From assembly GCF_000184345.1 (NCBI RefSeq), contig NC_017583.1, positions 1,736,001 to 1,800,000 on the forward strand: a stretch of DNA of 64,000 nt, written 5' to 3'. A program made the position numbers and the translations under genes. This document shows, piece after piece, positions 1 to 64,000 of this stretch; the stretch's first letter is position 1; each line of letters begins with the position of its first letter. A model generated the notes under the pieces. That model saw only the letters and a program-made list of their open reading frames with translations, had not been told where the DNA came from and ran no database searches. The DNA is from Spirochaeta thermophila DSM 6578. Lineage in GTDB: Bacteria; Spirochaetota; Spirochaetia; Winmispirales; Winmispiraceae.

Positions 1-2610
1 ATCCTCGCCCTCCAGCCCCCACCGCCTCCCCACCCCTCCCCCCACCTCCCCTGCAGCCCGCTCCCACACACCCCCCTCACCCATCACCCGCGCCAGACGC
101 TCCCGCGCCCCCCTTGACAACCGCACCCCCTCCCCCACCCGCCGGTACGGGATCCCATGGTTCCTGAACGCCTCCTCCAGGACATCCATCACCAGGTGGG
201 TGCGGCACAGCACCCCTATCTCCTCCGGCGCCACCCCGCCCTCATCCTCCACCACCTCGCTGTCGAACGAGAAGAACGTCGTCCCCCCCAGCCGCTGCTC
301 GATCTGCCGTGCGATGAACTCCGCCTCGCTCTCCGGGCTCGCACACTCCCACGCACTCACCCTCCCGCCCCCACCCCTCGCCCGCATCCTCCGCCCCACC
401 CCCTCACCCAGCACCCCCTCCGCCACCTCCAGCACCTCCGCCGGACAGCGGAAACTCTCCTCGAGCCGCACCACCCGCGCCCCATACTCCTCCACGAACC
501 GATCCATCCACTCAGGGGAAGCCCCCCTGAACCCGTAGATCGCCTGCGCAGGATCCCCTATCATGCACACCACCCCCTCCCCCCCGGGCGCCATCCGCAC
601 GAGGAGCTCGTACTGCGCCGCATTGAGATCCTGCGCCTCATCCACCAGGACCCACCGGCACCGCCCCCTCACCCACTCCCGCACCCCCTCCACCTCGTCG
701 ATGAGCCGGGCCGCCCGAAGGAGAAGATCATCCACGTCGCAGGCCCCCCGCTCCGCAAGCACCCCCTCGTACACCCGCCACACCTCCCCCACCACTCCCT
801 CCACCTCCTCCGGACGCATCCCCTCCCGCTTGAGCCGCTCCAGCCTCCCCAACCCCACCCTTCCCGCACCCACCCGTCCGCACGCCTCCTCCCACACCTC
901 CCGCCGCTCCTCTTCATCCAGCACCACCGGCGGCACCTCGTACCCGGCCTCACGGTGGAACCGCACCAGGCACTCATAGGCCCAGGCGTGGAACGTCCCC
1001 GCCCACACCCCCTCGGCTCCACAGGTCCCCTGGAGCCTCGCCTTCAGCTCCTCTGCAGCCTTGCGCGTGAACGTGAGCACGGTGATACCCCCCTCCCCCT
1101 CTGCCACCAGCCTCGCCACCCGCTCCACCAGGACCCTCGTCTTCCCCGCCCCCGGCCCGGCCACCACACACAGCGCCCCATCCCCGACTCTCACCACCTC
1201 CCTCTGTACACCGGTGAGCCCTCCCTCGACCACAGCACCCCCCTCTTCCCTTCCCTTCACCCGCGAGAGCATCCCGGGATCGAAGGCGAGCAGGGGCCGT
1301 ACCGGCACCTCGGGCGCCTGATCCCTCCCGAAGAGCCCCCCTTCAGGCCTCCACCCCTCAGGAAACACCCGCACCACACCATACTGTCCATCGAACCCCT
1401 CCCTCACCCACACCCGCCGTGCCCTCATCCTCACCACCCCCTCGGCCACCCACCCATCCACCCGGATGATCTCCTCCACCGGCACTTCGAGCAGGACCTG
1501 AAGCTCACCCCCCAGCTTCCGGACAAGATCGAAGTAGCGCCCCTTCACCCCCTTCGACTGCACCCCCTTTCCCTCGACCTCGGCCACCACCTCATCGAGC
1601 GGCACGAGCGAGTAGAACGGCGGGAACCGCTCCGGCTCGATCAGATCCCGGTCTGCAAGCTGCACCACACGGTTCATCACCCCCACGGTGAGCGGCCGAC
1701 CACACACCGGGCACCTCCCCTCCCTCTCGAGCGTCTCCACCGGCGTGAGACACACCCCGCACTTCCGGTGTCCGTCCAGGTGATACTTCCCCTCCTCGGG
1801 GAAGAACTCCACCGTCCCCAGGAACCCCTTCCGGGTCTTGAGCGCCTCCCGCATTGCAGGAAACGAAAGCTCGGTGTCGAAGAGGTTCGCCTCCCTCCCC
1901 AGATTGCCCGCGGAGTGGGCATCCGAGTTGGAGACCAGGGTGAACCTGTCCAGGAACGAGCAGAGCCAGTTCATGGGAGGATCCGACGAGAGCCCGGTCT
2001 CCACCGCAAAGATCTCAGAAGAGAGGTCGCGGTAGCACTCCTCGATCGAATCGAAGCCCGACTTCGACCCCAACACCGAGAACCACGGAGTCCAGATGTG
2101 CGCAGGGATAAAGATCACCCCGGGATGGGCATCCAGCGCCATCTCCACCAGATCTCTGCTGTCGATTCCCAGGATTGGCCTCCCGTCCGAAGCAAGGTTC
2201 CCCCGTCGCTCCAGGGCACGAGAGAACCGCTCGGCCGCCTCGAACGAAGGGAAGAGGACCACGTGGTGCACCTTCCTCACCCGCTTCCCATCAGATGATT
2301 CGGCGCTGTAGATGGTGCTGATCTCACCCGAGAGCACAAACCTCGTGGGAGCCCGATCGAGGGCAAAGGCGATCTCTCCCGCCTGTGCTGGGGTGGGAAG
2401 CGCCTCCCGCCTGAGCACGAAGAGCCCCTCCTCCGCAGGCTCGAGCACCTCGGAGAGCTCCTTCCGCCAACCCGGATGGGTGCAGTCACCGGTCCCCACC
2501 ACTGTAATTCCCTTCACCCGCGCCCACAGGTCGAGAAGCTGCGGCGTGAGAAACTTGCTCGTCCCCCGCGAGAAACGGGAGTGGGTGTGCAGATCGGCGA
2601 TGAACCTCAT
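1..2610 (-). CDS. EndoQ-like PHP nuclease fused to UvrD-family helicase (3' end outside window)
   Basis: Read on the minus strand, one open frame of 870 codons runs from ATG at 2610 off the window edge with no stop. Residues 6-16 read DLHTHSRFSRG, the metal-binding start of a PHP domain. CGVC (about residue 283) and CPVC (about 299) form a zinc ribbon as in the PHP family TIGR00375, whose archaeal member EndoQ nicks DNA 5' of deaminated bases. After a linker, LTGVQ, Walker A AGPGAGKT (about 484), the TFTRKAAEEL motif and DEAQD (about 656) mark a superfamily 1A (UvrD/PcrA) helicase. The ATG shares ATGA with the stop of the dGTPase gene upstream, so the two are probably co-transcribed and coupled. 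Likely role: repair of hypoxanthine/uracil lesions with coupled unwinding. The domain calls are firm; the repair role is inferred. Confidence 0.85.
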   Translation of the reverse strand, partial: MRFIADLHTHSRFSRGTSKFLTPQLLDLWARVKGITVVGTGDCTHPGWRKELSEVLEPAEEGLFVLRREALPTPAQAGEIAFALDRAPTRFVLSGEISTIYSAESSDGKRVRKVHHVVLFPSFEAAERFSRALERRGNLASDGRPILGIDSRDLVEMALDAHPGVIFIPAHIWTPWFSVLGSKSGFDSIEECYRDLSSEIFAVETGLSSDPPMNWLCSFLDRFTLVSNSDAHSAGNLGREANLFDTELSFPAMREALKTRKGFLGTVEFFPEEGKYHLDGHRKCGVCLTPVETLEREGRCPVCGRPLTVGVMNRVVQLADRDLIEPERFPPFYSLVPLDEVVAEVEGKGVQSKGVKGRYFDLVRKLGGELQVLLEVPVEEIIRVDGWVAEGVVRMRARRVWVREGFDGQYGVVRVFPEGWRPEGGLFGRDQAPEVPVRPLLAFDPGMLSRVKGREEGGAVVEGGLTGVQREVVRVGDGALCVVAGPGAGKTRVLVERVARLVAEGEGGITVLTFTRKAAEELKARLQGTCGAEGVWAGTFHAWAYECLVRFHREAGYEVPPVVLDEEERREVWEEACGRVGAGRVGLGRLERLKREGMRPEEVEGVVGEVWRVYEGVLAERGACDVDDLLLRAARLIDEVEGVREWVRGRCRWVLVDEAQDLNAAQYELLVRMAPGGEGVVCMIGDPAQAIYGFRGASPEWMDRFVEEYGARVVRLEESFRCPAEVLEVAEGVLGEGVGRRMRARGGGGRVSAWECASPESEAEFIARQIEQRLGGTTFFSFDSEVVEDEGGVAPEEIGVLCRTHLVMDVLEEAFRNHGIPYRRVGEGVRLSRGARERLARVMGEGGVWERAAGEVGGGVGRRWGLEGED

Positions 2611-3788
2611 TCCTCCTCCTCTATCACATCCTCGAACAGGAGCGAGAACCTGCGCGGCATCATCACCTCCATGGCACTCCTCAGGGCGAACTCATCGGTC
2701 ATCCCCGCGATGTAGTCGAAGACCACCCAGTCCTCCTCACTCCGCTCCTGATACACCGTGCTCATCTTTCCCACAAAGTCACCGAACTGGCGCGCGAGCC
2801 TGTTGTGCTCCCTCGCGTAGCGCCCCACCTCCCAGCCGTACCGTTCGAAGAGCTCGCTCAGGTAGTCATGGAGGGTCTTGAGGATACGCTCGAAGTACTC
2901 GTGGAACGAGGTGAGCCGGGGACTCCGATAGATCGCACGGTAGTTGAAGTCGAGCAGGGCCATGAAGGCCTCGTACACCGGCTCCGAAAAACCGATGCCC
3001 CCGTGATCCAGGGAATACGAGATGAGATCTCTCACCAGGGTGTTGATGATCTCACTGTTGGTGCTCCCGAGTATCTGCACCGCCCTCTCGGGGATATCCT
3101 CCCTTCTCATGATCCTGAGCTGGAGGGCATCCTCCAGATCCCTCCCCACGTAGGCGATCCTGTCGGACATGCGTACCACACATCCCTCCCACGTCGAGGG
3201 ATACCCCTCCACACCCTCCAGATCTTCGAGCACGCGTTCCTCCCTATCGGGCACGATCTCTCGCTCGAACCGCTCCCCGCAGTGGAGGGCAATCCCCTCC
3301 CTCACCGCATAGGTGAGGTTGAGTCCCTGACCGTACCCGGCCAGCAGATCCACCACCCGCAGGCTGTAGAGCTCGTGGTGGAAGGTGCGCCCCCGCGGCA
3401 TGTAGGAGGCGAGGATCTCCTCACCCAGGTGTCCGAAGGGTGCATGGCCGAGGTCGTGGCCCACCCCTATGGCCCACGCGAGGTCGCTGTCGAGCCCCAA
3501 GGCCCTGCAGATGGTGGCGGCGATGGTCGCCACGTGCATCACGTGTTCGATCCTGGTACAGATGTGGTCGTTCTCGGGGATGAAGAAGACCTGGGTCTTG
3601 TGCTTGAGCCTTCGAAAGGGATACGAGTGGATGATCGCCGTGGCGTCCCTGAAGTAGGCCCCGCGAGGGTCGGTCCCCTCCTCCGGTCGGGGCCGCCTCC
3701 TCCGTCGATACACAGTGTCGTCGAGAGGATTGACGAAGAAGAGGTTGCCCATCGCCACTACTGTACGGCCAGGCCCGGCGAAAGGCAA
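2607..3788 (-). CDS. dgt: HD-domain deoxyguanosinetriphosphate triphosphohydrolase (dGTPase family)
   Basis: 393 residues. The N-terminal part has RDATAIIHSYPFRRLKHKTQ, then HVMHVA and GHDLGHAPFGH, the histidine and HD metal ligands of dGTPase-family hydrolases, which cleave dNTPs to nucleoside and triphosphate. Length is normal for the family. The frame opens with TTG at 3788, with GGAGG nine bases upstream; an in-frame ATG at 3752 (MGNLFFVNP) fits homologue starts but has a poor ribosome site. The stop overlaps the start of the EndoQ-helicase gene by four bases, which suggests a shared role in nucleotide-pool quality and DNA damage. Substrate preference cannot be told from sequence. Confidence 0.88.
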   Translation of the reverse strand: MPFAGPGRTVVAMGNLFFVNPLDDTVYRRRRRPRPEEGTDPRGAYFRDATAIIHSYPFRRLKHKTQVFFIPENDHICTRIEHVMHVATIAATICRALGLDSDLAWAIGVGHDLGHAPFGHLGEEILASYMPRGRTFHHELYSLRVVDLLAGYGQGLNLTYAVREGIALHCGERFEREIVPDREERVLEDLEGVEGYPSTWEGCVVRMSDRIAYVGRDLEDALQLRIMRREDIPERAVQILGSTNSEIINTLVRDLISYSLDHGGIGFSEPVYEAFMALLDFNYRAIYRSPRLTSFHEYFERILKTLHDYLSELFERYGWEVGRYAREHNRLARQFGDFVGKMSTVYQERSEEDWVVFDYIAGMTDEFALRSAMEVMMPRRFSLLFEDVIEEEE

Positions 3789-3861
3789 GGGGGACTCCCT
3801 CCGCCGACCACATCAACAGCCGTTTTATCTCCCACGACATTTAATACATTTAGCCCCACGG

Positions 3862-3891
3862 TTAGAACTTTTCTTCCCTCTGCTTTATACT
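3862..3891 (+). promoter_or_regulatory. Candidate sigma-70 promoter for the diguanylate cyclase gene
   Basis: TTAGAA (3862-3867), an 18-base spacer and TATACT (3886-3891), in the AT-rich gap between the divergent dGTPase and cyclase genes. The match is moderate and only by eye. Confidence 0.4.
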
Positions 3892-3969
3892 TTGAGAAGG
3901 ATGGAAGGGGAGGACGACTGAGAATGCACTGATACAAAGCAGCATACGACGTGGAAAGGAACAAGAGCG

Positions 3970-5559
3970 ATGTCTTCCACCACTTCCCTCCAGAGGACCA
4001 TATTCAGGACCGTAGTCCTCATCGTCATAGGATGGGTGACCATCTACGGATCCCTCACGGCCTCGATCCTCTTCTCCAGGGGGATGAGTCTCGCCCGTCA
4101 GCTGGTGGCCCAGCGCAACCTCGCCGCGGCCTACTACCTCAAGGCCTACTTCACCCCCTTGAGGAGCACCGCGGAGTTCCTGAGCTCCCAGGACATAGTG
4201 AGGAACCTCCCCCGCCTCGGCCTGAAGGAGAGAGAGGAGGTCCTCGGGCTCTACCGCGCCCTCGAGGCCGCGAACCCGGACCTCTACTACGTCTACTCGG
4301 GCTATGAGGACGGCAGCCTCGTCATCAACAACTACGTTCCTCCTCCGGGATTCGACCCGCGGGTGCGCCCCTGGTACACGGCCGCGCTCGGTTCGGCCCC
4401 CGACCTTTCTCCCGGCATCCCCTACCAGGAGATAAAGACCGGAGAATGGCTCGTCTCCATCAGCAAGGTACTGCTCGACGACGAAGGAAATCGGGTGGGA
4501 GTGGTATCCATCGACGCCTCCATGGAGCGGGCGGCTGAATTCCTGAGAGAGAGCATCACCCCCTACACCACGAGCTACAGCTACGTGGTGAACCCTCGCG
4601 GGATCATACTCATCCATCACCGGGAGGAACTCCTGGGCAAGAATCTCTCGGATATCATCCGGCCGCCGGCGGCCTTCACTAAAACATCATCTCCATTCGA
4701 ATACCGCTTCGAAGGGGTGGAAAAGTTCGCGCACTACACCGTGCTTCCCGACTTGGGATGGGTTGTTGTCACTGTACTCAACAAGTCAGAGGTGCTCCTC
4801 CCCCTTATTCATCAGATCACCATGGGCTTCCTCGTCGTGGCCCTTCTCGCCGCCACGTCCGGGTGGGCCGCCAGCAGGCTCCTCACCCGTCACGTCATCA
4901 CGCCCCTCGCAACCCTCCAGGCTGACCTCGAGCGGGTGATCTCCGGCGCCCCGGGAGTACCTCTCGCAGACTATCCGGACAACGAAGTGGGTCAGATCGC
5001 GAAGGGAGTCGAGCAGCTCACACGAACCGAACTCTACAGGAAGAATCAGGCGCTCAAGGCCCTCAACACACGCCTCGAGATCCTCTCCACCACCGATCCC
5101 CTCACCTCGATCTTCAACCGGAGAAAACTCCAGGAGGAACTCACGAGGGAATACCACCGGGCACTTCGGTACGGTTCCCCCTTTTCACTCATCCTCATCG
5201 ATTTGGATCATTTCAAGACCATCAACGACACCTTCGGCCACGGCAAAGGAGACGAAGTACTCATATGGACGGCGGAGATCCTCCGCACCCATCTGAGGAG
5301 CACCGACATCGTCGGGCGCTGGGGAGGCGAGGAGTTTCTCGTGCTCTGCCCGGAGACCCGTCTCTCAGAAGCGGCACTCATCGCCTCAAAGCTGGGTAAG
5401 GAGATCGCCCGTACCTCGCCCCTCCCCTCGTGTCGCGTGACCATCAGCGCCGGGGTGGTCTCCTTCTCTCCCGGGAAATCCCTCGAGGACCTGCTCAAAG
5501 AGGCCGACGAGAAACTCTACCGGGCAAAGGGAAGCGGGAGGAACACAGTCATCGTCTAG
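3970..5559 (+). CDS. Membrane diguanylate cyclase with CACHE-type sensor, HAMP and GGDEF domains
   Basis: 529 residues. A transmembrane helix near residues 12-36 is followed by an extracytoplasmic CACHE-like sensor (about 40-270, with FDPRVRPWYTAA and ISIDASM-type elements), a second helix (about 277-300), a HAMP segment and a GGDEF domain (about 370-529). The active-site loop is GGEEF, a functional variant. RSTD lies five residues before it, the position of the RxxD inhibitory site, so product inhibition by c-di-GMP is likely. The protein should make c-di-GMP from two GTP in response to a periplasmic ligand that is not known. It stands alone as a transcription unit. Confidence 0.9.
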   Translation: MSSTTSLQRTIFRTVVLIVIGWVTIYGSLTASILFSRGMSLARQLVAQRNLAAAYYLKAYFTPLRSTAEFLSSQDIVRNLPRLGLKEREEVLGLYRALEAANPDLYYVYSGYEDGSLVINNYVPPPGFDPRVRPWYTAALGSAPDLSPGIPYQEIKTGEWLVSISKVLLDDEGNRVGVVSIDASMERAAEFLRESITPYTTSYSYVVNPRGIILIHHREELLGKNLSDIIRPPAAFTKTSSPFEYRFEGVEKFAHYTVLPDLGWVVVTVLNKSEVLLPLIHQITMGFLVVALLAATSGWAASRLLTRHVITPLATLQADLERVISGAPGVPLADYPDNEVGQIAKGVEQLTRTELYRKNQALKALNTRLEILSTTDPLTSIFNRRKLQEELTREYHRALRYGSPFSLILIDLDHFKTINDTFGHGKGDEVLIWTAEILRTHLRSTDIVGRWGGEEFLVLCPETRLSEAALIASKLGKEIARTSPLPSCRVTISAGVVSFSPGKSLEDLLKEADEKLYRAKGSGRNTVIV

Positions 5560-5564
5560 TTCTC

Positions 5565-5593
5565 TTGTTACGTATCTTCCATTTCCCTATAAT
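5565..5593 (+). promoter_or_regulatory. Candidate sigma-70 promoter for the acyl-CoA synthetase gene
   Basis: TTGTTA (5565-5570), a 17-base spacer and a perfect TATAAT (5588-5593), about 30 bases before the ATG at 5624, which has GGAGG upstream. Confidence 0.6.
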
Positions 5594-5623
5594 GCTACCA
5601 TCACATCCTGGAGGAACGAGTCG

Positions 5624-7516
5624 ATGTACAGGAACCTCCCCCATCTCCTCAAGCTGCAGGCGGAGACCTACCCTGAAAGCGTCGCCCAGTACGTGAGGCA
5701 GCCTGAAGGAGGATTCACCCCCATCACCTACAGACAGCTCCTCGAAGACGTCCTCACCTGTGCTGCAGGATTCGCGGCGCTCGGTGTGGGTAAGGGAGAT
5801 CTCGTAGCCCTCATCTCTGAAAACCGGAGGGAATGGCTCCTCGCCGACATGGGGCTCCTGTTCCTCGGCGCCGCCGATGTTCCAAGGGGATGCGACGTCA
5901 CCGAGAAGGAGCTCGAACACATCCTCCTCACCGCCGAGTGCTCGATCGGGGTGTTCGAAAACATCAGCCAACTCAAGAAGGCCCTCGCTTCAGAGAGGAT
6001 ACGCACACAACTCAAGACGGCCATACTCTTCGACATGCCTGCACAGATCGAAAGGGAGACAGCCGGGATCACCGTGCTTTCCTTCTCCGCTCTCATGGAG
6101 AGGGGAACTCAGGCCCTCCCCGGCATGAGGGATCACATACTCACCGCCGTCGAGGAACTCCCGGCCGAGGCCCTCGCCACAGTGATCTTCACGAGCGGCA
6201 CCACGGGCCTCCCCAAAGGGGTCATGCTCTCACACGGCAACTTCCTGCACCAGGTGAAGGGGGTGCCCATCCTCCTCAAGGTGGGGCCCGGAGACATCTG
6301 GCTTTCGGTACTCCCCGTGTGGCATTCCTTCGAGCGCATGATGCAGTATGTGGCGTTGAGCAGCGCTTCGGCGATCGCCTATTCCAAACCGATAGGCAGG
6401 ATCATGCTCCAGGACATGGCGACCCTCAAACCCACCTGGATGGCCTCGGTCCCCCGGATCTGGGAGGGGATACGGAAGGGCATCCTCCAGACGATAAAGA
6501 AGGAGTCCCCTCTGGTCCAGGCGATCTTTCAGGCTTCTCTCGTCGTGGGGAGGGCGTACGCGTTCTTCACACATATGGTGAAGGGAGAGCTTCCCCGCTT
6601 CAAGTGGCGTCCCCGTATCCTCGACAGGGTGATCGGCATCATCCCATTCCTCCTCCTCTGGCCGTTCAAACAGCTCGCCCATCTTCTGGTATTCAGGAAG
6701 CTTCACCGGAAGCTGGGAGGACGGTTCGTGGCCGGTATTTCGGGAGGAGGGGCGCTTCCGCCCGAGGTCGACGGATTCTTCGACGCCATAAGAATCACAG
6801 TGCTCGAAGGCTATGGCCTCACCGAGGCCGCACCTGTACTGGCCGTACGCTCCTACTACCACCCGGTGCCACACACCGTGGGTCCGGTTTTCCCCGACAC
6901 CGAGATCCAGATCCGGGACGAAGAAGGTAACGTGCTCCCGCCGGGGAGGCAAGGCACGATCTTCGCACGGGGGGGCCAGGTGATGCTCGGCTACCTCAAG
7001 GCACCGGAAGAGACCCGGAAGGTACTCGACGAAGAGGGCTGGCTCAACACGGGTGACCTGGGGATGCTCACCTGGGACAACGAACTCGCCATCACCGGCC
7101 GGGCCAAGGACACCATCGTCCTGAGAGGAGGGGAGAATGTGGAACCGGCCCCCCTCGAACAGGCCCTCAAGGAACACCCCCTGGTGGCCCATGCCATGGT
7201 GGTCGGCCAGGACGAGAAGTACCTGGGGGTCCTCATATTCGTGGACCAGGACAGCCTCAAGGAGTGGTGCACGGAACACGGACTGGATCTCACGGACGAC
7301 ATCCACCGACACCCTAGACTGATAGAGGAATTTTCCGATTTCATCTCGCACAGGATACACCCACGTCACGGCTTCAAACCCTTCGAGAGGATCTACCGGT
7401 TCACCCTCCTCCCCAACACCCTTACCGTGGGGGAGGAACTCTCCGCAAAACAGGAGATCAAGCGTCACGTGGTCTACAGGAAGTACGCAGACGAGATCAG
7501 GGCCCTGTATCGATGA
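5624..7516 (+). CDS. Long-chain fatty acid-CoA ligase (AMP-forming)
   Basis: 630 residues, the usual length of long-chain acyl-CoA synthetases. The adenylate-forming signature TSGTTGLPKGVMLSH is near residue 192. GYGLTEAAP near 393 and NTGDLG near 475 follow, and GRAKDTIVLRGGENVEP near 493 forms the hinge and C-terminal lid. It should activate fatty acids with ATP and CoA at the inner membrane for lipid synthesis or turnover. ATG has GGAGG about ten bases upstream, and a good promoter precedes it. The next gene starts 42 bases after the stop on the same strand. Chain-length preference is not visible. Confidence 0.9.
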   Translation: MYRNLPHLLKLQAETYPESVAQYVRQPEGGFTPITYRQLLEDVLTCAAGFAALGVGKGDLVALISENRREWLLADMGLLFLGAADVPRGCDVTEKELEHILLTAECSIGVFENISQLKKALASERIRTQLKTAILFDMPAQIERETAGITVLSFSALMERGTQALPGMRDHILTAVEELPAEALATVIFTSGTTGLPKGVMLSHGNFLHQVKGVPILLKVGPGDIWLSVLPVWHSFERMMQYVALSSASAIAYSKPIGRIMLQDMATLKPTWMASVPRIWEGIRKGILQTIKKESPLVQAIFQASLVVGRAYAFFTHMVKGELPRFKWRPRILDRVIGIIPFLLLWPFKQLAHLLVFRKLHRKLGGRFVAGISGGGALPPEVDGFFDAIRITVLEGYGLTEAAPVLAVRSYYHPVPHTVGPVFPDTEIQIRDEEGNVLPPGRQGTIFARGGQVMLGYLKAPEETRKVLDEEGWLNTGDLGMLTWDNELAITGRAKDTIVLRGGENVEPAPLEQALKEHPLVAHAMVVGQDEKYLGVLIFVDQDSLKEWCTEHGLDLTDDIHRHPRLIEEFSDFISHRIHPRHGFKPFERIYRFTLLPNTLTVGEELSAKQEIKRHVVYRKYADEIRALYR

Positions 7517-7558
7517 GTCCTGCTTGGCACGCCATCTCCTCTCTGCTACCCTGGCCAC

Positions 7559-8620
7559 ATGCCGTCGCACATCACGCACGCCCTCGTCGCATGGAAGGCC
7601 TGGTCTCTCGTTACAGGGGAACGTATCCCAGAGAAAAGCCCGCTTCCCCGTCATCTTAAAGCCCTCACCCTTGGGGCCCAGGGACCGGACATCTTCTTCC
7701 ACAACAGGAGGAGGAAACCTTCCGGCCTGTCCCTCGGCGCCCTTGCCCATAGGAGCGCCTACGGTCCTCTCACCTCCGCCATGCAGGAAACCCTCGCCGA
7801 GGACGACGCTCTCGGCCTCGCCTACCTCGCGGGATGGATCACCCACGCGATAACCGACCGCATCTTCCATCCCTACGTGATCTACCGGAGCGGCTGGTTC
7901 AGCCCCGCGCTGCCTCATACCACACGGTACATACGATGCCACACCCTCCTGGAGCGGCTCATCGATCTCCACCTGCTCGCCGAGGAGACCACTCTCGAGA
8001 TAGAGGAGCTCGAGTTCAGAGACTACGTGGATCTGGGGGAAGAAGCCCCCGCCTGGCTCATACGGATGCTGAAGACGGGCTTTCGCTCCACCTACCAGGA
8101 GGCGCGCAAGGACAAGAAACTCCTCCTCAGGATCAAGAACGCCTATGCGGATGCGCGGGACTTCTATGCCGCCATACATCCCATGACCCACGCCCTCGTC
8201 GTCCGGCGCATGGAGGAAAGGACCTCACGGGAGGCGAAGCTCAGAGGACTCGCCCTCCTCCACCCGCTCCTCCCCCCGTCCTTCGACATTGCCAACACCC
8301 GCCGGAGTCTCTGGTACGAACCCAGCCCACCCCCCACCCCCAGGCGGGAAGGCATCGCCGAACTTTTCCAGAAGGCCGTGGACCTCTCCACCGGCACCCT
8401 CGTCCCCCTCTACTCCCCCCGCGTATCAAAAGTCCCCCTCGAGGCCTTCCGGAGAGACGGCACCAACCTCTCCGACGGCAGGGGTGAGGGAAGGCCGCAC
8501 GTACGCTACAGCAATCCCCTGCCCCTTCCCTCCTACCTCGAGGATCTTCTCGTCCACTACGAAGAGAGGTTTCCCCTCACTGCCCCGGCGGCCGGTGCAG
8601 GGCCTTCACGTACTGGATGA
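7559..8620 (+). CDS. Zinc-dependent phospholipase C-like protein
   Basis: 353 residues. The N-terminus MPSHITHALVAWKAW, then GAQGPDIFFHN and HAITDRIFHPYVIYRSG, spaces histidines and aspartates as in the zinc-dependent phospholipase C / S1-P1 fold found in many Firmicutes and spirochaete proteins of unknown substrate. No signal peptide is seen. The ribosome site is weak, so translation may depend on read-through from the acyl-CoA synthetase gene. Its last 44 bases overlap the convergent EAL gene. Enzyme activity is a family-level guess. Confidence 0.65.
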   Translation: MPSHITHALVAWKAWSLVTGERIPEKSPLPRHLKALTLGAQGPDIFFHNRRRKPSGLSLGALAHRSAYGPLTSAMQETLAEDDALGLAYLAGWITHAITDRIFHPYVIYRSGWFSPALPHTTRYIRCHTLLERLIDLHLLAEETTLEIEELEFRDYVDLGEEAPAWLIRMLKTGFRSTYQEARKDKKLLLRIKNAYADARDFYAAIHPMTHALVVRRMEERTSREAKLRGLALLHPLLPPSFDIANTRRSLWYEPSPPPTPRREGIAELFQKAVDLSTGTLVPLYSPRVSKVPLEAFRRDGTNLSDGRGEGRPHVRYSNPLPLPSYLEDLLVHYEERFPLTAPAAGAGPSRTG

Positions 8621-10631
8621 ACTCCTCCTCCCTGAGCGGCTCCTTGTAGAAGAACCCCTGGAAGATCTGGCAGTTGAAGGTCCGCAAGAGGAGGGCCTGC
8701 TGCTCGTTCTCCACTCCCTCGGCGATCACCGCAAGGCCGAGCCCGTCGGCGAGCGTGAGGATGGCCTGTATGATGGCCACGTCCTCTCCCCTCGCAGGCA
8801 GCCCCTGGACGAACGACTTGTCGATCTTTATGGCCTTCACCGGATACTGCTTGATGTACTGGAACGTGGAATAGCCCGTCCCGAAATCATCCAGGGCGAT
8901 CCCTATCCCCATCTCCTCCAGCCGGGAGAAGAACTCCCTGCTCCCCATATGCTCGAGGAAGGTCCGTTCCGTGATCTCGAGTGTGAGATATCCGGGAGGT
9001 ATCCCGTGGCGAGAGAGCGTCTCTCTCAGGTGATCGACCAGTTGCACGTCCTTTATCTGCTGGGGGGAGAGATTCACCGAGATGAGGAGGGAGGAAAGGC
9101 CCTCCCTCCTCCACCTCCCCCATGCCTCTGCAGCCCTGCTTATCACCCAGCGTCCGAGTGGAAAGATGAGCCCGGTATCCTCTGCGATGGGAACGAACTC
9201 GGAGGGAAGGATCAACCCCTCTCTCGGATGACGCCACCGAAGGAGGGCTTCGGCCCCCACCACCACCCCCTCGATGCTCACCAGAGGCTGGTAGTAGAGT
9301 TCGAGCTCCTCTTCCCGAAGAGCCCGTTGAAGATCGCGCATGCGCCTCAGCCTCGTGGCGGCCCCCTGAAGCATGCTCTGGGAATAGAATCTGAACCCGC
9401 TTCTCTCCCTCCGTGCATGGTGGAGTGCAGCCTCGGCGTGCTGGAGGAGGACCTCGGCCGATCCCCCGTTCTCGGGATGGAGGGCGATACCCACCACGCC
9501 CGAGAGATACACCGGGGTGCCTCGGACGAAGAACGGCCGGGCGAAGGTGTCCAGTATCCGTTGCGCGAAGAGGGCCACGTCACCCGAAGAGGAGGCCCCC
9601 TCGAGCGTGAAGACAAAGGTCTGGTCCTCGATGTGGAAGAGGAGATCACCCCGCCGCTTCACCAGAAGGAACCTGTCAGCGATCTCCTTTATGACCAGGT
9701 CCCTCGCCTCGTGGCCGTAGAGATCCGTCACCTCGGAGAGATCCTCGGGGCTCGCCACGAGAAGGGCGAGCTTCTCCTCCGTCCCTCGCCCGATCCTCGC
9801 CCCCACTCTCTCATAGAACCGCGGAGCGGTCTCGAGCCCCGAGATCCGGTGCCGATGGGTGAGTTCATCCAGCTTCTCCTCCAGCTCGCGGGTCTGTGTG
9901 ACATCTTCCATGAAACCGATGAACACGGGATGACGCCGCCCGTTCTCCGCGATGTAGACGAGCCCGTACACCTTCACCGTGAGAAACCTGCCCGAGTCCC
10001 TCCTCACCCTGCACTCGAAGGAAAACCGCTGTCCCTCCGCCCAGTGTTTGCCCACGAACATCTCCTCCACCCGTTCCCTGTCCATGGGATGGATGTTCTC
10101 GAAGAACACCCTCGCAGGATAAGAGACGAAGGGAGAAAGCTCGGGGGCGAAGTGTTCGCAGAACCTCTTGCTGAAAACGAACTCCCCCCGCCACGGGGTA
10201 TAGCGGAAGAATCCTTCCTCCGCAGTATCGAGGGCGAAGAGAAACTCCTTGGACCGCTCCCGAACCTCCTTCCTGAGGGAGCGCACCACCTCCAGGAACA
10301 CCCCTGCCGCGAGGAGGAGGAGGTCTCCCATGTATCGGGCCGACACATCCTGGAGATAGAGGCCCCAACCCCCTGAAGCCACGAATTCAGTCGCTCCCAC
10401 CAACAGCAGGGCCGTGACCACGGGGACGCGCCGGACCCCCAGGAAGTACGCCGTGATGAGGGGAACAAGCCCCACGAGGATCGCATAGGCCCCTGTAACG
10501 GACGATCCCACCAGTATGAAGACCACATATCCCAGAAAGGAAATGCCGAGACACACGCCGAGTATCGAAAAGCGAGTCCAGGGTCCCGTCTTCACGAGAT
10601 GTACCATAGCATGAGAAATTTCGGCCCGCAA
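8577..10631 (-). CDS. Membrane EAL phosphodiesterase with PAS and degenerate GGDEF domains
   Basis: 684 residues. Three or four hydrophobic helices fill about residues 20-90, then a PAS domain (about 140-260), a GGDEF-like domain (about 275-425) and an EAL domain (about 430-680). The cyclase loop reads IEDQTF in place of GGDEF, so it should be inactive and perhaps GTP-binding. The EAL domain is intact: EALLRWRH, NLSPQQ, LEITE, DDFGTGYS, KIDKSFV and AEGVE are all present, so it should hydrolyse c-di-GMP to pGpG. It may oppose the cyclase at 3970. An IS1595 element lies 53 bases upstream of the start and probably altered its promoter. Confidence 0.88.
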   Translation of the reverse strand: MRAEISHAMVHLVKTGPWTRFSILGVCLGISFLGYVVFILVGSSVTGAYAILVGLVPLITAYFLGVRRVPVVTALLLVGATEFVASGGWGLYLQDVSARYMGDLLLLAAGVFLEVVRSLRKEVRERSKEFLFALDTAEEGFFRYTPWRGEFVFSKRFCEHFAPELSPFVSYPARVFFENIHPMDRERVEEMFVGKHWAEGQRFSFECRVRRDSGRFLTVKVYGLVYIAENGRRHPVFIGFMEDVTQTRELEEKLDELTHRHRISGLETAPRFYERVGARIGRGTEEKLALLVASPEDLSEVTDLYGHEARDLVIKEIADRFLLVKRRGDLLFHIEDQTFVFTLEGASSSGDVALFAQRILDTFARPFFVRGTPVYLSGVVGIALHPENGGSAEVLLQHAEAALHHARRERSGFRFYSQSMLQGAATRLRRMRDLQRALREEELELYYQPLVSIEGVVVGAEALLRWRHPREGLILPSEFVPIAEDTGLIFPLGRWVISRAAEAWGRWRREGLSSLLISVNLSPQQIKDVQLVDHLRETLSRHGIPPGYLTLEITERTFLEHMGSREFFSRLEEMGIGIALDDFGTGYSTFQYIKQYPVKAIKIDKSFVQGLPARGEDVAIIQAILTLADGLGLAVIAEGVENEQQALLLRTFNCQIFQGFFYKEPLREEEFIQYVKALHRPPGQ

Positions 10632-10683
10632 TTCGATTTTTTATTTTTTTTAGAGATTTTTGAGGTTTTATAGATTCTTGGAA

Positions 10684-11608
10684 GGTGATTATCCATTATT
10701 TGCCACCCGGGAGTACTCTCTAAGTACCTCCAGCAGAAGCTCGAATAGATCCTCCTCCCTATGATTATACCGCCACTCCAATTCTTTCAAGTACAGCGGA
10801 AAACGTTCTACACTCACCCCGTGATGCTGGAGCAGCCGCCCTTTCGCATAACTCCAAAACCCCTCTATCCCATTGATGTACACTTTCCCATTCGCAAATC
10901 GCTTCCCGTGATCAATCCGCTTGTGCCTGAATCCATAGCTCACAAGCCCATCATAGCTCTTGAACCGGTCGGTATACACAAGCGACCCCCGCTTCACTTT
11001 GGCCACTGCCAGTCGTACAAGCTCCTCCGCACTTACCTGCTCCACCACTTCCACCTGCACTTTTCCCCCTCGCTCAAGAATCCCAAACACAGGAATCTTC
11101 CCTGCCGCCCCTCTCCCCCTCTTCCCCTTTCTCTTTCCTCCAAAATAACTTTCGTCCATCTCTACTTCACCTTCGAGCAGGCTCTTCCCCTCCTTCTGGG
11201 TGTGGACCCATATCGCCTTCCGAAACAATGTGTAGAGCCTCAGCGTCACCTCATAGGAGAGCCGTAACTGCAAAGCCGCCTTGTGGGCGGTAACTTCCAT
11301 CTCAAAGAGCTTCATTGCCCACAGGATCTTCTCCCAGGAGAGCTTCATCCCCTCGAAGATGCTCCCTCGTCGTATGCTCCACTCTTTCCTGCACTGGTAG
11401 CACTTGTACTTCTCTCGTCTCACCTCGCCTATATGCTCACTTCCACAGAAGGGACACCGGGTGTACGTGACGAGGAGACCTTTCTCTCTCAGATAGGAGA
11501 CCGTTTTCTCTCTATCGCTTGCAAGTGTTGAAAGACTTACGACGTCCATATCCGTGCCACCTCTCTCTTCGGTATTATACCACAGGTGGCTCAAAAATGG
11601 TAATCACC
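10684..11608 (-). mobile_element. IS1595-family insertion sequence
   Basis: The ends form an inverted repeat: GGTGATTATCCATTATTTG on the left, and on the complement of the right end GGTGATTACCATTTTTGAG. The flanking octamers TCTTGGAA and TTTAGGAA match at six of eight positions, a possible decayed 8-bp target duplication as expected for IS1595. It sits between the EAL gene promoter and the IS3 copy. Exact ends are uncertain by a few bases. Confidence 0.7.
10689..11549 (-). CDS. IS1595-family transposase
   Basis: 286 residues from ATG at 11549, which has GAGGTGG upstream; the frame is open to 11594. An N-terminal zinc ribbon (CPFCGSEHI, then CYQCRKEW) precedes a DDE-type catalytic core with VEMDESYFGGKRKGKRG and VYTDRFKSYDG, and ending IEGFWSYAKGRL, all typical of ISXO2/IS1595 transposases. 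The frame appears intact, so the element may still be active. Confidence 0.9.
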   Translation of the reverse strand: MDVVSLSTLASDREKTVSYLREKGLLVTYTRCPFCGSEHIGEVRREKYKCYQCRKEWSIRRGSIFEGMKLSWEKILWAMKLFEMEVTAHKAALQLRLSYEVTLRLYTLFRKAIWVHTQKEGKSLLEGEVEMDESYFGGKRKGKRGRGAAGKIPVFGILERGGKVQVEVVEQVSAEELVRLAVAKVKRGSLVYTDRFKSYDGLVSYGFRHKRIDHGKRFANGKVYINGIEGFWSYAKGRLLQHHGVSVERFPLYLKELEWRYNHREEDLFELLLEVLREYSRVANNG

Positions 11609-11693
11609 TTTAGGAAAATCCAGACAAAGGGGTGTACTGCGCCCATTAAGTCAAGACAAAAAGGGTAGGGAGAAATGGTAGTACCTAAAGGGG

Positions 11694-12560
11694 TCATGCG
11701 ACCTCCTCTCCTTGCATCTGCGCCCAAAGGGCCTCATATTCCTCGGGGCTCCTGTACCCTAGCGCACTGTGGACATAGTGCCGGTTGTACTCCTCCGCCC
11801 ATCCCCTCACCGCCTCTTCCAGCTCCCCCACGTGCTCCCACTCCCGCAGCCACAACAGCTCCTCCTTCATCGTCCGTATCATCCGCTCCGTGTCCGCATT
11901 CCCCTTCGGATTGTTGTAGCTCGTGAACACCTGTTCGATCCCCAATACCTCCATCGCCTTCATGAACGACCGGCTCAACGGTTGGCTCCCGTTGTCACTC
12001 ACCAGCCGAAGCCCTCTCCCCCTCACCCCCTCGGGAAACTCCCGCTCCACCGCCATCTCCATCGCCGCACACCACTCCTCACTCCTCCCCCTCACCGACA
12101 CCTTCCACCCCACCAGCTTCTTCGTGTACCAGTCAAGTACGATCACGAGATAGACCCATCCTATCCCTTTCACCAGCACCTTCGTCATGTCGATCCCCCA
12201 CCACTCCCTCGGTCTCCTCGCCACCGGCTTCCCTCGCCCACTCCCACGTCTCGCTTTCTTCTTCTCCCGTCTACACATAAGCCCCGCACCCTTCATAAGT
12301 CCTCTCACCCGCTTCTCGCTCACCTCCTCCCCCTCCCGCCTCCTCAACCACCACGCCACCCGCCTGTACCCCCAGTACGGATGCTCCCCCACAAGATCCC
12401 TGATCTTCTCCATAAGCCGCCCATCGTCCCTCTCCTTCTCCTCCCGCTTCTTCCCCACCTTCTGCCCCCTTTTCCTCCTCGCATAGTACCGGCTCCGACT
12501 CACGCCAAGTGCCTCACACGCATCCTTCACCCGGTACCCTTCCCCCACCAGCCGCTCCAC
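11694..12560 (-). CDS. IS3-family transposase OrfB (DDE integrase), copy 1
   Basis: 288 residues read from a GTG. Contains an HTH_21-like segment (GEHPYWGYRRVAWWLRRR) and an rve integrase core with WWGIDMTKV, LVSDNGSQP and YNNPKGNADTERMIRTMKEE. It overlaps OrfA. The OrfA frame holds AAAAAAA just before the overlap, and OrfB is in the +1 frame relative to OrfA, so a fusion would need +1 recoding or slippage that drops one A; independent initiation at the GTG is the other option. Confidence 0.9.
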   Translation of the reverse strand: MERLVGEGYRVKDACEALGVSRSRYYARRKRGQKVGKKREEKERDDGRLMEKIRDLVGEHPYWGYRRVAWWLRRREGEEVSEKRVRGLMKGAGLMCRREKKKARRGSGRGKPVARRPREWWGIDMTKVLVKGIGWVYLVIVLDWYTKKLVGWKVSVRGRSEEWCAAMEMAVEREFPEGVRGRGLRLVSDNGSQPLSRSFMKAMEVLGIEQVFTSYNNPKGNADTERMIRTMKEELLWLREWEHVGELEEAVRGWAEEYNRHYVHSALGYRSPEEYEALWAQMQGEEVA

Positions 12561-12849
12561 TGCCTCTATCTCCCCAACAGCTCCTTCGTTTTTTTAGTAT
12601 CTCGATCTGGATCGCCTGCTTCGCTATGATCTTCTCAAGCTGCTCTATCTTCGCTCGATAGGTGTCCTTCTCCTTCCTGCCGTCTGCAAGGGCTCTCGTG
12701 CCCCCTTCCAGAAACCTGTCCCGCCATCGGTAATACATCGTCTGGCTGATCTGGTGTTCCCGGCAGATCTCGGCTATCTGCCGTTCGCTTCGGAGTCCTT
12801 CCAGTACGATCGCAAGCTTCTCTTCAGTGGTCCATGTCCGCTTCTTCAT
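12514..12849 (-). CDS. IS3-family OrfA (helix-turn-helix, leucine-zipper protein), copy 1
   Basis: 111 residues: KRTWTTEEKLAIVLEGL and a helix-turn-helix (QIAEICREHQISQTMYYRWR), then a heptad stretch (KIEQLEKIIAKQAIQIEIL) for multimerisation. It differs from copy 2 by Ser for Gly near residue 20 and Ser for Gly near residue 98. Its 3' end overlaps OrfB. Confidence 0.88.
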   Translation of the reverse strand: MKKRTWTTEEKLAIVLEGLRSERQIAEICREHQISQTMYYRWRDRFLEGGTRALADGRKEKDTYRAKIEQLEKIIAKQAIQIEILKKRRSCWGDRGSGAAGGGRVPGEGCV

Positions 12850-12936
12850 CTGCGTCCTCCTCCCTTATTCCAGTCTTACCTCTACCATTTCTCCGTGTCC
12901 ACTCCTACGGGACGCAGTATAGGGGGGATGATCGAG

Positions 12937-14099
12937 ATGAGTCTAAAGGAATTAAAACGAGCGGAAGTGTTGGGGAAGATGGAAAGCCAAGGTCTGACGA
13001 ACGAGCAGGTAGCGCAGATCTTAGGGGTGAGCAAACGGCAGGTGCAGCGGTGGAAGAAGAGGCTCCGGGAAGGGGGATCGCGGGATTGCGGCATGGGAAC
13101 CGAGGCAAACCGTCGGGGAATCGGAAGGAGGAGGAGTTTCGGCAGAGGGTGGTGAGTAGGTATCGGGAGAGGTACGGGGATTTTGGGCCGACGTTTGCGA
13201 GCGAGCAGTTGGCGAAGGAAGGTCTTGAGGTGGATCACGAGACGCTACGCAGGTGGCTGCTGGAGGAAGGAATCTGGGCGAGGAAGAAGAGGAGGAAGCC
13301 GTACCGAAGCCGGAGGAAACGGCGGGCCTGTTTTGGGGAGCTGGTTCAGTTTGACGGGTCCCCGCATGATTGGTTTGAAGGACGGCGCAGTGCCTGTTGC
13401 TTGATGGTGATGGTGGATGATGCGACGGGGATCACGTATGCGCGGTTCAGTGAACAGGAGACGAGCGCTGCGGCGATGCAGCTGCTGTGGGGCTGGGTGG
13501 AGCAGTATGGGATCCCGATGAGTCTGTACTGTGACTTGAAAAACGGCTACAAGACGCTGCGGGAACCGACGCTGGAGGAACAGTTGGCGGGCAAAGAGCC
13601 GAAAACCGCATTCGAGCGGGCGTGCGACAAACTGGGGGTACAGATCGTGAGTGCGTATTCGCCGCAAGCGAAAGGGCGGGTGGAACGGCGGAACGGGATT
13701 CTGCAGGATCGGTTGGTGAAGGAACTGCGTCTTGCGGGGATTTGTACGATCGAGGAGGCGAACCGGTACTTGTGGGAGACGTTCCTGCCTCAGTTCAACG
13801 AACGCTTTGCGGTAGAAGCGGAAGACTCGCAGGACGTGCATGTGCGATGTACCAAAGAAACGAAGCTGAAAGAGATCTTTTGCTTTGAAGCGAATCGAGT
13901 GGTACAAAACGATTACACAATCTACTATGAGAGGCAGGTGCTGCAGATCAAGAACGACAAAGGCTTCCTTCCTCGGCCGAAACAGAAGGTCCTGGTTCGA
14001 AAATACCTGGATGAAACGATCTCCCTGTTCCATGAGAATAGGGAGTTGAAGTATGAGCGGGTAACTCCTGCACGGCGCACCAAACAGCGGGCAGGATGA
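12937..14099 (+). pseudogene. ISNCY (IS1202-group) transposase, frameshifted
   Basis: ATG at 12937 opens an N-terminal helix-turn-helix (MSLKELKRAEVLGKM, then EQVAQILGVSKRQVQRWKKR). At a run of five G (13072-13076) the reading must move by -1 to continue as GIAGLRHGNRGKPSGN, then an rve-like core (FGELVQFDGSPHDWFEGR, MVMVDDATG, YCDLKNGYKT, YSPQAKGRVERRNG) to 14099. Restoring one G would give the expected REGGIAGLRHGNRG. A loss-of-function deletion is the simplest reading; programmed -1 shifting is possible. IS3 copy 1 sits in its leader and IS256 copy 1 sits in its 3' end region. Confidence 0.85.
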
Positions 14100-14156
14100 A
14101 GAGAATACTACCCAGGGGGTGACATTTTAACTGAGTTAAAAAGGGTGACATTTTTA

Positions 14157-15502
14157 GGGACTGTAACATCGAGTGTTGAAAAAGGCGGGGAAAAAAGATA
14201 AGGGGTATCTCCCACCACACTAATCCTTTTTTCAAGGAGGAGATACTCCATGAAGCGTGGTAACACACGCACACTGATTGAGACACAGTATACCCTCTCT
14301 GATCTGATGAAACAAGTGGAAGACCAGCTACGGGAGGAGGTGCGCCACACCTACAAGACGTACCTGGAACACCTCCTTGAGACGCTGAGAGAGGAGGCAG
14401 TAGGACGACCACGATATGCACGAGGGGAGGCTGAGAAGGCACCGTACTACCGGTACGGCTACAGGAAATGGAAGACCGTGCAGACCCCCTGGGGGCCGAT
14501 CGAGGATGTACGCGTGCCCCGCATTCGCACCGGCGGGGGGGAAGGAGGTGAAGCTGGTCGCCTATGAGCAGAGGCTCGTGGCCCTCGCCGAGCAGCTCCT
14601 TCTCGGGTATGTGGGAGGGATGAGCGCGCGGACGTGGGCCATCCTGTTACGGGAGCTGGGGATAGGCGAGGCTCACCCGCAGACACTCCTGCGGCTCATA
14701 AAGCGTCTTCGTGAGGAGAAGGAGCAGTGGCGGAGGAGGTCCCTTAGAGGAGTGAAGGCCCTTGTGCTGGATGGGGTATGGGCCAAGAGGCGGGGGAGCG
14801 ATCAGAAGAAGCTGGTGGTCTTAAGTGCCGTGGGGGTGAAGGAGGACGGGACACACGAGCTGCTTGACTGGATCGTTGCAGCGCGTGAGGACCGAGCGAG
14901 CTACGAGCGACTCCTTACCGGGCTCTACGAGCGGGGGCTTGAGGAGGTGGAGCTGGTGGTGGCCGATGAGGCAGAAGGCATCTGGCAGGCGGTGGAGACC
15001 GTGTATCCCGAGGCGAAAAAGCAGATATGTCTGTGGCACCTGCAGCGGACGCTTGAACAGAAGCTCCTGCAGGATATGGGGGAACGGAAGGGGAAGAACG
15101 CAGACCTCCAGAAGGAGAGGCGAGCTTTTCGAGCGGAGTACTGGAAGCTCTTTGAGGCAGGAGGGAAGGAGGAGGCAGAGGGTGCGTGTGAGGCATTCGT
15201 GAAGAAGTGGGCGCCGAAGGCTCCCCGGATGACGGCCGCCCTCCTGTGGCGGAAGGAGCGGCTCTTCTCCTATCTGGAGTTACCCTATGCGTGGAAGAAG
15301 AAGGTGAGGACGAGCAACCTTGCGGAGAACCTGGTTCGGCACATGAGGAGCTTTCTGCGACGGTATCCCGGGTATATGAGTCTTGCCCATGCGGATGAGG
15401 TGGTAGGCCTCTACGTGGTGGGCATGCAGGTGATACAAGAGGTGGGGAGACGCACCCCTTATCAGCTCCAGCGTAATTTCAACACTCCCCCTTGACAGTG
15501 CC
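14157..15502 (+). mobile_element. IS256-family insertion sequence, copy 1 (about 1,346 bp)
   Basis: The ends are GGGACTGTAACATCGAGTG on the left and, on the complement of the right, GGCACTGTCAAGGGGGAGTG. They are flanked by the 8-bp direct repeat CATTTTTA (14149-14156 and 15503-15510). It has landed in the 3' flank of the ISNCY element, since joining the flanks rebuilds a continuous GGGTGACATTTTTATCG. Confidence 0.92.
14250..15495 (+). pseudogene. IS256-family (mutator-type) transposase, frameshifted copy 1
   Basis: The first frame (ATG 14250) covers about 100 residues and then reads into a stop after a run of seven G (14535-14541); the second frame continues from GGKEVKLVAYEQ to 15495. The intact copy at 60930-62189 has six G at the same place, so one inserted G broke this gene. 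Beyond the shift, the core (VLDGVWAKRRG, VVADEAEGIWQAVE, CLWHLQRTLEQKL, RTSNLAENL) is a Transposase_mut domain. Confidence 0.92.
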
Positions 15503-15531
15503 CATTTTTATCGAGTCTTGACACCCCAGCA

Positions 15532-15572
15532 CCGTCGGCATTGACGGATAGTGCATGAACTGCTAGTATAAT
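15532..15572 (+). promoter_or_regulatory. Promoter with overlapping palindromes, reading into two hairpins
   Basis: TTGACG (15541-15546), a 17-base spacer and TAGTAT (15564-15569), with TATAAT three bases further on (15567-15572). CCGTC-N6-GACGG (15532-15547) overlaps the -35 box, and GTCGGCATT (15534-15542) pairs with AATGCCGAC (15573-15581) across the promoter. This could be an operator or the arms of a small inverted-repeat element. Confidence 0.55.
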
Positions 15573-15576
15573 AATG

Positions 15577-15633
15577 CCGACCCCTGCGGGGGTCGGTGGC
15601 CTTACGCCGGGCAGGGATCTGCCCGGATTTTTT
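15577..15633 (+). ncRNA. Candidate small RNA of about 57 nt with two stem-loops
   Basis: Starting about where the upstream promoter would initiate, CCGACCCC-TGCG-GGGGTCGG (15577-15596) forms one GC-rich hairpin. After ten bases CCGGGCAG-GGAT-CTGCCCGG forms a second, ended by a U run. No start codon with a ribosome site lies between. It is not recognisable as guanidine-II, preQ1, fluoride or c-di-GMP riboswitch from its loops. It could also be a leader attenuator for the HEPN gene at 15758. Confidence 0.5.
15607..15633 (+). terminator. Rho-independent terminator
   Basis: Eight-base stem CCGGGCAG/CTGCCCGG with loop GGAT, followed by ATTTTTT (15627-15633). It separates the IS cluster and small RNA from the HEPN gene. 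Confidence 0.85.
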
Positions 15634-15757
15634 ATGGGTTCCACGTGTGGATCCTTGCGCGATATCGAAGACTTCCTCTTCCCCTCACCCCCTCAAGGAC
15701 TCCACAGAGTAATCTCTTCGTGGGAAAATCACGATAGGATAATGGCAGTATGGGAGA

Positions 15758-16201
15758 GTGAACCCCACGCATACGATTGATCATTACCCGAAAACTCCCT
15801 ATTGTTACTACATGACTCGCTGGAAAGACTGGTGGACCCAGGCCGAGGCCGACCTGCGGCATGCGCAGCACTCCCTCGAAGCGGGCGACTACGAGTGGGC
15901 GTGCTTTGCGGCTCATCAGGCAGCCGAAAAGGCGCTGAAGGCGGTCTACGCCCACCGCCTTCAGCCGGTATGGGGCCATACTATCACGTATATGCTCCAG
16001 CACCTGAAAGAGGAGGGGGTAGAGATCCCTCCCCCTCTCATCGAGGCTGCATGCGTCCTCGACAAACACTACATCCCCACCCGGTACCCCAATGGTCTTC
16101 CGGAAGGGGCTCCCACCGAGTTCTACACACGAAAGGAGGCAGAGGATGCCCTCCGCTATTCAGAGGAGATCCTTCGGTTCGCTCGTCATCTACTCGGTTG
16201 A
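15758..16201 (+). CDS. HEPN-domain protein, partner of the nucleotidyltransferase downstream
   Basis: 147 residues from GTG at 15758, or 129 from ATG at 15812 (MTRWKDWW), where the conserved domain begins; neither start has a clear ribosome site. Residues WWTQAEADLRHAQHSLEAGD, FAAHQAAEKALKAVYAH and GHTITYMLQHL are typical of HEPN helical bundles in HEPN/MNT two-gene modules, many of which are toxin-antitoxin systems. The RX4-6H RNase motif of toxic HepT is not evident. The nucleotidyltransferase gene overlaps its 3' end by 56 bases. Confidence 0.8.
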   Translation: MNPTHTIDHYPKTPYCYYMTRWKDWWTQAEADLRHAQHSLEAGDYEWACFAAHQAAEKALKAVYAHRLQPVWGHTITYMLQHLKEEGVEIPPPLIEAACVLDKHYIPTRYPNGLPEGAPTEFYTRKEAEDALRYSEEILRFARHLLG

Positions 16202-16538
16202 TCGCACCCTCATCCACCGCGCGCTGGATGACTACGTGAAGAAGCTCCAGCAGCGGCCCGAGGTGGAGGCAGTGGTGCTGTTCGGCTCGTTCAACACCGA
16301 TCGGTTCGGCGTGGGGAGCGATGTGGACATCCTCGTGGTGGTGAGGGACACCCCGGTGCCGTTCTTCGACCGTTCGGCACACTACCGACCGGAGGAGTTC
16401 CCTGTAGACATCGATGTGTTCGTTTACACCGTCGAAGAGGTTCGACGAGGACAGCCCCTCGCTCGCACGGCGCTCGAGGGGGGTACCGTCCTGTGGGCGC
16501 GGGAGGGGATGGACGTGAAGGCCCTCATCACGGGGTGA
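16146..16538 (+). CDS. MNT-type minimal nucleotidyltransferase
   Basis: 130 residues from ATG at 16146, chosen because AGGAGG lies six bases upstream inside the HEPN gene. GSFNTDRFGVGSDVDILVV has the GS-X10-DxD catalytic signature of DNA polymerase beta-like minimal nucleotidyltransferases, and DIDVFVYTVEE supplies a third acidic residue. In HEPN/MNT modules this protein often modifies or neutralises the HEPN partner. The gene order here (HEPN first) is the reverse of the MntA/HepT pair at 62436. Confidence 0.82.
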   Translation: MPSAIQRRSFGSLVIYSVDRTLIHRALDDYVKKLQQRPEVEAVVLFGSFNTDRFGVGSDVDILVVVRDTPVPFFDRSAHYRPEEFPVDIDVFVYTVEEVRRGQPLARTALEGGTVLWAREGMDVKALITG

Positions 16539-16606
16539 GTACCGCCGTACCGAGCGGCGGGTACAAGGCCGCATCGCCTGCCGCCGGGGCCGCCTTCCGG
16601 GAGGCC

Positions 16607-16636
16607 TTGATCCGTTTGGGTAAAAAGTTATATATT
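16607..16636 (+). promoter_or_regulatory. Candidate promoter of the SUF-like operon
   Basis: TTGATC (16607-16612), an 18-base spacer and TATATT (16631-16636), in a sharply AT-rich stretch just before the SufC start. GTACCGCCG/CGGCGGGTAC (16540-16565) forms a hairpin upstream but has no U run. Confidence 0.5.
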
Positions 16637-16666
16637 TCCCCCATCTTCATTACGACAAGGATCCGG

Positions 16667-17407
16667 ATGGCACTCCTTTCGGTTCGTCACCTCTCCCTCA
16701 CAAAAGAGGGAAAGACCATTCTCCATGATGTGTGCCTCGATATCGAACCAGGGTATGTGTACGCCGTGGTAGGGCCCAACGGTGCCGGCAAGAGCAGCCT
16801 GGCGGCGGTGATCATGGGACTCCACGGGTACCGGGAGATAGAAGGAGAGATCATCTTCGAGGGAGAACGAATCAACGACCTCTCCATCGACGAGCGTGCA
16901 CGCCGGGGCATCACCCTGGCGTGGCAGGAGCCGGCCCGGTTCGACGGCCTCCCGGTTCGTGAGTACTTAAGGCTTTCGGCAAAGGGGCACAGTGACGAAG
17001 AGGCAGAGCAGGCCCTCATGCTGGTGGGGCTCGACCCTGCCCGGTACCTCACACGGAAGGTCGATCAGACGCTCTCGGGCGGCGAGCGCAAGCGGGTGGA
17101 ACTGGCCGCCGTGGTGGCGATGCGGCCAAAGTTGGCCTTACTGGATGAGCCCGACTCGGGTGTGGATATCGATGCGGTGGAGCGGATCTTCGATGTCATC
17201 AGGTATCTCAAGGAACAGGGGACCACTGTGGTGCTGGTGACCCACAGTGCGCATGTGCTCACACATGCCGACCGGGCATTTCTCATGTGCAACGGAAAGC
17301 TTCTCAGGGAGGGTACGGTGGAAGAGATTCTCCCCTACTTTTCTTCGCGGTGTTACCCCTGCAATCATCCCAACAGTCCTGTTCCCGGTGAGGTAGGCAG
17401 CGCATGA
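16667..17407 (+). CDS. sufC: SufC-like ABC ATPase for Fe-S cluster assembly
   Basis: 246 residues from ATG at 16667 with AAGGA upstream; the frame is open further 5' but without similarity. Walker A VGPNGAGKSS (about residue 37), signature LSGGERKRVE (about 143), Walker B LALLDEPDSGVD and H-loop VTHSAH are all present. DEPDSGVD is the SufC variant of the D-loop region. The tail carries CYPC. It overlaps the SufB-like gene by ATGA. With that partner it should drive scaffold movements that build Fe-S clusters; the pair alone resembles the minimal SUF-like systems of archaea and anaerobes. Confidence 0.88.
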   Translation: MALLSVRHLSLTKEGKTILHDVCLDIEPGYVYAVVGPNGAGKSSLAAVIMGLHGYREIEGEIIFEGERINDLSIDERARRGITLAWQEPARFDGLPVREYLRLSAKGHSDEEAEQALMLVGLDPARYLTRKVDQTLSGGERKRVELAAVVAMRPKLALLDEPDSGVDIDAVERIFDVIRYLKEQGTTVVLVTHSAHVLTHADRAFLMCNGKLLREGTVEEILPYFSSRCYPCNHPNSPVPGEVGSA

Positions 17408-18357
17408 GCACCAACGACGACAGGGCCCTGCTCGAGGCCCTTCTGACCTCCATTCGCGCACCTCACTATGCCCCCGATCAGGCCCACCTTGAAATCCACG
17501 GTGGTCGGGTGGTGGGCCAGGGCCTGGTGGAGGGGCTGGAGGTGGTGACTGCGCCCCTCCAGGTAGAAGGCGGAGAGGGGATCCGGGTACAGGTGCGTGT
17601 AAAGGAAGGGGTTGCCATAGAAAAGCCCGTGCATCTATGCTTCGGCATGACCGGAGAGCGGGGGGTACAGAAGATCGACATGGAGATAGAGGTGGAGAAG
17701 GGCTCCTCGGTGGCCTTTCAGGCCCACTGCACCTTTCCACAGGCAAAGGATATTCACCACCTCATGGATGCGCGCATCGTCATTGGCGAAGGGGCACGCT
17801 ATCGGTATGTGGAGAAACACATTCACGGCCCTGAAGGCGGGGTGGTGGTGATCCCCAAAACAAAAGTAAAGGTAGAGAAAGGGGGGAGCTTCTTCAGCGA
17901 GTTCTATCTGGTGGAGGGGTGCGCCGGAAAGGTCGACCTGGACTACGAGGTGGAGGCAGAGGCAGAAAGCAGTGTCGATCTGCGCACCTATGTGTACGGC
18001 AAGCTCAGGGATACCATCAGGGTGCGAGAGGCTTCCTTCCTCAACGGAAAGGATGCGGTGGCAGTGCTTATGAGCCACATTGCGGTGAAAGACGAGGCAA
18101 AGGCAGAGGTGGTAAATGAGCTTACTGCCCGTGCACCCGGGGCGAGGGGGCACGTGGACTGCAAGGAGATCGTCCAGGACAGGGCCGTCGCCCGGGCCGT
18201 GCCGCTCATTCAGGTGGAGGACCCTGCGGCCCACATTACCCACGAGGCCGCGATAGGTTCGGTCGATTCAAAACAGCTCCAGACCCTCATGGCCCGAGGG
18301 CTCTCAGAGGAAGAGGCCACCGACGTGATCATCAGGGCACTGTTCACAGAGGAGTAG
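17404..18357 (+). CDS. sufB: SufB/SufD-family Fe-S scaffold protein
   Basis: 317 residues, shorter than the usual 420-480 of SufB or SufD, as in two-gene SUF-like systems. Core elements EGCAGKVDLDYEVEAEAESS, LNGKDAVAVLMSHIAVKDEA, GHVDCKEIVQDRAVA and the C-terminal THEAAIGSVDSKQLQTLMAR with GLSEEEATDVII match the SufBD family. Cys in GHVDCKEI and Glu/His in THEAAIG are the likely cluster ligands. No SufD, SufS, SufU or SufE gene lies beside it, so sulfur must come from elsewhere or from free sulfide. Confidence 0.87.
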   Translation: MSTNDDRALLEALLTSIRAPHYAPDQAHLEIHGGRVVGQGLVEGLEVVTAPLQVEGGEGIRVQVRVKEGVAIEKPVHLCFGMTGERGVQKIDMEIEVEKGSSVAFQAHCTFPQAKDIHHLMDARIVIGEGARYRYVEKHIHGPEGGVVVIPKTKVKVEKGGSFFSEFYLVEGCAGKVDLDYEVEAEAESSVDLRTYVYGKLRDTIRVREASFLNGKDAVAVLMSHIAVKDEAKAEVVNELTARAPGARGHVDCKEIVQDRAVARAVPLIQVEDPAAHITHEAAIGSVDSKQLQTLMARGLSEEEATDVIIRALFTEE

Positions 18358-18383
18358 GAGAGCACCGGCTCGTTCCTGGGCAC

Positions 18384-18412
18384 AAAAAAGACGCCGGGGA
18401 ATCCCCGGCGTC
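18384..18412 (-). terminator. Rho-independent terminator at the end of the lipoprotein operon
   Basis: Near-perfect palindrome GACGCCGGGG/CCCCGGCGTC (18390-18412). On the minus strand it is followed by TTTTTTGTG, so it ends the 22,736-18,439 operon. On the plus strand there is no U run, though the stem may still slow read-through from sufB. Confidence 0.9.
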
Positions 18413-18438
18413 CACAGGAGGGATACCGTTCGCGCCAG

Positions 18439-19008
18439 CTATTCACCGAAGACTTCGAGCTCGCCTATCTGACCTGCGGTGGCCTCGGTGTTGGCGGTGA
18501 ACACCACCTTGAGATACCTACCCTGGCCTTCCACAGGTATGGTCACGGTGTTCTTGTTCTGGACCGGGTGGAAGGCGTACTCGGCCGATGGTGCGAGCAC
18601 GCTGAAGTTCTCCCCGTCGTCGCTTATGAGAATCTCAAAGGTCTGCTTTCTCGGCTGCCAGATGCGTGCAGGATTGAGTTTGATGCGGATGGCCTTGATG
18701 GTGTGTACAGCACCCAGGTCCACCACCACCTCGTTGGGATACTTGTTCGGCCCGCCTTCCCAGTAGGTGAGTACATCGCCATCCACGGCCTTGTCGGCGG
18801 TGAACTGGTAGATGTGGTTGTTGGCCTTGATGGGTCTTCCGAGCGCGAGGTTCTTGTACCCTGCGTAGGGATCGGTCTCGGCTTCAGAAGGGCCTGCTGC
18901 GGCTGCAGGCTGGGCGCCTTCCTTCACGGCACCGCCGGTGACCGCACATCCTGCAAGCACCAAGGCAACGAGCAGGCCAAAGGCAAGAGGACGAGTCCAT
19001 CCTTTCAT
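18439..19008 (-). CDS. Discoidin (F5/8 type C) domain lipoprotein
   Basis: 189 residues from ATG at 19008 with GGAGG upstream. A lipoprotein signal ends in LVLAGC (Cys about residue 20). After a short linker, residues about 52-189 form a discoidin domain (NLALGRPIKANNHIY, DGDVLTYWEGGPNKYPN, VDLGAVHTIKAIRIKLNP). It is clearly homologous to the N-terminal domain of the GH87-type glucanase at 31648 (same DGDV-TYWE-PN-YPN run). Such domains in bacterial alpha-1,3-glucanases bind the insoluble glucan, so this is likely a surface glucan-binding protein. Last gene of an operator-preceded operon. Confidence 0.85.
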   Translation of the reverse strand: MKGWTRPLAFGLLVALVLAGCAVTGGAVKEGAQPAAAAGPSEAETDPYAGYKNLALGRPIKANNHIYQFTADKAVDGDVLTYWEGGPNKYPNEVVVDLGAVHTIKAIRIKLNPARIWQPRKQTFEILISDDGENFSVLAPSAEYAFHPVQNKNTVTIPVEGQGRYLKVVFTANTEATAGQIGELEVFGE

Positions 19009-19018
19009 ACGATCCTCC

Positions 19019-20554
19019 CTAGAATGTGATCTCGGCATAGACATAGGCGGAACCCAGTCCGGGTCCTTCCTCTTCGTCAAGGAGGTTCCTCGACTCCCAG
19101 GTGAGCCCCAGAGTGGTGTTCCGGATGACGTTCTCCAGCTTCACGCCCACGTCGGACTTGAGGTTGTGATCCACCTCGCCACCGGGGGAGAGGGTGTCCC
19201 AGAAGAGCTTCACCCACGGCCTGAGCATACCCTCGGCGGAAACCGGCGTGAGGTAGTCGGTATAGAGGGAGATGAGGATCTTGCTGTCCGGATTGGTGAA
19301 GTCCATCCACTCGGCCACCAGCTCCATGCCCACGTCGTAGAGGATGCCCTCGTCGCCCGGATCCTCGAAGAGGGTCACGAGGAGGCTCTGCACCGGCTCG
19401 TCGGAGGAAGAGAGATCCTCCTGGTATAGCTTGTACGCAATACTCATACCGGGCTGCGTGACACCGGTGCGGTCTGCGAGGTAGTCGTAGGCCCAGCCCG
19501 ACGTGCCCGGCCAATGGAAGGTGACTCCCACACCCACCTCATGGGACCAGAGGGGATCTCCCGTCTCAGGGATCTGGGCGGCGATGTCGTAGCCAAGGTA
19601 CGGCTCCACCGAGAGCCCGCCGAAGCCGCTCGCCACCTCGATGGGTATGTCGTAGGAGACATTGGTGCCCATCACGATGGGATCGGGATCGGCATCGGTG
19701 CCGTACTGGTACTTGCCCACGATGCTCCCTATGGTCCTGAATCCGGGAAGTGCCGCCGGCGTGATCGCATAGTCGAAACCCGCGGCCAGGCCGTTACTGT
19801 TCTCCTCGGTGATCTGGGGGGCGGTCCAGGGGAACTCCGTGGCGAACTTGAGCATGCCCACGAACTCCTCGCCGGTGTACTGCACCCCTACCATGGAACC
19901 GCCGTAGGCTGCGGAGAGCTGATCCATGGGGCTGGTCTGATCCGAGAAGGTCCAGTAGTAGGTCTCACCCATGGTCGGCATGTTGGGGATGATGTCCCTG
20001 CGGTACTGCACCCGGGTGTCCATGTAGGCCCAGCTCGCGAGCACACGCTCGTTCGCGTACGCGAGGCTCCGGTTCCACGGCTTCCAGAACTCGTCGTCTC
20101 CGCCTGCCGCGAGCTGGAGGATCCACTCGTTCCAGGCGATCCCCGCCCGCATGTTCTCGAGATAGATTGGCGCGAAGTAGCCGGTCGCGGTGGAGGGATC
20201 GTTCCAGCCCCACCCTATGATCTCACCCGGATTGTTGTCGTCTGGATACTGTCCATTGGTGAATCTGATCTCCATGAGGTGAAGGGTCACCTCGACGAAT
20301 CCCACAGGCTCGTCGCTCTTCACCAGATTGGTGAGGGGCTGCCAGGGCGAGAGCCGGTAGTAGAGGCCTATCCGGGGGAACTCGGTGAGGAGCCCGAACT
20401 TGTAAGGCTCGTCGAGATCCACGCCGAAGGAAGTACGGGTGGTGATAACGAGCTGGGCCGACTGCTCCATCTGCACTTCCTTGGCAGGAAGAATTGGGGC
20501 GAGTATCAGGAAGATACTCAAGAAGGTAATGGTAGAAACCAATCGCTTGCCCAT
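19019..20554 (-). CDS. Outer-membrane beta-barrel protein, putative glucan porin
   Basis: 511 residues from ATG at 20554 with GGAGGT upstream. A signal peptide (MGKRLVSTITFLSIFLILAP, then AKE) precedes a long run of alternating hydrophobic/polar strands rich in Tyr, Trp and Gly. The last residue is Phe after YVYAEITF, the C-terminal belt signature of outer-membrane proteins. No named family was recognised. Its place between two surface lipoproteins downstream of the paired operators suggests uptake of large oligosaccharides. Function is inferred from context only. Confidence 0.75.
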   Translation of the reverse strand: MGKRLVSTITFLSIFLILAPILPAKEVQMEQSAQLVITTRTSFGVDLDEPYKFGLLTEFPRIGLYYRLSPWQPLTNLVKSDEPVGFVEVTLHLMEIRFTNGQYPDDNNPGEIIGWGWNDPSTATGYFAPIYLENMRAGIAWNEWILQLAAGGDDEFWKPWNRSLAYANERVLASWAYMDTRVQYRRDIIPNMPTMGETYYWTFSDQTSPMDQLSAAYGGSMVGVQYTGEEFVGMLKFATEFPWTAPQITEENSNGLAAGFDYAITPAALPGFRTIGSIVGKYQYGTDADPDPIVMGTNVSYDIPIEVASGFGGLSVEPYLGYDIAAQIPETGDPLWSHEVGVGVTFHWPGTSGWAYDYLADRTGVTQPGMSIAYKLYQEDLSSSDEPVQSLLVTLFEDPGDEGILYDVGMELVAEWMDFTNPDSKILISLYTDYLTPVSAEGMLRPWVKLFWDTLSPGGEVDHNLKSDVGVKLENVIRNTTLGLTWESRNLLDEEEGPGLGSAYVYAEITF

Positions 20555-20574
20555 GTGGTACCTCCAAAAGAAGT

Positions 20575-20600
20575 GGACGGGAACGAACACGTTCCCGTCC
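20575..20600 (-). other. Intergenic hairpin between lipoprotein and outer-membrane protein genes
   Basis: Perfect 11-bp inverted repeat GGACGGGAACG/CGTTCCCGTCC with loop AACA and no U run. It may stabilise mRNA ends and set different expression of the flanking genes. Confidence 0.6.
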
Positions 20601-20614
20601 TGTTCAGTCACGCA

Positions 20615-21349
20615 TTACTGCTCCTGGACGTCGTCGAAATCAAAGAGCACGAGATCCTCCAACACCCCATCCGCATCGTAGAGACGAATATTATCGATGT
20701 AGAAGGTGATGGGTGTATCCTCAGCTTCCCCCGCTTCGCTGTCACCCAGATTGAGAATCGGATTGATGTTGAGCTGTGTCACTACGGTGTCTGGATTGGA
20801 GAAGAAATCATAGATCGTCGCATCCACATTGCTTCCACTCGTCGCCCAACCGGGATCCGTGAAATCAGCAAAGGCGAACTGGACGGTCTGCCAGGTATCC
20901 GGAGTACCTCCGTAGTACACGTAGTTCTCATACTTCCAGTGTTGCTGCTCACCCACACTCGTATTGTCCCCTCTTACGATGACACAGAAGTTTTCTGAAT
21001 AATCGATCTTGATATCGAACGCCACCCCGTCATACCCGCTGTAGTCATCGTCGGGAATGGGTGCGTAGAGCTCGGTCATGGCCCATGGATTGGAAGAGAA
21101 TGTCACCTTCATGCACCCTATTCCACCCCCGTTTGGATTCACGTTCTCCACATCGGGTGCCACGGAGTAGTTCTCAGTTGGTTGATCTTCGTTTCCAGAT
21201 CCGGGCTCGATACTCCACATGGACACCTGCTCTGAGGTGAGTGTGGTCGTGGTATCCTGCTTCTCCTCACTCCCTGCGGGGTTCGAACACGCTCCCAGGA
21301 GCAGGAGGCTCACTCCCACCACCAGGAGAAAGAATCGCTCATGTTTCAT
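20615..21349 (-). CDS. Lipoprotein with carbohydrate-binding-like jelly-roll domain
   Basis: 244 residues from ATG at 21349 (GGAGG six bases upstream). Lipobox LLLLGAC gives a lipidated Cys near residue 20, followed by a Ser/Thr/Glu-rich linker. The body (YSGYDGVAFDIKIDYSENF, TPDTWQTVQFAFADFTDPGW, DTPITFYIDNIRLYD) has the strand pattern of CBM11/CIA30-like galactose-binding folds. Likely binds glucan or oligosaccharide at the cell surface. Encoded between the GH71/99-like hydrolase and the outer-membrane protein. Confidence 0.7.
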   Translation of the reverse strand: MKHERFFLLVVGVSLLLLGACSNPAGSEEKQDTTTTLTSEQVSMWSIEPGSGNEDQPTENYSVAPDVENVNPNGGGIGCMKVTFSSNPWAMTELYAPIPDDDYSGYDGVAFDIKIDYSENFCVIVRGDNTSVGEQQHWKYENYVYYGGTPDTWQTVQFAFADFTDPGWATSGSNVDATIYDFFSNPDTVVTQLNINPILNLGDSEAGEAEDTPITFYIDNIRLYDADGVLEDLVLFDFDDVQEQ

Positions 21350-21401
21350 TGCTGCCCTCCTCAATCACGAGGTTGTGGTATGCCGTACCGGCAACGCCGG
21401 A

Positions 21402-22736
21402 TCAAAGCCCAAGCTCTTGTGCGAGGCTCCTGGCCGTCTCCACCTGGCCTGCGAACACCGCGGAGACGAGATGGTCGATCCGTGGATCGGTGTTGCCCTG
21501 CTTCCTCAGTGTGAAGATCCCAAGTGGAATGCGAAGATCGGCTTTGGAGAAGGGGAAGCCCGCTTCCACCGATTTCCGCCACTCCTGGAGGTACTCCAGG
21601 TCGCGGTAGCCGTACTCCTCTGTGGGCTCTATCACCGTTCCTTCTCCGTAATCGTTCCATGTGGCAATCTGGATGATGTCCGGCACCGACTTCACGGCTG
21701 CGGTGAAGGTCACGTGGAAGGTGCCTCCCGCGAGATCGGCGAGATACCCGTAGCTCGGCCCCACACCCGCCTCGCGATAGATGTCATGGAATCTCGGGAA
21801 GGCGGTGGCAATGAGGTGCTCCTTCTGGTTGGTCTTGGCGTAGAAACCGTTGAGGTAGTCGACCACCTTGAGGATGCTCAGTTCTCCCCCACCCGAGAGG
21901 TACATGGGAGGCCAGGGATAGAGGGTATCGGCGGAGTTCTCCAGGTGTGCATCCAGGGTCACGAGATAGGGCCTGACGGCAAGGCCCGAGAATATCTCGT
22001 CCCACTCGGAGGCCGAGGTGAAGTACTGGGGTCCGAAGACCATCACCACCGGCCTTCCCTCTATCTTCACGTAGGAAGGACTCTGGAACCAGTTGGCCTC
22101 GAGCCAGGAGAAGACCTCCTTCCCATGGGCCACCGCCTCGGTGGACTTGAGGTAGTCTGTGTCGATCATGTGGCGGATGGTCTGATCCTCGTAACAGACC
22201 ACAAACTTGAGCCCCGCCTCTTCGATCTTATGAAAAAGGGCCTGGGTGGCCTCGTGGATGAACCCGTAGTCGAGGGCGTCTTTGATGCCGTACCAGTCCA
22301 CGATCACACCATCTATCCCCGCCATCTTCATGAGCAGGAGCTGGTACTCGATGAGATCCGGATCACGTGAGTCGTACGGCCCGGTGAGGGGATAGTAGTG
22401 CGAGGCGATCTCCCGCTTGCCGTCGGGACCAACGGTGTACGGATCAAAAAAGCCCATGTGCCAGTGCCAGCCGAAGTACTCGTTCTCGGGATGATCGGGA
22501 TCAACCACAGCCTCGTACCAGGGCATGTAGTGCGCGAGCACGAGCGGCCGGGTCACGTTCCTGTTGGGAGGCGTCTCTATGCGTATCCTCCCGAGGGCCT
22601 CGTCAACGAGCTTCTCGTCTGCCTCGGGGCTGTAAACGGTCTTGCACCCGAGCAGCGAAACGAGGACAACGGTTCCAAGGAGAAGAAGAACAACGGGTAG
22701 GATCATCGAACGTACAATCCCCTTTCTGGATTCCAT
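21402..22736 (-). CDS. GH71/GH99-like glycoside hydrolase, membrane-anchored
   Basis: 444 residues. The N-terminus has a lipoprotein-like signal ending LVSLLGC (Cys about residue 31). LVLAHYMPWYEA, GWHWHMGFFDPY, AGIDGVIVDWYGIKDALDY and IATWNDYGEGTVIEPT follow the (beta/alpha)8 pattern of GH71 (alpha-1,3-glucanase) and GH99 (endo-alpha-mannosidase) type domains, with acidic residues at the ends of strands. Given GH87 and GH65 genes nearby, GH71-type action on alpha-1,3-glucan is the better guess, but the family was not tested. First gene of the operon; paired operators lie 32-66 bases upstream. Confidence 0.75.
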   Translation of the reverse strand: MESRKGIVRSMILPVVLLLLGTVVLVSLLGCKTVYSPEADEKLVDEALGRIRIETPPNRNVTRPLVLAHYMPWYEAVVDPDHPENEYFGWHWHMGFFDPYTVGPDGKREIASHYYPLTGPYDSRDPDLIEYQLLLMKMAGIDGVIVDWYGIKDALDYGFIHEATQALFHKIEEAGLKFVVCYEDQTIRHMIDTDYLKSTEAVAHGKEVFSWLEANWFQSPSYVKIEGRPVVMVFGPQYFTSASEWDEIFSGLAVRPYLVTLDAHLENSADTLYPWPPMYLSGGGELSILKVVDYLNGFYAKTNQKEHLIATAFPRFHDIYREAGVGPSYGYLADLAGGTFHVTFTAAVKSVPDIIQIATWNDYGEGTVIEPTEEYGYRDLEYLQEWRKSVEAGFPFSKADLRIPLGIFTLRKQGNTDPRIDHLVSAVFAGQVETARSLAQELGL

Positions 22737-22767
22737 GGCATGCTCCCATACGACGGATTTATGTAAG

Positions 22768-22781
22768 GTGTAACGTTAAAC
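22768..22781 (-). promoter_or_regulatory. LacI-type operator, proximal site of the GH71/99-like operon
   Basis: GTGTAACGTTAAAC, 32 bases upstream of the ATG at 22736. Its last base coincides with the final base of the beta-phosphoglucomutase stop codon. It matches the palindrome found upstream of four units in the locus. Confidence 0.75.
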
Positions 22782-23551
22782 TAGAAAGGTTTAACGTTAC
22801 ACTTGGTGTCACTATTGTAGACCCCCTCCGGCGAGCTGTCAAGTTTTTTCTCTTCCGAGCTCCCTTCGGATGCTCCCCCCGTGGGAAGGCACTCGGCGAG
22901 TGACCGCACGACCCAGTCGGCTTCTGCGAGTACCTCAGGATCGCCCACTCCTACTGCCTTCATCCCCCCCCGTCGTGCCGCCTCGATCCCAGCCACCGCA
23001 TCCTCGAACACCACACACTCCCTTGGATCCACGTCCATGAGGCCGGCCCCCTTGAGGAAGACCTCCGGATCGGGTTTGGCCTTCTCCACCATGGTACCGT
23101 CCACCACCGCATCGAAGAGCCCCGTTATCCCGAGCCGGTCGAGGATGAGGGGCGCATTCTTGCTCGCAGAACCGAGGGCGATCTTCACCCCCCGCTCCCG
23201 CAACCACGTGAGAAACTCGCGGGCGCCGGGGAGAAGCGCATCGGGGGTGAGGGCGGAGATGTACTCCACGTACCAGTGGTTCTTTTTCTCCGCGAGCTGC
23301 TGCTTCTCCTCGGGACTCACGGAGATACCTCCCACCTCGAGGAGTATCTCGAGCGAGCGCATCCTGCTCACTCCCTTGAGCCGCTCGTTGTGTTCAGGAG
23401 TGAACTCGAAGCCGAGTTCCTCGGCCAGTCTCCTCCACGCGAGATAGTGGTACCGTGCGGTGTCCACGATAACCCCATCGAGATCGAAGATGGCTCCTTT
23501 GCACCACGGGAGGAGATCTCTCTCCGGTTCGAAACCTTCTATGCGCGACAT
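22781..23551 (-). CDS. pgmB: Beta-phosphoglucomutase (HAD superfamily)
   Basis: 256 residues. IFDLDGVIVDTARYHYLAW (about 17-35) carries the nucleophile and acid/base Asp pair, then LKGVSRMRSLE of the cap, LGSASKNAP with the motif II Ser, and FEDAVAGIEAA with the metal-binding Asp. It converts beta-glucose 1-phosphate, the product of inverting GH65 phosphorylases, into glucose 6-phosphate. It overlaps the GH65 gene upstream by 13 bases, the classic pairing. The C-terminal tail after about residue 225 is extra and encodes the operator sequence of the next operon. Confidence 0.92.
   Translation of the reverse strand: MSRIEGFEPERDLLPWCKGAIFDLDGVIVDTARYHYLAWRRLAEELGFEFTPEHNERLKGVSRMRSLEILLEVGGISVSPEEKQQLAEKKNHWYVEYISALTPDALLPGAREFLTWLRERGVKIALGSASKNAPLILDRLGITGLFDAVVDGTMVEKAKPDPEVFLKGAGLMDVDPRECVVFEDAVAGIEAARRGGMKAVGVGDPEVLAEADWVVRSLAECLPTGGASEGSSEEKKLDSSPEGVYNSDTKCNVKPF
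22789..22802 (-). promoter_or_regulatory. LacI-type operator, distal site, inside the pgmB 3' end
   Basis: GTTTAACGTTACAC, inverted relative to the proximal site and 21 bases from it centre to centre, about two helical turns. It encodes CNVK near the C-terminus of beta-phosphoglucomutase. Confidence 0.72.
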
Positions 23552-25722
23552 GTCGTTCCCTCCGGTGTTACTCGATATGTCCGCGGCGTACCGCCTTCAT
23601 ACACGGTGAACTCAAGGGCCTTCCACGTAGAAGGAAGTCGGGGGGTGAGTATTCCATCGCCCTGGTACCCACCAAACCCCCGGACTGCGAGGATCCAGCT
23701 TCCCCCGCAGGCACCGAGGTGCGCCCCGCCTATGTAGATGAGCCCGGCGAACTGCTTCGAGGACCCTGTAATGTCGATGGTGGCACTCTTCATGAAGAAG
23801 GGATACGCCCGCTCCGGCATATCCAGATGACAGGCCACGAGGCCATAAGCGTAGTGGCTCAGACTCGACCCGTGTTCGGTGCGGGGCTCGTAGTATTCCC
23901 AATTGGCCCTCATCACCTCCCGGGAATACTCATGGGGAAAGAGGGCGAGGAGGAGGACCACGTCGGCCTGTTTGATGATCTGGGTGTGGGTGGCGACGCC
24001 GAGGTCACCGCCCCAGTATTCCCGGGGATCGAGGAGCCTGGATCTCACTTCCTTGAGCGGACAATCCTCGAGCTTGAAGTATCCCGAGAACTGCTCCATC
24101 ACTCCTGTCTCGGGATCGGGATCAGGCACGTAAAGGCGGGCCGCCACGTCTTCCATCAGCATCGCCTCCCGTTCCCACCCGAGGCGCTCCTTCAGTTCGA
24201 CCCACGCGTCGGGGTACGCCTCCCCAAGCCGGTCTTCCACCCATCGGGCGGTCTCCAGGGTGTACTTCACCATCCGGTTGGTGTAGGCATTGTTGTGCAC
24301 CCGCTCGTGGTACTCGTCGGGACCCGTCACATCGAGAACCTCGTAACGTTCCCAATAGGGACTGTAATACAGGTACGAGAGGTAGAAGCGGGCACACTCC
24401 AGGATCACCTCGGCCCCGCCCTCGAGCAGCACCCGCTCATCGCCCGTACGTTCCACATAGTCGCGGAAGGCCTTCACTATGGCGGCGTTTACGTGTATCT
24501 GCTTGTCTCTGAAATAGGTACGAAGGGGACGACCTGTGAACACGTCCACCACGTTGAAGTGCGAACACGCATCGTCGCCTGTTTCCTGGCTCTCCCACGC
24601 ATAGAAGGCGCCGACGTATCCGTATTCGCGGGCCTTCCGCCTCGCCCCCTCGAGGGTGTGTATGCGGTAGCCGAGGAGGTTGCGGGCGATCCCGGGCTGC
24701 GTCGCCAGGAAGAAGGGGAACATGAACATCTCCGTGTCCCAGAACACCGCCCCCTTGTAGGTCTGGCTCGAGAGTCCCCGGGCCGGGATGGAGAGCCTGT
24801 CGGTGTGCCGGGGAGCACAGCTCAAGAGCTGGTAGATACTGTACCTGAGGGCCTTCTGGGCCTCAGGGTCGCCCTCTATCTTCACGTCGGAGGTCTTCCA
24901 CATTCGGTCCCACACCCTCTTATGGGCCTTGAGGAGGCCATCGTACCCCGTCTGCGCCGCCTTGCCCACCGCATCCAGAGCAAGGCGAAAGACGTCTTCC
25001 TCCGTCTCCATTCCGTGATAGATCACCGCGAACTTCCAGAAGGTGTATTCGCTCTGCGGGTCGGCATCGAAGGTGAAATCCCGGTAGATCCCCTCCCCGG
25101 TGGTGACGATCCGCTCCTCTGCCGGGAAATCCCGTCTGCAGATCTCGGCCACCACCACCGGAATATGGAGTTCCTGGGTGAGGGATGCGAGGTATATCGC
25201 ATCCCCCTTCACTCCCCGGTCATAGATGTGGAGGTGCGGACCGTTCAGGTCCCACACGCGGCCGTCAATCCCGGTTCGAACGACTATCCTTCCCCCTGTG
25301 CTCACCTTCACCGTATAGGACATGGCGAGCAGGTGCACGTCGTCCATGCTCGCGAAACGCTCCACGTGCACGGTGACGGCCTGCCCTCCCGCCTTCCACG
25401 AGGTCTTCCTCCGGTGGAGTCCGTAGCGGAAGTCGAGCTTCTGGCAGTGGAAGGCCGGAGCTCGATCCACCACCGAATAGGACTCGTCGTCTACCGAAAC
25501 GGCGGCGTAGAGCGGATTGGGCGCATTCACCGATTCCCGCCACTTCTCCCCCACCCGGTCGTACACCCCATTCAGGTTGCACGCCACGAACTGGTCGGCC
25601 GTGTACTCCTCCAGGGTTCCCCGGTAGCCCATGTAGCCGTTCGCCACGGCATAGGTGACACCGAGCTGGAGGATCCGCTCCCGGTCTGACGGCACCTCGT
25701 TGTGCTCAAGATACCAGCCCAT
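23539..25722 (-). CDS. GH65 disaccharide phosphorylase 1 (nigerose/kojibiose/maltose type)
   Basis: 727 residues, full length for GH65. An N-terminal beta-sandwich precedes an (alpha/alpha)6 barrel. VFWDTEMFMFPF and VTGPDEYHERVHNNAYTNRM are family hallmarks, the latter with the general-acid Glu. KQADVVLLL and YEPRTEHGSSLSHYAY contain the phosphate-binding region. Inverting phosphorolysis gives beta-glucose 1-phosphate plus glucose. Its ATG overlaps the second GH65 gene by 17 bases with GGGGAGG upstream. With GH87 nearby, nigerose (alpha-1,3) is the favoured substrate, an inference. Confidence 0.88.
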   Translation of the reverse strand: MGWYLEHNEVPSDRERILQLGVTYAVANGYMGYRGTLEEYTADQFVACNLNGVYDRVGEKWRESVNAPNPLYAAVSVDDESYSVVDRAPAFHCQKLDFRYGLHRRKTSWKAGGQAVTVHVERFASMDDVHLLAMSYTVKVSTGGRIVVRTGIDGRVWDLNGPHLHIYDRGVKGDAIYLASLTQELHIPVVVAEICRRDFPAEERIVTTGEGIYRDFTFDADPQSEYTFWKFAVIYHGMETEEDVFRLALDAVGKAAQTGYDGLLKAHKRVWDRMWKTSDVKIEGDPEAQKALRYSIYQLLSCAPRHTDRLSIPARGLSSQTYKGAVFWDTEMFMFPFFLATQPGIARNLLGYRIHTLEGARRKAREYGYVGAFYAWESQETGDDACSHFNVVDVFTGRPLRTYFRDKQIHVNAAIVKAFRDYVERTGDERVLLEGGAEVILECARFYLSYLYYSPYWERYEVLDVTGPDEYHERVHNNAYTNRMVKYTLETARWVEDRLGEAYPDAWVELKERLGWEREAMLMEDVAARLYVPDPDPETGVMEQFSGYFKLEDCPLKEVRSRLLDPREYWGGDLGVATHTQIIKQADVVLLLALFPHEYSREVMRANWEYYEPRTEHGSSLSHYAYGLVACHLDMPERAYPFFMKSATIDITGSSKQFAGLIYIGGAHLGACGGSWILAVRGFGGYQGDGILTPRLPSTWKALEFTVYEGGTPRTYRVTPEGTTCRA

Positions 25723-28024
25723 GCGGCCTCCCCTTGTCAGGAAACGAGCGGACGAGCCCCTCCTCGGTGAGCACCGCCGGTTCTCCGTAGAGTTCGAGTT
25801 CCACGCGCTCTCCCTCGAGGAGCCGGAGCCTCACCCCCTCTTTCCCCACCTCTACGCCGATACGCGCATCCCGCCATCCGAACGAGAAAGAGTAGCTCTT
25901 CCAGGCAGACGGGAGCATGGGCGCGAGAGCAGGTCGGTCGCCATCGGTGCGGAGCCCTCCGAACCCGTAGACTATGTTGAGCCACGCAGCCGCCATACTG
26001 GTGAGGTGAAGTCCCTCGTGGGTATTCCTGTTGTAGTTGTCGAGATCGAGCCTGGTGGCAAAGCCGAAGAGTCGGTAGGCCTCTTCCTCCCGGCCGAGCT
26101 CGGCAGCGAGGATGGAGTGGATCGCCGGCGAGAGTGAGGACTCGTGTACCGTGCGCGGATCGTAGTAGTCGTAGTTGGCCCGCTTGCACTCGAGAGAGAA
26201 CTCGCGGTTATAGAGGAAGAGGAACATGAGGACGTCCGGCTGCTTGATCATGTCGTACCGGTAGATGCGATCGTACGACCAGTGGCTGTAGAGCGGGAAG
26301 TCGGTGACCGGGATTTCATCGATATCGATGTGAGGAAGGTCGAAGAAACCTTCGTGTTGTTCAAAGACCCCCGTTTTCTCGTCATAGGGGATGATCATCT
26401 TCTCGGCGCACACGGCGAACTCTTTCCGCTCCTCATCGGAAAAGCCGAGTCGCTCCACAAGTTCACGGTAGCGGTCGGGCTGGTCCTCCGCCATCCGATC
26501 CAGGGCCCACAGAGTGAACTCAAACGTCTTCTTTGCCATGAAGTTGGTATAGCAGTTATTGTTCACCATCATGTGGAACTCGTCGGGGCCCATGACGCCA
26601 TAGAACCCGAAGAGACCGCTCCGCTGGCTATAGTCGCCACGCGAGACGAGAAACCGGCTTATCTCCACGAGCATCTCCACCCCGTAGTCGTAGAGAAAGT
26701 CCAGATCGCCGGTGACCTTGAGGTAGTGCCATATCGCATAGGCTACCCCTGTACTGGGCTGAAGCTGGAGATTCGAGTGCTGCCAGAGCGTACAGGCCTC
26801 GTCACCGTTGAGGGTTGCCACGGGGTAACAGGCTCCTCTGCAGTCCACCTCCACCGCCCGTTTCCTCGCCTGAGGTAAGGTGCGATGCCGAAACTCGAGG
26901 AGATTCCGCGCCGCCTTCACGTTGGTGAGAAGATAGAAGGGAAGACAGTAGGTCTCGGTATCCCAGAAGGCGTGGCCGTTGTAGGCCTCGCCCGTGAGTC
27001 CCTTCGCCCCGACATTGTGGGAGGGATCCTGCCCCTGGTAGGTCTGTAGGAGGTGGAAGATGCAGAGACGTATCCCCTGCTGGGTGAGTGGATCCCCCTC
27101 TATCCTCACATCATACCGCTTCCACACCCGCTCCCAGTAAGCCGCCACCGCCTGCAGCGCCCCCTCGAACCCTTCCTCCCGCTGCAGCCCCAACCCCGTC
27201 ATCCCTTGCCGCCATACCTCCCCGTCGTCCACTTCCGCCCTCTTCTCCACCAGGTTGTGGACATACCGCTTCACCCGCAGCACCCCACCTTCGCGTACCC
27301 GTCCCTCCACCACGAATCCCACCCTCATATCCTCCACCACCGGCGAAACCTCGCCCCCCTCCACCTCCACCACACTCCCTGTGAACACCCGCTGCTCCGT
27401 CCCCACCGTCCTCACGAGGAGCCCCACCACCCCATCCCCCCCACCGCTCCGCACCCCCTCCCAGTAGCACTTCTTTCTGCTGTAGTGCACCACCCGGCCG
27501 TTGTGCCCCACCCAGACCCTCACCGCCGCCTCGCCCCTCAGGCCACGCACCTCCACCAGGTGGTAGGCCCGCTGGGGCACCTCGCGGTGGAGGAACCGGA
27601 CGAACCGCATCTCCACCACCCCGCCGGACTGCGTCTCCCAGACCAGCGACCGCTCGAGCAGCCCGCGGTCCAGGTGTAACACCCGACGGAAAGATGTAAC
27701 GTTACACTTCGCGACATCGAACACCTCCCCATCCGCCTCCACGCGCACATCCAGCCAATCCGGACCATTCACCATGAAGTGCGTGGTGGTCACGATCCCC
27801 CTGTACCCCGTCTCCCCCTCCTGCTCTACCTCGTACACCCCGTTGAAGTAGCTCCCCCTCATCGACGCGCACGACGCCCCCTCCTCGAGATATCCCCGCA
27901 CCCCCATGTACTCGTTCGCGAGCGAGAACAGCGACTCGCTCACCATACTCCGATCAGGATGGAACCCCTCCTCGATCACCTTCCAAGGATCCACCACCAG
28001 GTACCTGTCAGCAACCTTGGCCAT
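25706..28024 (-). CDS. GH65 disaccharide phosphorylase 2
   Basis: 772 residues. FWDTETYCLPFYLLT, GVMGPDEFHMMVNNNCYTNFM (general-acid Glu) and IKQPDVLMFLFL with YDPRTVHESSLSPA match GH65. It is only distantly similar to the paralogue downstream, so the two probably differ in linkage (for example nigerose against kojibiose or trehalose). ATG has GGAGG four bases upstream. An operator-like palindrome lies within codons around 107-111. The stretch from about 27,060 to 27,560 has codon use biased to purine-rich GTG/GAG/CGG, unlike the rest of the gene. Confidence 0.87.
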   Translation of the reverse strand: MAKVADRYLVVDPWKVIEEGFHPDRSMVSESLFSLANEYMGVRGYLEEGASCASMRGSYFNGVYEVEQEGETGYRGIVTTTHFMVNGPDWLDVRVEADGEVFDVAKCNVTSFRRVLHLDRGLLERSLVWETQSGGVVEMRFVRFLHREVPQRAYHLVEVRGLRGEAAVRVWVGHNGRVVHYSRKKCYWEGVRSGGGDGVVGLLVRTVGTEQRVFTGSVVEVEGGEVSPVVEDMRVGFVVEGRVREGGVLRVKRYVHNLVEKRAEVDDGEVWRQGMTGLGLQREEGFEGALQAVAAYWERVWKRYDVRIEGDPLTQQGIRLCIFHLLQTYQGQDPSHNVGAKGLTGEAYNGHAFWDTETYCLPFYLLTNVKAARNLLEFRHRTLPQARKRAVEVDCRGACYPVATLNGDEACTLWQHSNLQLQPSTGVAYAIWHYLKVTGDLDFLYDYGVEMLVEISRFLVSRGDYSQRSGLFGFYGVMGPDEFHMMVNNNCYTNFMAKKTFEFTLWALDRMAEDQPDRYRELVERLGFSDEERKEFAVCAEKMIIPYDEKTGVFEQHEGFFDLPHIDIDEIPVTDFPLYSHWSYDRIYRYDMIKQPDVLMFLFLYNREFSLECKRANYDYYDPRTVHESSLSPAIHSILAAELGREEEAYRLFGFATRLDLDNYNRNTHEGLHLTSMAAAWLNIVYGFGGLRTDGDRPALAPMLPSAWKSYSFSFGWRDARIGVEVGKEGVRLRLLEGERVELELYGEPAVLTEEGLVRSFPDKGRPHGLVS
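27694..27707 (-). promoter_or_regulatory. LacI-type operator inside the GH65-2 coding sequence
   Basis: ATGTAACGTTACAC, with TGTAACGTTACA a perfect 12-bp palindrome, about 320 bases into the gene. It encodes CNV in AKCNVTS. It could act as a transcription roadblock or looping site. Confidence 0.5.
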
Positions 28025-28122
28025 ACAACCTCCTCACTACGAGAACATCTACACATACCTCTATGGACAGACGCACCCCACTCATCGGACGAGATGCGCA
28101 GTTCTCCAAAGAGAAACTCATG

Positions 28123-28989
28123 CTAACCCTTTATACCGGAATGAGCCGCCATCTCGGTGATCTGCTTCTGGAACAGGACGAACAGCACCACCGGAGGAAT
28201 CACCGCGAACACGATGGCCCTGAGGATATCCACCTCGGTGGTATAGCTCCCCCTGAACTGGAAGAGCCGCACCATGACCGTCTCGAGCCCCGAGTTGGTG
28301 AGCACAAGGTACGGTAGGAGGAAATCCGACCAGGCCGCGTTCACGGCATAGATCACCACCACCATCACGATCGGCCTGCTCAGCGGCAACACCACCTTCT
28401 GGAAGATCTGGAGCTCGTTGCACCCGTCCAGCCTCGAAGCCTCGATGAGTGACTGCGGGATGGTATCGAAAAAGTTCTTGAAGAGGATCACGTAGAACGC
28501 ATTCGCCCCGAACGAGAACCAGATGGGAAAGAACGTACCGACCATCCCCAAGCGCACGATATTCATGAACAGCGGCACGATGCTCGTGGTAGGCGGTATG
28601 AGAAGACTCCAGAGGACGAGCGAGAAGACGAGCTTCGCCCCCCGCGGCCTCACCTTCGAGAGGGCATAGGCGAGCAGCCCGTTGAAGAACACCGCCGAGA
28701 TCACACATCCCGTCACCGAGATGAGCGAGTTCCTGTAGTAGCGCACGAACTTGAGATCGTTCCACGTCTTCACGAACTTACCCAGATCGAACGAACGAGG
28801 CAGGAAGGTGGGCTCCCTCACGAACTCGCGGATGTCCTTGAAACTCGCAAAGAAGAGCCAGAGAATGGGTCCGAACGCCACCACCACGAAGAACACACAC
28901 AACAGAGTAAGTCCTATGTACCCCAGAAGCACCACGGGCGAACGCAGGTCGTGGTCTCGGATGATGCCGTACTGTTTCCGGATGAACAT
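28123..28989 (-). CDS. ABC sugar transporter permease, MalG type
   Basis: 288 residues with six predicted membrane helices. The cytoplasmic EAA loop reads EASRLDGCNELQIFQKVVLPLSRP, the contact site for the ATPase. The ATG is one base after the stop of the partner permease. No ATPase gene is present in the locus, so a shared MsmK/MalK-type ATPase encoded elsewhere must energise it. A 98-base gap separates it from the GH65 genes. Confidence 0.9.
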   Translation of the reverse strand: MFIRKQYGIIRDHDLRSPVVLLGYIGLTLLCVFFVVVAFGPILWLFFASFKDIREFVREPTFLPRSFDLGKFVKTWNDLKFVRYYRNSLISVTGCVISAVFFNGLLAYALSKVRPRGAKLVFSLVLWSLLIPPTTSIVPLFMNIVRLGMVGTFFPIWFSFGANAFYVILFKNFFDTIPQSLIEASRLDGCNELQIFQKVVLPLSRPIVMVVVIYAVNAAWSDFLLPYLVLTNSGLETVMVRLFQFRGSYTTEVDILRAIVFAVIPPVVLFVLFQKQITEMAAHSGIKG

Positions 28990-28990
28990 A

Positions 28991-29908
28991 CTAGGCCCCC
29001 TGGGTGTCCTGTTCCTTCACCAGCTTGAAATACAGCCACGTGAGGAACACGAGGATGAGAGAGATGATGACCGACACGGCCCCGGCTTTGGGATAGTCGT
29101 ACTTCTCGAACGCATACCTGAAGACCAGGAGCATGAGGGACACCGATGCGTTGTTGGGCCCCCCGTTCGTCATCACGAGCGGTTCGTAGAGGATCTGGAA
29201 GACGAAGATGATCTGCAGAATGAGTAGTGTACGTGCGAGGTTGAAGATCTGAGGGATGGTGATGTGGCGAACCCTCGCCCATATCCCCGCCCCATCTATG
29301 ATCGAAGCCTCGTAGAGCTCGGAAGGAATTCCCTGAAGCCCCGCGATGTAGATGAGTGTCGTCGCCCCTGCGCTCTTCCACGTGAGGGTCGCCACGATGA
29401 GAGGGATCGTCCACTGAGGGTTGCTGAGCCAGGGTTGGGCAGGATACCCGAGCTTACCCAGGAGGATATTGAGCGCACCCGTCTCGCCGGGCCTGAAAAG
29501 AAAGGCCCACAGCAGCACCGTGGCCATCCCCGGCACCACGTTGGGAAGGTACACCCCTATCTTGTAGAACGATCTGAGCGCAAACATCTCGTTGATGGAC
29601 ACAGCCATCACTATGGGTACCATGAATCCGATCACCAGCGACCAGAAGGTGTAGAGAAAGGTGTTACGCACCGCCGCCCAGAAGTCGGGATGCCGCACCA
29701 CATCCACGTAGTTCTTGAACCCCACGAACTCCTGGAGACGTACCCCCTTCGCCGAATAGAGGGAGAGGCGAATACTCTCCAGAAGAGGCTCCCATACAAA
29801 GAACGCGAAGAGCAGCACCGTGGGAAACATGAGGAGCCACCCGGCCACATCCCTCGCAGAGGCCCTCCCCTTACCTATTCCTGAAATCCCTCGCTGTAGC
29901 ATACCCAT
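28991..29908 (-). CDS. ABC sugar transporter permease, MalF type
   Basis: 305 residues from ATG at 29908, chosen because AAGGAG lies five bases upstream; the frame opens six bases earlier with GTG. Six helices and an EAA loop (YEASIIDGAGIWARVRHITIP) are visible. It pairs with the MalG-type permease and the binding protein upstream to import oligosaccharides. Confidence 0.9.
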   Translation of the reverse strand: MGMLQRGISGIGKGRASARDVAGWLLMFPTVLLFAFFVWEPLLESIRLSLYSAKGVRLQEFVGFKNYVDVVRHPDFWAAVRNTFLYTFWSLVIGFMVPIVMAVSINEMFALRSFYKIGVYLPNVVPGMATVLLWAFLFRPGETGALNILLGKLGYPAQPWLSNPQWTIPLIVATLTWKSAGATTLIYIAGLQGIPSELYEASIIDGAGIWARVRHITIPQIFNLARTLLILQIIFVFQILYEPLVMTNGGPNNASVSLMLLVFRYAFEKYDYPKAGAVSVIISLILVFLTWLYFKLVKEQDTQGA

Positions 29909-29938
29909 GAACACTCCTTGAGGTTGAGAGATCTGGGC

Positions 29939-29965
29939 AAGGGGCGTGCCGTAGACACGCCCCTT
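29939..29965 (-). other. Stem-loop between binding-protein and permease genes
   Basis: AAGGGGCGTG/CACGCCCCTT, a 10-bp stem with a seven-base loop, directly after the binding-protein stop. Such structures protect the upstream message and limit read-through, so more binding protein than permease is made. Confidence 0.65.
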
Positions 29966-29976
29966 GAAACAGCATA

Positions 29977-31377
29977 CTACTTGTTGTTCACCTGTGCATC
30001 GAGAAGCGACTGGAAGTTCTTCTGGGCCCTCGCGAGAAGGGCATCGATGTCCGCGTCCTTATCGGTGAGCACCGCCTGAAGCAACTTGGTGAGCTCGGCG
30101 TAGAGATCCTGGGCGAGCATGGGCTCCTCCGGCCTGAGAACACCGGGCTTCTTGATCACGTCGTAGTAGTCCTGGTAGAGGCGCATGTCCACGTTGCGGT
30201 ACTCGGCGAGGATCTCATCCTGCACCTTGAGATACTCGGGATCGGTCCACGCGGGGAAGGTGGGGATCACGGGCACACCGTTGGCCTTGCGGTTGGCCGC
30301 ATCGGCTTTGAGACCCTCGATCACATCATCGGTGAGCACGGGCGCCTTACCCATGATCTCGAGATACCCGAGTGCCGCGAGAACCTCATCCTTCGTGGCG
30401 TTCGCAGCGAACATGTACGGCGTACCACCCATGAGCGAATACTGACCTCCCGGACCGGCAGGCACCGGCACAAGCGCGAGATCTTCCACCGGAAGTCCAT
30501 ACGTCATGGTGGGCTGGTTCACGGCGTCCTGGGCAGCGAGATACATGGCCGCAGTCCCGGTACCGATCCCCCTGAACCCGGTACCCCAGTCCTCACTCGT
30601 GGGATCGGGAGTGAGCACATCGTATTTCCACTTGAGATCACGCACGAACTGGAGCGCGGCCTTCACCTCAGGAGTATCGATCTGGGCGATCCACTTGCCG
30701 TCCTTCTGGACCTCGAAGCGCGCACCGAAGCTCCACGCGATGTTCGTGAAGTGCCAGCCGCCCGCGTTGTCCTTGGCCAGGATCACCATACCGGCCTGAC
30801 CGGTCTTCTCCTTGATGATCTTCGCGGTCTCGGCAAGCTCCTGCCACGTCTTCGGATACTTGGGAAGACCGTTCGCATCGACGAGTCCTGCCTCACGGAA
30901 GAGCGCCACGTTCAGCATGAGACCAAGGGCATAGGCATCACGCGGCACGCCGTACACCCGACCGTTCTCATCCGAGAGAAGCTGGCGGACCGAGGGGTTC
31001 ATCTTGTCGACCCACCCGAGCTGAACGAGCTCATCGGTCACGTCCTTCACGAAACCGCCGGCGATGAGCTTCTGGGGCTCGGTGAACCAGGTCTCGAAGA
31101 TCGTGGGAAGCTGACCCGACTCGGCGAGGGGCACGAAGGTATCCACGCTGTACTTGTAGTGCTGCGGCACCACCTTCACATTGGGATACTTCTGCTGGAA
31201 CCGCTTCACGTACTCCTCATGGAGTTCGATGTCGCCGGTCATGGTCTCCTCGGGCCAGATGCCCAGCTTGAGGACCACCATCTCCTTCTGGGCCGACTGC
31301 TTCTCGCCCGCACCGCCGGCACTCAAGGTGCCTACGAGAAGGAGCAGCAGGGCCATCAGGGAAACAAAACGTTTCAT
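29977..31377 (-). CDS. Extracellular sugar-binding protein of the ABC importer
   Basis: 466 residues from ATG at 31377 (GGAGGG upstream); the frame is open 18 codons further but without a ribosome site. Signal peptide MKRFVSLMALLLLLVGTLSA lacks a lipobox Cys. The mature protein follows the SBP_bac_1 pattern (VVLKLGIWPEE, FQQKYPNVKVVPQHY, GRVYGVPRDAYALGLMLNVA). It should deliver alpha-gluco-oligosaccharides to the permeases. First gene of the import/phosphorolysis operon, with a perfect operator 60 bases upstream. Confidence 0.9.
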   Translation of the reverse strand: MKRFVSLMALLLLLVGTLSAGGAGEKQSAQKEMVVLKLGIWPEETMTGDIELHEEYVKRFQQKYPNVKVVPQHYKYSVDTFVPLAESGQLPTIFETWFTEPQKLIAGGFVKDVTDELVQLGWVDKMNPSVRQLLSDENGRVYGVPRDAYALGLMLNVALFREAGLVDANGLPKYPKTWQELAETAKIIKEKTGQAGMVILAKDNAGGWHFTNIAWSFGARFEVQKDGKWIAQIDTPEVKAALQFVRDLKWKYDVLTPDPTSEDWGTGFRGIGTGTAAMYLAAQDAVNQPTMTYGLPVEDLALVPVPAGPGGQYSLMGGTPYMFAANATKDEVLAALGYLEIMGKAPVLTDDVIEGLKADAANRKANGVPVIPTFPAWTDPEYLKVQDEILAEYRNVDMRLYQDYYDVIKKPGVLRPEEPMLAQDLYAELTKLLQAVLTDKDADIDALLARAQKNFQSLLDAQVNNK

Positions 31378-31436
31378 CAAACCCTCCTCACAACGCACAT
31401 GGTATTCCCGCCCAGAGGGCGAAACCTGCACCGCAG

Positions 31437-31450
31437 GTTTAACGTTAAAC
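31437..31450 (-). promoter_or_regulatory. LacI-type operator of the importer operon (perfect palindrome)
   Basis: GTTTAACGTTAAAC, fully symmetric, 60 bases upstream of the binding-protein ATG. It probably lies at or near the promoter of the operon running to 22781. Confidence 0.85.
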
Positions 31451-31608
31451 TATTCTAACCCCGGTTCCCTCTCCTGTCAAGCACTTTCTATCTCCCAAAA
31501 AACACATTCCTCGATTCATCATCCACTGAGACTCCTTAATCTCCAGGAAATTCCCCATATCCGCTATATCAGAATCAGGAAGACAGATGCTCCACCTCGA
31601 AAAATAAA

Positions 31609-31628
31609 CCCCCGGAAATCTCCGGGGG
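31609..31628 (-). terminator. Rho-independent terminator of the GH87-type glucanase gene
   Basis: Stem CCCCCGGA/TCCGGGGG with loop AATC; on the minus strand it is followed by TTTATTTTT. It lies 20 bases after the glucanase stop. Confidence 0.9.
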
Positions 31629-31647
31629 CCAACAATTCTTTTGTGAA

Positions 31648-34600
31648 TCACCATCCCTCGTTTCCAGGACCACGGATAATGGTGAAGGTGTCAGAGGCGT
31701 CGTTTCTCAAAGCCGATCCTGCACTCCCTGAGACCGACACATAGTTGAACGTGGCGCTTCCCCTCGACCCAGCCCTCACATAGATCCCATCAGTACCCGA
31801 CCCGGTAATAGAGATATTCTCGAAAAGACCATTCTGAAGATCATATACCGGATTTTGGTTGTACGTCTCACTCTGAATGTGGAGCCCGGAAAAAGTCGAA
31901 TCGATTATATCCACGTTGCGCACCACGAGGCCAGGTATGGGCAGATCATCCACGTTGATCCAGAGGGCGCCGAACTGGAGTCCGCCCCAGAAAGCCCCAC
32001 CACACCGGATGAGCGTCACCTCTTCCACCAGAGTGGTTCCGGCAAACGGGTATGGGTTGAAACAGGAGCTTATGTTCACTCCAGCATATGTGAGGGTATC
32101 GACAGCCACGCAATTCTGAATCTTGTTGTTCTCACCACCGTACACAGCAAAGGCATTAGCCCGCCACGGCATTTCCGCAGTAAGGTAGCGGAAGACGTTG
32201 TTCCTGTCGGGATCGGCCGAGAGATCTCTCGCAGACCACATAGCAAACGCATCGTCTCCAGTATATCGGGCCGTAGAGTTTTCCACAATCGTATCTCGAG
32301 TGGAGTTACAGAGGTTGAGGCCATCCGCATACGTGTTTCTGATTCTCACATCCCTGATATAGGCCCCTACGGTGGGCTGGGGGCTCCCCAACCAGAATCC
32401 ACAATTCACGTGCTCGATCCACAGATTGCGGACTTCAAAGCCAGCACCCGGAGAATTGCAGAAGGCCTTTCCACCGGTGTCACGGATGGTACCCGACCCG
32501 AAGATGGCAAGGTCGTAGACCTTGAAGTTGTCAGCGAAGTTGAGATTGAAACCCACATTGCCCCAGTCGCCTGCCGAGCCGGTAGGATCATAGATCACCG
32601 TATGCCATACACCGGCTCCCTGTACGGTCACATTGTCTGCCCCCATCAACTTGTTGTACTGATAGTACACACCAGGCGGAATATAGACCCCCGTCCCCTG
32701 CTGGCTCGCAGCCCAGATCGCCTGTTGGATCGCATTGGAGTCGTCACTCGTATCATTCGGCACGGCACCGTAATCGAGAATAGAAATGTATCCGGCGGGT
32801 CGCCCAACAGGCTCGGGAACTTCTTCGATTTCAATGAAATCCACAGCATAGTAGGAAGCCGTATCCCCGGAATCTTTCTGCACCTTGATGACCGCACCCG
32901 CAGGTACAGATCCTATGATAGCCCTGGTCTCATCGTAGATTCTCCTGGGAGAACCTGCATTGGGATCGTTCACAGGATTGGCTTCATCACCATAGAGCCA
33001 TGCGTGTTTGGAGGTAAGCTGAAAATCCGTCCTATGCTGACCGTTGACATAGAGACTCAGGGTGGCATCGATACCCCCACCACCGGGAGCATCTGGGATG
33101 CAGAACCTGATTACAACACCTGCATTGGAATAGCCATCTCCCACAGTCCATTGGACGTATTCTCCTGTCGCATCAAGTACCACGGCCTTTCTACCCAAAG
33201 CCTCACCTGCAATGGTACCCACCTCCCGACTCGGTCCCACTACCGTCGCATTCCCCTGACCATTTTCCGCCTCATACCTCACCCATGGCACAGAGGCTCC
33301 TCTTCCGGAAGGTGGAGTGGGAGTGGGAGTCGGAGTCGGAGTGAGAGTGGGAGTCGGAGTGGGAGTCGGAGTGGGAGTCGGAGTGGGAGTCGGAGTGGGA
33401 GTCGGAGTGGGAGTGGGAGTCGGAGTCGGAGTGGTAGGAGGAGAAAACTGAAGATAATTGATATTAAAATCTCCCCCGTTCACCGCCTCGAGCCGGAGAA
33501 TCTTGTTGCTTCCACCAGAGAGGTACACATTGTACAGCACCACATCGGTGTAGGTCTGCCACCCTCCTGTTGCTTCTACAGAGAACACCCCAAGCTCAAC
33601 CCCATCGAGAAGGATGCGCAGATCCCCAATCGCCCCAGCCCCATTAGAGGCAACCCTCGCCTCGATGTTGTAGTATCCTTCCTGGACATCCACCGTATAC
33701 TCGAGCCACTCACCATCGATGATCCATCCTACGTTGTATCCCCCCTCACCACACGGCTCTATGTCCACATCATCGCTCCTATATGCACCACCAGTATTCC
33801 CTGCTGTAGTATCATGATACGCAACGCCCTCTCCACCGAGATCATAATTCTCGGCTTCTATCCGGCTACCGGGGGCGATAGTCACCGGAACTCCACTATA
33901 AGGCTCCTGGCCACCTCCAGAGGTTCCTACAGAAACAGTCTCCGTGCGAGTATTGTTATTTTCGTTTAATTCACCGGGAATCCGGTTCACATCGTCTACA
34001 TATGCCATTATGGTATGCTCACCAGCCACTGCCGTCCACCACTGGTCACCATCTGGACCACCGTTCGCGGTGAGAATCACACTCTCACCTGGGGCAAGAG
34101 AAGAGGTGAAGGTGTCGGACCAGCTCACAATGCTTCCATCCACGAAAAACCCTACTCCATGGATTACACCTACAGGAGTGGAAGCAGTCCCCTGGTTCTG
34201 GATGGTAGCAGAGAACGTTACCGATTGCCCCACTACAGGACTCGCAGGAGACCAGGCTACATCAGTGACCACGAGATCAGGCGCTCCAGCTTCACCAGGT
34301 CCGTACACCTCGAACTCAGCCGCCTGTCCTCCGGTAGCCCCAGTGTTTGCAGTGAAGACGAGCTGTACATATCGAGCGGTTACCTGGGGAAATGTGATGG
34401 TCACAGTATTCCCAGTGGCGGGATCGAACTGGTACTGGGTTGCAGAAACCGTCGTGGTGTAACTGGATCCATTGGTGGATGTTCTCACACTGATCGTCTG
34501 GGTCCTGGGTCCCCAAATAGGATCCGGATTGAGTTTCACCACCACTTTGTAGACCGTCATCGAACTTCCCAGATCCACCGTGAGGTAGTTGGGATATGAA

Positions 34601-34779
34601 TTGGGCGCGGCCTCCCAGTAGGTGTAGACATCCCCATCATTCGCGTTCTGCGGCACATATACCTGAGTATAACTACTCGCGCTGATGGATCTGCCCAATG
34701 CCAGATTGGCAGTGTCCGCGAAGAGTTCCCCTCCCATGAGGAGAAGAACACCTAAAAGGGTAAACAGAAGACGTCTCAT
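31648..34779 (-). CDS. Secreted GH87-type alpha-1,3-glucanase/mycodextranase with discoidin, CARDB and CBM6 modules
   Basis: 1,043 residues; ATG with GAGGAGGG upstream. Order: signal peptide 1-21; discoidin domain about 22-160 (NLALGRSISASSYTQ, DGDVYTYWEAAPNSYPN); CARDB domain about 168-290 (APDLVVTDVAWSPASPVVG, LNENNNTRTETV); CBM6 about 300-445 (IEAENYDLGGEGVAYHD, NINYLQF); a Thr-Pro repeat linker about 447-492; then the GH87-type N-domain (RYEAENGQ, DAPGGGGIDATLSLYVNG, LTSKHAWLYGDE, GSPRRIYDETRAIIGSVPAG) and a right-handed beta-helix with Asp-rich turns (NTYADGLNL, ARYTGDDAFAMWS). Bacillus circulans Agl-KA has a similar discoidin-CBM6-TP-catalytic order. It should cut alpha-1,3-glucan outside the cell, exported by Sec and T2SS. 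Monocistronic with its own operator. Confidence 0.88.
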   Translation of the reverse strand: MRRLLFTLLGVLLLMGGELFADTANLALGRSISASSYTQVYVPQNANDGDVYTYWEAAPNSYPNYLTVDLGSSMTVYKVVVKLNPDPIWGPRTQTISVRTSTNGSSYTTTVSATQYQFDPATGNTVTITFPQVTARYVQLVFTANTGATGGQAAEFEVYGPGEAGAPDLVVTDVAWSPASPVVGQSVTFSATIQNQGTASTPVGVIHGVGFFVDGSIVSWSDTFTSSLAPGESVILTANGGPDGDQWWTAVAGEHTIMAYVDDVNRIPGELNENNNTRTETVSVGTSGGGQEPYSGVPVTIAPGSRIEAENYDLGGEGVAYHDTTAGNTGGAYRSDDVDIEPCGEGGYNVGWIIDGEWLEYTVDVQEGYYNIEARVASNGAGAIGDLRILLDGVELGVFSVEATGGWQTYTDVVLYNVYLSGGSNKILRLEAVNGGDFNINYLQFSPPTTPTPTPTPTPTPTPTPTPTPTPTPTPTPTLTPTPTPTPTPPSGRGASVPWVRYEAENGQGNATVVGPSREVGTIAGEALGRKAVVLDATGEYVQWTVGDGYSNAGVVIRFCIPDAPGGGGIDATLSLYVNGQHRTDFQLTSKHAWLYGDEANPVNDPNAGSPRRIYDETRAIIGSVPAGAVIKVQKDSGDTASYYAVDFIEIEEVPEPVGRPAGYISILDYGAVPNDTSDDSNAIQQAIWAASQQGTGVYIPPGVYYQYNKLMGADNVTVQGAGVWHTVIYDPTGSAGDWGNVGFNLNFADNFKVYDLAIFGSGTIRDTGGKAFCNSPGAGFEVRNLWIEHVNCGFWLGSPQPTVGAYIRDVRIRNTYADGLNLCNSTRDTIVENSTARYTGDDAFAMWSARDLSADPDRNNVFRYLTAEMPWRANAFAVYGGENNKIQNCVAVDTLTYAGVNISSCFNPYPFAGTTLVEEVTLIRCGGAFWGGLQFGALWINVDDLPIPGLVVRNVDIIDSTFSGLHIQSETYNQNPVYDLQNGLFENISITGSGTDGIYVRAGSRGSATFNYVSVSGSAGSALRNDASDTFTIIRGPGNEGW
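33313..33435 (-). repeat. Thr-Pro linker microsatellite in the glucanase gene
   Basis: Tandem 6- and 12-base units (plus-strand GGAGTG and GGAGTC alternating) encode about 20 TP pairs with one TL interruption. A run this regular is prone to slip-strand length change in multiples of six, which would keep the frame. Confidence 0.9.
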
Positions 34780-34807
34780 AACACCCTCCTCTGAAAAATT
34801 CGAACAG

Positions 34808-34821
34808 GTGTAACGTTAAAC
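34808..34821 (-). promoter_or_regulatory. LacI-type operator of the glucanase gene
   Basis: GTGTAACGTTAAAC, 29 bases before the ATG, inside a longer 26-base palindrome whose arms are GAACAGG and CCTGTTC. Only one base pair breaks the symmetry. Confidence 0.82.
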
Positions 34822-34984
34822 CTGTTCATCCACATTCTATCGTGACATTTGATGGATTGTCAAACTTTTTTTGCTCAATTTTCCCAATTCTCGGAAACTC
34901 TGGGAGAAGTCGAACATTCTACCTATAAATCAACACACTCCCCCAAAGAGAGACACCTGAAGAGCGTTCTCGCCTCTTCTTCTC

Positions 34985-35698
34985 CTACTTCTGCCCATCA
35001 GGCTTGGATGAGAGCAGCAGCATATCTCTCAATGCAGCGAGACGATTCTCCGCCTCGGTGTCCTGTTTCAAAGACAGATACTGGGAGAGGCGCTCTTCTG
35101 CCTTTACGAGGTCTTTGAAATCATACTCGTAGAGATCGGCAAGCATGAGATAAATTGCCGGCTCCCTGTATCCTTCCGAAAGGAGATCCTCAAGAAGCTC
35201 AACGGCCCGATCCGGACGTCTCTCGGGCCTCGCCGGCATCGCACACACCACAGCCGCCAGGAATCTCACCAGCGGCTCATCGGGCTTTATCTCAAGGGCA
35301 CGAGAGATAGCTTGCTCCGCCTCTCCCCATCGGCCCTCCTGGAGCGCCCGCTCTGCACGCCGGCACAGGTCCTCCCATGACACCATACCCACATACAGAA
35401 CATCCGTATGGGATCGTATGGCAACTGTACCCTCGTAGGGGAGGTATCCTTCTTTCTGGACACCCACCGTATACGTCCCGGGGACCATGCCCGGGATGTA
35501 AAATCTGCCGTTGAAGTCGCTCACCCCCATCTGCTTCCCTTCTATCTCGATCACGGCATCCGTCACTGGATTACCCGCGCGATCGTAGACCATCCCTTGG
35601 AGCACAAAACTCTCCTCCATCTGAGGTCCCGAGACGCAAGAGAGGAGAAACATTGTACCCATCAGCAGAAAGAAAACACGTACGAAATACACCCTCAT
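34985..35698 (-). CDS. Lipoprotein with carboxypeptidase-regulatory-like and TPR regions
   Basis: 237 residues from ATG at 35698, one base after the previous stop. A lipobox (MFLLSC, Cys about 21) anchors it. Residues about 33-100 form a CarboxypepD_reg-like beta sandwich (GMVYDRAGNPVTDAVIEIEG, GRFYIPGMVPGTYTVGV), followed by TPR-like helices (RAERALQEGRWGEAEQAISRALEI). As the last gene of the T2SS operon it could be a pilotin or assembly lipoprotein for the secretin, a guess from position. Confidence 0.75.
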   Translation of the reverse strand: MRVYFVRVFFLLMGTMFLLSCVSGPQMEESFVLQGMVYDRAGNPVTDAVIEIEGKQMGVSDFNGRFYIPGMVPGTYTVGVQKEGYLPYEGTVAIRSHTDVLYVGMVSWEDLCRRAERALQEGRWGEAEQAISRALEIKPDEPLVRFLAAVVCAMPARPERRPDRAVELLEDLLSEGYREPAIYLMLADLYEYDFKDLVKAEERLSQYLSLKQDTEAENRLAALRDMLLLSSKPDGQK

Positions 35699-35699
35699 A

Positions 35700-36185
35700 T
35701 CAACGCTCCACCTTGTAGAGTGTGCCATCTATCTCGAGAATGAACCATCCATCACCCTCTTTCACGAGGCGAGCATCACCTCCTCCCCTCGGAGTAACTC
35801 TATAGATATGCCCTGAGCGGGTGTTCTTGAAGAAATAATTCATCCCCTCCTTGTCCTGAACCACTCCCAGAAAACTCACCCCTTCCTCTACTATCGGTAG
35901 AGAGGGAGAAGAAGATTCCTCCGCAGACTTCCTGGGCCCTGGAGTGGCTGCAGGGGACCTCGCCGAAGGAAAGAGCCTCGCAAGGGCCTCCACATTCGCA
36001 AGAGAGGTCGCAGCAGAAAAGGCCCCCTCGGATTGGGAAGGGGAGGGAAAAGTCGAGGAGAGAGGCGCTGCATCTCCAACCTCGGGAAGAGAGGGGAAGG
36101 AGGTCAGAACGTAGACTGCCCACACGCTCAAGGCACACACGAGAGAGGCTCCTGCAAAGAGAAACCTAGAGATCTTTCCCCCCAT
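35700..36185 (-). CDS. GspC-like inner-membrane T2SS component
   Basis: 161 residues: a single N-terminal membrane helix (FLFAGASLVCALSVWAVYVL), a Ser/Pro-rich linker, and a C-terminal beta-rich region (GVSFLGVVQDKEGMNYFFKN, ARLVKEGDGWFILEIDGTLYKV) resembling the GspC/PilP homology region that contacts the secretin. Overlaps the GspM-like gene by 20 bases. Similarity is by topology and position, so the assignment is moderate. Confidence 0.6.
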   Translation of the reverse strand: MGGKISRFLFAGASLVCALSVWAVYVLTSFPSLPEVGDAAPLSSTFPSPSQSEGAFSAATSLANVEALARLFPSARSPAATPGPRKSAEESSSPSLPIVEEGVSFLGVVQDKEGMNYFFKNTRSGHIYRVTPRGGGDARLVKEGDGWFILEIDGTLYKVER

Positions 36186-36648
36186 ACCTTACCTCCATGG
36201 TGCATTCGAGCATACCGCCGTTCGCTGTACAGGTGAACGACTCCAGAAGAACAGGCACTTCCTCCACCTCCCGGAGCATGGAGAGGACGGACGAAGGGCT
36301 CCCCCTCACAGAGAACACTACCACCCCTTCCTCTCCCCCTCTGATTGCATACCTAAGAAGCTGAACTCCGTGTCTCTCTACTACCGCCCTGTACGCTTCT
36401 CCTATGAGGAGCGGATCGGAGAGAAGGGTGTGTTCTTCCGGGAGGTCGTTCTCCTTCCGAAGGAGGGAGCCGAGCTCCTGGATCTCGAACATCATCTGTC
36501 GCATCTGACGCAGGATGGAGGTGCTCCGTATTCTAAGCCCGCTCCATTCCTCCCTCACAGTGAAGTAGGATCCCAAATTCACCGCCGTCCCCGCCGTTAT
36601 CACGAGTAGGAGGAACACAGCGAGAAGGGTCTTCTCACGGCGTGTCAT
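36166..36648 (-). CDS. GspM/PilO-like T2SS component
   Basis: 160 residues: one membrane helix (TLLAVFLLLVITAGTAVNL), a coiled-coil region (about 35-65) and a ferredoxin-like C-terminal domain (VVVFSVRGSPSSVLSMLREVEEVPVLLESF). This is the layout of GspM and PilO, which pair with GspL/PilN. It overlaps the GspL-like gene by 14 bases. Confidence 0.7.
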   Translation of the reverse strand: MTRREKTLLAVFLLLVITAGTAVNLGSYFTVREEWSGLRIRSTSILRQMRQMMFEIQELGSLLRKENDLPEEHTLLSDPLLIGEAYRAVVERHGVQLLRYAIRGGEEGVVVFSVRGSPSSVLSMLREVEEVPVLLESFTCTANGGMLECTMEVRYGGKDL

Positions 36649-37723
36649 GGAACACCCCTTTCAACCCACAGCGTTCGCGTCCTGAGAGCGTGCGTTGTAC
36701 CCCCGAGAGCCCCAACTCGGAGAAATAGCCCGAGGCAGCGAGTTGTTTCATGAGGAGAAGGGCATCGGTGGTCTCCGCTTGGAGGGTGAAGGCTCCACTT
36801 CTGTCGATGGACACAGAAAAGATCTGGAGAGGGAGCTCGGTACTCTCTCTCACCCGGCTGATGAATCGATAGGGACGGAGACCCTTCTCGCTGGCAGACG
36901 TATTCCCTCCTGCCTCCTCGCTCTTCTTCCTCAGGCCTTGAAGCACTCCCAGGACCTCTCTTGATCGTTCCACCACGTTCCTGTAGTACCGTATCTCCTC
37001 TCGCATGATACCCTGAGAAGTGGCAAGACCAACATTAAGTATAAGAACACCAGTCAGAGCCACTACCGTCGCCCACCTTCCCCAAGGGATACCTCTTGAG
37101 GGAACCCCCAGAGCTCCTTCGGAGAGGAAATCCCTGCTTATCGCCCGATCGAACTCAAGAAGATCCACCCCTTCTCCGGCCAGATCTTCCACTATACTCC
37201 TCAACCCGGAGGAATAAACTACCTGAAGCCTCGGGGTCTCCTTGAGAAGGCGGGTTTTCCAGTGGCCTAGCGCCTCGTCGGTGACAGGCCCTTCTTCGAC
37301 GTGCGACCACCTGCCTTCTCTATACCTCACCACCTCGAGATGATCCTCGAGCACCACCATCCGGGCGAAGTCGCCAGGAGGACGGACGAACATATCCACG
37401 ATCGTGCCCACCTTTGCCGAGGGACACAGCTTCTGGAGGCGAATCACCAGATCTCTGGGAACCACGATCACCGGGACGTTCCCGGTTCCATCCATTCGCG
37501 CAAAAGCATCTACGATGACTTCGTCCTCGCTTCCGGGGTACAGCTTTCGTATCCGGTAACCGACAAACCGCCTCACCTCCTCCTTCGGAAGGGGGGGAAC
37601 CTCCATGGTGCGGAGAATATATGCCTGCCTGCACAGGAAGACGACACGAGGATTCCCCTCCCTCGACTGCACGTGGACTTCTCCCCTATCCACATATGCC
37701 ACAGCAACCTTCAGTCGGGCCAT
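36635..37723 (-). CDS. GspL-like T2SS component
   Basis: 362 residues. The N-terminal half is cytoplasmic with an actin-like fold hint (VAVAYVDRGEVHVQ, ILRTMEVPPLPKEEVRRFVGYRI), a membrane helix follows near 220 (WATVVALTGVLILNVGLATS), and a periplasmic coiled coil and ferredoxin-like domain end the protein. GspL recruits the GspE ATPase to the membrane. Overlaps gspK by 13 bases. Confidence 0.72.
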   Translation of the reverse strand: MARLKVAVAYVDRGEVHVQSREGNPRVVFLCRQAYILRTMEVPPLPKEEVRRFVGYRIRKLYPGSEDEVIVDAFARMDGTGNVPVIVVPRDLVIRLQKLCPSAKVGTIVDMFVRPPGDFARMVVLEDHLEVVRYREGRWSHVEEGPVTDEALGHWKTRLLKETPRLQVVYSSGLRSIVEDLAGEGVDLLEFDRAISRDFLSEGALGVPSRGIPWGRWATVVALTGVLILNVGLATSQGIMREEIRYYRNVVERSREVLGVLQGLRKKSEEAGGNTSASEKGLRPYRFISRVRESTELPLQIFSVSIDRSGAFTLQAETTDALLLMKQLAASGYFSELGLSGVQRTLSGRERCGLKGVFHDTP

Positions 37724-38715
37724 ACTATCTCTACCAAACGAAAAATCTTGCGCTCCCGATAGAGGAGATCGCGTGCAAGGATCGCCGAGAAGACCTGCTC
37801 TCCCTCTGCGTTCACACCCTGTACTTCCCAGAAAAACGTCTGCGTACCGAGGTAAGAAAAGAGAGGATGGGAGGGGTCAACGCCACAAAGCTCTACCAAT
37901 CTCACAGGAGTGATTTCCGAACCATCCCGCTCCACCACGAGGGAGGCCGCCTTGTCAGAAGGGGAAGGGATACCGAAGGCGGGATACGAGAGTATCGCCT
38001 CCAGGAGAAAGGGATCAAGGAAGTTCACGTTCCACTGAGGAAGGGTGGTCATTACAGGGAGGAGCTCCTCGGGATACGGGGAAAGAAAGGTGGGAAGTTC
38101 TTCCTCAGTGAGGAGTTCCCTACTCTGTAGAAGATTCTGTACCCGCGTATGGAAAACCTCCGCCGCAGCGGTATCCCCCGTGAGACGTGCATAGAGCTTT
38201 CTAAGAGCGAATTCGTCGGACGTGTTGATATTGGCGAAGGAATAGCCCGTGAGGTAACGATGGAATGCTACATCCTTGAAAAACTCCGCATAGAAGTTAT
38301 CAATATTGGGGGAAAAACCGTGGTCCTCTCTGAATTGCTGAAGCGCATCGGCAGAGATCCCATTCCTGAGAAGGCTTCCCATAGAAGTACGCTGAAAGAG
38401 CTGCTTACGTACCCAATTTGGATTGATTCTGCTCGAAAGATCCCGTATCTCCACGCGAAAGGCATAGGATATCTCCTGCACCGTGGTGAAACATTGGTCA
38501 TGAAAGGAATCACCCTCAGGGGTTTCATCTTCTTCCATCGCACGGAGTACCTCCGTTAGCGCGGAGAGTACCTCCTGCCGAACTGCGACGCGGTCCTCAT
38601 ACTTTGCGACCCTCGTCACACTGTCTTGAAGGGAAAGGAGCACCACAAGCCCAATGATCGAGACTCCCGCTATGATGAGAAGGGTCTGGACACTCACACT
38701 TCCCCCTTCCTTCAC
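37711..38715 (-). CDS. gspK: GspK-like minor pseudopilin
   Basis: 334 residues, long for a pseudopilin as is normal for GspK. A hydrophobic N-terminal helix (VQTLLIIAGVSIIGLVVLL) follows a Gly-Gly-Ser. A central helical domain (GSLLRNGISADALQQFREDHG, SFANINTSDEFALRKLYARL) matches the GspK alpha domain. The conserved Glu at position +5 of the mature pilin is not obvious, as in many GspK tip proteins. Starts with GTG in a GTGA overlap with gspJ. Confidence 0.8.
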   Translation of the reverse strand: MKEGGSVSVQTLLIIAGVSIIGLVVLLSLQDSVTRVAKYEDRVAVRQEVLSALTEVLRAMEEDETPEGDSFHDQCFTTVQEISYAFRVEIRDLSSRINPNWVRKQLFQRTSMGSLLRNGISADALQQFREDHGFSPNIDNFYAEFFKDVAFHRYLTGYSFANINTSDEFALRKLYARLTGDTAAAEVFHTRVQNLLQSRELLTEEELPTFLSPYPEELLPVMTTLPQWNVNFLDPFLLEAILSYPAFGIPSPSDKAASLVVERDGSEITPVRLVELCGVDPSHPLFSYLGTQTFFWEVQGVNAEGEQVFSAILARDLLYRERKIFRLVEIVWPD

Positions 38716-39251
38716 CGCATACCCCCTGGGAGGACCGACCAGCTCCTGAAGTTCGCCACACAGGTGTACCGGATACCATCGAGCGTATACTCGACACAGA
38801 CTCCCACTACCCTCCCATCCGAGGTTCTCATGAGAGAGAGACGCCCCTCATCCACCTGAAGTCTCAGTGTGGTATCCTGAGCGCGCACTGTCATACGTCC
38901 GTTTTCTATGGAAATTTCCAGGGTGCTCGCCTCAATTCCATCCAGCCAGGGCACCACCAGACGCATGGGAGACTCTTCCATCGGTACTCTCTCCCAGAAG
39001 GGGACTCTCACCTTCTCCACGAGGCGTCTCAGGATAAGATCGAAGTTATGTGCCTCCTCAGCCCTCTTGACGGCCGATCCAGCCCGAGAGAAATGGGAGA
39101 GCACCACCATGGAAAGAGTCCAGGCTCCCACAACCCCTATTGAGAATACCAAGAGAGACATGAGCACCTCTACGAGCGAGAACCCCTCACTCGACTTCCG
39201 CCAGATCGAGCACTCGTTGGGCACATTCGTTCCTCTCCGTGATCCTCTCAC
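38712..39251 (-). CDS. GspJ-like minor pseudopilin
   Basis: Up to 179 residues. The prepilin cleavage site SSEG/FSLVEVLMSLL has Glu at +5, followed by a hydrophobic helix. The start is uncertain: GTG at 39251 or a GTG about nine codons later, both within the end of the upstream pseudopilin gene. Position between gspI and gspK supports GspJ. Confidence 0.75.
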   Translation of the reverse strand: MRGSRRGTNVPNECSIWRKSSEGFSLVEVLMSLLVFSIGVVGAWTLSMVVLSHFSRAGSAVKRAEEAHNFDLILRRLVEKVRVPFWERVPMEESPMRLVVPWLDGIEASTLEISIENGRMTVRAQDTTLRLQVDEGRLSLMRTSDGRVVGVCVEYTLDGIRYTCVANFRSWSVLPGGMR

Positions 39252-39432
39252 TCAGCCTCCCTTCGAGCATACGGGCCGTCTGCAGAGCCTCTCTTGCCCC
39301 TGCTGCGACACTCCCAAATGCAAAAACCAGAATCGTAAGGGCGATCAAGGCCTCGAGGGTAGTCCATCCAGCTCGTGCTCTCAGCTTTCGGACTTCTCTG
39401 GAGCTTCTACTCCCACGAGACGATATCCGCAT
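39187..39432 (-). CDS. GspI-like minor pseudopilin (short)
   Basis: 81 residues from ATG at 39432 with GGAGG upstream; the frame is open to 39468. The leader RARAG precedes WTTLEALIALTILVFAFGS with Glu at +5, a class III signal. At about 60 mature residues it is shorter than typical GspI. It overlaps the 3' end of gspG by 26 bases. Confidence 0.75.
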   Translation of the reverse strand: MRISSRGSRSSREVRKLRARAGWTTLEALIALTILVFAFGSVAAGAREALQTARMLEGRLSERITERNECAQRVLDLAEVE

Positions 39433-39880
39433 TCTCTCCTTCTCCTCCCTCCATTCCATCGGCCCCAAGCGACTTTATCCCGAAAGGAAATCCATCGGGC
39501 CCAGGTACCACATATACATACTCGTTTCCCCAAGGGTCCTTGGGAACCGGCTTCGCGATGTAGGGGCCGTTCCAGCTCTCGGGAACCGGCTCTATCGAGG
39601 GCCTCGTATAGAGGGCATCAAGACCCTGCTCCTGCGTAGGAAACATGCCGCAATCCAGATAGTAGGCCTGGAGGGCTGTCACAAAAGTTTCTATTTGATT
39701 CCTTGCAGCCACTACTTTCGCCTTCTGAAGATAACGGATCGACATAAACCCCACTGATGCGGTGAGGATGAGGATGATCCCCAGCACGATCAAAGTCTCT
39801 ATGAAGGTCCATCCCTCCTCCCCTTTTTTCTCCCTCGTGACCCACGCCCCTCGCTTCTTGAGAATCCGGTTCCTTATCAT
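39407..39880 (-). CDS. gspG: Major pseudopilin GspG
   Basis: 157 residues from ATG at 39880 (GGAGG five bases upstream). GEEG/WTFIETLIVLGIILIL is the prepilin peptidase site. DCGMFPTQEQGLDALYTRP and VPKDPWGNEYVYVVPG are the GspG signature, including the calcium-binding loop near the C-terminus. It should form the body of the secretion pseudopilus. Confidence 0.92.
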   Translation of the reverse strand: MIRNRILKKRGAWVTREKKGEEGWTFIETLIVLGIILILTASVGFMSIRYLQKAKVVAARNQIETFVTALQAYYLDCGMFPTQEQGLDALYTRPSIEPVPESWNGPYIAKPVPKDPWGNEYVYVVPGPDGFPFGIKSLGADGMEGGEGENADIVSWE

Positions 39881-39896
39881 CATCACCTCCGACATC

Positions 39897-41093
39897 CTAC
39901 AGAAGACTTCCATAAGTTGTAAAGATTGGCACGATAAACACTAGCACCAAAATCAGGATGAACATTCCTATTATGACACTGGTGAGAGGTTCCATGAGAT
40001 TCAACAACACCGATATTTCCTGTTCGAGTTCTTCTCCGAAGAATCGCCTCATGTGTGCAAAGACTTCCTCGGTGGCCCCTGTTCGTTCACCTACTCCCAC
40101 CCATTGCCTCACCACTGCAGGGATCAAAGAACTCCCCCCCAGGACCTCTGCGAGGGACGCCCCCTTCATCACTCGAGCTCTCGCACGTGAGACCTCCTCC
40201 CTGAGCGCCGCGTTCTCCACGCTTTCTGCCGCCACCCCAAGGGCTTCATCAACGGAGACCCCCCCCTTGCTCAACACCTCCATCGCGAAGCAAAAGTCGA
40301 ACATCTCCCTCTTCATGGCAAGCGCACCTATTAGAGGAAGGCGCACTTTCCATCTGTCGATGAGCAGAGCCCATGATCTTCCTCGTCTCCTCATGACTCT
40401 TACCAGGAGGAAAAGACAGAGAAATACGCTGATGACACTGAGAAGTATCCCTCCGAAGAGTCGGGCCTGGCTGAGAGAGGTATGGAGGTGCGAGGCTGCT
40501 TCCCCACCAAGTTCCGCGAATACGGACTCGAGCCGGGGAACGGCAAAGCCGAACAATCCAATTCCTACAAAGAAGGCCACCGCGAGTACGATCAATGGAT
40601 ATACGAGCACCCCACCCACCTTGTCCTTCACCTTTTTCCGCAATTCCACGTAGTGACTGAGCTGGGAGTATACCCCCGGGAGATTCCCGGTCCGTTCACC
40701 CACTGCGATGAGCCCGGTGTATACGGGAGGAAGATTCCTCCAGATCACCGTCAACGCCGACTGGAATCGATTTCCCTTGTCGATCTCCTCTACCAGCCGC
40801 ATCGCGATCTCCCTCACATCCTTCCGTGCTCCCACTTCCCCTATCACTACGAGAGCATCCCTCACAGTGAGAGAGGCAGCGAGGAGTCGGGCAAGGAGCC
40901 TGGTGAACTCTACCAGAACTGGGAATCCATAGATCTTCCCTTCTCGCAGCGGGATCGCCTTCGGCTTCACCTCTATCACAGCCCCTCCTTCGCGGGCTAT
41001 CACCCGCTCGCACTCCTCCACAGAAGAAGCCACGAGCGTCCTGACCTTGAGAGCACCCTCCTTCGATACGAACCTCACCTCATATTTATTCAT
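39897..41093 (-). CDS. gspF: T2SS inner-membrane platform protein GspF
   Basis: 398 residues with two T2SSF repeats (RLLARLLAASLTVRDALVVIG and FCFAMEVLSKGGVSVDEALG) and three membrane helices near 165, 215 and 375. AVGERTG and VGVGERTG occur once in each repeat, as expected. ATGA overlap with gspE shows tight coupling. Confidence 0.92.
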   Translation of the reverse strand: MNKYEVRFVSKEGALKVRTLVASSVEECERVIAREGGAVIEVKPKAIPLREGKIYGFPVLVEFTRLLARLLAASLTVRDALVVIGEVGARKDVREIAMRLVEEIDKGNRFQSALTVIWRNLPPVYTGLIAVGERTGNLPGVYSQLSHYVELRKKVKDKVGGVLVYPLIVLAVAFFVGIGLFGFAVPRLESVFAELGGEAASHLHTSLSQARLFGGILLSVISVFLCLFLLVRVMRRRGRSWALLIDRWKVRLPLIGALAMKREMFDFCFAMEVLSKGGVSVDEALGVAAESVENAALREEVSRARARVMKGASLAEVLGGSSLIPAVVRQWVGVGERTGATEEVFAHMRRFFGEELEQEISVLLNLMEPLTSVIIGMFILILVLVFIVPIFTTYGSLL

Positions 41094-42568
41094 ACAGGAA
41101 GCTCCACCTCCCGTTGAATTTCTTCCATGGTGGTAAATCCCCGAGAAACAAGACCGAGCGCCCGCTTGAAGAGGGGCTGGAAGTCCCTCCTCTCCAGTTC
41201 ACGGCGGATGATGGCCACACGTTCTCCCCGCCCCACCAATTCGGCGAGATCATCGTCCATCACCACGTACTCCACGATGGGTAACCTCCCCTGATATCCC
41301 GTATGCCTACACAACTCACATCCCCCAGGCATGGGGAGACGTTCCACCTTCTCTCCAATCCGCTCCCAGAGTGCTCTCTCCTCCTCGGCAGGTTCCCTCC
41401 AGTATACGCAGTGAGGGCAGAGCCTTCTCACCAAGCGCTGGGCAAGGACTCCTCGAAGCACCGTGGCTATCATGTACGTCTCAACCCCCATGTTCCTCAA
41501 CCGGTCTATCGCAGAAATCGCATCATTGGTATGAAGCGTACTCAATACGAGATGCCCGGTGAGGGCCGCCCTCACCACAAGCTCGGCGGTGCTCTCGTCT
41601 CTCACCTCTCCGACCATGATGATATCAGGATCCTGGCGTAGCACCCTCCTGAGCAGCGAGTCGAAGGAAAGCCCTATGGCTTCGTGTACCTGGATCTGAT
41701 TGATTCCGTCGAGCACATTCTCTATGGGGTCCTCTACGGTGATGATCTTGACCCCCGGCTGATGGAGTCTCCTCAACATTGCATAGAGAGTGGTACTCTT
41801 TCCGCTCCCTGTGGGGCCCGTGCTCAGAATGAGTCCATGAGGATACCGCAAGAGCCGCTGAACCGTCTCCTGCACATCGACCTCGAAGCCGAGGTCCTCC
41901 AGTGCCAAGCCAGCCTCCCTGGTGGTGAACAAACGGATCACAATCGATTCCCCTCGGACAATGGGCACAAACGATACTCTCATATCGATCCTGTGTCCCT
42001 CTATCTCGGCGGTGATCCGACCATCCTGGGGGAGCCTGCGCTCCATGATGTTGAGCCCGGCCATCACCTTGAGCCTGGTGGAAACCGCGGCGAACCGCTC
42101 CCTCGAAAGGCGCTGCATCTCGAAGAGTACCCCATCGAGTCTGAACCTGACTGCCGCATACTCGGTGAAGCACTCAATATGGATATCGGAACTCCCCCGA
42201 TGCAGGGCGTCTAGAATAAGGGAGTTCACGAGGTTCACCACAGGGGCGTCGTTGGAGATCCTGTCGAGAAAGATCCTTTCCCCGCCTCCCCCTTCCCCGT
42301 TTTTCTCCTCTTCCGACGATTCCAGCCGTCCCAGGATGGTGGCAAACTCCACCGCGCTTATCTTCACGGGCACGACACGTTTCCGGTGATAGAACCCGAG
42401 AAGATCGAGAAGCTCCCGGTCCTCGGGATCACACATCAACACCCGCACGTACTCCTCGGTTTCCTCGTCAAGGAGCACCCGATTCGCCTCACAGAACTCC
42501 AGAGGATACTGCACGTTGGATCGCGAGACCTCTGCAGATCCCCTGTCATCCTTTTCCACCATAGACAT
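41090..42568 (-). CDS. gspE: T2SS assembly ATPase GspE
   Basis: 492 residues from ATG at 42568, which shares one base with the gspD stop (TGATG) and has GGAG upstream. Walker A GPTGSGKSTTLYA (about 250), Asp box TVEDPIEN, Walker B IIMVGEVRDEST and His box STLHTNDA are present, and a C-terminal CPHC...CELC zinc motif. It powers pseudopilus extension on the cytoplasmic face. Confidence 0.95.
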   Translation of the reverse strand: MSMVEKDDRGSAEVSRSNVQYPLEFCEANRVLLDEETEEYVRVLMCDPEDRELLDLLGFYHRKRVVPVKISAVEFATILGRLESSEEEKNGEGGGGERIFLDRISNDAPVVNLVNSLILDALHRGSSDIHIECFTEYAAVRFRLDGVLFEMQRLSRERFAAVSTRLKVMAGLNIMERRLPQDGRITAEIEGHRIDMRVSFVPIVRGESIVIRLFTTREAGLALEDLGFEVDVQETVQRLLRYPHGLILSTGPTGSGKSTTLYAMLRRLHQPGVKIITVEDPIENVLDGINQIQVHEAIGLSFDSLLRRVLRQDPDIIMVGEVRDESTAELVVRAALTGHLVLSTLHTNDAISAIDRLRNMGVETYMIATVLRGVLAQRLVRRLCPHCVYWREPAEEERALWERIGEKVERLPMPGGCELCRHTGYQGRLPIVEYVVMDDDLAELVGRGERVAIIRRELERRDFQPLFKRALGLVSRGFTTMEEIQREVELPV

Positions 42569-44748
42569 CAGCGCTCCATAAATTCGTGATACCACTGTTC
42601 CATCACCAGGCCCGGTGCCTCGGTGAGCAGGAACGAATCCATCACCCGAGGAACCACGTAGATCACCATCTCCATATCCTCCTCTTTCTCCTGCGAGTTT
42701 CTAAAAAGAAATCCCAAGAGGGGAATATCACCCAACACAGGCACCTTGTTCACGATTTTCGTCTTTTTCTTTTGAACCAAACCGCTTATGGAGACGGGTT
42801 TCCCTGAGTCGGTTCGAAGGAAGGTGGACACCACGCGCTCCGTGGTGGGAGGGATGGCGCTCGTGGAATCGGAGGACTCCGAGCTCCTCTCAGAGAGCGT
42901 GGCCGAGATATTCATGGTGATCATCCCGTCCCCTGAGACCCATCCCCCAAGGTTAAGGATGAATCCCGACGTGAGTTCCCGGATCACTCCCGTGGAGAGA
43001 AGCTCTCCCGTATCAGGATCCACCTCGAGGTCTCGGTACCGGAACGTGCTCGTATTTTGGAAGCTCACATCCTTCCCGGAAAGCGCGGTAAGGGTGGTGT
43101 GGGCATAGATGTTCGCGCGGGATTCTTCCAGTTTGAGATTGAGCTGAGAGGCAAATGTATAGCCGAACTCCGACACCACATCTATACCCAGGGAGACAAG
43201 ATTGCCCATGGAGCCCACCAAAGAGAAGGGTTCCTGTTCCACTGAGGTATCAGTGAGAGAAACGTCGAGGTTCCTCGACCAGTCACTCCCCTCTGATTTC
43301 TGGTACTGCACCACGAGGATATCGTAACGTATCTGAGGTTGGGGTCTGTCTATAAGTTCCAAGGCCTGAAAGAAAGCTTCCCTCTTACCCTCCGGCCCTA
43401 CATAGAAAAGGAGGGAAGGATACCCGCTGTCCTTTATCTCCTCCTTCGAGAAGAGGGTGGGGAGATTTGAAAGAAAATCTTCTTTCCTTATAAACTTCAA
43501 CGTGAAGGGCACTGCTTCCGTCTCCCTGTCCACCAGCTTCACGAACTCGTCAAACTCCTGCTTCATACGGTCATCCAGCAGTACATAGAAGGTGTACTCG
43601 TCACCCGAAGCCGTGATGGGAGGAATTCCGAGGAGACGAGGCGGGATGAGCGAGACAACCTCTTTCGCGGGGACGTAGCGCATACGGTAACGGTAGTACT
43701 GCTTCCCTTCAAGAGGAATGTCGATCTGACGGAGGAATCTCTCCACCGGGTCCAGCTCCTTCTTGCTCCCTAGAAGGATGAGAGAGTTCGTGCTCTTATC
43801 CACACGAAAGAGAGAATTATTCGCGAGCTCTCCAGGGATGAGAGAGACCGCCTCAGTGACGGGGATATGAGAAAGGTGCACCACCCTGGTATCCTTGAGG
43901 TCCTTCAACACGTTTTGTCTCTGGATCTCGAAGAAATAGTAGACCTCGTCCCGTTCCGTCACATCGACCCCCACCTGCTCGAGCACGATATCAAGAAGCT
44001 GCTGGAAAGGTTTGTGCGAAAGGACGAGAGTCTCTATCACGGGATCTGCGGACAGGAAAAGCACGTACTCCTTGGATTCCTCTCCCATGAGCTTCTCAAT
44101 CACATCGGAGAACCGGGCCTGCCGGAGATTCACACTATACGTCCCGTCCCCTTCCTTCACAATTCCCGCAGAAAGATCTCTTTCCTCTCTCGCCCCTTCT
44201 TCCAGCTGGCGCACTTCTATGAGATCACCCCCCCTTTGTGTCACCCGATACTCCGGGAACTTCCACATCACGAGCTGCACTGCTCTGAAAGGTGTCACTC
44301 CATCGGCATGGACAGTGACTGCATCTCGAGGAAGAGCATCGAAGACCACTGTCACACCCACTTCCCGGGAGAGGCTTTGCAAAACGAGCTGCGGAGGCAC
44401 ATTTTCGGCGTGAAGGGAGACGGTACCAGCATCCGGATCGCAGGAGACAAAGACTCGAGACACATAGATGATCCCCCCCTCCTCCTTGTAGTAGAGTTTA
44501 TAGGCAGAGAGAAAGGATTCGAGAGCGGTCTTGAAATCCGTAGCGGTGAAGTGAAACGAGCCCTTCCCCGTGACCGTCTCATCGGGGACGATGGACCTAC
44601 CCGAGACACGACCGAGTACCACCAGGATATCCCTGATGTTCTGGTCCTGGAAGTCCATCTGCTGAATTACCGTATCTTCTGCCCATAGGGAAGGGCCCCC
44701 TTTCACAAGAATCGTAAAGAAAAGCAGCACGATCCCTCTGTGTCTCAA
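42568..44748 (-). CDS. gspD: T2SS secretin GspD
   Basis: 726 residues from TTG at 44748, chosen because TTGA overlaps the stop of the peptidase gene and the new N-terminus is a signal peptide (RHRGIVLLFFTILVKGGPSLWA). The frame is open to 45072, but that part only mirrors the overlapping gene. N-domains (QMDFQDQNIRDILVVLGRV, VVHLSHIPVTEAVSLIPGEL, YRMRYVPAKEVVSLIPP) lead to a secretin core ending VPVLGDIPLLGFLFRN. It forms the outer-membrane channel. Confidence 0.9.
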   Translation of the reverse strand: MRHRGIVLLFFTILVKGGPSLWAEDTVIQQMDFQDQNIRDILVVLGRVSGRSIVPDETVTGKGSFHFTATDFKTALESFLSAYKLYYKEEGGIIYVSRVFVSCDPDAGTVSLHAENVPPQLVLQSLSREVGVTVVFDALPRDAVTVHADGVTPFRAVQLVMWKFPEYRVTQRGGDLIEVRQLEEGAREERDLSAGIVKEGDGTYSVNLRQARFSDVIEKLMGEESKEYVLFLSADPVIETLVLSHKPFQQLLDIVLEQVGVDVTERDEVYYFFEIQRQNVLKDLKDTRVVHLSHIPVTEAVSLIPGELANNSLFRVDKSTNSLILLGSKKELDPVERFLRQIDIPLEGKQYYRYRMRYVPAKEVVSLIPPRLLGIPPITASGDEYTFYVLLDDRMKQEFDEFVKLVDRETEAVPFTLKFIRKEDFLSNLPTLFSKEEIKDSGYPSLLFYVGPEGKREAFFQALELIDRPQPQIRYDILVVQYQKSEGSDWSRNLDVSLTDTSVEQEPFSLVGSMGNLVSLGIDVVSEFGYTFASQLNLKLEESRANIYAHTTLTALSGKDVSFQNTSTFRYRDLEVDPDTGELLSTGVIRELTSGFILNLGGWVSGDGMITMNISATLSERSSESSDSTSAIPPTTERVVSTFLRTDSGKPVSISGLVQKKKTKIVNKVPVLGDIPLLGFLFRNSQEKEEDMEMVIYVVPRVMDSFLLTEAPGLVMEQWYHEFMER

Positions 44749-45182
44749 CTCCCGCCCCCTTCCATCCCCTTCCACAAAAAAGTCACCAGCGCCCCCAGGG
44801 TGAGAAACGGAGCAAAAGGAATCTTCTGCAAAGGAGAACGCCCCCTCATGAAATACCACACCATTCCTGTAAGTGAGGCAACGGCGAGCATGATCCAAGT
44901 GCCGTAGAGGCCCACTGCATATGAGAGTACAGTCCCGTACTTCACATCCCCCAAACCAAGTCCCTTGCGGAGGTGAAGAAAGAGCAACACGAGCCCTCCT
45001 GTAAGAGCAGCAAAAATGCGAAAACGAAGAAGGCCCCAGCCTTCCGTCCACGTAAAGAGCACACTCACACATCCTGTCAGAAATACAAGGAAATCGGGTA
45101 TCCGGTAGGACCTCGCATCAATGACAGAAATGAGGAGCCCTATACCTATCACACTCGCCATGAGGTCAAGTTGCTCTCCCAT
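44745..45182 (-). CDS. Prepilin peptidase, short form without methyltransferase domain
   Basis: 145 residues from ATG at 45182 (AGGTGG eight bases upstream). The two catalytic aspartates lie in IDARSYRIPD and GLGDVKYG, the A24 peptidase signature, with about five membrane helices. The usual N-terminal N-methylation domain and its CxxC pairs are absent, so it may only cleave the pseudopilins. First gene of the T2SS operon, 105 bases after the chemoreceptor stop. Confidence 0.88.
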   Translation of the reverse strand: MGEQLDLMASVIGIGLLISVIDARSYRIPDFLVFLTGCVSVLFTWTEGWGLLRFRIFAALTGGLVLLFLHLRKGLGLGDVKYGTVLSYAVGLYGTWIMLAVASLTGMVWYFMRGRSPLQKIPFAPFLTLGALVTFLWKGMEGGGS

Positions 45183-45287
45183 ATACAATTCCACCTGCAT
45201 ATGCATCACCATGCAGACATGTCCCTCCCGCTGATAAAAAAGCAGTCGGGTTTTTCTCTCCCCAGCAAGGGGTATCATGAAACGAGC

Positions 45288-47156
45288 TCAGTACCATGTC
45301 AGCTCGTCGGGTATCGAGAAATAGCCCATCTCTCGATCCAGCACCTCCCCTGCCCTGTTGAGGCGTTCCGCGGTGAGGGCAGTCTCGTCGGCCACCCTGG
45401 TGAGCTCTTCCGCTTCGCGGGCGATCCTGTGCATCGCCTCCCGCACCCCTGCAGCGACGCGTTGAAGCCGGTCGCTCCCCTCACTCACCACGTTACGTTG
45501 CCCGCTCAGGACGTGTGACGACTCCTTGATCAACCCGGAAGCGGTCCGCAACTCCTCCACAGCCTCAAGGACTTCCCGGCTCCCTGCGGCACTCTCTCTG
45601 ATCCGTTCGTGCATCTCGTGGAACGAAGCCGACACCTCCCCGATATGTCCTTCCATCACTCCGAACGCAGCGAGCATCCTCCCGCTCCCCTCCTGGATCC
45701 GACACAACTCATCCATCATCTCCAGTACTCCCTTGTGTATCCCCTCTGCCTCCCTCGTGGCGACCTCGGCCAGCTTTCTGATCTCCTGCGCCACCACTGA
45801 GAACCCCCTCCCCGCCTCACCCGCCCGCGCTGCCTCTATGGCCGCGTTCATGGCCAGGATGTTCGTCCTGTCGCCCACATCTTTTATCACATCAACCATG
45901 CGCTGTACCCTGTCCATCCACTGGCTCAGCTGCTCTATACGCTCACCCAGCGCGAAAACCACCTCCCGCGCCTCCCGCGTCTCCCCCTCCAGCCTCACGG
46001 CCACCTCGTTGTCTCTCTCGGCGAGCGAGGCGAGGCCTCGGAGACTCGCGATGATCTCTTCGATCGCGCTCGAGGACTGCTCCACCATCGCGGTCTGGGA
46101 TCGCACCTGTTCCTCCAGCTGATCGATCTGCTGGGAAATCTTCCCAGATGCCCCCGCCGTAGCCTCGGCGATCTCCTCCAACTCTTCCACTTCCGCCAGT
46201 ACCGTCGCCAGCTCCTCACCAACCCTCTTCACCCTCGCATCCGTAATCTGCGTACCATGAAGCAATTGGTCCCCAGCCTCCTTGTTCAGCCTCACCGTCT
46301 CCCTGAGCGAGGCGATCACCCTGGAAAGGGCATCGACGAAACGATTCATGCCCTCCATCACCTGCTGGAACTCGTCCCTCACCTTCTCCACCTTGAACCG
46401 CACCGAGAGATCACCCGTGCCCAGGGTCGAGAGGCCAGCGACCATCCGTTCCGTGGCACTCGAAAGGCCCCGCCCCGTCCGCAGCGAGAGCAAGAACGCA
46501 CCGAAGAAGAGGAGTACGAGGAATCCCCCGGTCACGAGAAAGGCTCTCTGCTCCGTACGGGCGAGCGCCTCATCGATGAAGGCCTTCTGTTCCTCGAATA
46601 CGGAGAGCGAAGAGTCCAGGCTGGAGGAGAGAGTCTCTCCCACGGTGTAGAAGAGCTCGAGGGTCTTCAGAGCCTCTGCGTAACGCTCCTCACTCCCCCG
46701 TAAGATGGCAGTATCGGTATAGAACCTGCGGGGGATCACCGGGGATGGATTGCCGTACACCTCAGCGGCGTGTTCGTAGAGAGACTCGTAGAGCTGCCGG
46801 AATCCTCTGAGATTGCGCTCGTTGAGATCCTGAAGTTCCCCTATCGTGGCAAGGGCCTCGGCGAGGACCTCGCCCCTTCTCCGTATCTCCCGGATACCGG
46901 CGATCTCCTCGAACTCCTGTGAGAACACCTCCATGGTTTGCTGGAGGAGCTCACGGCCACGGTTGAACGCGAGCGTATCGAGGCGGTTCACCATGTATCG
47001 CAGATCTCTCAACGAGATCTCCGCACGGTTGAGCACCTCCTGTTCACGTCGCATAGCCTGAAACGGCGCCAGGAGGAAGAAATAGAGGACCACCGTCGAA
47101 ACGAAGAGTACGATCACACTGTTCACGAGCAGGAGGAGACGCGTTCTGATCTTCAT
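45288..47156 (-). CDS. Methyl-accepting chemotaxis protein
   Basis: 622 residues; ATG with GGAGG five bases upstream. Membrane helices at about 6-32 and 202-222 bracket a helical periplasmic sensor of roughly 170 residues, followed by HAMP and a long signalling coiled coil whose hairpin tip reads [20 protein letters not shown]. An operator sits 47 bases upstream, so it is probably induced with the glucan genes and may sense the sugar or its binding protein. Confidence 0.93.
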
Positions 47157-47202
47157 GGCGTCCTCCTGCTCAAAGGAGACAGGAGGGGACCCAATCTCTC
47201 AG

Positions 47203-47216
47203 ATTTAACGTTAAAC
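47203..47216 (-). promoter_or_regulatory. LacI-type operator of the chemoreceptor gene
   Basis: ATTTAACGTTAAAC, 47 bases upstream of the ATG; 13 of 14 bases match the symmetric consensus. Confidence 0.8.
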
Positions 47217-47291
47217 ATGAAATGTATACTACCTCCTCCTTTCAATGCCGTCAAGTCTTTTCAGGTCGGAGACTCATCCCTGCGTTCCTTC

Positions 47292-48359
47292 TCAGGACCG
47301 CCTCTCGGCCACACTGGAACGTTCAACCAGACGTACAGAGAAGACCACCTCCCTCTGAGGAATCGGCTTTCCCTCGAGAAAATCGATGAGCAGGTTGGCC
47401 GCCATCACCCCCTTCTCCTCCACATCCTGATGTATGGTGGTGAGAGGCGGATGGGTGAACCGACTCATCGGAAGATCGTCGAAGCCCACGATGGAGAGGT
47501 CTTCCGGCACCCGCCTTCCCAGATCCTGCGTCCCCAGCAGGATACCCGCCGCGAGGCTGTCGGCCGTTGCGAATACCGCCGTAATCCCGCCAACCCGCGA
47601 GAGTTTGTAGGCCAGCTTCTTCCCCTCCTCCACGGTGATGTCCTGGATGAACACATCCTCCTCCCTGAACGAAAGCCCCGCCTCCTCGAGAGCGTCGCGA
47701 TACCCACGGAAGCGCTCGGCCACCACCCCACCGTCCAGGATCTCCGGTCCTGCAAACGCGATGCGCGTATGCCCTTTCTGGATGAGGTACTTGGTGGCGA
47801 GATATCCTCCCTTGTAGTCTTCGAGCCCCACCTTGAAGACCCGGTCGCTCTCCACCTCGATGTAGCTGTCGATCAGCACGAGGGGCGTACCCGAGGAGAG
47901 AAGGAGGTCGAAAAACTCGTCCTTGAAGAGCCCCACCACTATCACGCCGTCCATGTTCCAGTGTTTGAGGAGCGAGTACAACTCCCTGGTATCGTCCACC
48001 GTCCGCAGCATGAGGAAGTAGTCGCGCCCCCTGAGCGTACGCTCTATGCCCCCCACGAATGTCCCGTGGAAGAGATCCTGAAGGAAGCTTCCATGCTGAC
48101 TGGGAATGAGATGGTTGATCACCCCGATGATGCGCGACTGCTGCTTCACCAGCGACCGCGCGAACATGTTGGGGGTGTAGTTGTACTTCCGGATGATGCT
48201 CCGTACCTTCTCCACCGTGGCCGGCGAGACCCTGTGGTACCGTCCATGGATCACGTTCGACACCGTGGTCACACTCACATTCGCTTCCCGGGCGATATCC
48301 TTTATGGTGACGCTGTCAGGCTGGGTCTTCCGCCCCCTCTGGTTGCCCTTCCGTGCCAT
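47292..48359 (-). CDS. LacI-family transcriptional repressor of the glucan locus
   Basis: 355 residues; ATG with AAGGAG upstream. The DNA-binding domain is VTIKDIAREANVSVTTVSNVIHGRYHRVS (about 17-45), then the hinge helix TPNMFARSLV and a periplasmic-binding-like effector domain (RIIGVINHLIPSQHGSF, GVIVVGLF, AFAGPEILDGG, GFDDLPMSRFTHPPLTTI). It lies just upstream of the chemoreceptor operator. No copy of the operator was seen in front of its own start, so it may not repress itself. Effector likely a gluco-disaccharide. Confidence 0.93.
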   Translation of the reverse strand: MARKGNQRGRKTQPDSVTIKDIAREANVSVTTVSNVIHGRYHRVSPATVEKVRSIIRKYNYTPNMFARSLVKQQSRIIGVINHLIPSQHGSFLQDLFHGTFVGGIERTLRGRDYFLMLRTVDDTRELYSLLKHWNMDGVIVVGLFKDEFFDLLLSSGTPLVLIDSYIEVESDRVFKVGLEDYKGGYLATKYLIQKGHTRIAFAGPEILDGGVVAERFRGYRDALEEAGLSFREEDVFIQDITVEEGKKLAYKLSRVGGITAVFATADSLAAGILLGTQDLGRRVPEDLSIVGFDDLPMSRFTHPPLTTIHQDVEEKGVMAANLLIDFLEGKPIPQREVVFSVRLVERSSVAERRS

Positions 48360-48505
48360 AGACGCTCCTTATGAAACCTTCTTTACCATATTTCCCCCGT
48401 CGCGTCACGGGGTTCACGGAACTCCTTGTCCAGATCTCCCTCCGACTGCTCGGGGTTGTTCCGGTGGAGACATACCTCCCACTGGGGTATACTGATAGTG
48501 AGGCC

Positions 48506-48946
48506 ATGAACAAACTGTCGCTCACCTCTTTTTTCGTTCTCCTCACATGGGTGGCCCTTTCCGGTGGATGTACTCTTCTCTTCGTCCAGCCCGACCACTA
48601 TGAACCCGACGATTCCTTCGACGAGGCATCCTCCATCGACCTAGGAGAGCGACAGCATCGGACCTTTCATGTCGAAGGAGACGATGACTACGTGAAGGCG
48701 TATCTCTCGGAAAACACCGAGTACCTCATTTCGGTAAAAGGCGATGCCCACATCAATCCTGTGGTGGTACTATACGATGAGGAGAAATACTGGCTGGATT
48801 GCATCGATTCTCCGAACTCGTATCATTCGGAGATCTTCACATACGTACCTGAATATACAGGATATTACTACCTGTGGATATTCGAATGGGGAAATGACGA
48901 TAGAGGCACCTATACACTCTCTGTGGAGGTGAACGGCACGGATTGA
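48506..48946 (+). CDS. Lipoprotein with PPC-type beta-sandwich domain
   Basis: 146 residues from ATG at 48506 with GTGAGG upstream. A lipoprotein signal (FFVLLTWVALSGGC) is followed by YEPDDSFDEASSIDLGERQHRTF, EDDDYVK-type and YLWIFEWGNDDRGTYTLSVEV segments, the layout of bacterial pre-peptidase C-terminal (PPC) domains. Divergent from the LacI gene. No enzyme motif; probably a surface accessory protein. Confidence 0.7.
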   Translation: MNKLSLTSFFVLLTWVALSGGCTLLFVQPDHYEPDDSFDEASSIDLGERQHRTFHVEGDDDYVKAYLSENTEYLISVKGDAHINPVVVLYDEEKYWLDCIDSPNSYHSEIFTYVPEYTGYYYLWIFEWGNDDRGTYTLSVEVNGTD

Positions 48947-49039
48947 ACCTGACGATACCCTCGAGTAGGCACGGTCCATATCCGGGGGAGGGATGCAGTA
49001 ACGCCACCTATACCATGGAACCGAGGAGGAGTAGACGGG

Positions 49040-49272
49040 AGCAGCGATCTCCCGGAACATATCCTATTTTATTCCACACACGCTCCCTGCTGGAGACCTC
49101 GAGCCCGTATTCGGATTATACGATGCGGAAGGGCGCTTCCTCGAGGGCGGGAAATCCGACTGCGCCGGGGAGTCGCACCACGTCTGGTTCCATCGGAACA
49201 TAGTCCACTCAGATATATGAAGCATGGAGAGGACACACAGACTATTACAGCATCACGATACGGGAACGGTAG
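49040..49272 (+). pseudogene. Remnant of a second PPC-domain protein
   Basis: No frame is open throughout, but the plus strand encodes PAGDLEPVFGLYDAEGRFLE and SDCAGESHHVWF ending in a stop at about 49220. A second frame just after it reads GHTDYYSITIRER and a stop. Both fit successive parts of a PPC domain such as the one in the gene at 48506. It looks like a decayed tandem copy; together with short flanks it fills the 48,947-49,331 gap. Confidence 0.45.
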
Positions 49273-49331
49273 AGAGAGGTGGTCTGAACGGATTGGAATG
49301 ACAGAGAAACCAATGAAATGAGGAGAACACC

Positions 49332-49787
49332 ATGAAACGATCCTTGAAGAAGCTGCTGGTACTCTTGGTCATAGTGTCACCGCTTTTAACCACCTGTTTC
49401 CTCGGTCCGGAAGGGGAGGAAGAGTGGGTCGTGGCTCGCGTGGAATACTCCATCCAATACGACATCTTGGAGATCATCATAGCAAACGTAGACAACCTAA
49501 ATTCGTATGATTACTTGACGGAAGAGATCGGGGGCGAGACCTTCGATTTTCGTACAGCTTTCGAGTTCTGTGACGGACAGCATCGGCCAGGCGATCTCCC
49601 GTCTCTATATGAACACAGTATCGTATTCCAGGGAATCGACCCTCCCCTCGATCCATCGGAAGAGGGCATATGCCTCGTCTTCGATTCCGATGTGACGTTC
49701 TACAAGGCGAAAACAACCGAGTGGACCGATCTGATAGCCGTATGCCACTTCAAGGACCAGAGGGTCCCTGTAACCTTCATCGAATAG
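49332..49787 (+). CDS. Small lipoprotein of unknown function
   Basis: 151 residues; ATG with GAGGAGA seven bases upstream. The signal MKRSLKKLLVLLVIVSPLLTTC ends in a lipobox-like LLTTC. The remainder is acidic with no recognised motif and one Cys pair candidate (CDGQ and CLVF/CHF). Its neighbours are also small lipoproteins, so a surface cluster is likely. Confidence 0.6.
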   Translation: MKRSLKKLLVLLVIVSPLLTTCFLGPEGEEEWVVARVEYSIQYDILEIIIANVDNLNSYDYLTEEIGGETFDFRTAFEFCDGQHRPGDLPSLYEHSIVFQGIDPPLDPSEEGICLVFDSDVTFYKAKTTEWTDLIAVCHFKDQRVPVTFIE

Positions 49788-49879
49788 GAGCATCGGCCAC
49801 ACTCTCTTCCCGGATCCTGGGGCAAAGCCCGCATCTATGAGCTATTCACGGGAGAATGGCTACCAAGCGTTTATCCCAT

Positions 49880-49921
49880 TTGACAAAAAAAGCGACACGG
49901 TATATAATGACTGATAAGTCA
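49880..49921 (+). promoter_or_regulatory. Consensus promoter with overlapping palindrome, TetR gene
   Basis: TTGACA (49880-49885), a 17-base spacer and TATAAT (49903-49908) are perfect sigma-70 boxes. TGACT-GATA-AGTCA (49908-49921) starts on the last base of the -10 box and covers the expected start site, a fitting place for TetR autorepression. The leader to the ATG is about 100 bases. Confidence 0.75.
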
Positions 49922-50013
49922 ATCAAAAAAGACCCCAAAAGACATGCTTCCGGGACAACTTTGCGTGAGCTTCGGGGCTTTTGGACGTATCGGGTAGCCT
50001 CGGAGGTGAAACG

Positions 50014-50670
50014 ATGTCACCACGAAAGGCAGAAGAGAACACAAGGATCCGGGACGAGCGAAGAGAACAGATACTCTCCGCCGCACTGGAGGTCTTCATC
50101 CAGAAAGGCTACTCGGCGACAAAGATCGCAGACATCGCTGCAACCGCCGGCATCAGCCACGGACTGGTCTACCACTACTTCAGATCGAAAGAAGAGATCT
50201 ACGCAGAACTGACAAGTCGCCTCGTGAAGAGCACGGAAGCAACCGCCCGAATCGCACACGAATCCGGGGACCCGCGTTCCACACTCCTCCGTGTGCTGGA
50301 GCTCATGCTTCAGGGGATGGAGAAGGAACCGGCCTACTACATCCTGGCCGCTCAGATCATGCTGATGGCGGAAGCCCTCCCCTCCCAAGCGAATGACATA
50401 TTCAGGAGCGGCATGGAGAGCGCCCGTGCCGTTGCCGCGGTGATCGCCGAAGGCCAGAAAGCAGGCTGTTTCCGCGAGGGAGACCCCCTCCAGCACTTCG
50501 TCCTTCTCTATTCGGCGATCACCGGGCTTGCCATTACCCGGAACACGAGCCTCAAGATGGGAGGTGAACCCGTGACGGTGGACGCGGCCACCCTCCTGAG
50601 ACTCATCGAATCCCATCGGAGTACGGAGGAGCCAACCACCGCGCGTTCCCTGGAGCAGACTCCCGAGTGA
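50014..50670 (+). CDS. TetR/AcrR-family transcriptional regulator
   Basis: 218 residues from ATG at 50014 (GGAGG seven bases upstream). The N-terminal helix-turn-helix reads REQILSAALEVFIQKGYSAT, KIADIAATAGISHGLVYHYF and RSKEEIYAEL, all standard for TetR. The C-terminal ligand domain is not assigned. It precedes the transporter and the oxidoreductase on the same strand and probably controls them and itself. Confidence 0.9.
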   Translation: MSPRKAEENTRIRDERREQILSAALEVFIQKGYSATKIADIAATAGISHGLVYHYFRSKEEIYAELTSRLVKSTEATARIAHESGDPRSTLLRVLELMLQGMEKEPAYYILAAQIMLMAEALPSQANDIFRSGMESARAVAAVIAEGQKAGCFREGDPLQHFVLLYSAITGLAITRNTSLKMGGEPVTVDAATLLRLIESHRSTEEPTTARSLEQTPE

Positions 50671-50726
50671 GGTCGGCATCTCCTCCAGGAACCGACACAT
50701 CACACGACTAAAGAAAGGAGTGCGCT

Positions 50727-51626
50727 ATGTCCATCCACCTCATCGGCGTCCTCTCGGCAATCACAGCGGGAATCGCGTTCAACCTCGGCCTCGTCCTCCA
50801 GAAGGTGGCCGTCGCCCGCGTGCCCAAGGAGACCTCCCATCTCATGCGTCACGTGGTACGAAGCCCGCTTTGGCTCATGGGATTCGGCATCCAGTTCCTC
50901 TTCGGCACCCCCCTCAACATGCTCGCCCTGGGGTATCTCGGACCTGCCATCGTACCGGGGCTGATGAGCATGGGACTCATCGTCCTGGCCCTGGCAGGCA
51001 TGCTCATCGCCCGGGAATCCGTCCGGATCGAAGACGTAACGGGGATCCTCCTGGTGATGATCGCTGTGACCCTCCTCGGTCTCAGCGGACTCACCGTGGA
51101 TATGAAGGGGGTCGACCTGCACGATTCGATTCTGCTCATGAGATTCCTCATCTTCACCACGGTGGTCGCATGTCTTTCTATACTCTGTCACACGCTCAAA
51201 GGAAGCATGAAGAGACACGAAGGGATCCTGCACATTCTCAACGCCGGGCTCCTCTATGTGCAATCGAACCTCTGGCTCGCCTTCCTCATGGGACTCCTCA
51301 TGCGGTGGACTTCGGGTAGCCTCAGCCATTCCGAGCTCACCTTCATGGGGCTGGCCTCTCTGGTGATCTTCTTGGCAAGCATCTTCGGCATCGCCGAAAC
51401 CCAGCGAGCTTTCCGATCGGGGGATGTGATAAGGCTCGTTCCGATCCAGAGCCTTCCGCAACAGGTGCTCCCCCTTGTGAGCTACTTTGCAGTGCTCGCC
51501 CTTTCACCGCCGAGGCCTTCTTCCCTCCCCCTTGGGGGTACAGGAGCCCTTCTCATCATCGTGGGATCGGGTCTCCTCGCACGAAGACAGATGGAAATTC
51601 AATCGATCGAAGGAGGAACGACATGA
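50727..51626 (+). CDS. DMT-superfamily (EamA/NIPA-like) membrane transporter
   Basis: 299 residues with about nine or ten hydrophobic helices. It starts MSIHLIGVLSAITAGIAFN with AAGGAG upstream. The helix pattern, with QKVAVARV after helix 1 and a closing LGGTGALLIIVGSGLLARR, is like drug/metabolite transporters and bacterial NIPA relatives. Its stop is inside the ATG of the following oxidoreductase (ATGA), so the two were translationally coupled before the IS3 insertion. Substrate unknown. Confidence 0.7.
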   Translation: MSIHLIGVLSAITAGIAFNLGLVLQKVAVARVPKETSHLMRHVVRSPLWLMGFGIQFLFGTPLNMLALGYLGPAIVPGLMSMGLIVLALAGMLIARESVRIEDVTGILLVMIAVTLLGLSGLTVDMKGVDLHDSILLMRFLIFTTVVACLSILCHTLKGSMKRHEGILHILNAGLLYVQSNLWLAFLMGLLMRWTSGSLSHSELTFMGLASLVIFLASIFGIAETQRAFRSGDVIRLVPIQSLPQQVLPLVSYFAVLALSPPRPSSLPLGGTGALLIIVGSGLLARRQMEIQSIEGGTT

Positions 51627-51729
51627 GAGACACTGATGTCATCGTGATCGGCGGCGGTATACTGCGTCCCGTAGGAGTGGACACGGAGAAATGGTAGAGG
51701 TAAGACTGGAATAAGGGAGGAGGACGCAG

Positions 51730-52065
51730 ATGAAGAAGCGGACATGGACCACTGAAGAGAAACTTGCGATCGTCCTGGAAGGACTCCGAGGCGAACGGCA
51801 GATCGCCGAGATCTGCCGGGAACACCAGATCAGCCAGACGATGTACTACCGATGGCGGGACAGGTTTCTGGAAGGGGGCACGAGAGCCCTTGCAGACGGC
51901 AGGAAGGAGAAGGACACCTATCGAGCGAAGATAGAGCAGCTTGAGAAGATCATAGCGAAGCAGGCGATCCAGATCGAGATACTAAAAAAACGAAGGAGCT
52001 GTTGGGGAGATAGAGGCGGTGGAGCGGCTGGTGGGGGAAGGGTACCGGGTGAAGGATGCGTGTGA
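51730..52065 (+). CDS. IS3-family OrfA, copy 2
   Basis: 111 residues with the same helix-turn-helix and zipper as copy 1, differing by two residues (Gly near 20 and near 98). Seven A at 51984-51990 precede the overlap with OrfB. A -1 shift there would hit TAG after seven codons; only the +1 frame leads into OrfB. Confidence 0.88.
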   Translation: MKKRTWTTEEKLAIVLEGLRGERQIAEICREHQISQTMYYRWRDRFLEGGTRALADGRKEKDTYRAKIEQLEKIIAKQAIQIEILKKRRSCWGDRGGGAAGGGRVPGEGCV

Positions 52066-52885
52066 GGCACTTGGCGTGAGTCGGAGCCGGTACTATGCGA
52101 GGAGGAAAAGGGGGCAGAAGGTGGGGAAGAAGCGGGAGGAGAAGGAGAGGGACGATGGGCGGCTTATGGAGAAGATCAGGGATCTTGTGGGGGAGCATCC
52201 GTACTGGGGGTACAGGCGGGTGGCGTGGTGGTTGAGGAGGCGGGAGGGGGAGGAGGTGAGCGAGAAGCGGGTGAGAGGACTTATGAAGGGTGCGGGGCTT
52301 ATGTGTAGACGGGAGAAGAAGAAAGCGAGACGTGGGAGTGGGCGAGGGAAGCCGGTGGCGAGGAGACCGAGGGAGTGGTGGGGGATCGACATGACGAAGG
52401 TGCTGGTGAAAGGGATAGGATGGGTCTATCTCGTGATCGTACTTGACTGGTACACGAAGAAGCTGGTGGGGTGGAAGGTGTCGGTGAGGGGGAGGAGTGA
52501 GGAGTGGTGTGCGGCGATGGAGATGGCGGTGGAGCGGGAGTTTCCCGAGGGGGTGAGGGGGAGAGGGCTTCGGCTGGTGAGTGACAACGGGAGCCAACCG
52601 TTGAGCCGGTCGTTCATGAAGGCGATGGAGGTATTGGGGATCGAACAGGTGTTCACGAGCTACAACAATCCGAAGGGGAATGCGGACACGGAGCGGATGA
52701 TACGGACGATGAAGGAGGAGCTGTTGTGGCTGCGGGAGTGGGAGCACGTGGGGGAGCTGGAGGAGGCGGTGAGGGGATGGGCGGAGGAGTACAACCGGCA
52801 CTATGTCCACAGTGCGCTAGGGTACAGGAGCCCTGAGGAATATGAGGCCCTTTGGGCGCAGATGCAAGGAGAGGAGGTCGCATGA
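52019..52885 (+). CDS. IS3-family transposase OrfB, copy 2
   Basis: 288 residues, identical to copy 1 as translated. GTG at 52019 has GGGGAGA upstream, so it could start alone. rve catalytic residues lie in WWGIDMTKV, LVSDNGSQ and the glutamate of NPKGNADTERM. Confidence 0.9.
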   Translation: MERLVGEGYRVKDACEALGVSRSRYYARRKRGQKVGKKREEKERDDGRLMEKIRDLVGEHPYWGYRRVAWWLRRREGEEVSEKRVRGLMKGAGLMCRREKKKARRGSGRGKPVARRPREWWGIDMTKVLVKGIGWVYLVIVLDWYTKKLVGWKVSVRGRSEEWCAAMEMAVEREFPEGVRGRGLRLVSDNGSQPLSRSFMKAMEVLGIEQVFTSYNNPKGNADTERMIRTMKEELLWLREWEHVGELEEAVRGWAEEYNRHYVHSALGYRSPEEYEALWAQMQGEEVA

Positions 52886-54531
52886 CCCCTTTCGGTACTA
52901 CCATTTCTCCCTACCCTTTTTGTCTTGACTTAATGGGCGCAGTACAGCGGGATCGCCGGTCTCACCACGGCCGCCTATCTGGCGCGAGCCGGTATGGATG
53001 TACACGTATTCGAGCAGCATACTGTGCCAGGGGGATACGTCTCCTCCTTTCAAAGGAAGGGCTTCATCTTTCCGGGAGGGACTACTTCCTTCTGTTCGAG
53101 CGGCATCGTCTTCCCCATCCTGGAGGACCTCGGCCTGAAAGATCGACTCCGATTCGTCAGGGCGGACTACCAGTTGAGCTGGGGGACCCACGACATCCCA
53201 CTCCACTCCTCCACACAGGTGTGCGAGGCGTTCTCCCGTGCATTCCCACACGAACGGCGCCATCTCAAACACTACTTCTCATGGGTGAGGGCGGGAGAGG
53301 CGGCATTCAAGGCCATGCACGAGAGCAACGTGATGTTCGGGGGTGGAAACGGTGCCTTCCGCACCATGTTCCGACTGGTATTCAAGAATCCGCTCATACC
53401 GTGGGCCATGGCAAAGGCCCGGAAGAAGACCAATCGCGATCTCCACGCCGGACACTTCTCCGATCCAAAGCTACGAGGATTCCTCGACAGCCTCGGGTAC
53501 CCTGTGATGGAAGGCCTCGTGACCATGGGGATGTGGTACTCCTTCTTTCACGACTACCACATGCCCATCGGAGGGATGCAGGTAATCCCCGAGGCATTCG
53601 TCTCGTACATCACGGGCCACGGCGGGACGATCCATCTCGGGAAGAGGGTGAGTCGCATACTGGTAAAGAACAGGAGGGTCACAGGGGTCCGGCTGGAAGA
53701 CGGAAGCGAAGTGAGCGCCCGTTTCGTGGTGAGCGCTGCCGATATGCGCACATCCCTCCTGGGATTGCTCGATGAGGAGCATCTCCCCGCACCTCTCATC
53801 GAGACCCTGGGAAAAGGATCTCCTTCGGAGTCGATGTGTGTGGTATATCTGGGTCTCGATCATGACGAAGGCCTTGCATCGCATCTGGAGCGATTCCATG
53901 CGAACCATGTCGCCTTCCACCCTGATGGGGGAGAACCGTTTCACATCGTGTGGCTCGACAAGGATGACCCCTCAGTGGTACCCGAAGGAGGACATGCCCT
54001 ATGGGTGGGGCGAGGCAGTCCCTACGAACGGTGGAGCGGGCTGGGCCGTGAAGCGTACAAAGAGCAAAAACAGAAAGAAGCGTGGAACCTCATCAGAGAG
54101 GCGGAGAAGTTCATACCCGGGCTCAGTAACCATATAAGGGTGATGGAGAGCGCCACTCCTCTCACGTTCGAACGGTATACAGGGAACTGGCGCGGGGCCA
54201 CTGCTGGATGGAACTGGGATCCGTCTCGTAATCCCCACATCCACCCCGTGAGGGATCTCGCTATCATCAAAGGACTCTACTTCGCAGGTCACTGGGTATA
54301 CTCACCCGGCGGGGTCCCCACCGCCATGATCACGGCATGGCACGTGGCCCGGCAAATTCTGAAAATGCATACAGGCAAGAGGGACGAGGTCACGCCGTGA
54401 CAAGGGCTCCCCTCCCCTGAGGAAGCCACGTTCAAGCGCTCTTCACATGCGGGACCGGCCCTCCTCCCGCGGGGTTGCCTTTTCTCTGCATGAGGATCCG
54501 ACATCCCCTCCAAGGGAAAGGGGACGAAGAG

Positions 54532-54557
54532 TTCCGCTTGTTTTTTAACAAGCGGAA
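54532..54557. terminator. Bidirectional terminator-like hairpin between convergent genes
   Basis: Perfect 11-bp inverted repeat TTCCGCTTGTT/AACAAGCGGAA with loop TTTT, between the ends of the oxidoreductase and the methyltransferase genes. No long U run follows on either strand. Confidence 0.55.
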
Positions 54558-54568
54558 TCGACGGCATT

Positions 54569-55366
54569 TCACTCCTTCACCGCGGTCAGGAATATCCTGT
54601 TGAACCGCAGACGGACCATACCGTCCCTTTCAACCTGCGTCGCAAAGGCCTCTTTCACTATCTCAATGAAGTGCTCGATGTAGTCCCGAGTGAGCTCGAT
54701 ATCGTAGTAGGCCTCGTTCAGATACCCTGCTATCGCCCCGGACGAGAATATCCTGAACACCTCTTCGGGGGTGTGTACTGTCACGATGCTCCTGAGCTCC
54801 ACAAAGGTCACCTTGAATCCACAATCCTCGAAAAAGGATCTGTACTCTTCAGCCGTCTCGAGGAAAAACCATGGGTTCCTGAAGCCGGAGAAGATCCTTT
54901 TGGTTCGATCATCTCTCTTCACCATTTCGATCGCCTGGAGGAAATTAGGACAGTAGACGTTCCTCGCCGGAGCCTGGATGCCGATCCTGCCGCCCTTTCT
55001 CAGTGCCCGGTGGCAGTTCCATATCGCCTTTTCGGGAGCCTCAAACCACTGGAACGAGGAATTGGCGAAGATCACATCGAATTCCTCCTGGTATTCCATC
55101 TCCTCCGCGCCCCTGAGTTCGAAGCTCACATCAAGCCCTCCGGCCCCTTTTCGGGCCTCTTCTATCATCCCCGGAGAGGGATCGATCCCCACGACCTTCC
55201 CGCGCGTCAACCCCCTGATCCTCTTCGTGATGCCTCCTGTTCCGCACCCCACATCCAGGACATTCTCAGTGTCCTTTATCCCCAACAGATCCAGCAGGAC
55301 ATCCGAAGCTGCACGCTGCAGAGAAGCCGCCTTTTCATACATCCCGGAGATCCTGGAGAAATCCAT
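54569..55366 (-). CDS. SAM-dependent methyltransferase (class I)
   Basis: 265 residues from ATG at 55366, with GGAGG six bases upstream. Motif I VLDVGCGTGGIT (about 32), VVGIDPSPGMIEEAR with the acidic ribose-binding residue, FDVIFANSSFQWF (motif IV) and ALRKGGRIGIQAP follow the Methyltransf_11/BioC-like pattern. The C-terminal third is helical. The substrate is unknown; genes around it give no clear pathway. It starts 36 bases downstream of the small membrane protein's stop on the same strand and may share its transcript. Confidence 0.85.
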   Translation of the reverse strand: MDFSRISGMYEKAASLQRAASDVLLDLLGIKDTENVLDVGCGTGGITKRIRGLTRGKVVGIDPSPGMIEEARKGAGGLDVSFELRGAEEMEYQEEFDVIFANSSFQWFEAPEKAIWNCHRALRKGGRIGIQAPARNVYCPNFLQAIEMVKRDDRTKRIFSGFRNPWFFLETAEEYRSFFEDCGFKVTFVELRSIVTVHTPEEVFRIFSSGAIAGYLNEAYYDIELTRDYIEHFIEIVKEAFATQVERDGMVRLRFNRIFLTAVKE

Positions 55367-55402
55367 CACTTCCTCCACCGCTCGAGAAGAGGGGAGTCCG
55401 CC

Positions 55403-55564
55403 TCACGCTTCAACCGAACGTACACGGCGGCCCTCCTCCGAGAATCCGAAGAAAGTCATACCGATGACACAGAGCCCCACGCTCTTCACCCCCATCGAAA
55501 GGGCAAACACACCGAGGATGAGGCAGCCCATTCCACCAATCCAGAATTTCGTATCGGTAGTCAT
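55403..55564 (-). CDS. Small membrane protein
   Basis: 53 residues from ATG at 55564 with GGAGG eight bases upstream. Two adjacent hydrophobic segments (WIGGMGCLILGVFALSMG and GLCVIGMTFFGF) form a hairpin, followed by a basic tail. No family recognised. Nineteen bases separate it from the larger membrane protein gene before it. Confidence 0.6.
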   Translation of the reverse strand: MTTDTKFWIGGMGCLILGVFALSMGVKSVGLCVIGMTFFGFSEEGRRVRSVEA

Positions 55565-55583
55565 TCCCGCATCCTCCACGCCG

Positions 55584-56129
55584 TCACGCGGCATTCAAGA
55601 TCCCGAGACTGGAGAGCACTCCCATCACACTCATCAACAGGATAAAAGCGACGAGGACAATAGAGAGAACGGTCCAGAGCTTCCTGGGATTTCTATACCA
55701 CGCCCAGAGGAGATACGAAAAACCGAAGGAATATACGAGTGCCTCCGGGATCGCCAGAAGATGGTACTGGATCGGGAATTTCGTGTAGATGAAGCCTTCA
55801 AACGATCCCACGGTAGGACCTATCGTCGAGACGAACGACAGTCCAAATACGAGAAGCCACAATGTGAGCCAGCCGTATGCACCCTTAAGGAAGACCTTCC
55901 TGAAGGGATAGAGGATGCAGCCGAGGAGTATCCCCCTGAAAACCTGCAACGCAGGACCAGCTGCGACCCAGGGGGAATCCACCGGCCGCATGAACACGGA
56001 GAGCATGTCCCCGGCAAAAAGTTCTTTGTAGTTCATGAATAGCAGCGCAAGTATTCCCGCAATGAAATATACGATGGTATGAATGGACACCACTCGCCAC
56101 AAAAACGTGCGAAAGTTGTGGTCTTCCAT
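55584..56129 (-). CDS. Multi-pass membrane protein of unknown function
   Basis: 181 residues from ATG at 56129 (GGAGG seven bases upstream); the frame is open further 5' but without coding character. Five hydrophobic helices are visible (IHTIVYFIAGILALLFM, VFRGILLGCILYPF, WLTLWLLVFGLSFVSTI, LAIPEALVYSFGFSYLLWAW, VLSIVLVAFILLMSVMGVL). No motif recognised. First gene of a three-gene minus-strand unit with a good promoter. Confidence 0.65.
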   Translation of the reverse strand: MEDHNFRTFLWRVVSIHTIVYFIAGILALLFMNYKELFAGDMLSVFMRPVDSPWVAAGPALQVFRGILLGCILYPFRKVFLKGAYGWLTLWLLVFGLSFVSTIGPTVGSFEGFIYTKFPIQYHLLAIPEALVYSFGFSYLLWAWYRNPRKLWTVLSIVLVAFILLMSVMGVLSSLGILNAA

Positions 56130-56205
56130 ATAAAAACCTCCTTTTGCCTGTTGTCTTTTCGAACGCAAGTTTCCACATCTCAACTGAGAGACATGATTGA
56201 TAACC

Positions 56206-56234
56206 ATTATACCACGGAATTCCGAAAGACTCAA
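56206..56234 (-). promoter_or_regulatory. Promoter of the membrane-protein/methyltransferase unit
   Basis: On the minus strand TTGAGT, a 17-base spacer and TATAAT. The spacer contains the perfect palindrome CGGAATTCCG (56215-56224), and TCTCA-GT-TGAGA lies just downstream. Both are possible operators. The rest of the gap up to 56443 shows only a short GCCCCG/CGGGGC hairpin. Confidence 0.6.
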
Positions 56235-56443
56235 AGGAACCGGCACTCGGATGTTCGGAAACAGTGCCCCGATACCGGGGCGATTCCCCCTGGAGCGCAC
56301 AGATTACGGCCGAGGCTTCCTGCACGGCCTCCCACTGATCGGGCCGCTCTCCGGCAAGTGGTTCTCCCTCTCGCATATCACCCCGCGAGAGACTCAAGGA
56401 GAGAGAGAAGGCCCACGTCCGCGCACCCGATCTCCCGGACACT

Positions 56444-59400
56444 CTAGTCCGCCACCGGCTCCGGCGGACCGCAGCGGGGACAGGGGAGCCGCTCGAGCTC
56501 CCTCGCGTTCATGATGAGCATCTGGAGTCGGTTCTCTATGTTGGCGAAGCTCACGTCTGGATCGTAGTCGAGCGAGAGAATCTGTATGTGCGGGTAGCGC
56601 TCACGGACGGGTTTGATCATACCGCGGCCGGTGATGTGATTGGGCATGCACGCAAAGGGGTTGAGGATGACGAACGAGCGCACACCCTGGTCGGCCATCA
56701 TCATGATCTCGCCGGGAAGGAGCCAGCCCTCACCGATGAGGTACGAGAGGTCGATCAGGTCCTTCACCTTCTGTGCAATGTCCCGGATGGTGTAGAGCGG
56801 GTCCTTCCACCTGAACCGGGTAAGGGCCCGGTGCACGCGTGAGAGTACCTGCTCGTAGGCCCAATCCTTCACACCGGTGAAGAGCCCAAGGATGAGGGGG
56901 GCGGGGTGAAGGTCACGCCGGCTCATCTCCTCTTCCACCACGTTCTTTCGTCTGAAGAAGTCCACCATCCCGGGGATGAGCGGCTCCATGCCGTGACGTT
57001 CGAGGTAGTCGGCGATGTGCCAGTTGGCACCGGGGTGGTAGTTCATGAGGATCTCGCCCACGATGCCCACCCGGGGCTTGCGCACGGCCCGCACCACAGG
57101 AAGCTCGTTGAAGGCCTCCACCGCGGCCTCCAGGGCCCGGAAGGCAGCCCGCCACCCCCGCTCGAGGGCGCTCGCCACGCGGTCGAGCCAGGTCCAGAAG
57201 AGGGAATCGGCCGTGCGCGGATCGTCGAGGTAGGGGCGGGTCCGCTGGAGCATGTACTCGAGGCCGTCCGAGGCGGCAATGCCTACCAGCATATTGAGGT
57301 GGAACCGGGGCGAGAGGAAAAACCCGGGATGCATGCGCTTGTCGTCCTTGCCTGTGGTCACTATGGGGATGTCGGTATAGCCTGCATCGTCGAAGGCCTT
57401 GCGGGCAAGCATGGCGTACTGGCCTGCGCGGCAGGCGATGCAGTTGCGGGCAAAGCTCGCCACCACCTGCTCGGGACGGTAGGGGCCGCGTTCGAGAAAG
57501 GCGAGGTGTTCCCCGATGTTCACCTGGGCCGGGAAGCAGATGTCGTTGTGCACGTACTTCTTGCCGAGCTCGACGGCCCGCTCGTCGGCCACGGGGAGGG
57601 GCTCTGCCTTGTAGCCGAGCATCCCGAGGATGCGGGCGCTCATGTAGGTGAAGCTTTCCGAGAGGTTGGGGATGAGGACCACCCGGTCTCTGTCTTTGCG
57701 GGTGTAGGGCCGCCGGAAGGGTCTGCCCAACGGCCGGGTGGTCCGGCCCATACCCCGCGCCCTGCGCTGCCGCACGCTCTCCACAAAGGACTTCACCCGG
57801 ATGGAGAGGGGGCCGGGGTTGTCGCCCTCGTCGAGCTTTACGATGAGCATTTCCTTGTCCGAGGTTTCGTGAAGGATGCGCTGCATCTCATCGCTTATGA
57901 TGGCGTCGTGCCCGCAGCCGAAGCTCACGATCTGCACGAGCTCGATCTGAGGGTGCTTTCCTGCCCATATGGCACTCGCGAGCATGCGGGTGTGGAACGG
58001 GTTGTAGCTGTCCATCCTGGCCCGCTCCACCTCCTGCTCCCCCAACGCCTCCACCGCATCCGGCGTGAGCACCGGCACCCCCTCTCGCACGAACAGCCTG
58101 CCCAGCCCGTGGTTCACCAGGCCGTCCGCGTGGTAGGGCCGCGACGCCACCAGGACCGCCCACCGCCGCTCATCCTCCGCAAGCCACGCGAGCACCCGCC
58201 TCCCCTCCTCCCGCATCCGCGCCCTGAACGCCCCCAACATCTCCTCGCCCCTCCGCACCGCCTCCCGCGCCGCAGCCTCGTCCACCCCCCACTCCTCTAC
58301 CAGGAACCGCACCGTCTGCCGGGCCCGGAGCCGTTCGTTGAAGAAGTGGAACGCCGGGTGATCGAAGGCCACGCCGTAACGTCTCCCCGTATCCTCGTGC
58401 TTCGCCACCACCATGGGGTAGCCCTGCACCACAGGACACACCTCTGAGCCCTGCGCCCTGCGGTTCTCCTTCGGCACCCGTATCATCATGGGCATGAAGA
58501 TGCGCTCGACCCCCTGCGACACCAGATCCAGCACGTGCCCGTGCGCCAGCTTGGCCGGGAAGCACACCGTATCCGACGGCACCCCCGGAAGCCCGCGCTC
58601 GAACAGGGCGTAGGAACTCGGCCTGGAGACCACCACCCTGAACCCCAGCGCCCCGAACACCCCCATCCAGTACGGCAGGCTGTTCCAGAACTCCAGGACC
58701 CGCGGGATCCCCACCACCATCGCCCGCCCCCTCACCCCCACCCCCGGCGCAGACCCATCCCACACCACCGGCCCCTCGTACGGCCGGGCAAGGAGCGCGG
58801 CGTGCAGGTCCAGGGTGTTCGGCACCGCCCGTTCCCGCCGGGAGGCCTCCTTCACGCGGCTCCTCACCTCGGGATCAGACGGGTCGCCCAGCACCGCCCC
58901 CCGCTCGCACCGGTTACCCGTCACGAAGTACCCGCCGTTCGAGAACCGCACCACCGTACGCCTGCAGCTGTTCGCACAGAACGGACACACGAGCCCCGGC
59001 TCCTTCTCCAACGAAAACTCCTCGAGCCGGTCCAGATCCCAGAACCCGCTCTGGAAGCCCCCCTCTTCCCGCTCCCGCGCTTCCACGTACTCCTTCGTGA
59101 GCAACGCCACGCCCCACGCCCCCATCTCCCCTGCGAGCACAGGCCTGCGTGGAATCTTCCCGGTGTAGAGCTCGAAGGCCCGCAGCACCGCATCGTTCTT
59201 GAACGTACCCCCCTGCACGAGCACGTGATCGCCGAGCAGGTCGAAGTTGCGCACCCGTACCACCTTGGTGAACACGTTCTCTATGATCGACATGCACAGC
59301 CCTGCGAGGATATCGTCGACCCCCTTGCCGTTCTTCTGCTCGGTGATGATGGAGCTGTTCATGAACACCGTGCACCGGGAACCAAGCCGCGAGGGCCTGC

Positions 59401-60874
59401 GCGCCTTGAAGGCCAGCGGCGCGATCATGTCGAGCGGGATCCCCAGGGAACGGGCATACGTCTCGAGAAACGAGCCGCACCCGGCCGAACAGGCCTCGTT
59501 GAGGGTGATGGCCGAGATGACCCCATCGTGGAGCCAGATGGCCTTCATGTCCTGCCCGCCTATGTCCAGGATGAACGAGACCTCAGGGTCGACCTCGCGG
59601 GCCGCACGGGCATGCGCCACGGTCTCCACGGTGTGGTAATCGGCGCCGAAGGCCTTTGCAAAGAGCAACTCCCCGTAGCCCGTGGTACCGGCCCCCTTCA
59701 CCCTGAGCCGCACCCCTGCCTTCCGGTACGCATCGTGCATGCGGATGAGGGCATCGCGCAGGATGAGGAGCGGCTCCCCCCTGTTGGAGGCATAGAACAG
59801 ATTCACCACCCTGCCCCCGGTGTCGAGGAGCACGAACTTGGTGGTGGTGGATCCTGCATCGATGCCCAGGTACACCTCGAGCTCGGTGCCGGGCGCCACC
59901 TCGGGAGGCCGGAACTCCTCCCTCCTGTGACGGGCAAAGAAGGCCTCCTCCTCGTCGGGCGAGGCGAAGAAGGCCCTCCCCTCCCCCGACGCCGCACCGG
60001 CCTGTTCGGCAGCCCCGGCAAGCCGTTCGAGCGACCTGCCGCGCTCGTACCGACTCTCCTCCCCGCCGAAGAGCGCCACCCCTGCGAGCGCAGCCCCCAT
60101 GGCCACGAAGACCTCGGGCCGGGAGGGCACCACCACCTCATCCGGTCCCAGGCCCAGCCGCTCGGCAAACACCCGCACGAGCGTGGGGTTGAAGGTACAC
60201 GGCCCCCCTTCGAAGATGACCGGCCCGCGGATCTCCATGCCCTGGGCAAGGCCCCCTATGGTCTGCTTGGCGATCGCATGGAAGGTGGAGAGGGCGATGT
60301 CTTCCCGAGAGACCCCCTGGTTGAGGAGGGGCTGGATATCGGTCTTGGCGAAGACCCCACACCGACCAGAGATCTCGTACACCGTGCGCCCCGCAGCCGC
60401 ATAGCGCTCGAACTCCTCGATGGAAATCCCCAAAAGCTCGGCCACCTGATCGATGAAGGCACCCGTGCCTCCTGCACAGCTCCCGTTCATCCGCATGTCA
60501 GAGGCCACCAGCTGGTCCGTGTTCGCATCACGGGTGAAGAAGATCACCTTGGCGTCCTGCCCCCCCAACTCGATCGCCACCTGCACATGGTCGTACCAGG
60601 TGCGGACCGCCACCGCGTTGGCCACCACCTCCTGCACGAAGAAGGCCCCCAGCGCACGGGCGATCCCCTCACCTCCGGAACCGCACACACTCACCCGCAG
60701 GGGCAGGCCTGGGAACCGCTCCTCCACCTCGGAGAGGAGCTCCAGCGCACACCGCGCCTGCTCTGCCTGATGTCTCCGGTACCTGGCGTGCAGCACCTCA
60801 TGAGAGTCGGGATCGAGCACCACGGCCTTCACCGTGGTGGATCCCACATCCAGCCCCACCAGAAGCTCGCGCAT
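56444..60874 (-). CDS. Fused acyl-CoA dehydratase activase (two ASKHA domains, DUF2229, dehydratase-like domain)
   Basis: 1,476 residues from ATG at 60874 (AGGGGTGG upstream; the open frame begins at 60949). Two BadF/BcrA-type ATPase domains start with LLVGLDVGSTTVKAVVLD and VYLGIDAGSTTTKFVLLD. GSCAGGTGAF and GCGSFLETYA carry the cluster-ligand cysteines. CPFCANSCRR follows, then a DUF2229 region (GIPRVLEFWNSLPYWMGVF, PSDTVCFPAKLAHGH) and an HgdB-like C-terminal part (NDICFPAQVNIGEH, CIACRAGQYA, NPFACMPNHITG). In anaerobes such proteins inject high-energy electrons into dehydratases; this giant fused form is widespread but its substrate is not known. An IS256 element lies 65 bases upstream and points the same way. 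Confidence 0.88.
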   Translation of the reverse strand: MRELLVGLDVGSTTVKAVVLDPDSHEVLHARYRRHQAEQARCALELLSEVEERFPGLPLRVSVCGSGGEGIARALGAFFVQEVVANAVAVRTWYDHVQVAIELGGQDAKVIFFTRDANTDQLVASDMRMNGSCAGGTGAFIDQVAELLGISIEEFERYAAAGRTVYEISGRCGVFAKTDIQPLLNQGVSREDIALSTFHAIAKQTIGGLAQGMEIRGPVIFEGGPCTFNPTLVRVFAERLGLGPDEVVVPSRPEVFVAMGAALAGVALFGGEESRYERGRSLERLAGAAEQAGAASGEGRAFFASPDEEEAFFARHRREEFRPPEVAPGTELEVYLGIDAGSTTTKFVLLDTGGRVVNLFYASNRGEPLLILRDALIRMHDAYRKAGVRLRVKGAGTTGYGELLFAKAFGADYHTVETVAHARAAREVDPEVSFILDIGGQDMKAIWLHDGVISAITLNEACSAGCGSFLETYARSLGIPLDMIAPLAFKARRPSRLGSRCTVFMNSSIITEQKNGKGVDDILAGLCMSIIENVFTKVVRVRNFDLLGDHVLVQGGTFKNDAVLRAFELYTGKIPRRPVLAGEMGAWGVALLTKEYVEAREREEGGFQSGFWDLDRLEEFSLEKEPGLVCPFCANSCRRTVVRFSNGGYFVTGNRCERGAVLGDPSDPEVRSRVKEASRRERAVPNTLDLHAALLARPYEGPVVWDGSAPGVGVRGRAMVVGIPRVLEFWNSLPYWMGVFGALGFRVVVSRPSSYALFERGLPGVPSDTVCFPAKLAHGHVLDLVSQGVERIFMPMMIRVPKENRRAQGSEVCPVVQGYPMVVAKHEDTGRRYGVAFDHPAFHFFNERLRARQTVRFLVEEWGVDEAAAREAVRRGEEMLGAFRARMREEGRRVLAWLAEDERRWAVLVASRPYHADGLVNHGLGRLFVREGVPVLTPDAVEALGEQEVERARMDSYNPFHTRMLASAIWAGKHPQIELVQIVSFGCGHDAIISDEMQRILHETSDKEMLIVKLDEGDNPGPLSIRVKSFVESVRQRRARGMGRTTRPLGRPFRRPYTRKDRDRVVLIPNLSESFTYMSARILGMLGYKAEPLPVADERAVELGKKYVHNDICFPAQVNIGEHLAFLERGPYRPEQVVASFARNCIACRAGQYAMLARKAFDDAGYTDIPIVTTGKDDKRMHPGFFLSPRFHLNMLVGIAASDGLEYMLQRTRPYLDDPRTADSLFWTWLDRVASALERGWRAAFRALEAAVEAFNELPVVRAVRKPRVGIVGEILMNYHPGANWHIADYLERHGMEPLIPGMVDFFRRKNVVEEEMSRRDLHPAPLILGLFTGVKDWAYEQVLSRVHRALTRFRWKDPLYTIRDIAQKVKDLIDLSYLIGEGWLLPGEIMMMADQGVRSFVILNPFACMPNHITGRGMIKPVRERYPHIQILSLDYDPDVSFANIENRLQMLIMNARELERLPCPRCGPPEPVAD

Positions 60875-60929
60875 CGTACCACCCCTTCTCTTCATCCTAT
60901 ACAAAAGGCACGAAAGAGGGAAGTGCATA

Positions 60930-62189
60930 TCAGAGCCCGGCACTGTCAAGGAGGAGTGTTGAAATTGAGCTGGAGCCCGTAGGGGTGCGTCTCCCCACCT
61001 CTTGTATCACCTGCATGCCCACCACGTAGAGGCCTACCACCTCATCCGCATGGGCACGACTCATATACCCAGGATACCTCCGTAGAAAGCTTCTCATGTG
61101 CCGAAACATGTTCTCCGCAAGGTTGCTCGTCCTCACCTTCTTCTTCCACGCATAGGGTAACTCCAGATAGGAGAAAAGCCGGTCCTTCCGCCACAGGAGG
61201 GAGGCCGTCATCCGGGGAGCCTTCGCCGCCCACTTCTTCACGAATGCCTCCAACGCACGTGCTGCGTCCTCCTTCCCTCCTGCCTCAAAGAGCTTCCAGT
61301 ACTCCGCTCGAAAAGCTCGCCTCTCCTTCTGGAGGTCTGCGTTCTTCCCCTTCCGTTCCCCCATGTCCTGCAGGAGCTTCTGCTCAAGCGTACCCTGCAG
61401 GTGCCAGAGACACACCTGCTTCTTCGCCTCAGGATACACCGTCTCCACGGCCTGCCGGATCCCCTCAGCCTCATCGGCCACCACCAGCTCCACCTCATGA
61501 AGCCCTCGCTCATAGAGCCTGGTAAGGAGTCGCTCGTAGCTCGCCTGGTCCTCCTGCTCCGCAACGACCCAGTCGAGGAGCTCATGAGATCCGTCCTCCT
61601 TCACCCCCACGGCACTCAGGACAACCAGCTTCTTCTGACCCCTCCCACGCCTCTTTGCCCACACTCCATCCAGCACAAGGGCCTTCACTCCTCTAAGGGA
61701 CCTCCTCCGCCACTGCTCCTTCTCCTCACGAAGACGCTTTATGAGCCGCAGGAGTGTCTGCGGGTGAGCCTCGCCTATCCCCAGCTCCCGTAACAGGATG
61801 GCCCACGTCCGCGCGCTCATCCCTCCCACATACCCGAGAAGGAGCTGCTCGGCGAGGGCCACGAGCCTCTGCTCATAGGCGACCAGCTTCACCTCCTTCC
61901 CCCCGCCGGTGCGAATGCGGGGCACGCGTACATCCTCGATCGGCCCCCAGGGGGTCTGCACGCTCTTCCATTTCCTGTAGCCGTACCGGTAGTACGGTGC
62001 CTTCTCAGCCTCCCCTCGTGCATATCGTGGTCGTCCCACTGCCTCCTCTCTCAGCGTCTCAAGGAGGTGTTCCAGGTACGTCTTGTAGGTGTGGCGCACC
62101 TCCTCCCGGAGTTGGGCCTCTACTTGCTTCATCAGAGCAGAGAGGGTATACTGTGTTTCAGTCAATGCGCGTGTCTTGCCGCGCTTCAT
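60930..62189 (-). CDS. IS256-family (mutator-type) transposase, copy 2
   Basis: 419 residues in one frame, ATG at 62189 preceded by GGAGGAG. The Transposase_mut core is complete (VLDGVWAKRRGRGQ, VVADEAEGIRQAVETVYPEA, CLWHLQGTLEQKL, RTSNLAENMFRHMRSF). Near the end a one-base deletion relative to copy 1 changes the C-terminus from YQLQRNFNTPP to TGSSSISTLLLDSAGL, and the stop lies nine bases outside the element in host DNA. Catalytic residues are upstream of this change. Confidence 0.92.
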   Translation of the reverse strand: MKRGKTRALTETQYTLSALMKQVEAQLREEVRHTYKTYLEHLLETLREEAVGRPRYARGEAEKAPYYRYGYRKWKSVQTPWGPIEDVRVPRIRTGGGKEVKLVAYEQRLVALAEQLLLGYVGGMSARTWAILLRELGIGEAHPQTLLRLIKRLREEKEQWRRRSLRGVKALVLDGVWAKRRGRGQKKLVVLSAVGVKEDGSHELLDWVVAEQEDQASYERLLTRLYERGLHEVELVVADEAEGIRQAVETVYPEAKKQVCLWHLQGTLEQKLLQDMGERKGKNADLQKERRAFRAEYWKLFEAGGKEDAARALEAFVKKWAAKAPRMTASLLWRKDRLFSYLELPYAWKKKVRTSNLAENMFRHMRSFLRRYPGYMSRAHADEVVGLYVVGMQVIQEVGRRTPTGSSSISTLLLDSAGL

Positions 62190-62279
62190 GGGGTATCTCC
62201 TCCTTAGGTGTGATGTTGGTGGGTGGGAGATACCCCTTATCTTTTTTCCCCGCCTTTTTCAACACTCGATGTTACAGTC
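60939..62279 (-). mobile_element. IS256-family insertion sequence, copy 2 (about 1,341 bp)
   Basis: Ends GGCACTGTCAAGG (60939 on) and, on the complement of the right end, GGGACTGTAACATCG. It is flanked by the 9-bp direct repeat TCAGAGCCC (60930-60938 and 62280-62288), so insertion is recent enough to keep an exact duplication. Confidence 0.95.
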
Positions 62280-62435
62280 CCTCAGAGCCCTCACGAGATG
62301 ACATGTTGACGAGGCGACCTTTTTCCCCGCCATTGCCGGAACCCACCGGATACATTCCTCAATGTTCAGATTGACAGAGCCGCCCGGATCACAGAGAATG
62401 TAGTTGGAGAAGACTAGAGAAGAGGGCTGAAACAC

Positions 62436-62726
62436 ATGAGACCTCGAGAGATCCTTCATGCGAAAAAATCACTTATCCTTCGGATCTGTGAGTCCTATGG
62501 GGCTTCCAACGTCCGGGTATTCGGCTCGGTCGCCCGCGGGGAGGCCACTGAGGCCAGCGATATCGATCTCCTTGTGGAATTCACACAGCCCGTCTCACTC
62601 CTCGATCACGCCCAACTTGTGCGGGACCTGGAAAGGATCACAGGATGCAAGGTCGATGTGGTAAGCGATAAGGGGATAAAACCTCGCATCCGCGAAAGGA
62701 TACTCAAAGAGGCCAGACCCTTATGA
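62436..62726 (+). CDS. mntA: MntA-type nucleotidyltransferase antitoxin
   Basis: 96 residues; ATG with AGAGGG upstream. GSVARGEATEASDIDLLVEF is the GS-X10-DxD signature, and KVDVVSDKGIKP follows with the third acidic residue. In characterised HepT/MntA systems the antitoxin AMPylates the HepT toxin. Its stop overlaps the hepT start by ATGA. It begins about 150 bases after the IS256 insertion. Confidence 0.9.
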   Translation: MRPREILHAKKSLILRICESYGASNVRVFGSVARGEATEASDIDLLVEFTQPVSLLDHAQLVRDLERITGCKVDVVSDKGIKPRIRERILKEARPL

Positions 62727-63055
62727 GGGACTCCCGAGAGTACCTTCGTGATATGTTGGATGCCATATCCAAGATAGAACGACATAGGGGAAAAGGATAT
62801 GAGACATTTAAAGAAAACGAGCTCATTCAGGTATGGATGCTCTATCACCTCCAAATCATCGGTGAGGCCGCTGCACGGGTGGACAAAGACCTCCGGGCAC
62901 GCACCCCTTTTATTCCATGGGAGAAGATAGTGGGCATGAGGAACCTCCTCGTGCACGAATATTTTGGAATAGATCTCGATGAAGTATGGTACACGGTGGA
63001 GCATGATATTCCCTCGTTGAAGGAATCCCTCGAGAGACTCCTTGACGAACGGTAA
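62723..63055 (+). CDS. hepT: HepT-type HEPN ribonuclease toxin
   Basis: 110 residues of the DUF86/HepT family. RNLLVHEYFGID contains the RX4H catalytic motif of HEPN RNases and the Tyr that MntA modifies in known systems. YHLQIIGEAAARV is also characteristic. It forms a complete toxin-antitoxin module with the gene before it, in the usual antitoxin-first order. Confidence 0.9.
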   Translation: MRDSREYLRDMLDAISKIERHRGKGYETFKENELIQVWMLYHLQIIGEAAARVDKDLRARTPFIPWEKIVGMRNLLVHEYFGIDLDEVWYTVEHDIPSLKESLERLLDER

Positions 63056-63114
63056 GACAGAGGGTCTCCCCATCTCCACTCGCCGGATCGTTCACCAGAC
63101 CGTAAGGAGGCAGC

Positions 63115-63702
63115 ATGAACCTGTGGGCTACCATGATCACCCTTCTTCTCATCATGGATCCGTTCGGCAACATACCGGCCTTCCTCGCCGTGCTCAAGGG
63201 CTACACCCCCGAGCGACGCAGGCGCATCATCATACGGGAGATGTTCATCGCCCTGGGTGTGCTCCTCCTGTTCCTCCTCTTCGGCAACCTCATACTCGAC
63301 GCCATGCAGATAAAAAAGCCCGCCCTCGGGATTGCAGGCGGGGTGGTGCTCTTCTTCATCGCCATCCGCATGATCTTCCCCGGCACGGGCTCCTATGCCC
63401 AGGAGGAGTCGGAGCCGCTCATCGTGCCCCTCGCCGTGCCCTTCATTGCCGGGCCTTCGGCCATCGCCATGATCACCCTGCTCTCCACCCGCTACCCGAC
63501 CCACAGGCTCGAGCTCGGCTTGGCCCTGGGCGGGGCGTGGCTGGTGAGCGTGCTCGTGCTCCTCGCCTCCGAGGTCTTCCAGCGCCTGCTGGGAAAGAAC
63601 GGACTGGAGGCCGTGGAACGCCTCATGGGCATGCTCCTCACCGCCATGGCCGCCCAGATGCTCCTCGACGGGATCCGCGACTACCTCGCCCTCACGGGGT
63701 AG
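63115..63702 (+). CDS. MarC-family membrane protein
   Basis: 195 residues with six membrane helices; ATG has AAGGAGG four bases upstream. MITLLLIMDPFGNIPAFLAVLKG and VPLAVPFIAGPSAIAMITLLST are MarC/YhgN signatures. The family's substrate is unknown despite the old link to drug resistance. It lies 59 bases after hepT. Confidence 0.9.
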   Translation: MNLWATMITLLLIMDPFGNIPAFLAVLKGYTPERRRRIIIREMFIALGVLLLFLLFGNLILDAMQIKKPALGIAGGVVLFFIAIRMIFPGTGSYAQEESEPLIVPLAVPFIAGPSAIAMITLLSTRYPTHRLELGLALGGAWLVSVLVLLASEVFQRLLGKNGLEAVERLMGMLLTAMAAQMLLDGIRDYLALTG

Positions 63703-64000
63703 GCGTCGGCTACCCGGCCTCATCCAGGAGCCGCACCGCCTCCTCCACAAGGGATGCGAGGCGTCCCCGCAAATGGTCCAACAAAGGTCGCACGTTCCAG
63801 GGGCTTCACACCACACCCATTCACATGGGGAAAGGCATACCCCGTTCATCCCGCTCCTTATGTGGAACGTTCACAGGAAGGAACGCGTAAAGAAGAGGGC
63901 GATTCCCCACCTAGAGGGGCCCTCCGGTAACCAGGAAGGAGGAGTACCCAAGGATCACCTCTGCGCTCATTCGTCTCGTATGCTACACCACCCTCACTCC
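63703..64000. other. Intergenic or decayed sequence at window end
   Basis: No convincing gene. On the minus strand codons at about 63716-63800 read VRPLLDHLRGRLASLVEE and end DEAG plus stop. An in-frame stop lies just upstream, so it may be the tail of a decayed gene. The last 150 bases show no open frame of note, but a gene may enter from beyond the window. Confidence 0.3.

Follow-up and report, generated by a model that had tools for sequence, protein, structure and literature searches.

Endonuclease Q (EndoQ) has been described as a mainly archaeal enzyme that is restricted to few genera among the bacteria (PMC4357722, PMC6202378), and a Desulfovibrio homolog was drawn in the 2015 EndoQ paper. 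Mutating E76, H84 or H139 abolishes the activity of PfuEndoQ (PMC4357722, PMC8307549), and its residues H139, G169 and S171 are reported to exclude normal bases sterically (reviewed in PMC8307549). EndoQ also incises uracil and hypoxanthine within single-stranded DNA (PMC11354406). In archaeal EndoQ, both binding to PCNA and stimulation by it depend on a PIP box at the C-terminus, and bacterial EndoQ homologs have already been noted to carry beta-clamp motifs (PMC4858679). For the events after the nick, the discovery paper had sketched two possible continuations, displacement of the strand or its removal by a helicase (PMC4357722). In UvrD-family helicases, contacts between the 2B subdomain and the duplex autoinhibit the monomers, and Rep monomers are activated by deletion of 2B (PMC13238157). 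Here we describe a gene of Spirochaeta thermophila DSM 6578 in which an EndoQ module and a UvrD-type helicase are encoded in a single frame.

An EndoQ module joined to a UvrD-type helicase

The window, the whole 64,000-nucleotide stretch of DNA that we analysed, covers bases 1736001-1800000 of a closed chromosome of 2,560,222 bases. The fusion gene starts with an ATG at window position 2610, and the window start cuts its frame after 870 codons. The initial annotation had proposed extending the sequence past this edge. We fetched the DNA to the left of the window and found that the entire gene encodes 1008 residues (G000:C1:1735584-1738610), with the remaining 138 codons and the stop lying outside the window at genome 1735584-1736000. 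The features of the locus, in window coordinates, are as follows.

1..2610, minus strand: EndoQ-UvrD fusion gene, codons 1-870 of 1008 (open frame, genome DNA)
1360..2610, minus strand: EndoQ module, residues 1-417, with PHP catalytic domain, zinc ribbon and C-terminal domain (homology, fold)
1702..1770, minus strand: zinc ribbon, residues 281-303 (conservation in relatives)
1219..1359, minus strand: linker, residues 418-464, with the remnant GGLFG (alignment of members)
1..1218, minus strand: UvrD/PcrA-type SF1A helicase, residues 465-870 in the window and onward to 992 outside it (homology, model)
1138..1161, minus strand: Walker A motif AGPGAGKT, residues 484-491, K490 invariant (sequence, relatives)
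628..642, minus strand: motif II DEAQD, residues 657-661, D657, E658 and D661 invariant (sequence, relatives)
2607..3752, minus strand: neighbouring gene for a dGTPase-family HD dNTP triphosphohydrolase, 381 residues (profile search)
2607..2610, minus strand: ATGA, in which the dGTPase stop overlaps the fusion start (DNA; same in the congener G006)

The initial annotation had read a single frame joining an EndoQ-like PHP and zinc-ribbon half to an SF1A helicase. Homology and 76 relatives confirm this reading, and the motifs that it quoted (CGVC/CPVC, AGPGAGKT and DEAQD) are all present. That 76 full-length relatives share the same single frame rules out a sequencing artefact as the source of the join. 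By sequence comparison, the homology of both halves is far above chance: residues 1-417 match PfuEndoQ (5zb8, 7k30-7k33) with an E value of 1.9e-58 in phmmer, and for residues 465-992 the E values are about 1e-55 against PcrA/UvrD and 2e-49 against the UvrD-helicase Pfam family. The EndoQ half also matches TIGR00375 (E = 9e-52), scoring 176.7 bits against a cut-off of 326.6 bits that governs the naming of full-length equivalogs and reflects no functional feature. Because this score falls under the naming cut-off, we class the predicted protein as a variant of EndoQ rather than a plain member. A Pfam search gave no PHP match for the fusion protein and recognised the helicase alone; with TIGR00375 also below its cut-off, automatic annotation is therefore expected to name a UvrD-type helicase.

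We looked by alignment for loss of the PHP metal ligands and found the EndoQ set intact (D6, H8, H10, D42, E96, H115, H171, E204, D230 and H232), together with a base pocket of H171, G206 and S208. E96, H115 and H171 align with Pfu E76, H84 and H139, and G206 and S208 with Pfu G169 and S171, while E204 and the SDAH at 229-232 are the counterparts of Pfu E167 and its SDAH. Across 76 full-length fused relatives, drawn from the best 80 of at least 584, D42, E96, H115, H171, E204, G206, S208, D230 and H232 are invariant and D6, H8 and H10 near-invariant. The zinc ribbon that had been read from CGVC/CPVC (C284, C287, C300 and C303) is present, but its family ligands do not follow a CxxC..CxxC pattern: H281, C284, C300 and C303 are near-invariant, whereas C287 is kept in 35 of the 76 relatives.

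Structure prediction with AlphaFold was applied to the 870-residue window part of the fusion and to a full-length ortholog from Mariniphaga sediminis (L078). The model of the window part, with a pLDDT of 82.9 overall and mostly above 80 in the EndoQ half, has EndoQ as its top PDB match (5zb8; TM 0.88, rmsd 2.8 Å) and aligns to the PfuEndoQ complex with dU-DNA (7k30) at TM 0.86. The ortholog model (pLDDT 87.8, pTM 0.78) reaches an EndoQ TM of 0.89. Taken together, PfuEndoQ homology, the kept ligands and the predicted fold uphold the EndoQ identity of the N-terminal half.

The helicase half has a complete SF1A motif set, comprising the Q motif, Walker A, DExxQD and motifs III-VI, and R695 and R959 are likewise invariant among the 76 full-length relatives. 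Against DNA-bound UvrD structures, the ortholog model gives TM values of 0.75-0.78, with 0.76-0.78 for D. radiodurans UvrD. The best PcrA/UvrD/Rep equivalog score is 244.6 bits, under the PcrA cut-off of 911, and the same genome carries separate, ordinary UvrD-type paralogs (L001 and L002). Measured as the stretch between motifs IV and V, the 2B subdomain of the fusion (residues 826-906) spans 80 residues, compared to 192 in paralog L001, and the median in the fused family is 94. The GIG duplex-contact motif is present in L001 and missing in the fusion; a GIG-like sequence occurs in 6 of 77 family members. Because 2B is small, and 2B autoinhibits Rep and UvrD monomers, the fusion motor is probably either less subject to autoinhibition or under the control of the EndoQ half. 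A 2A-insert signature, GGxSFFSxDSG, was considered as a family mark and dropped, as the pattern used for it matched just 23 of 77 members.

Clamp motifs, distribution and neighboring genes

The pentapeptide QxxL[F/L] is a docking motif for the beta sliding clamp. The fusion protein ends in RQYTLF, and the family consensus of the last residues is approximately QLSLF. The pattern Q-x-x-[LM]-[FLYW] fits 69 of 77 family tails versus 3% of other 30-residue windows, and the aligned glutamine is found in 74 of 76 relatives, both exceptions ending at contig ends. We regard the QYTLF tail as a likely, if putative, docking tag for the beta clamp. In 23 of 77 members (L039, L040, L041 and L043 among them) the linker carries a second QxxLF-type motif just past the EndoQ core, compared to 8 of 1977 background windows. 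A hydrophobic-F remnant occupies this site in 73 of 77 members, here as GGLFG (P0001 residues 424-428). To judge from the alignment, the linker motif may be the fossil tail of an ancestral stand-alone EndoQ, retained within the fusion.

Searching with the whole protein against one genome per species confirmed at least 584 relatives among at least 590 matching stretches. Nearly all of the best 80 of these are encoded in one frame, of about 960-1210 residues. By record titles, the same 80 span about 20 bacterial phyla, including Bacteroidota, Planctomycetota, Myxococcota, Chloroflexota, Acidobacteriota, Actinomycetota, Pseudomonadota and Spirochaetota, in which helicase-fused EndoQ was apparently concealed by UvrD-type names. 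Many of the 80 are metagenome bins, and cultured strains are represented too (Mariniphaga sediminis, Saccharopolyspora hirsuta, Polyangium sp. 15x6, Actinopolyspora mortivallis and others). The initial annotation had suggested that fused forms are little studied; accordingly, we found no description of an EndoQ/PHP-helicase fusion in the open-licence literature. Because the fusion occurs in many phyla and no study of the fused form was found, it may represent a bacterial repair route overlooked so far.

Within the Spirochaetota, 45 of 296 genomes contain an EndoQ module. Judged by open-frame length, about 31 of these are fused, about nine are divergent stand-alone forms, two belong to the fused clade and lack the helicase, and the rest are fragments. 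Three of the divergent stand-alone homologs (L127, L128 and L129, from G018, G010 and G265) show about 30% identity and have no QxxLF tail. In a quick tree, whose deep joins meet long branches, all fused forms group together, and both PfuEndoQ and the divergent stand-alone forms of spirochaetes fall outside this group. A single origin of the fusion is therefore likely but, because the deep branches are long, not proven. The same tree places two helicase losses inside the fused clade, L119 (G138, 8412-9761) and L130 (G016, 7918-9186). Both consist of the EndoQ half alone, also without the C-terminal QxxLF, and a search beside them for a helicase remnant found none.

The four-base overlap with an HD dNTP hydrolase gene, seen in the initial annotation, is real: the ATGA is visible in the DNA and suggests that translation of the dGTPase and fusion genes is likely to be coupled. 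The annotation had gone further and proposed one pathway from nucleotide pool to lesion removal. A coupled system of this kind would fit the overlap, found here and in the congener, as well as the sister genus G138, where dgt also lies upstream of a helicase-less EndoQ. However, the G138 genes are about 160 bp apart and do not overlap, no dgt homolog appeared in the flanking DNA examined at other fused loci (76 of 91 loci with more than 1.5 kb upstream), and an operon layout is by itself no proof of a shared pathway. With dgt adjacency limited, in the DNA examined, to this genus and one sister genus, we reject dGTPase coupling as a general rule and consider a joint pool-to-lesion system very unlikely; the proposed pathway is not supported, and the dGTPase link is a local operon feature. 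Two cyclic-di-GMP genes also lie near the fusion locus, a sensor with a C-terminus of GGDEF type by sequence (window 3970-5559, plus strand) and a PAS-GGDEF-EAL protein identified by Pfam (8577-10631, minus strand). Window 10689-15495 holds a cluster of four transposase-like genes that belong to different types (IS1595/ISXO2, rve-type, a weak Tc3-like match and Mutator).

Across 91 loci, no neighbor family is conserved at a fixed place. The largest recurring group appears at 8 of the 91, in scattered positions, and does not constitute a partner. The fusion had no match on plasmids at E 1e-20, where a control query with an ordinary UvrD retrieved 2931 records, and the EndoQ half had none in phage and IMG/VR viral records; on these negatives we reject mobile or viral spread. 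The same data bear on a possible role in defence against phages or plasmids, in which the nuclease-helicase would attack DNA containing uracil or other modified bases. For Bacillus EndoQ a defensive role has been proposed (PMC8307549), and Gabija GajB profiles give scores on the helicase half. Those matches, however, are restricted to the helicase and reflect general UvrD kinship, no conserved or defence-like neighbor emerged at the 91 loci, and neither the fusion on plasmids nor its EndoQ half in viral records gave a match, leaving a defensive function very improbable.

Proposed mechanism and relation to known systems

Other base-repair genes constrain what the fusion might be for. Of the 296 genomes in the phylum, 289 encode a UDG-superfamily protein, this one included. 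Because UDG is so widespread, uracil removal alone fails to explain retention of the gene, and we reject the idea that the fusion replaces UDG. EndoV had no match in this genome. Across the phylum, EndoV and EndoQ occur together in 3 genomes, with no significant signal of avoidance (odds ratio 0.51, p = 0.44).

From the motifs and models, we think it reasonably probable that the protein, tethered to the clamp, nicks DNA 5' of uracil, inosine or AP sites and then unwinds from the nick. We infer all of the enzymatic steps, the clamp binding and the direction of the motor at the nick. First, the protein would dock on the beta sliding clamp through its C-terminal QYTLF, much as archaeal EndoQ uses its PIP box to dock on PCNA. 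The EndoQ module would then flip the lesion, either an abasic site or a deaminated base (uracil, hypoxanthine and perhaps xanthine), into a pocket formed together with the zinc ribbon and cut the phosphodiester 5' of it, leaving a 3'-OH. Next, the UvrD motor, acting in cis, would load at the nick and track 3' to 5' along the intact complementary strand, peeling off the strand with the lesion, 5' end first, as a flap; with 2B reduced, the usual autoinhibition of the monomer would be weak or set by the EndoQ module. Finally, a clamp-bound polymerase would fill in from the 3'-OH, and a 5' flap nuclease or exonuclease would take off the flap. The fusion would thereby provide the post-nick unwinding step in cis.

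Besides the presence of UDG, two points run counter to this scheme. A 3'-to-5' motor at a nick could instead track the 3'-OH strand, moving away from the lesion. In addition, L119 and L130 keep EndoQ without a helicase; the motor is therefore not needed in every case. Incision and unwinding might also not be sequential at all: the motor might act as a translocase, either removing proteins or RNA polymerase from the DNA or opening the duplex ahead for inspection by EndoQ at the replication fork. UvrD-family monomers are indeed ssDNA translocases and protein displacers (PMC13238157), EndoQ cleaves uracil and hypoxanthine in single-stranded DNA too (PMC11354406), and the clamp motif would bring the protein to forks of replication or repair. 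The reduction of 2B, which restrains unwinding by Rep, nevertheless suits an unwinding enzyme at least as well, and we find a translocase role rather unlikely.

The broader reading of nick-and-unwind repair is that the family constitutes an overlooked, widespread bacterial form of excision repair, in which one clamp-bound polypeptide locates a deaminated base, nicks on its 5' side with no glycosylase involved and unwinds the damaged strand from its own nick, and that EndoQ-type repair is as bacterial as it is archaeal. We put this forward tentatively, as quite possible. If active, the fusion would give many bacteria a glycosylase-free repair route and would be a compact model for joining incision, unwinding and the sliding clamp, and events after the EndoQ nick would become addressable on one protein. 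It might also find practical use as a source of lesion-specific nick-and-displace enzymes, including thermostable ones.

Among known systems, the nearest is Endonuclease Q itself (PfuEndoQ PF1551, TkoEndoQ, MacEndoQ and Bacillus pumilus EndoQ; TIGR00375/COG1379), with which the fusion has in common the whole predicted fold, the metal ligands, the base-selection residues, the zinc ribbon and a C-terminal motif of sliding-clamp type. It differs in being about 30% identical, in its attached helicase and in a clamp motif that is of beta-clamp type and placed after the helicase; where archaeal EndoQ has a PCNA box at its C-terminus, almost all members of the fusion family have QLxLF at the equivalent end position. 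With UvrD, PcrA and Rep it shares all motor motifs and the fold of DNA-bound UvrD, but its 2B is less than half the size and without GIG, a nuclease stands N-terminal to the motor, and the chain ends in QxxLF. Gabija GajB has a UvrD-like motor as well, although it is a separate protein with GajA as its partner and without an EndoQ module. AddA, RecB and AdnB, like the fusion, combine a UvrD-type motor and a nuclease in one chain. Their nuclease is a C-terminal, RecB/Cas4-type domain for double-strand ends, whereas that of the fusion is an N-terminal PHP domain predicted to be lesion-specific.
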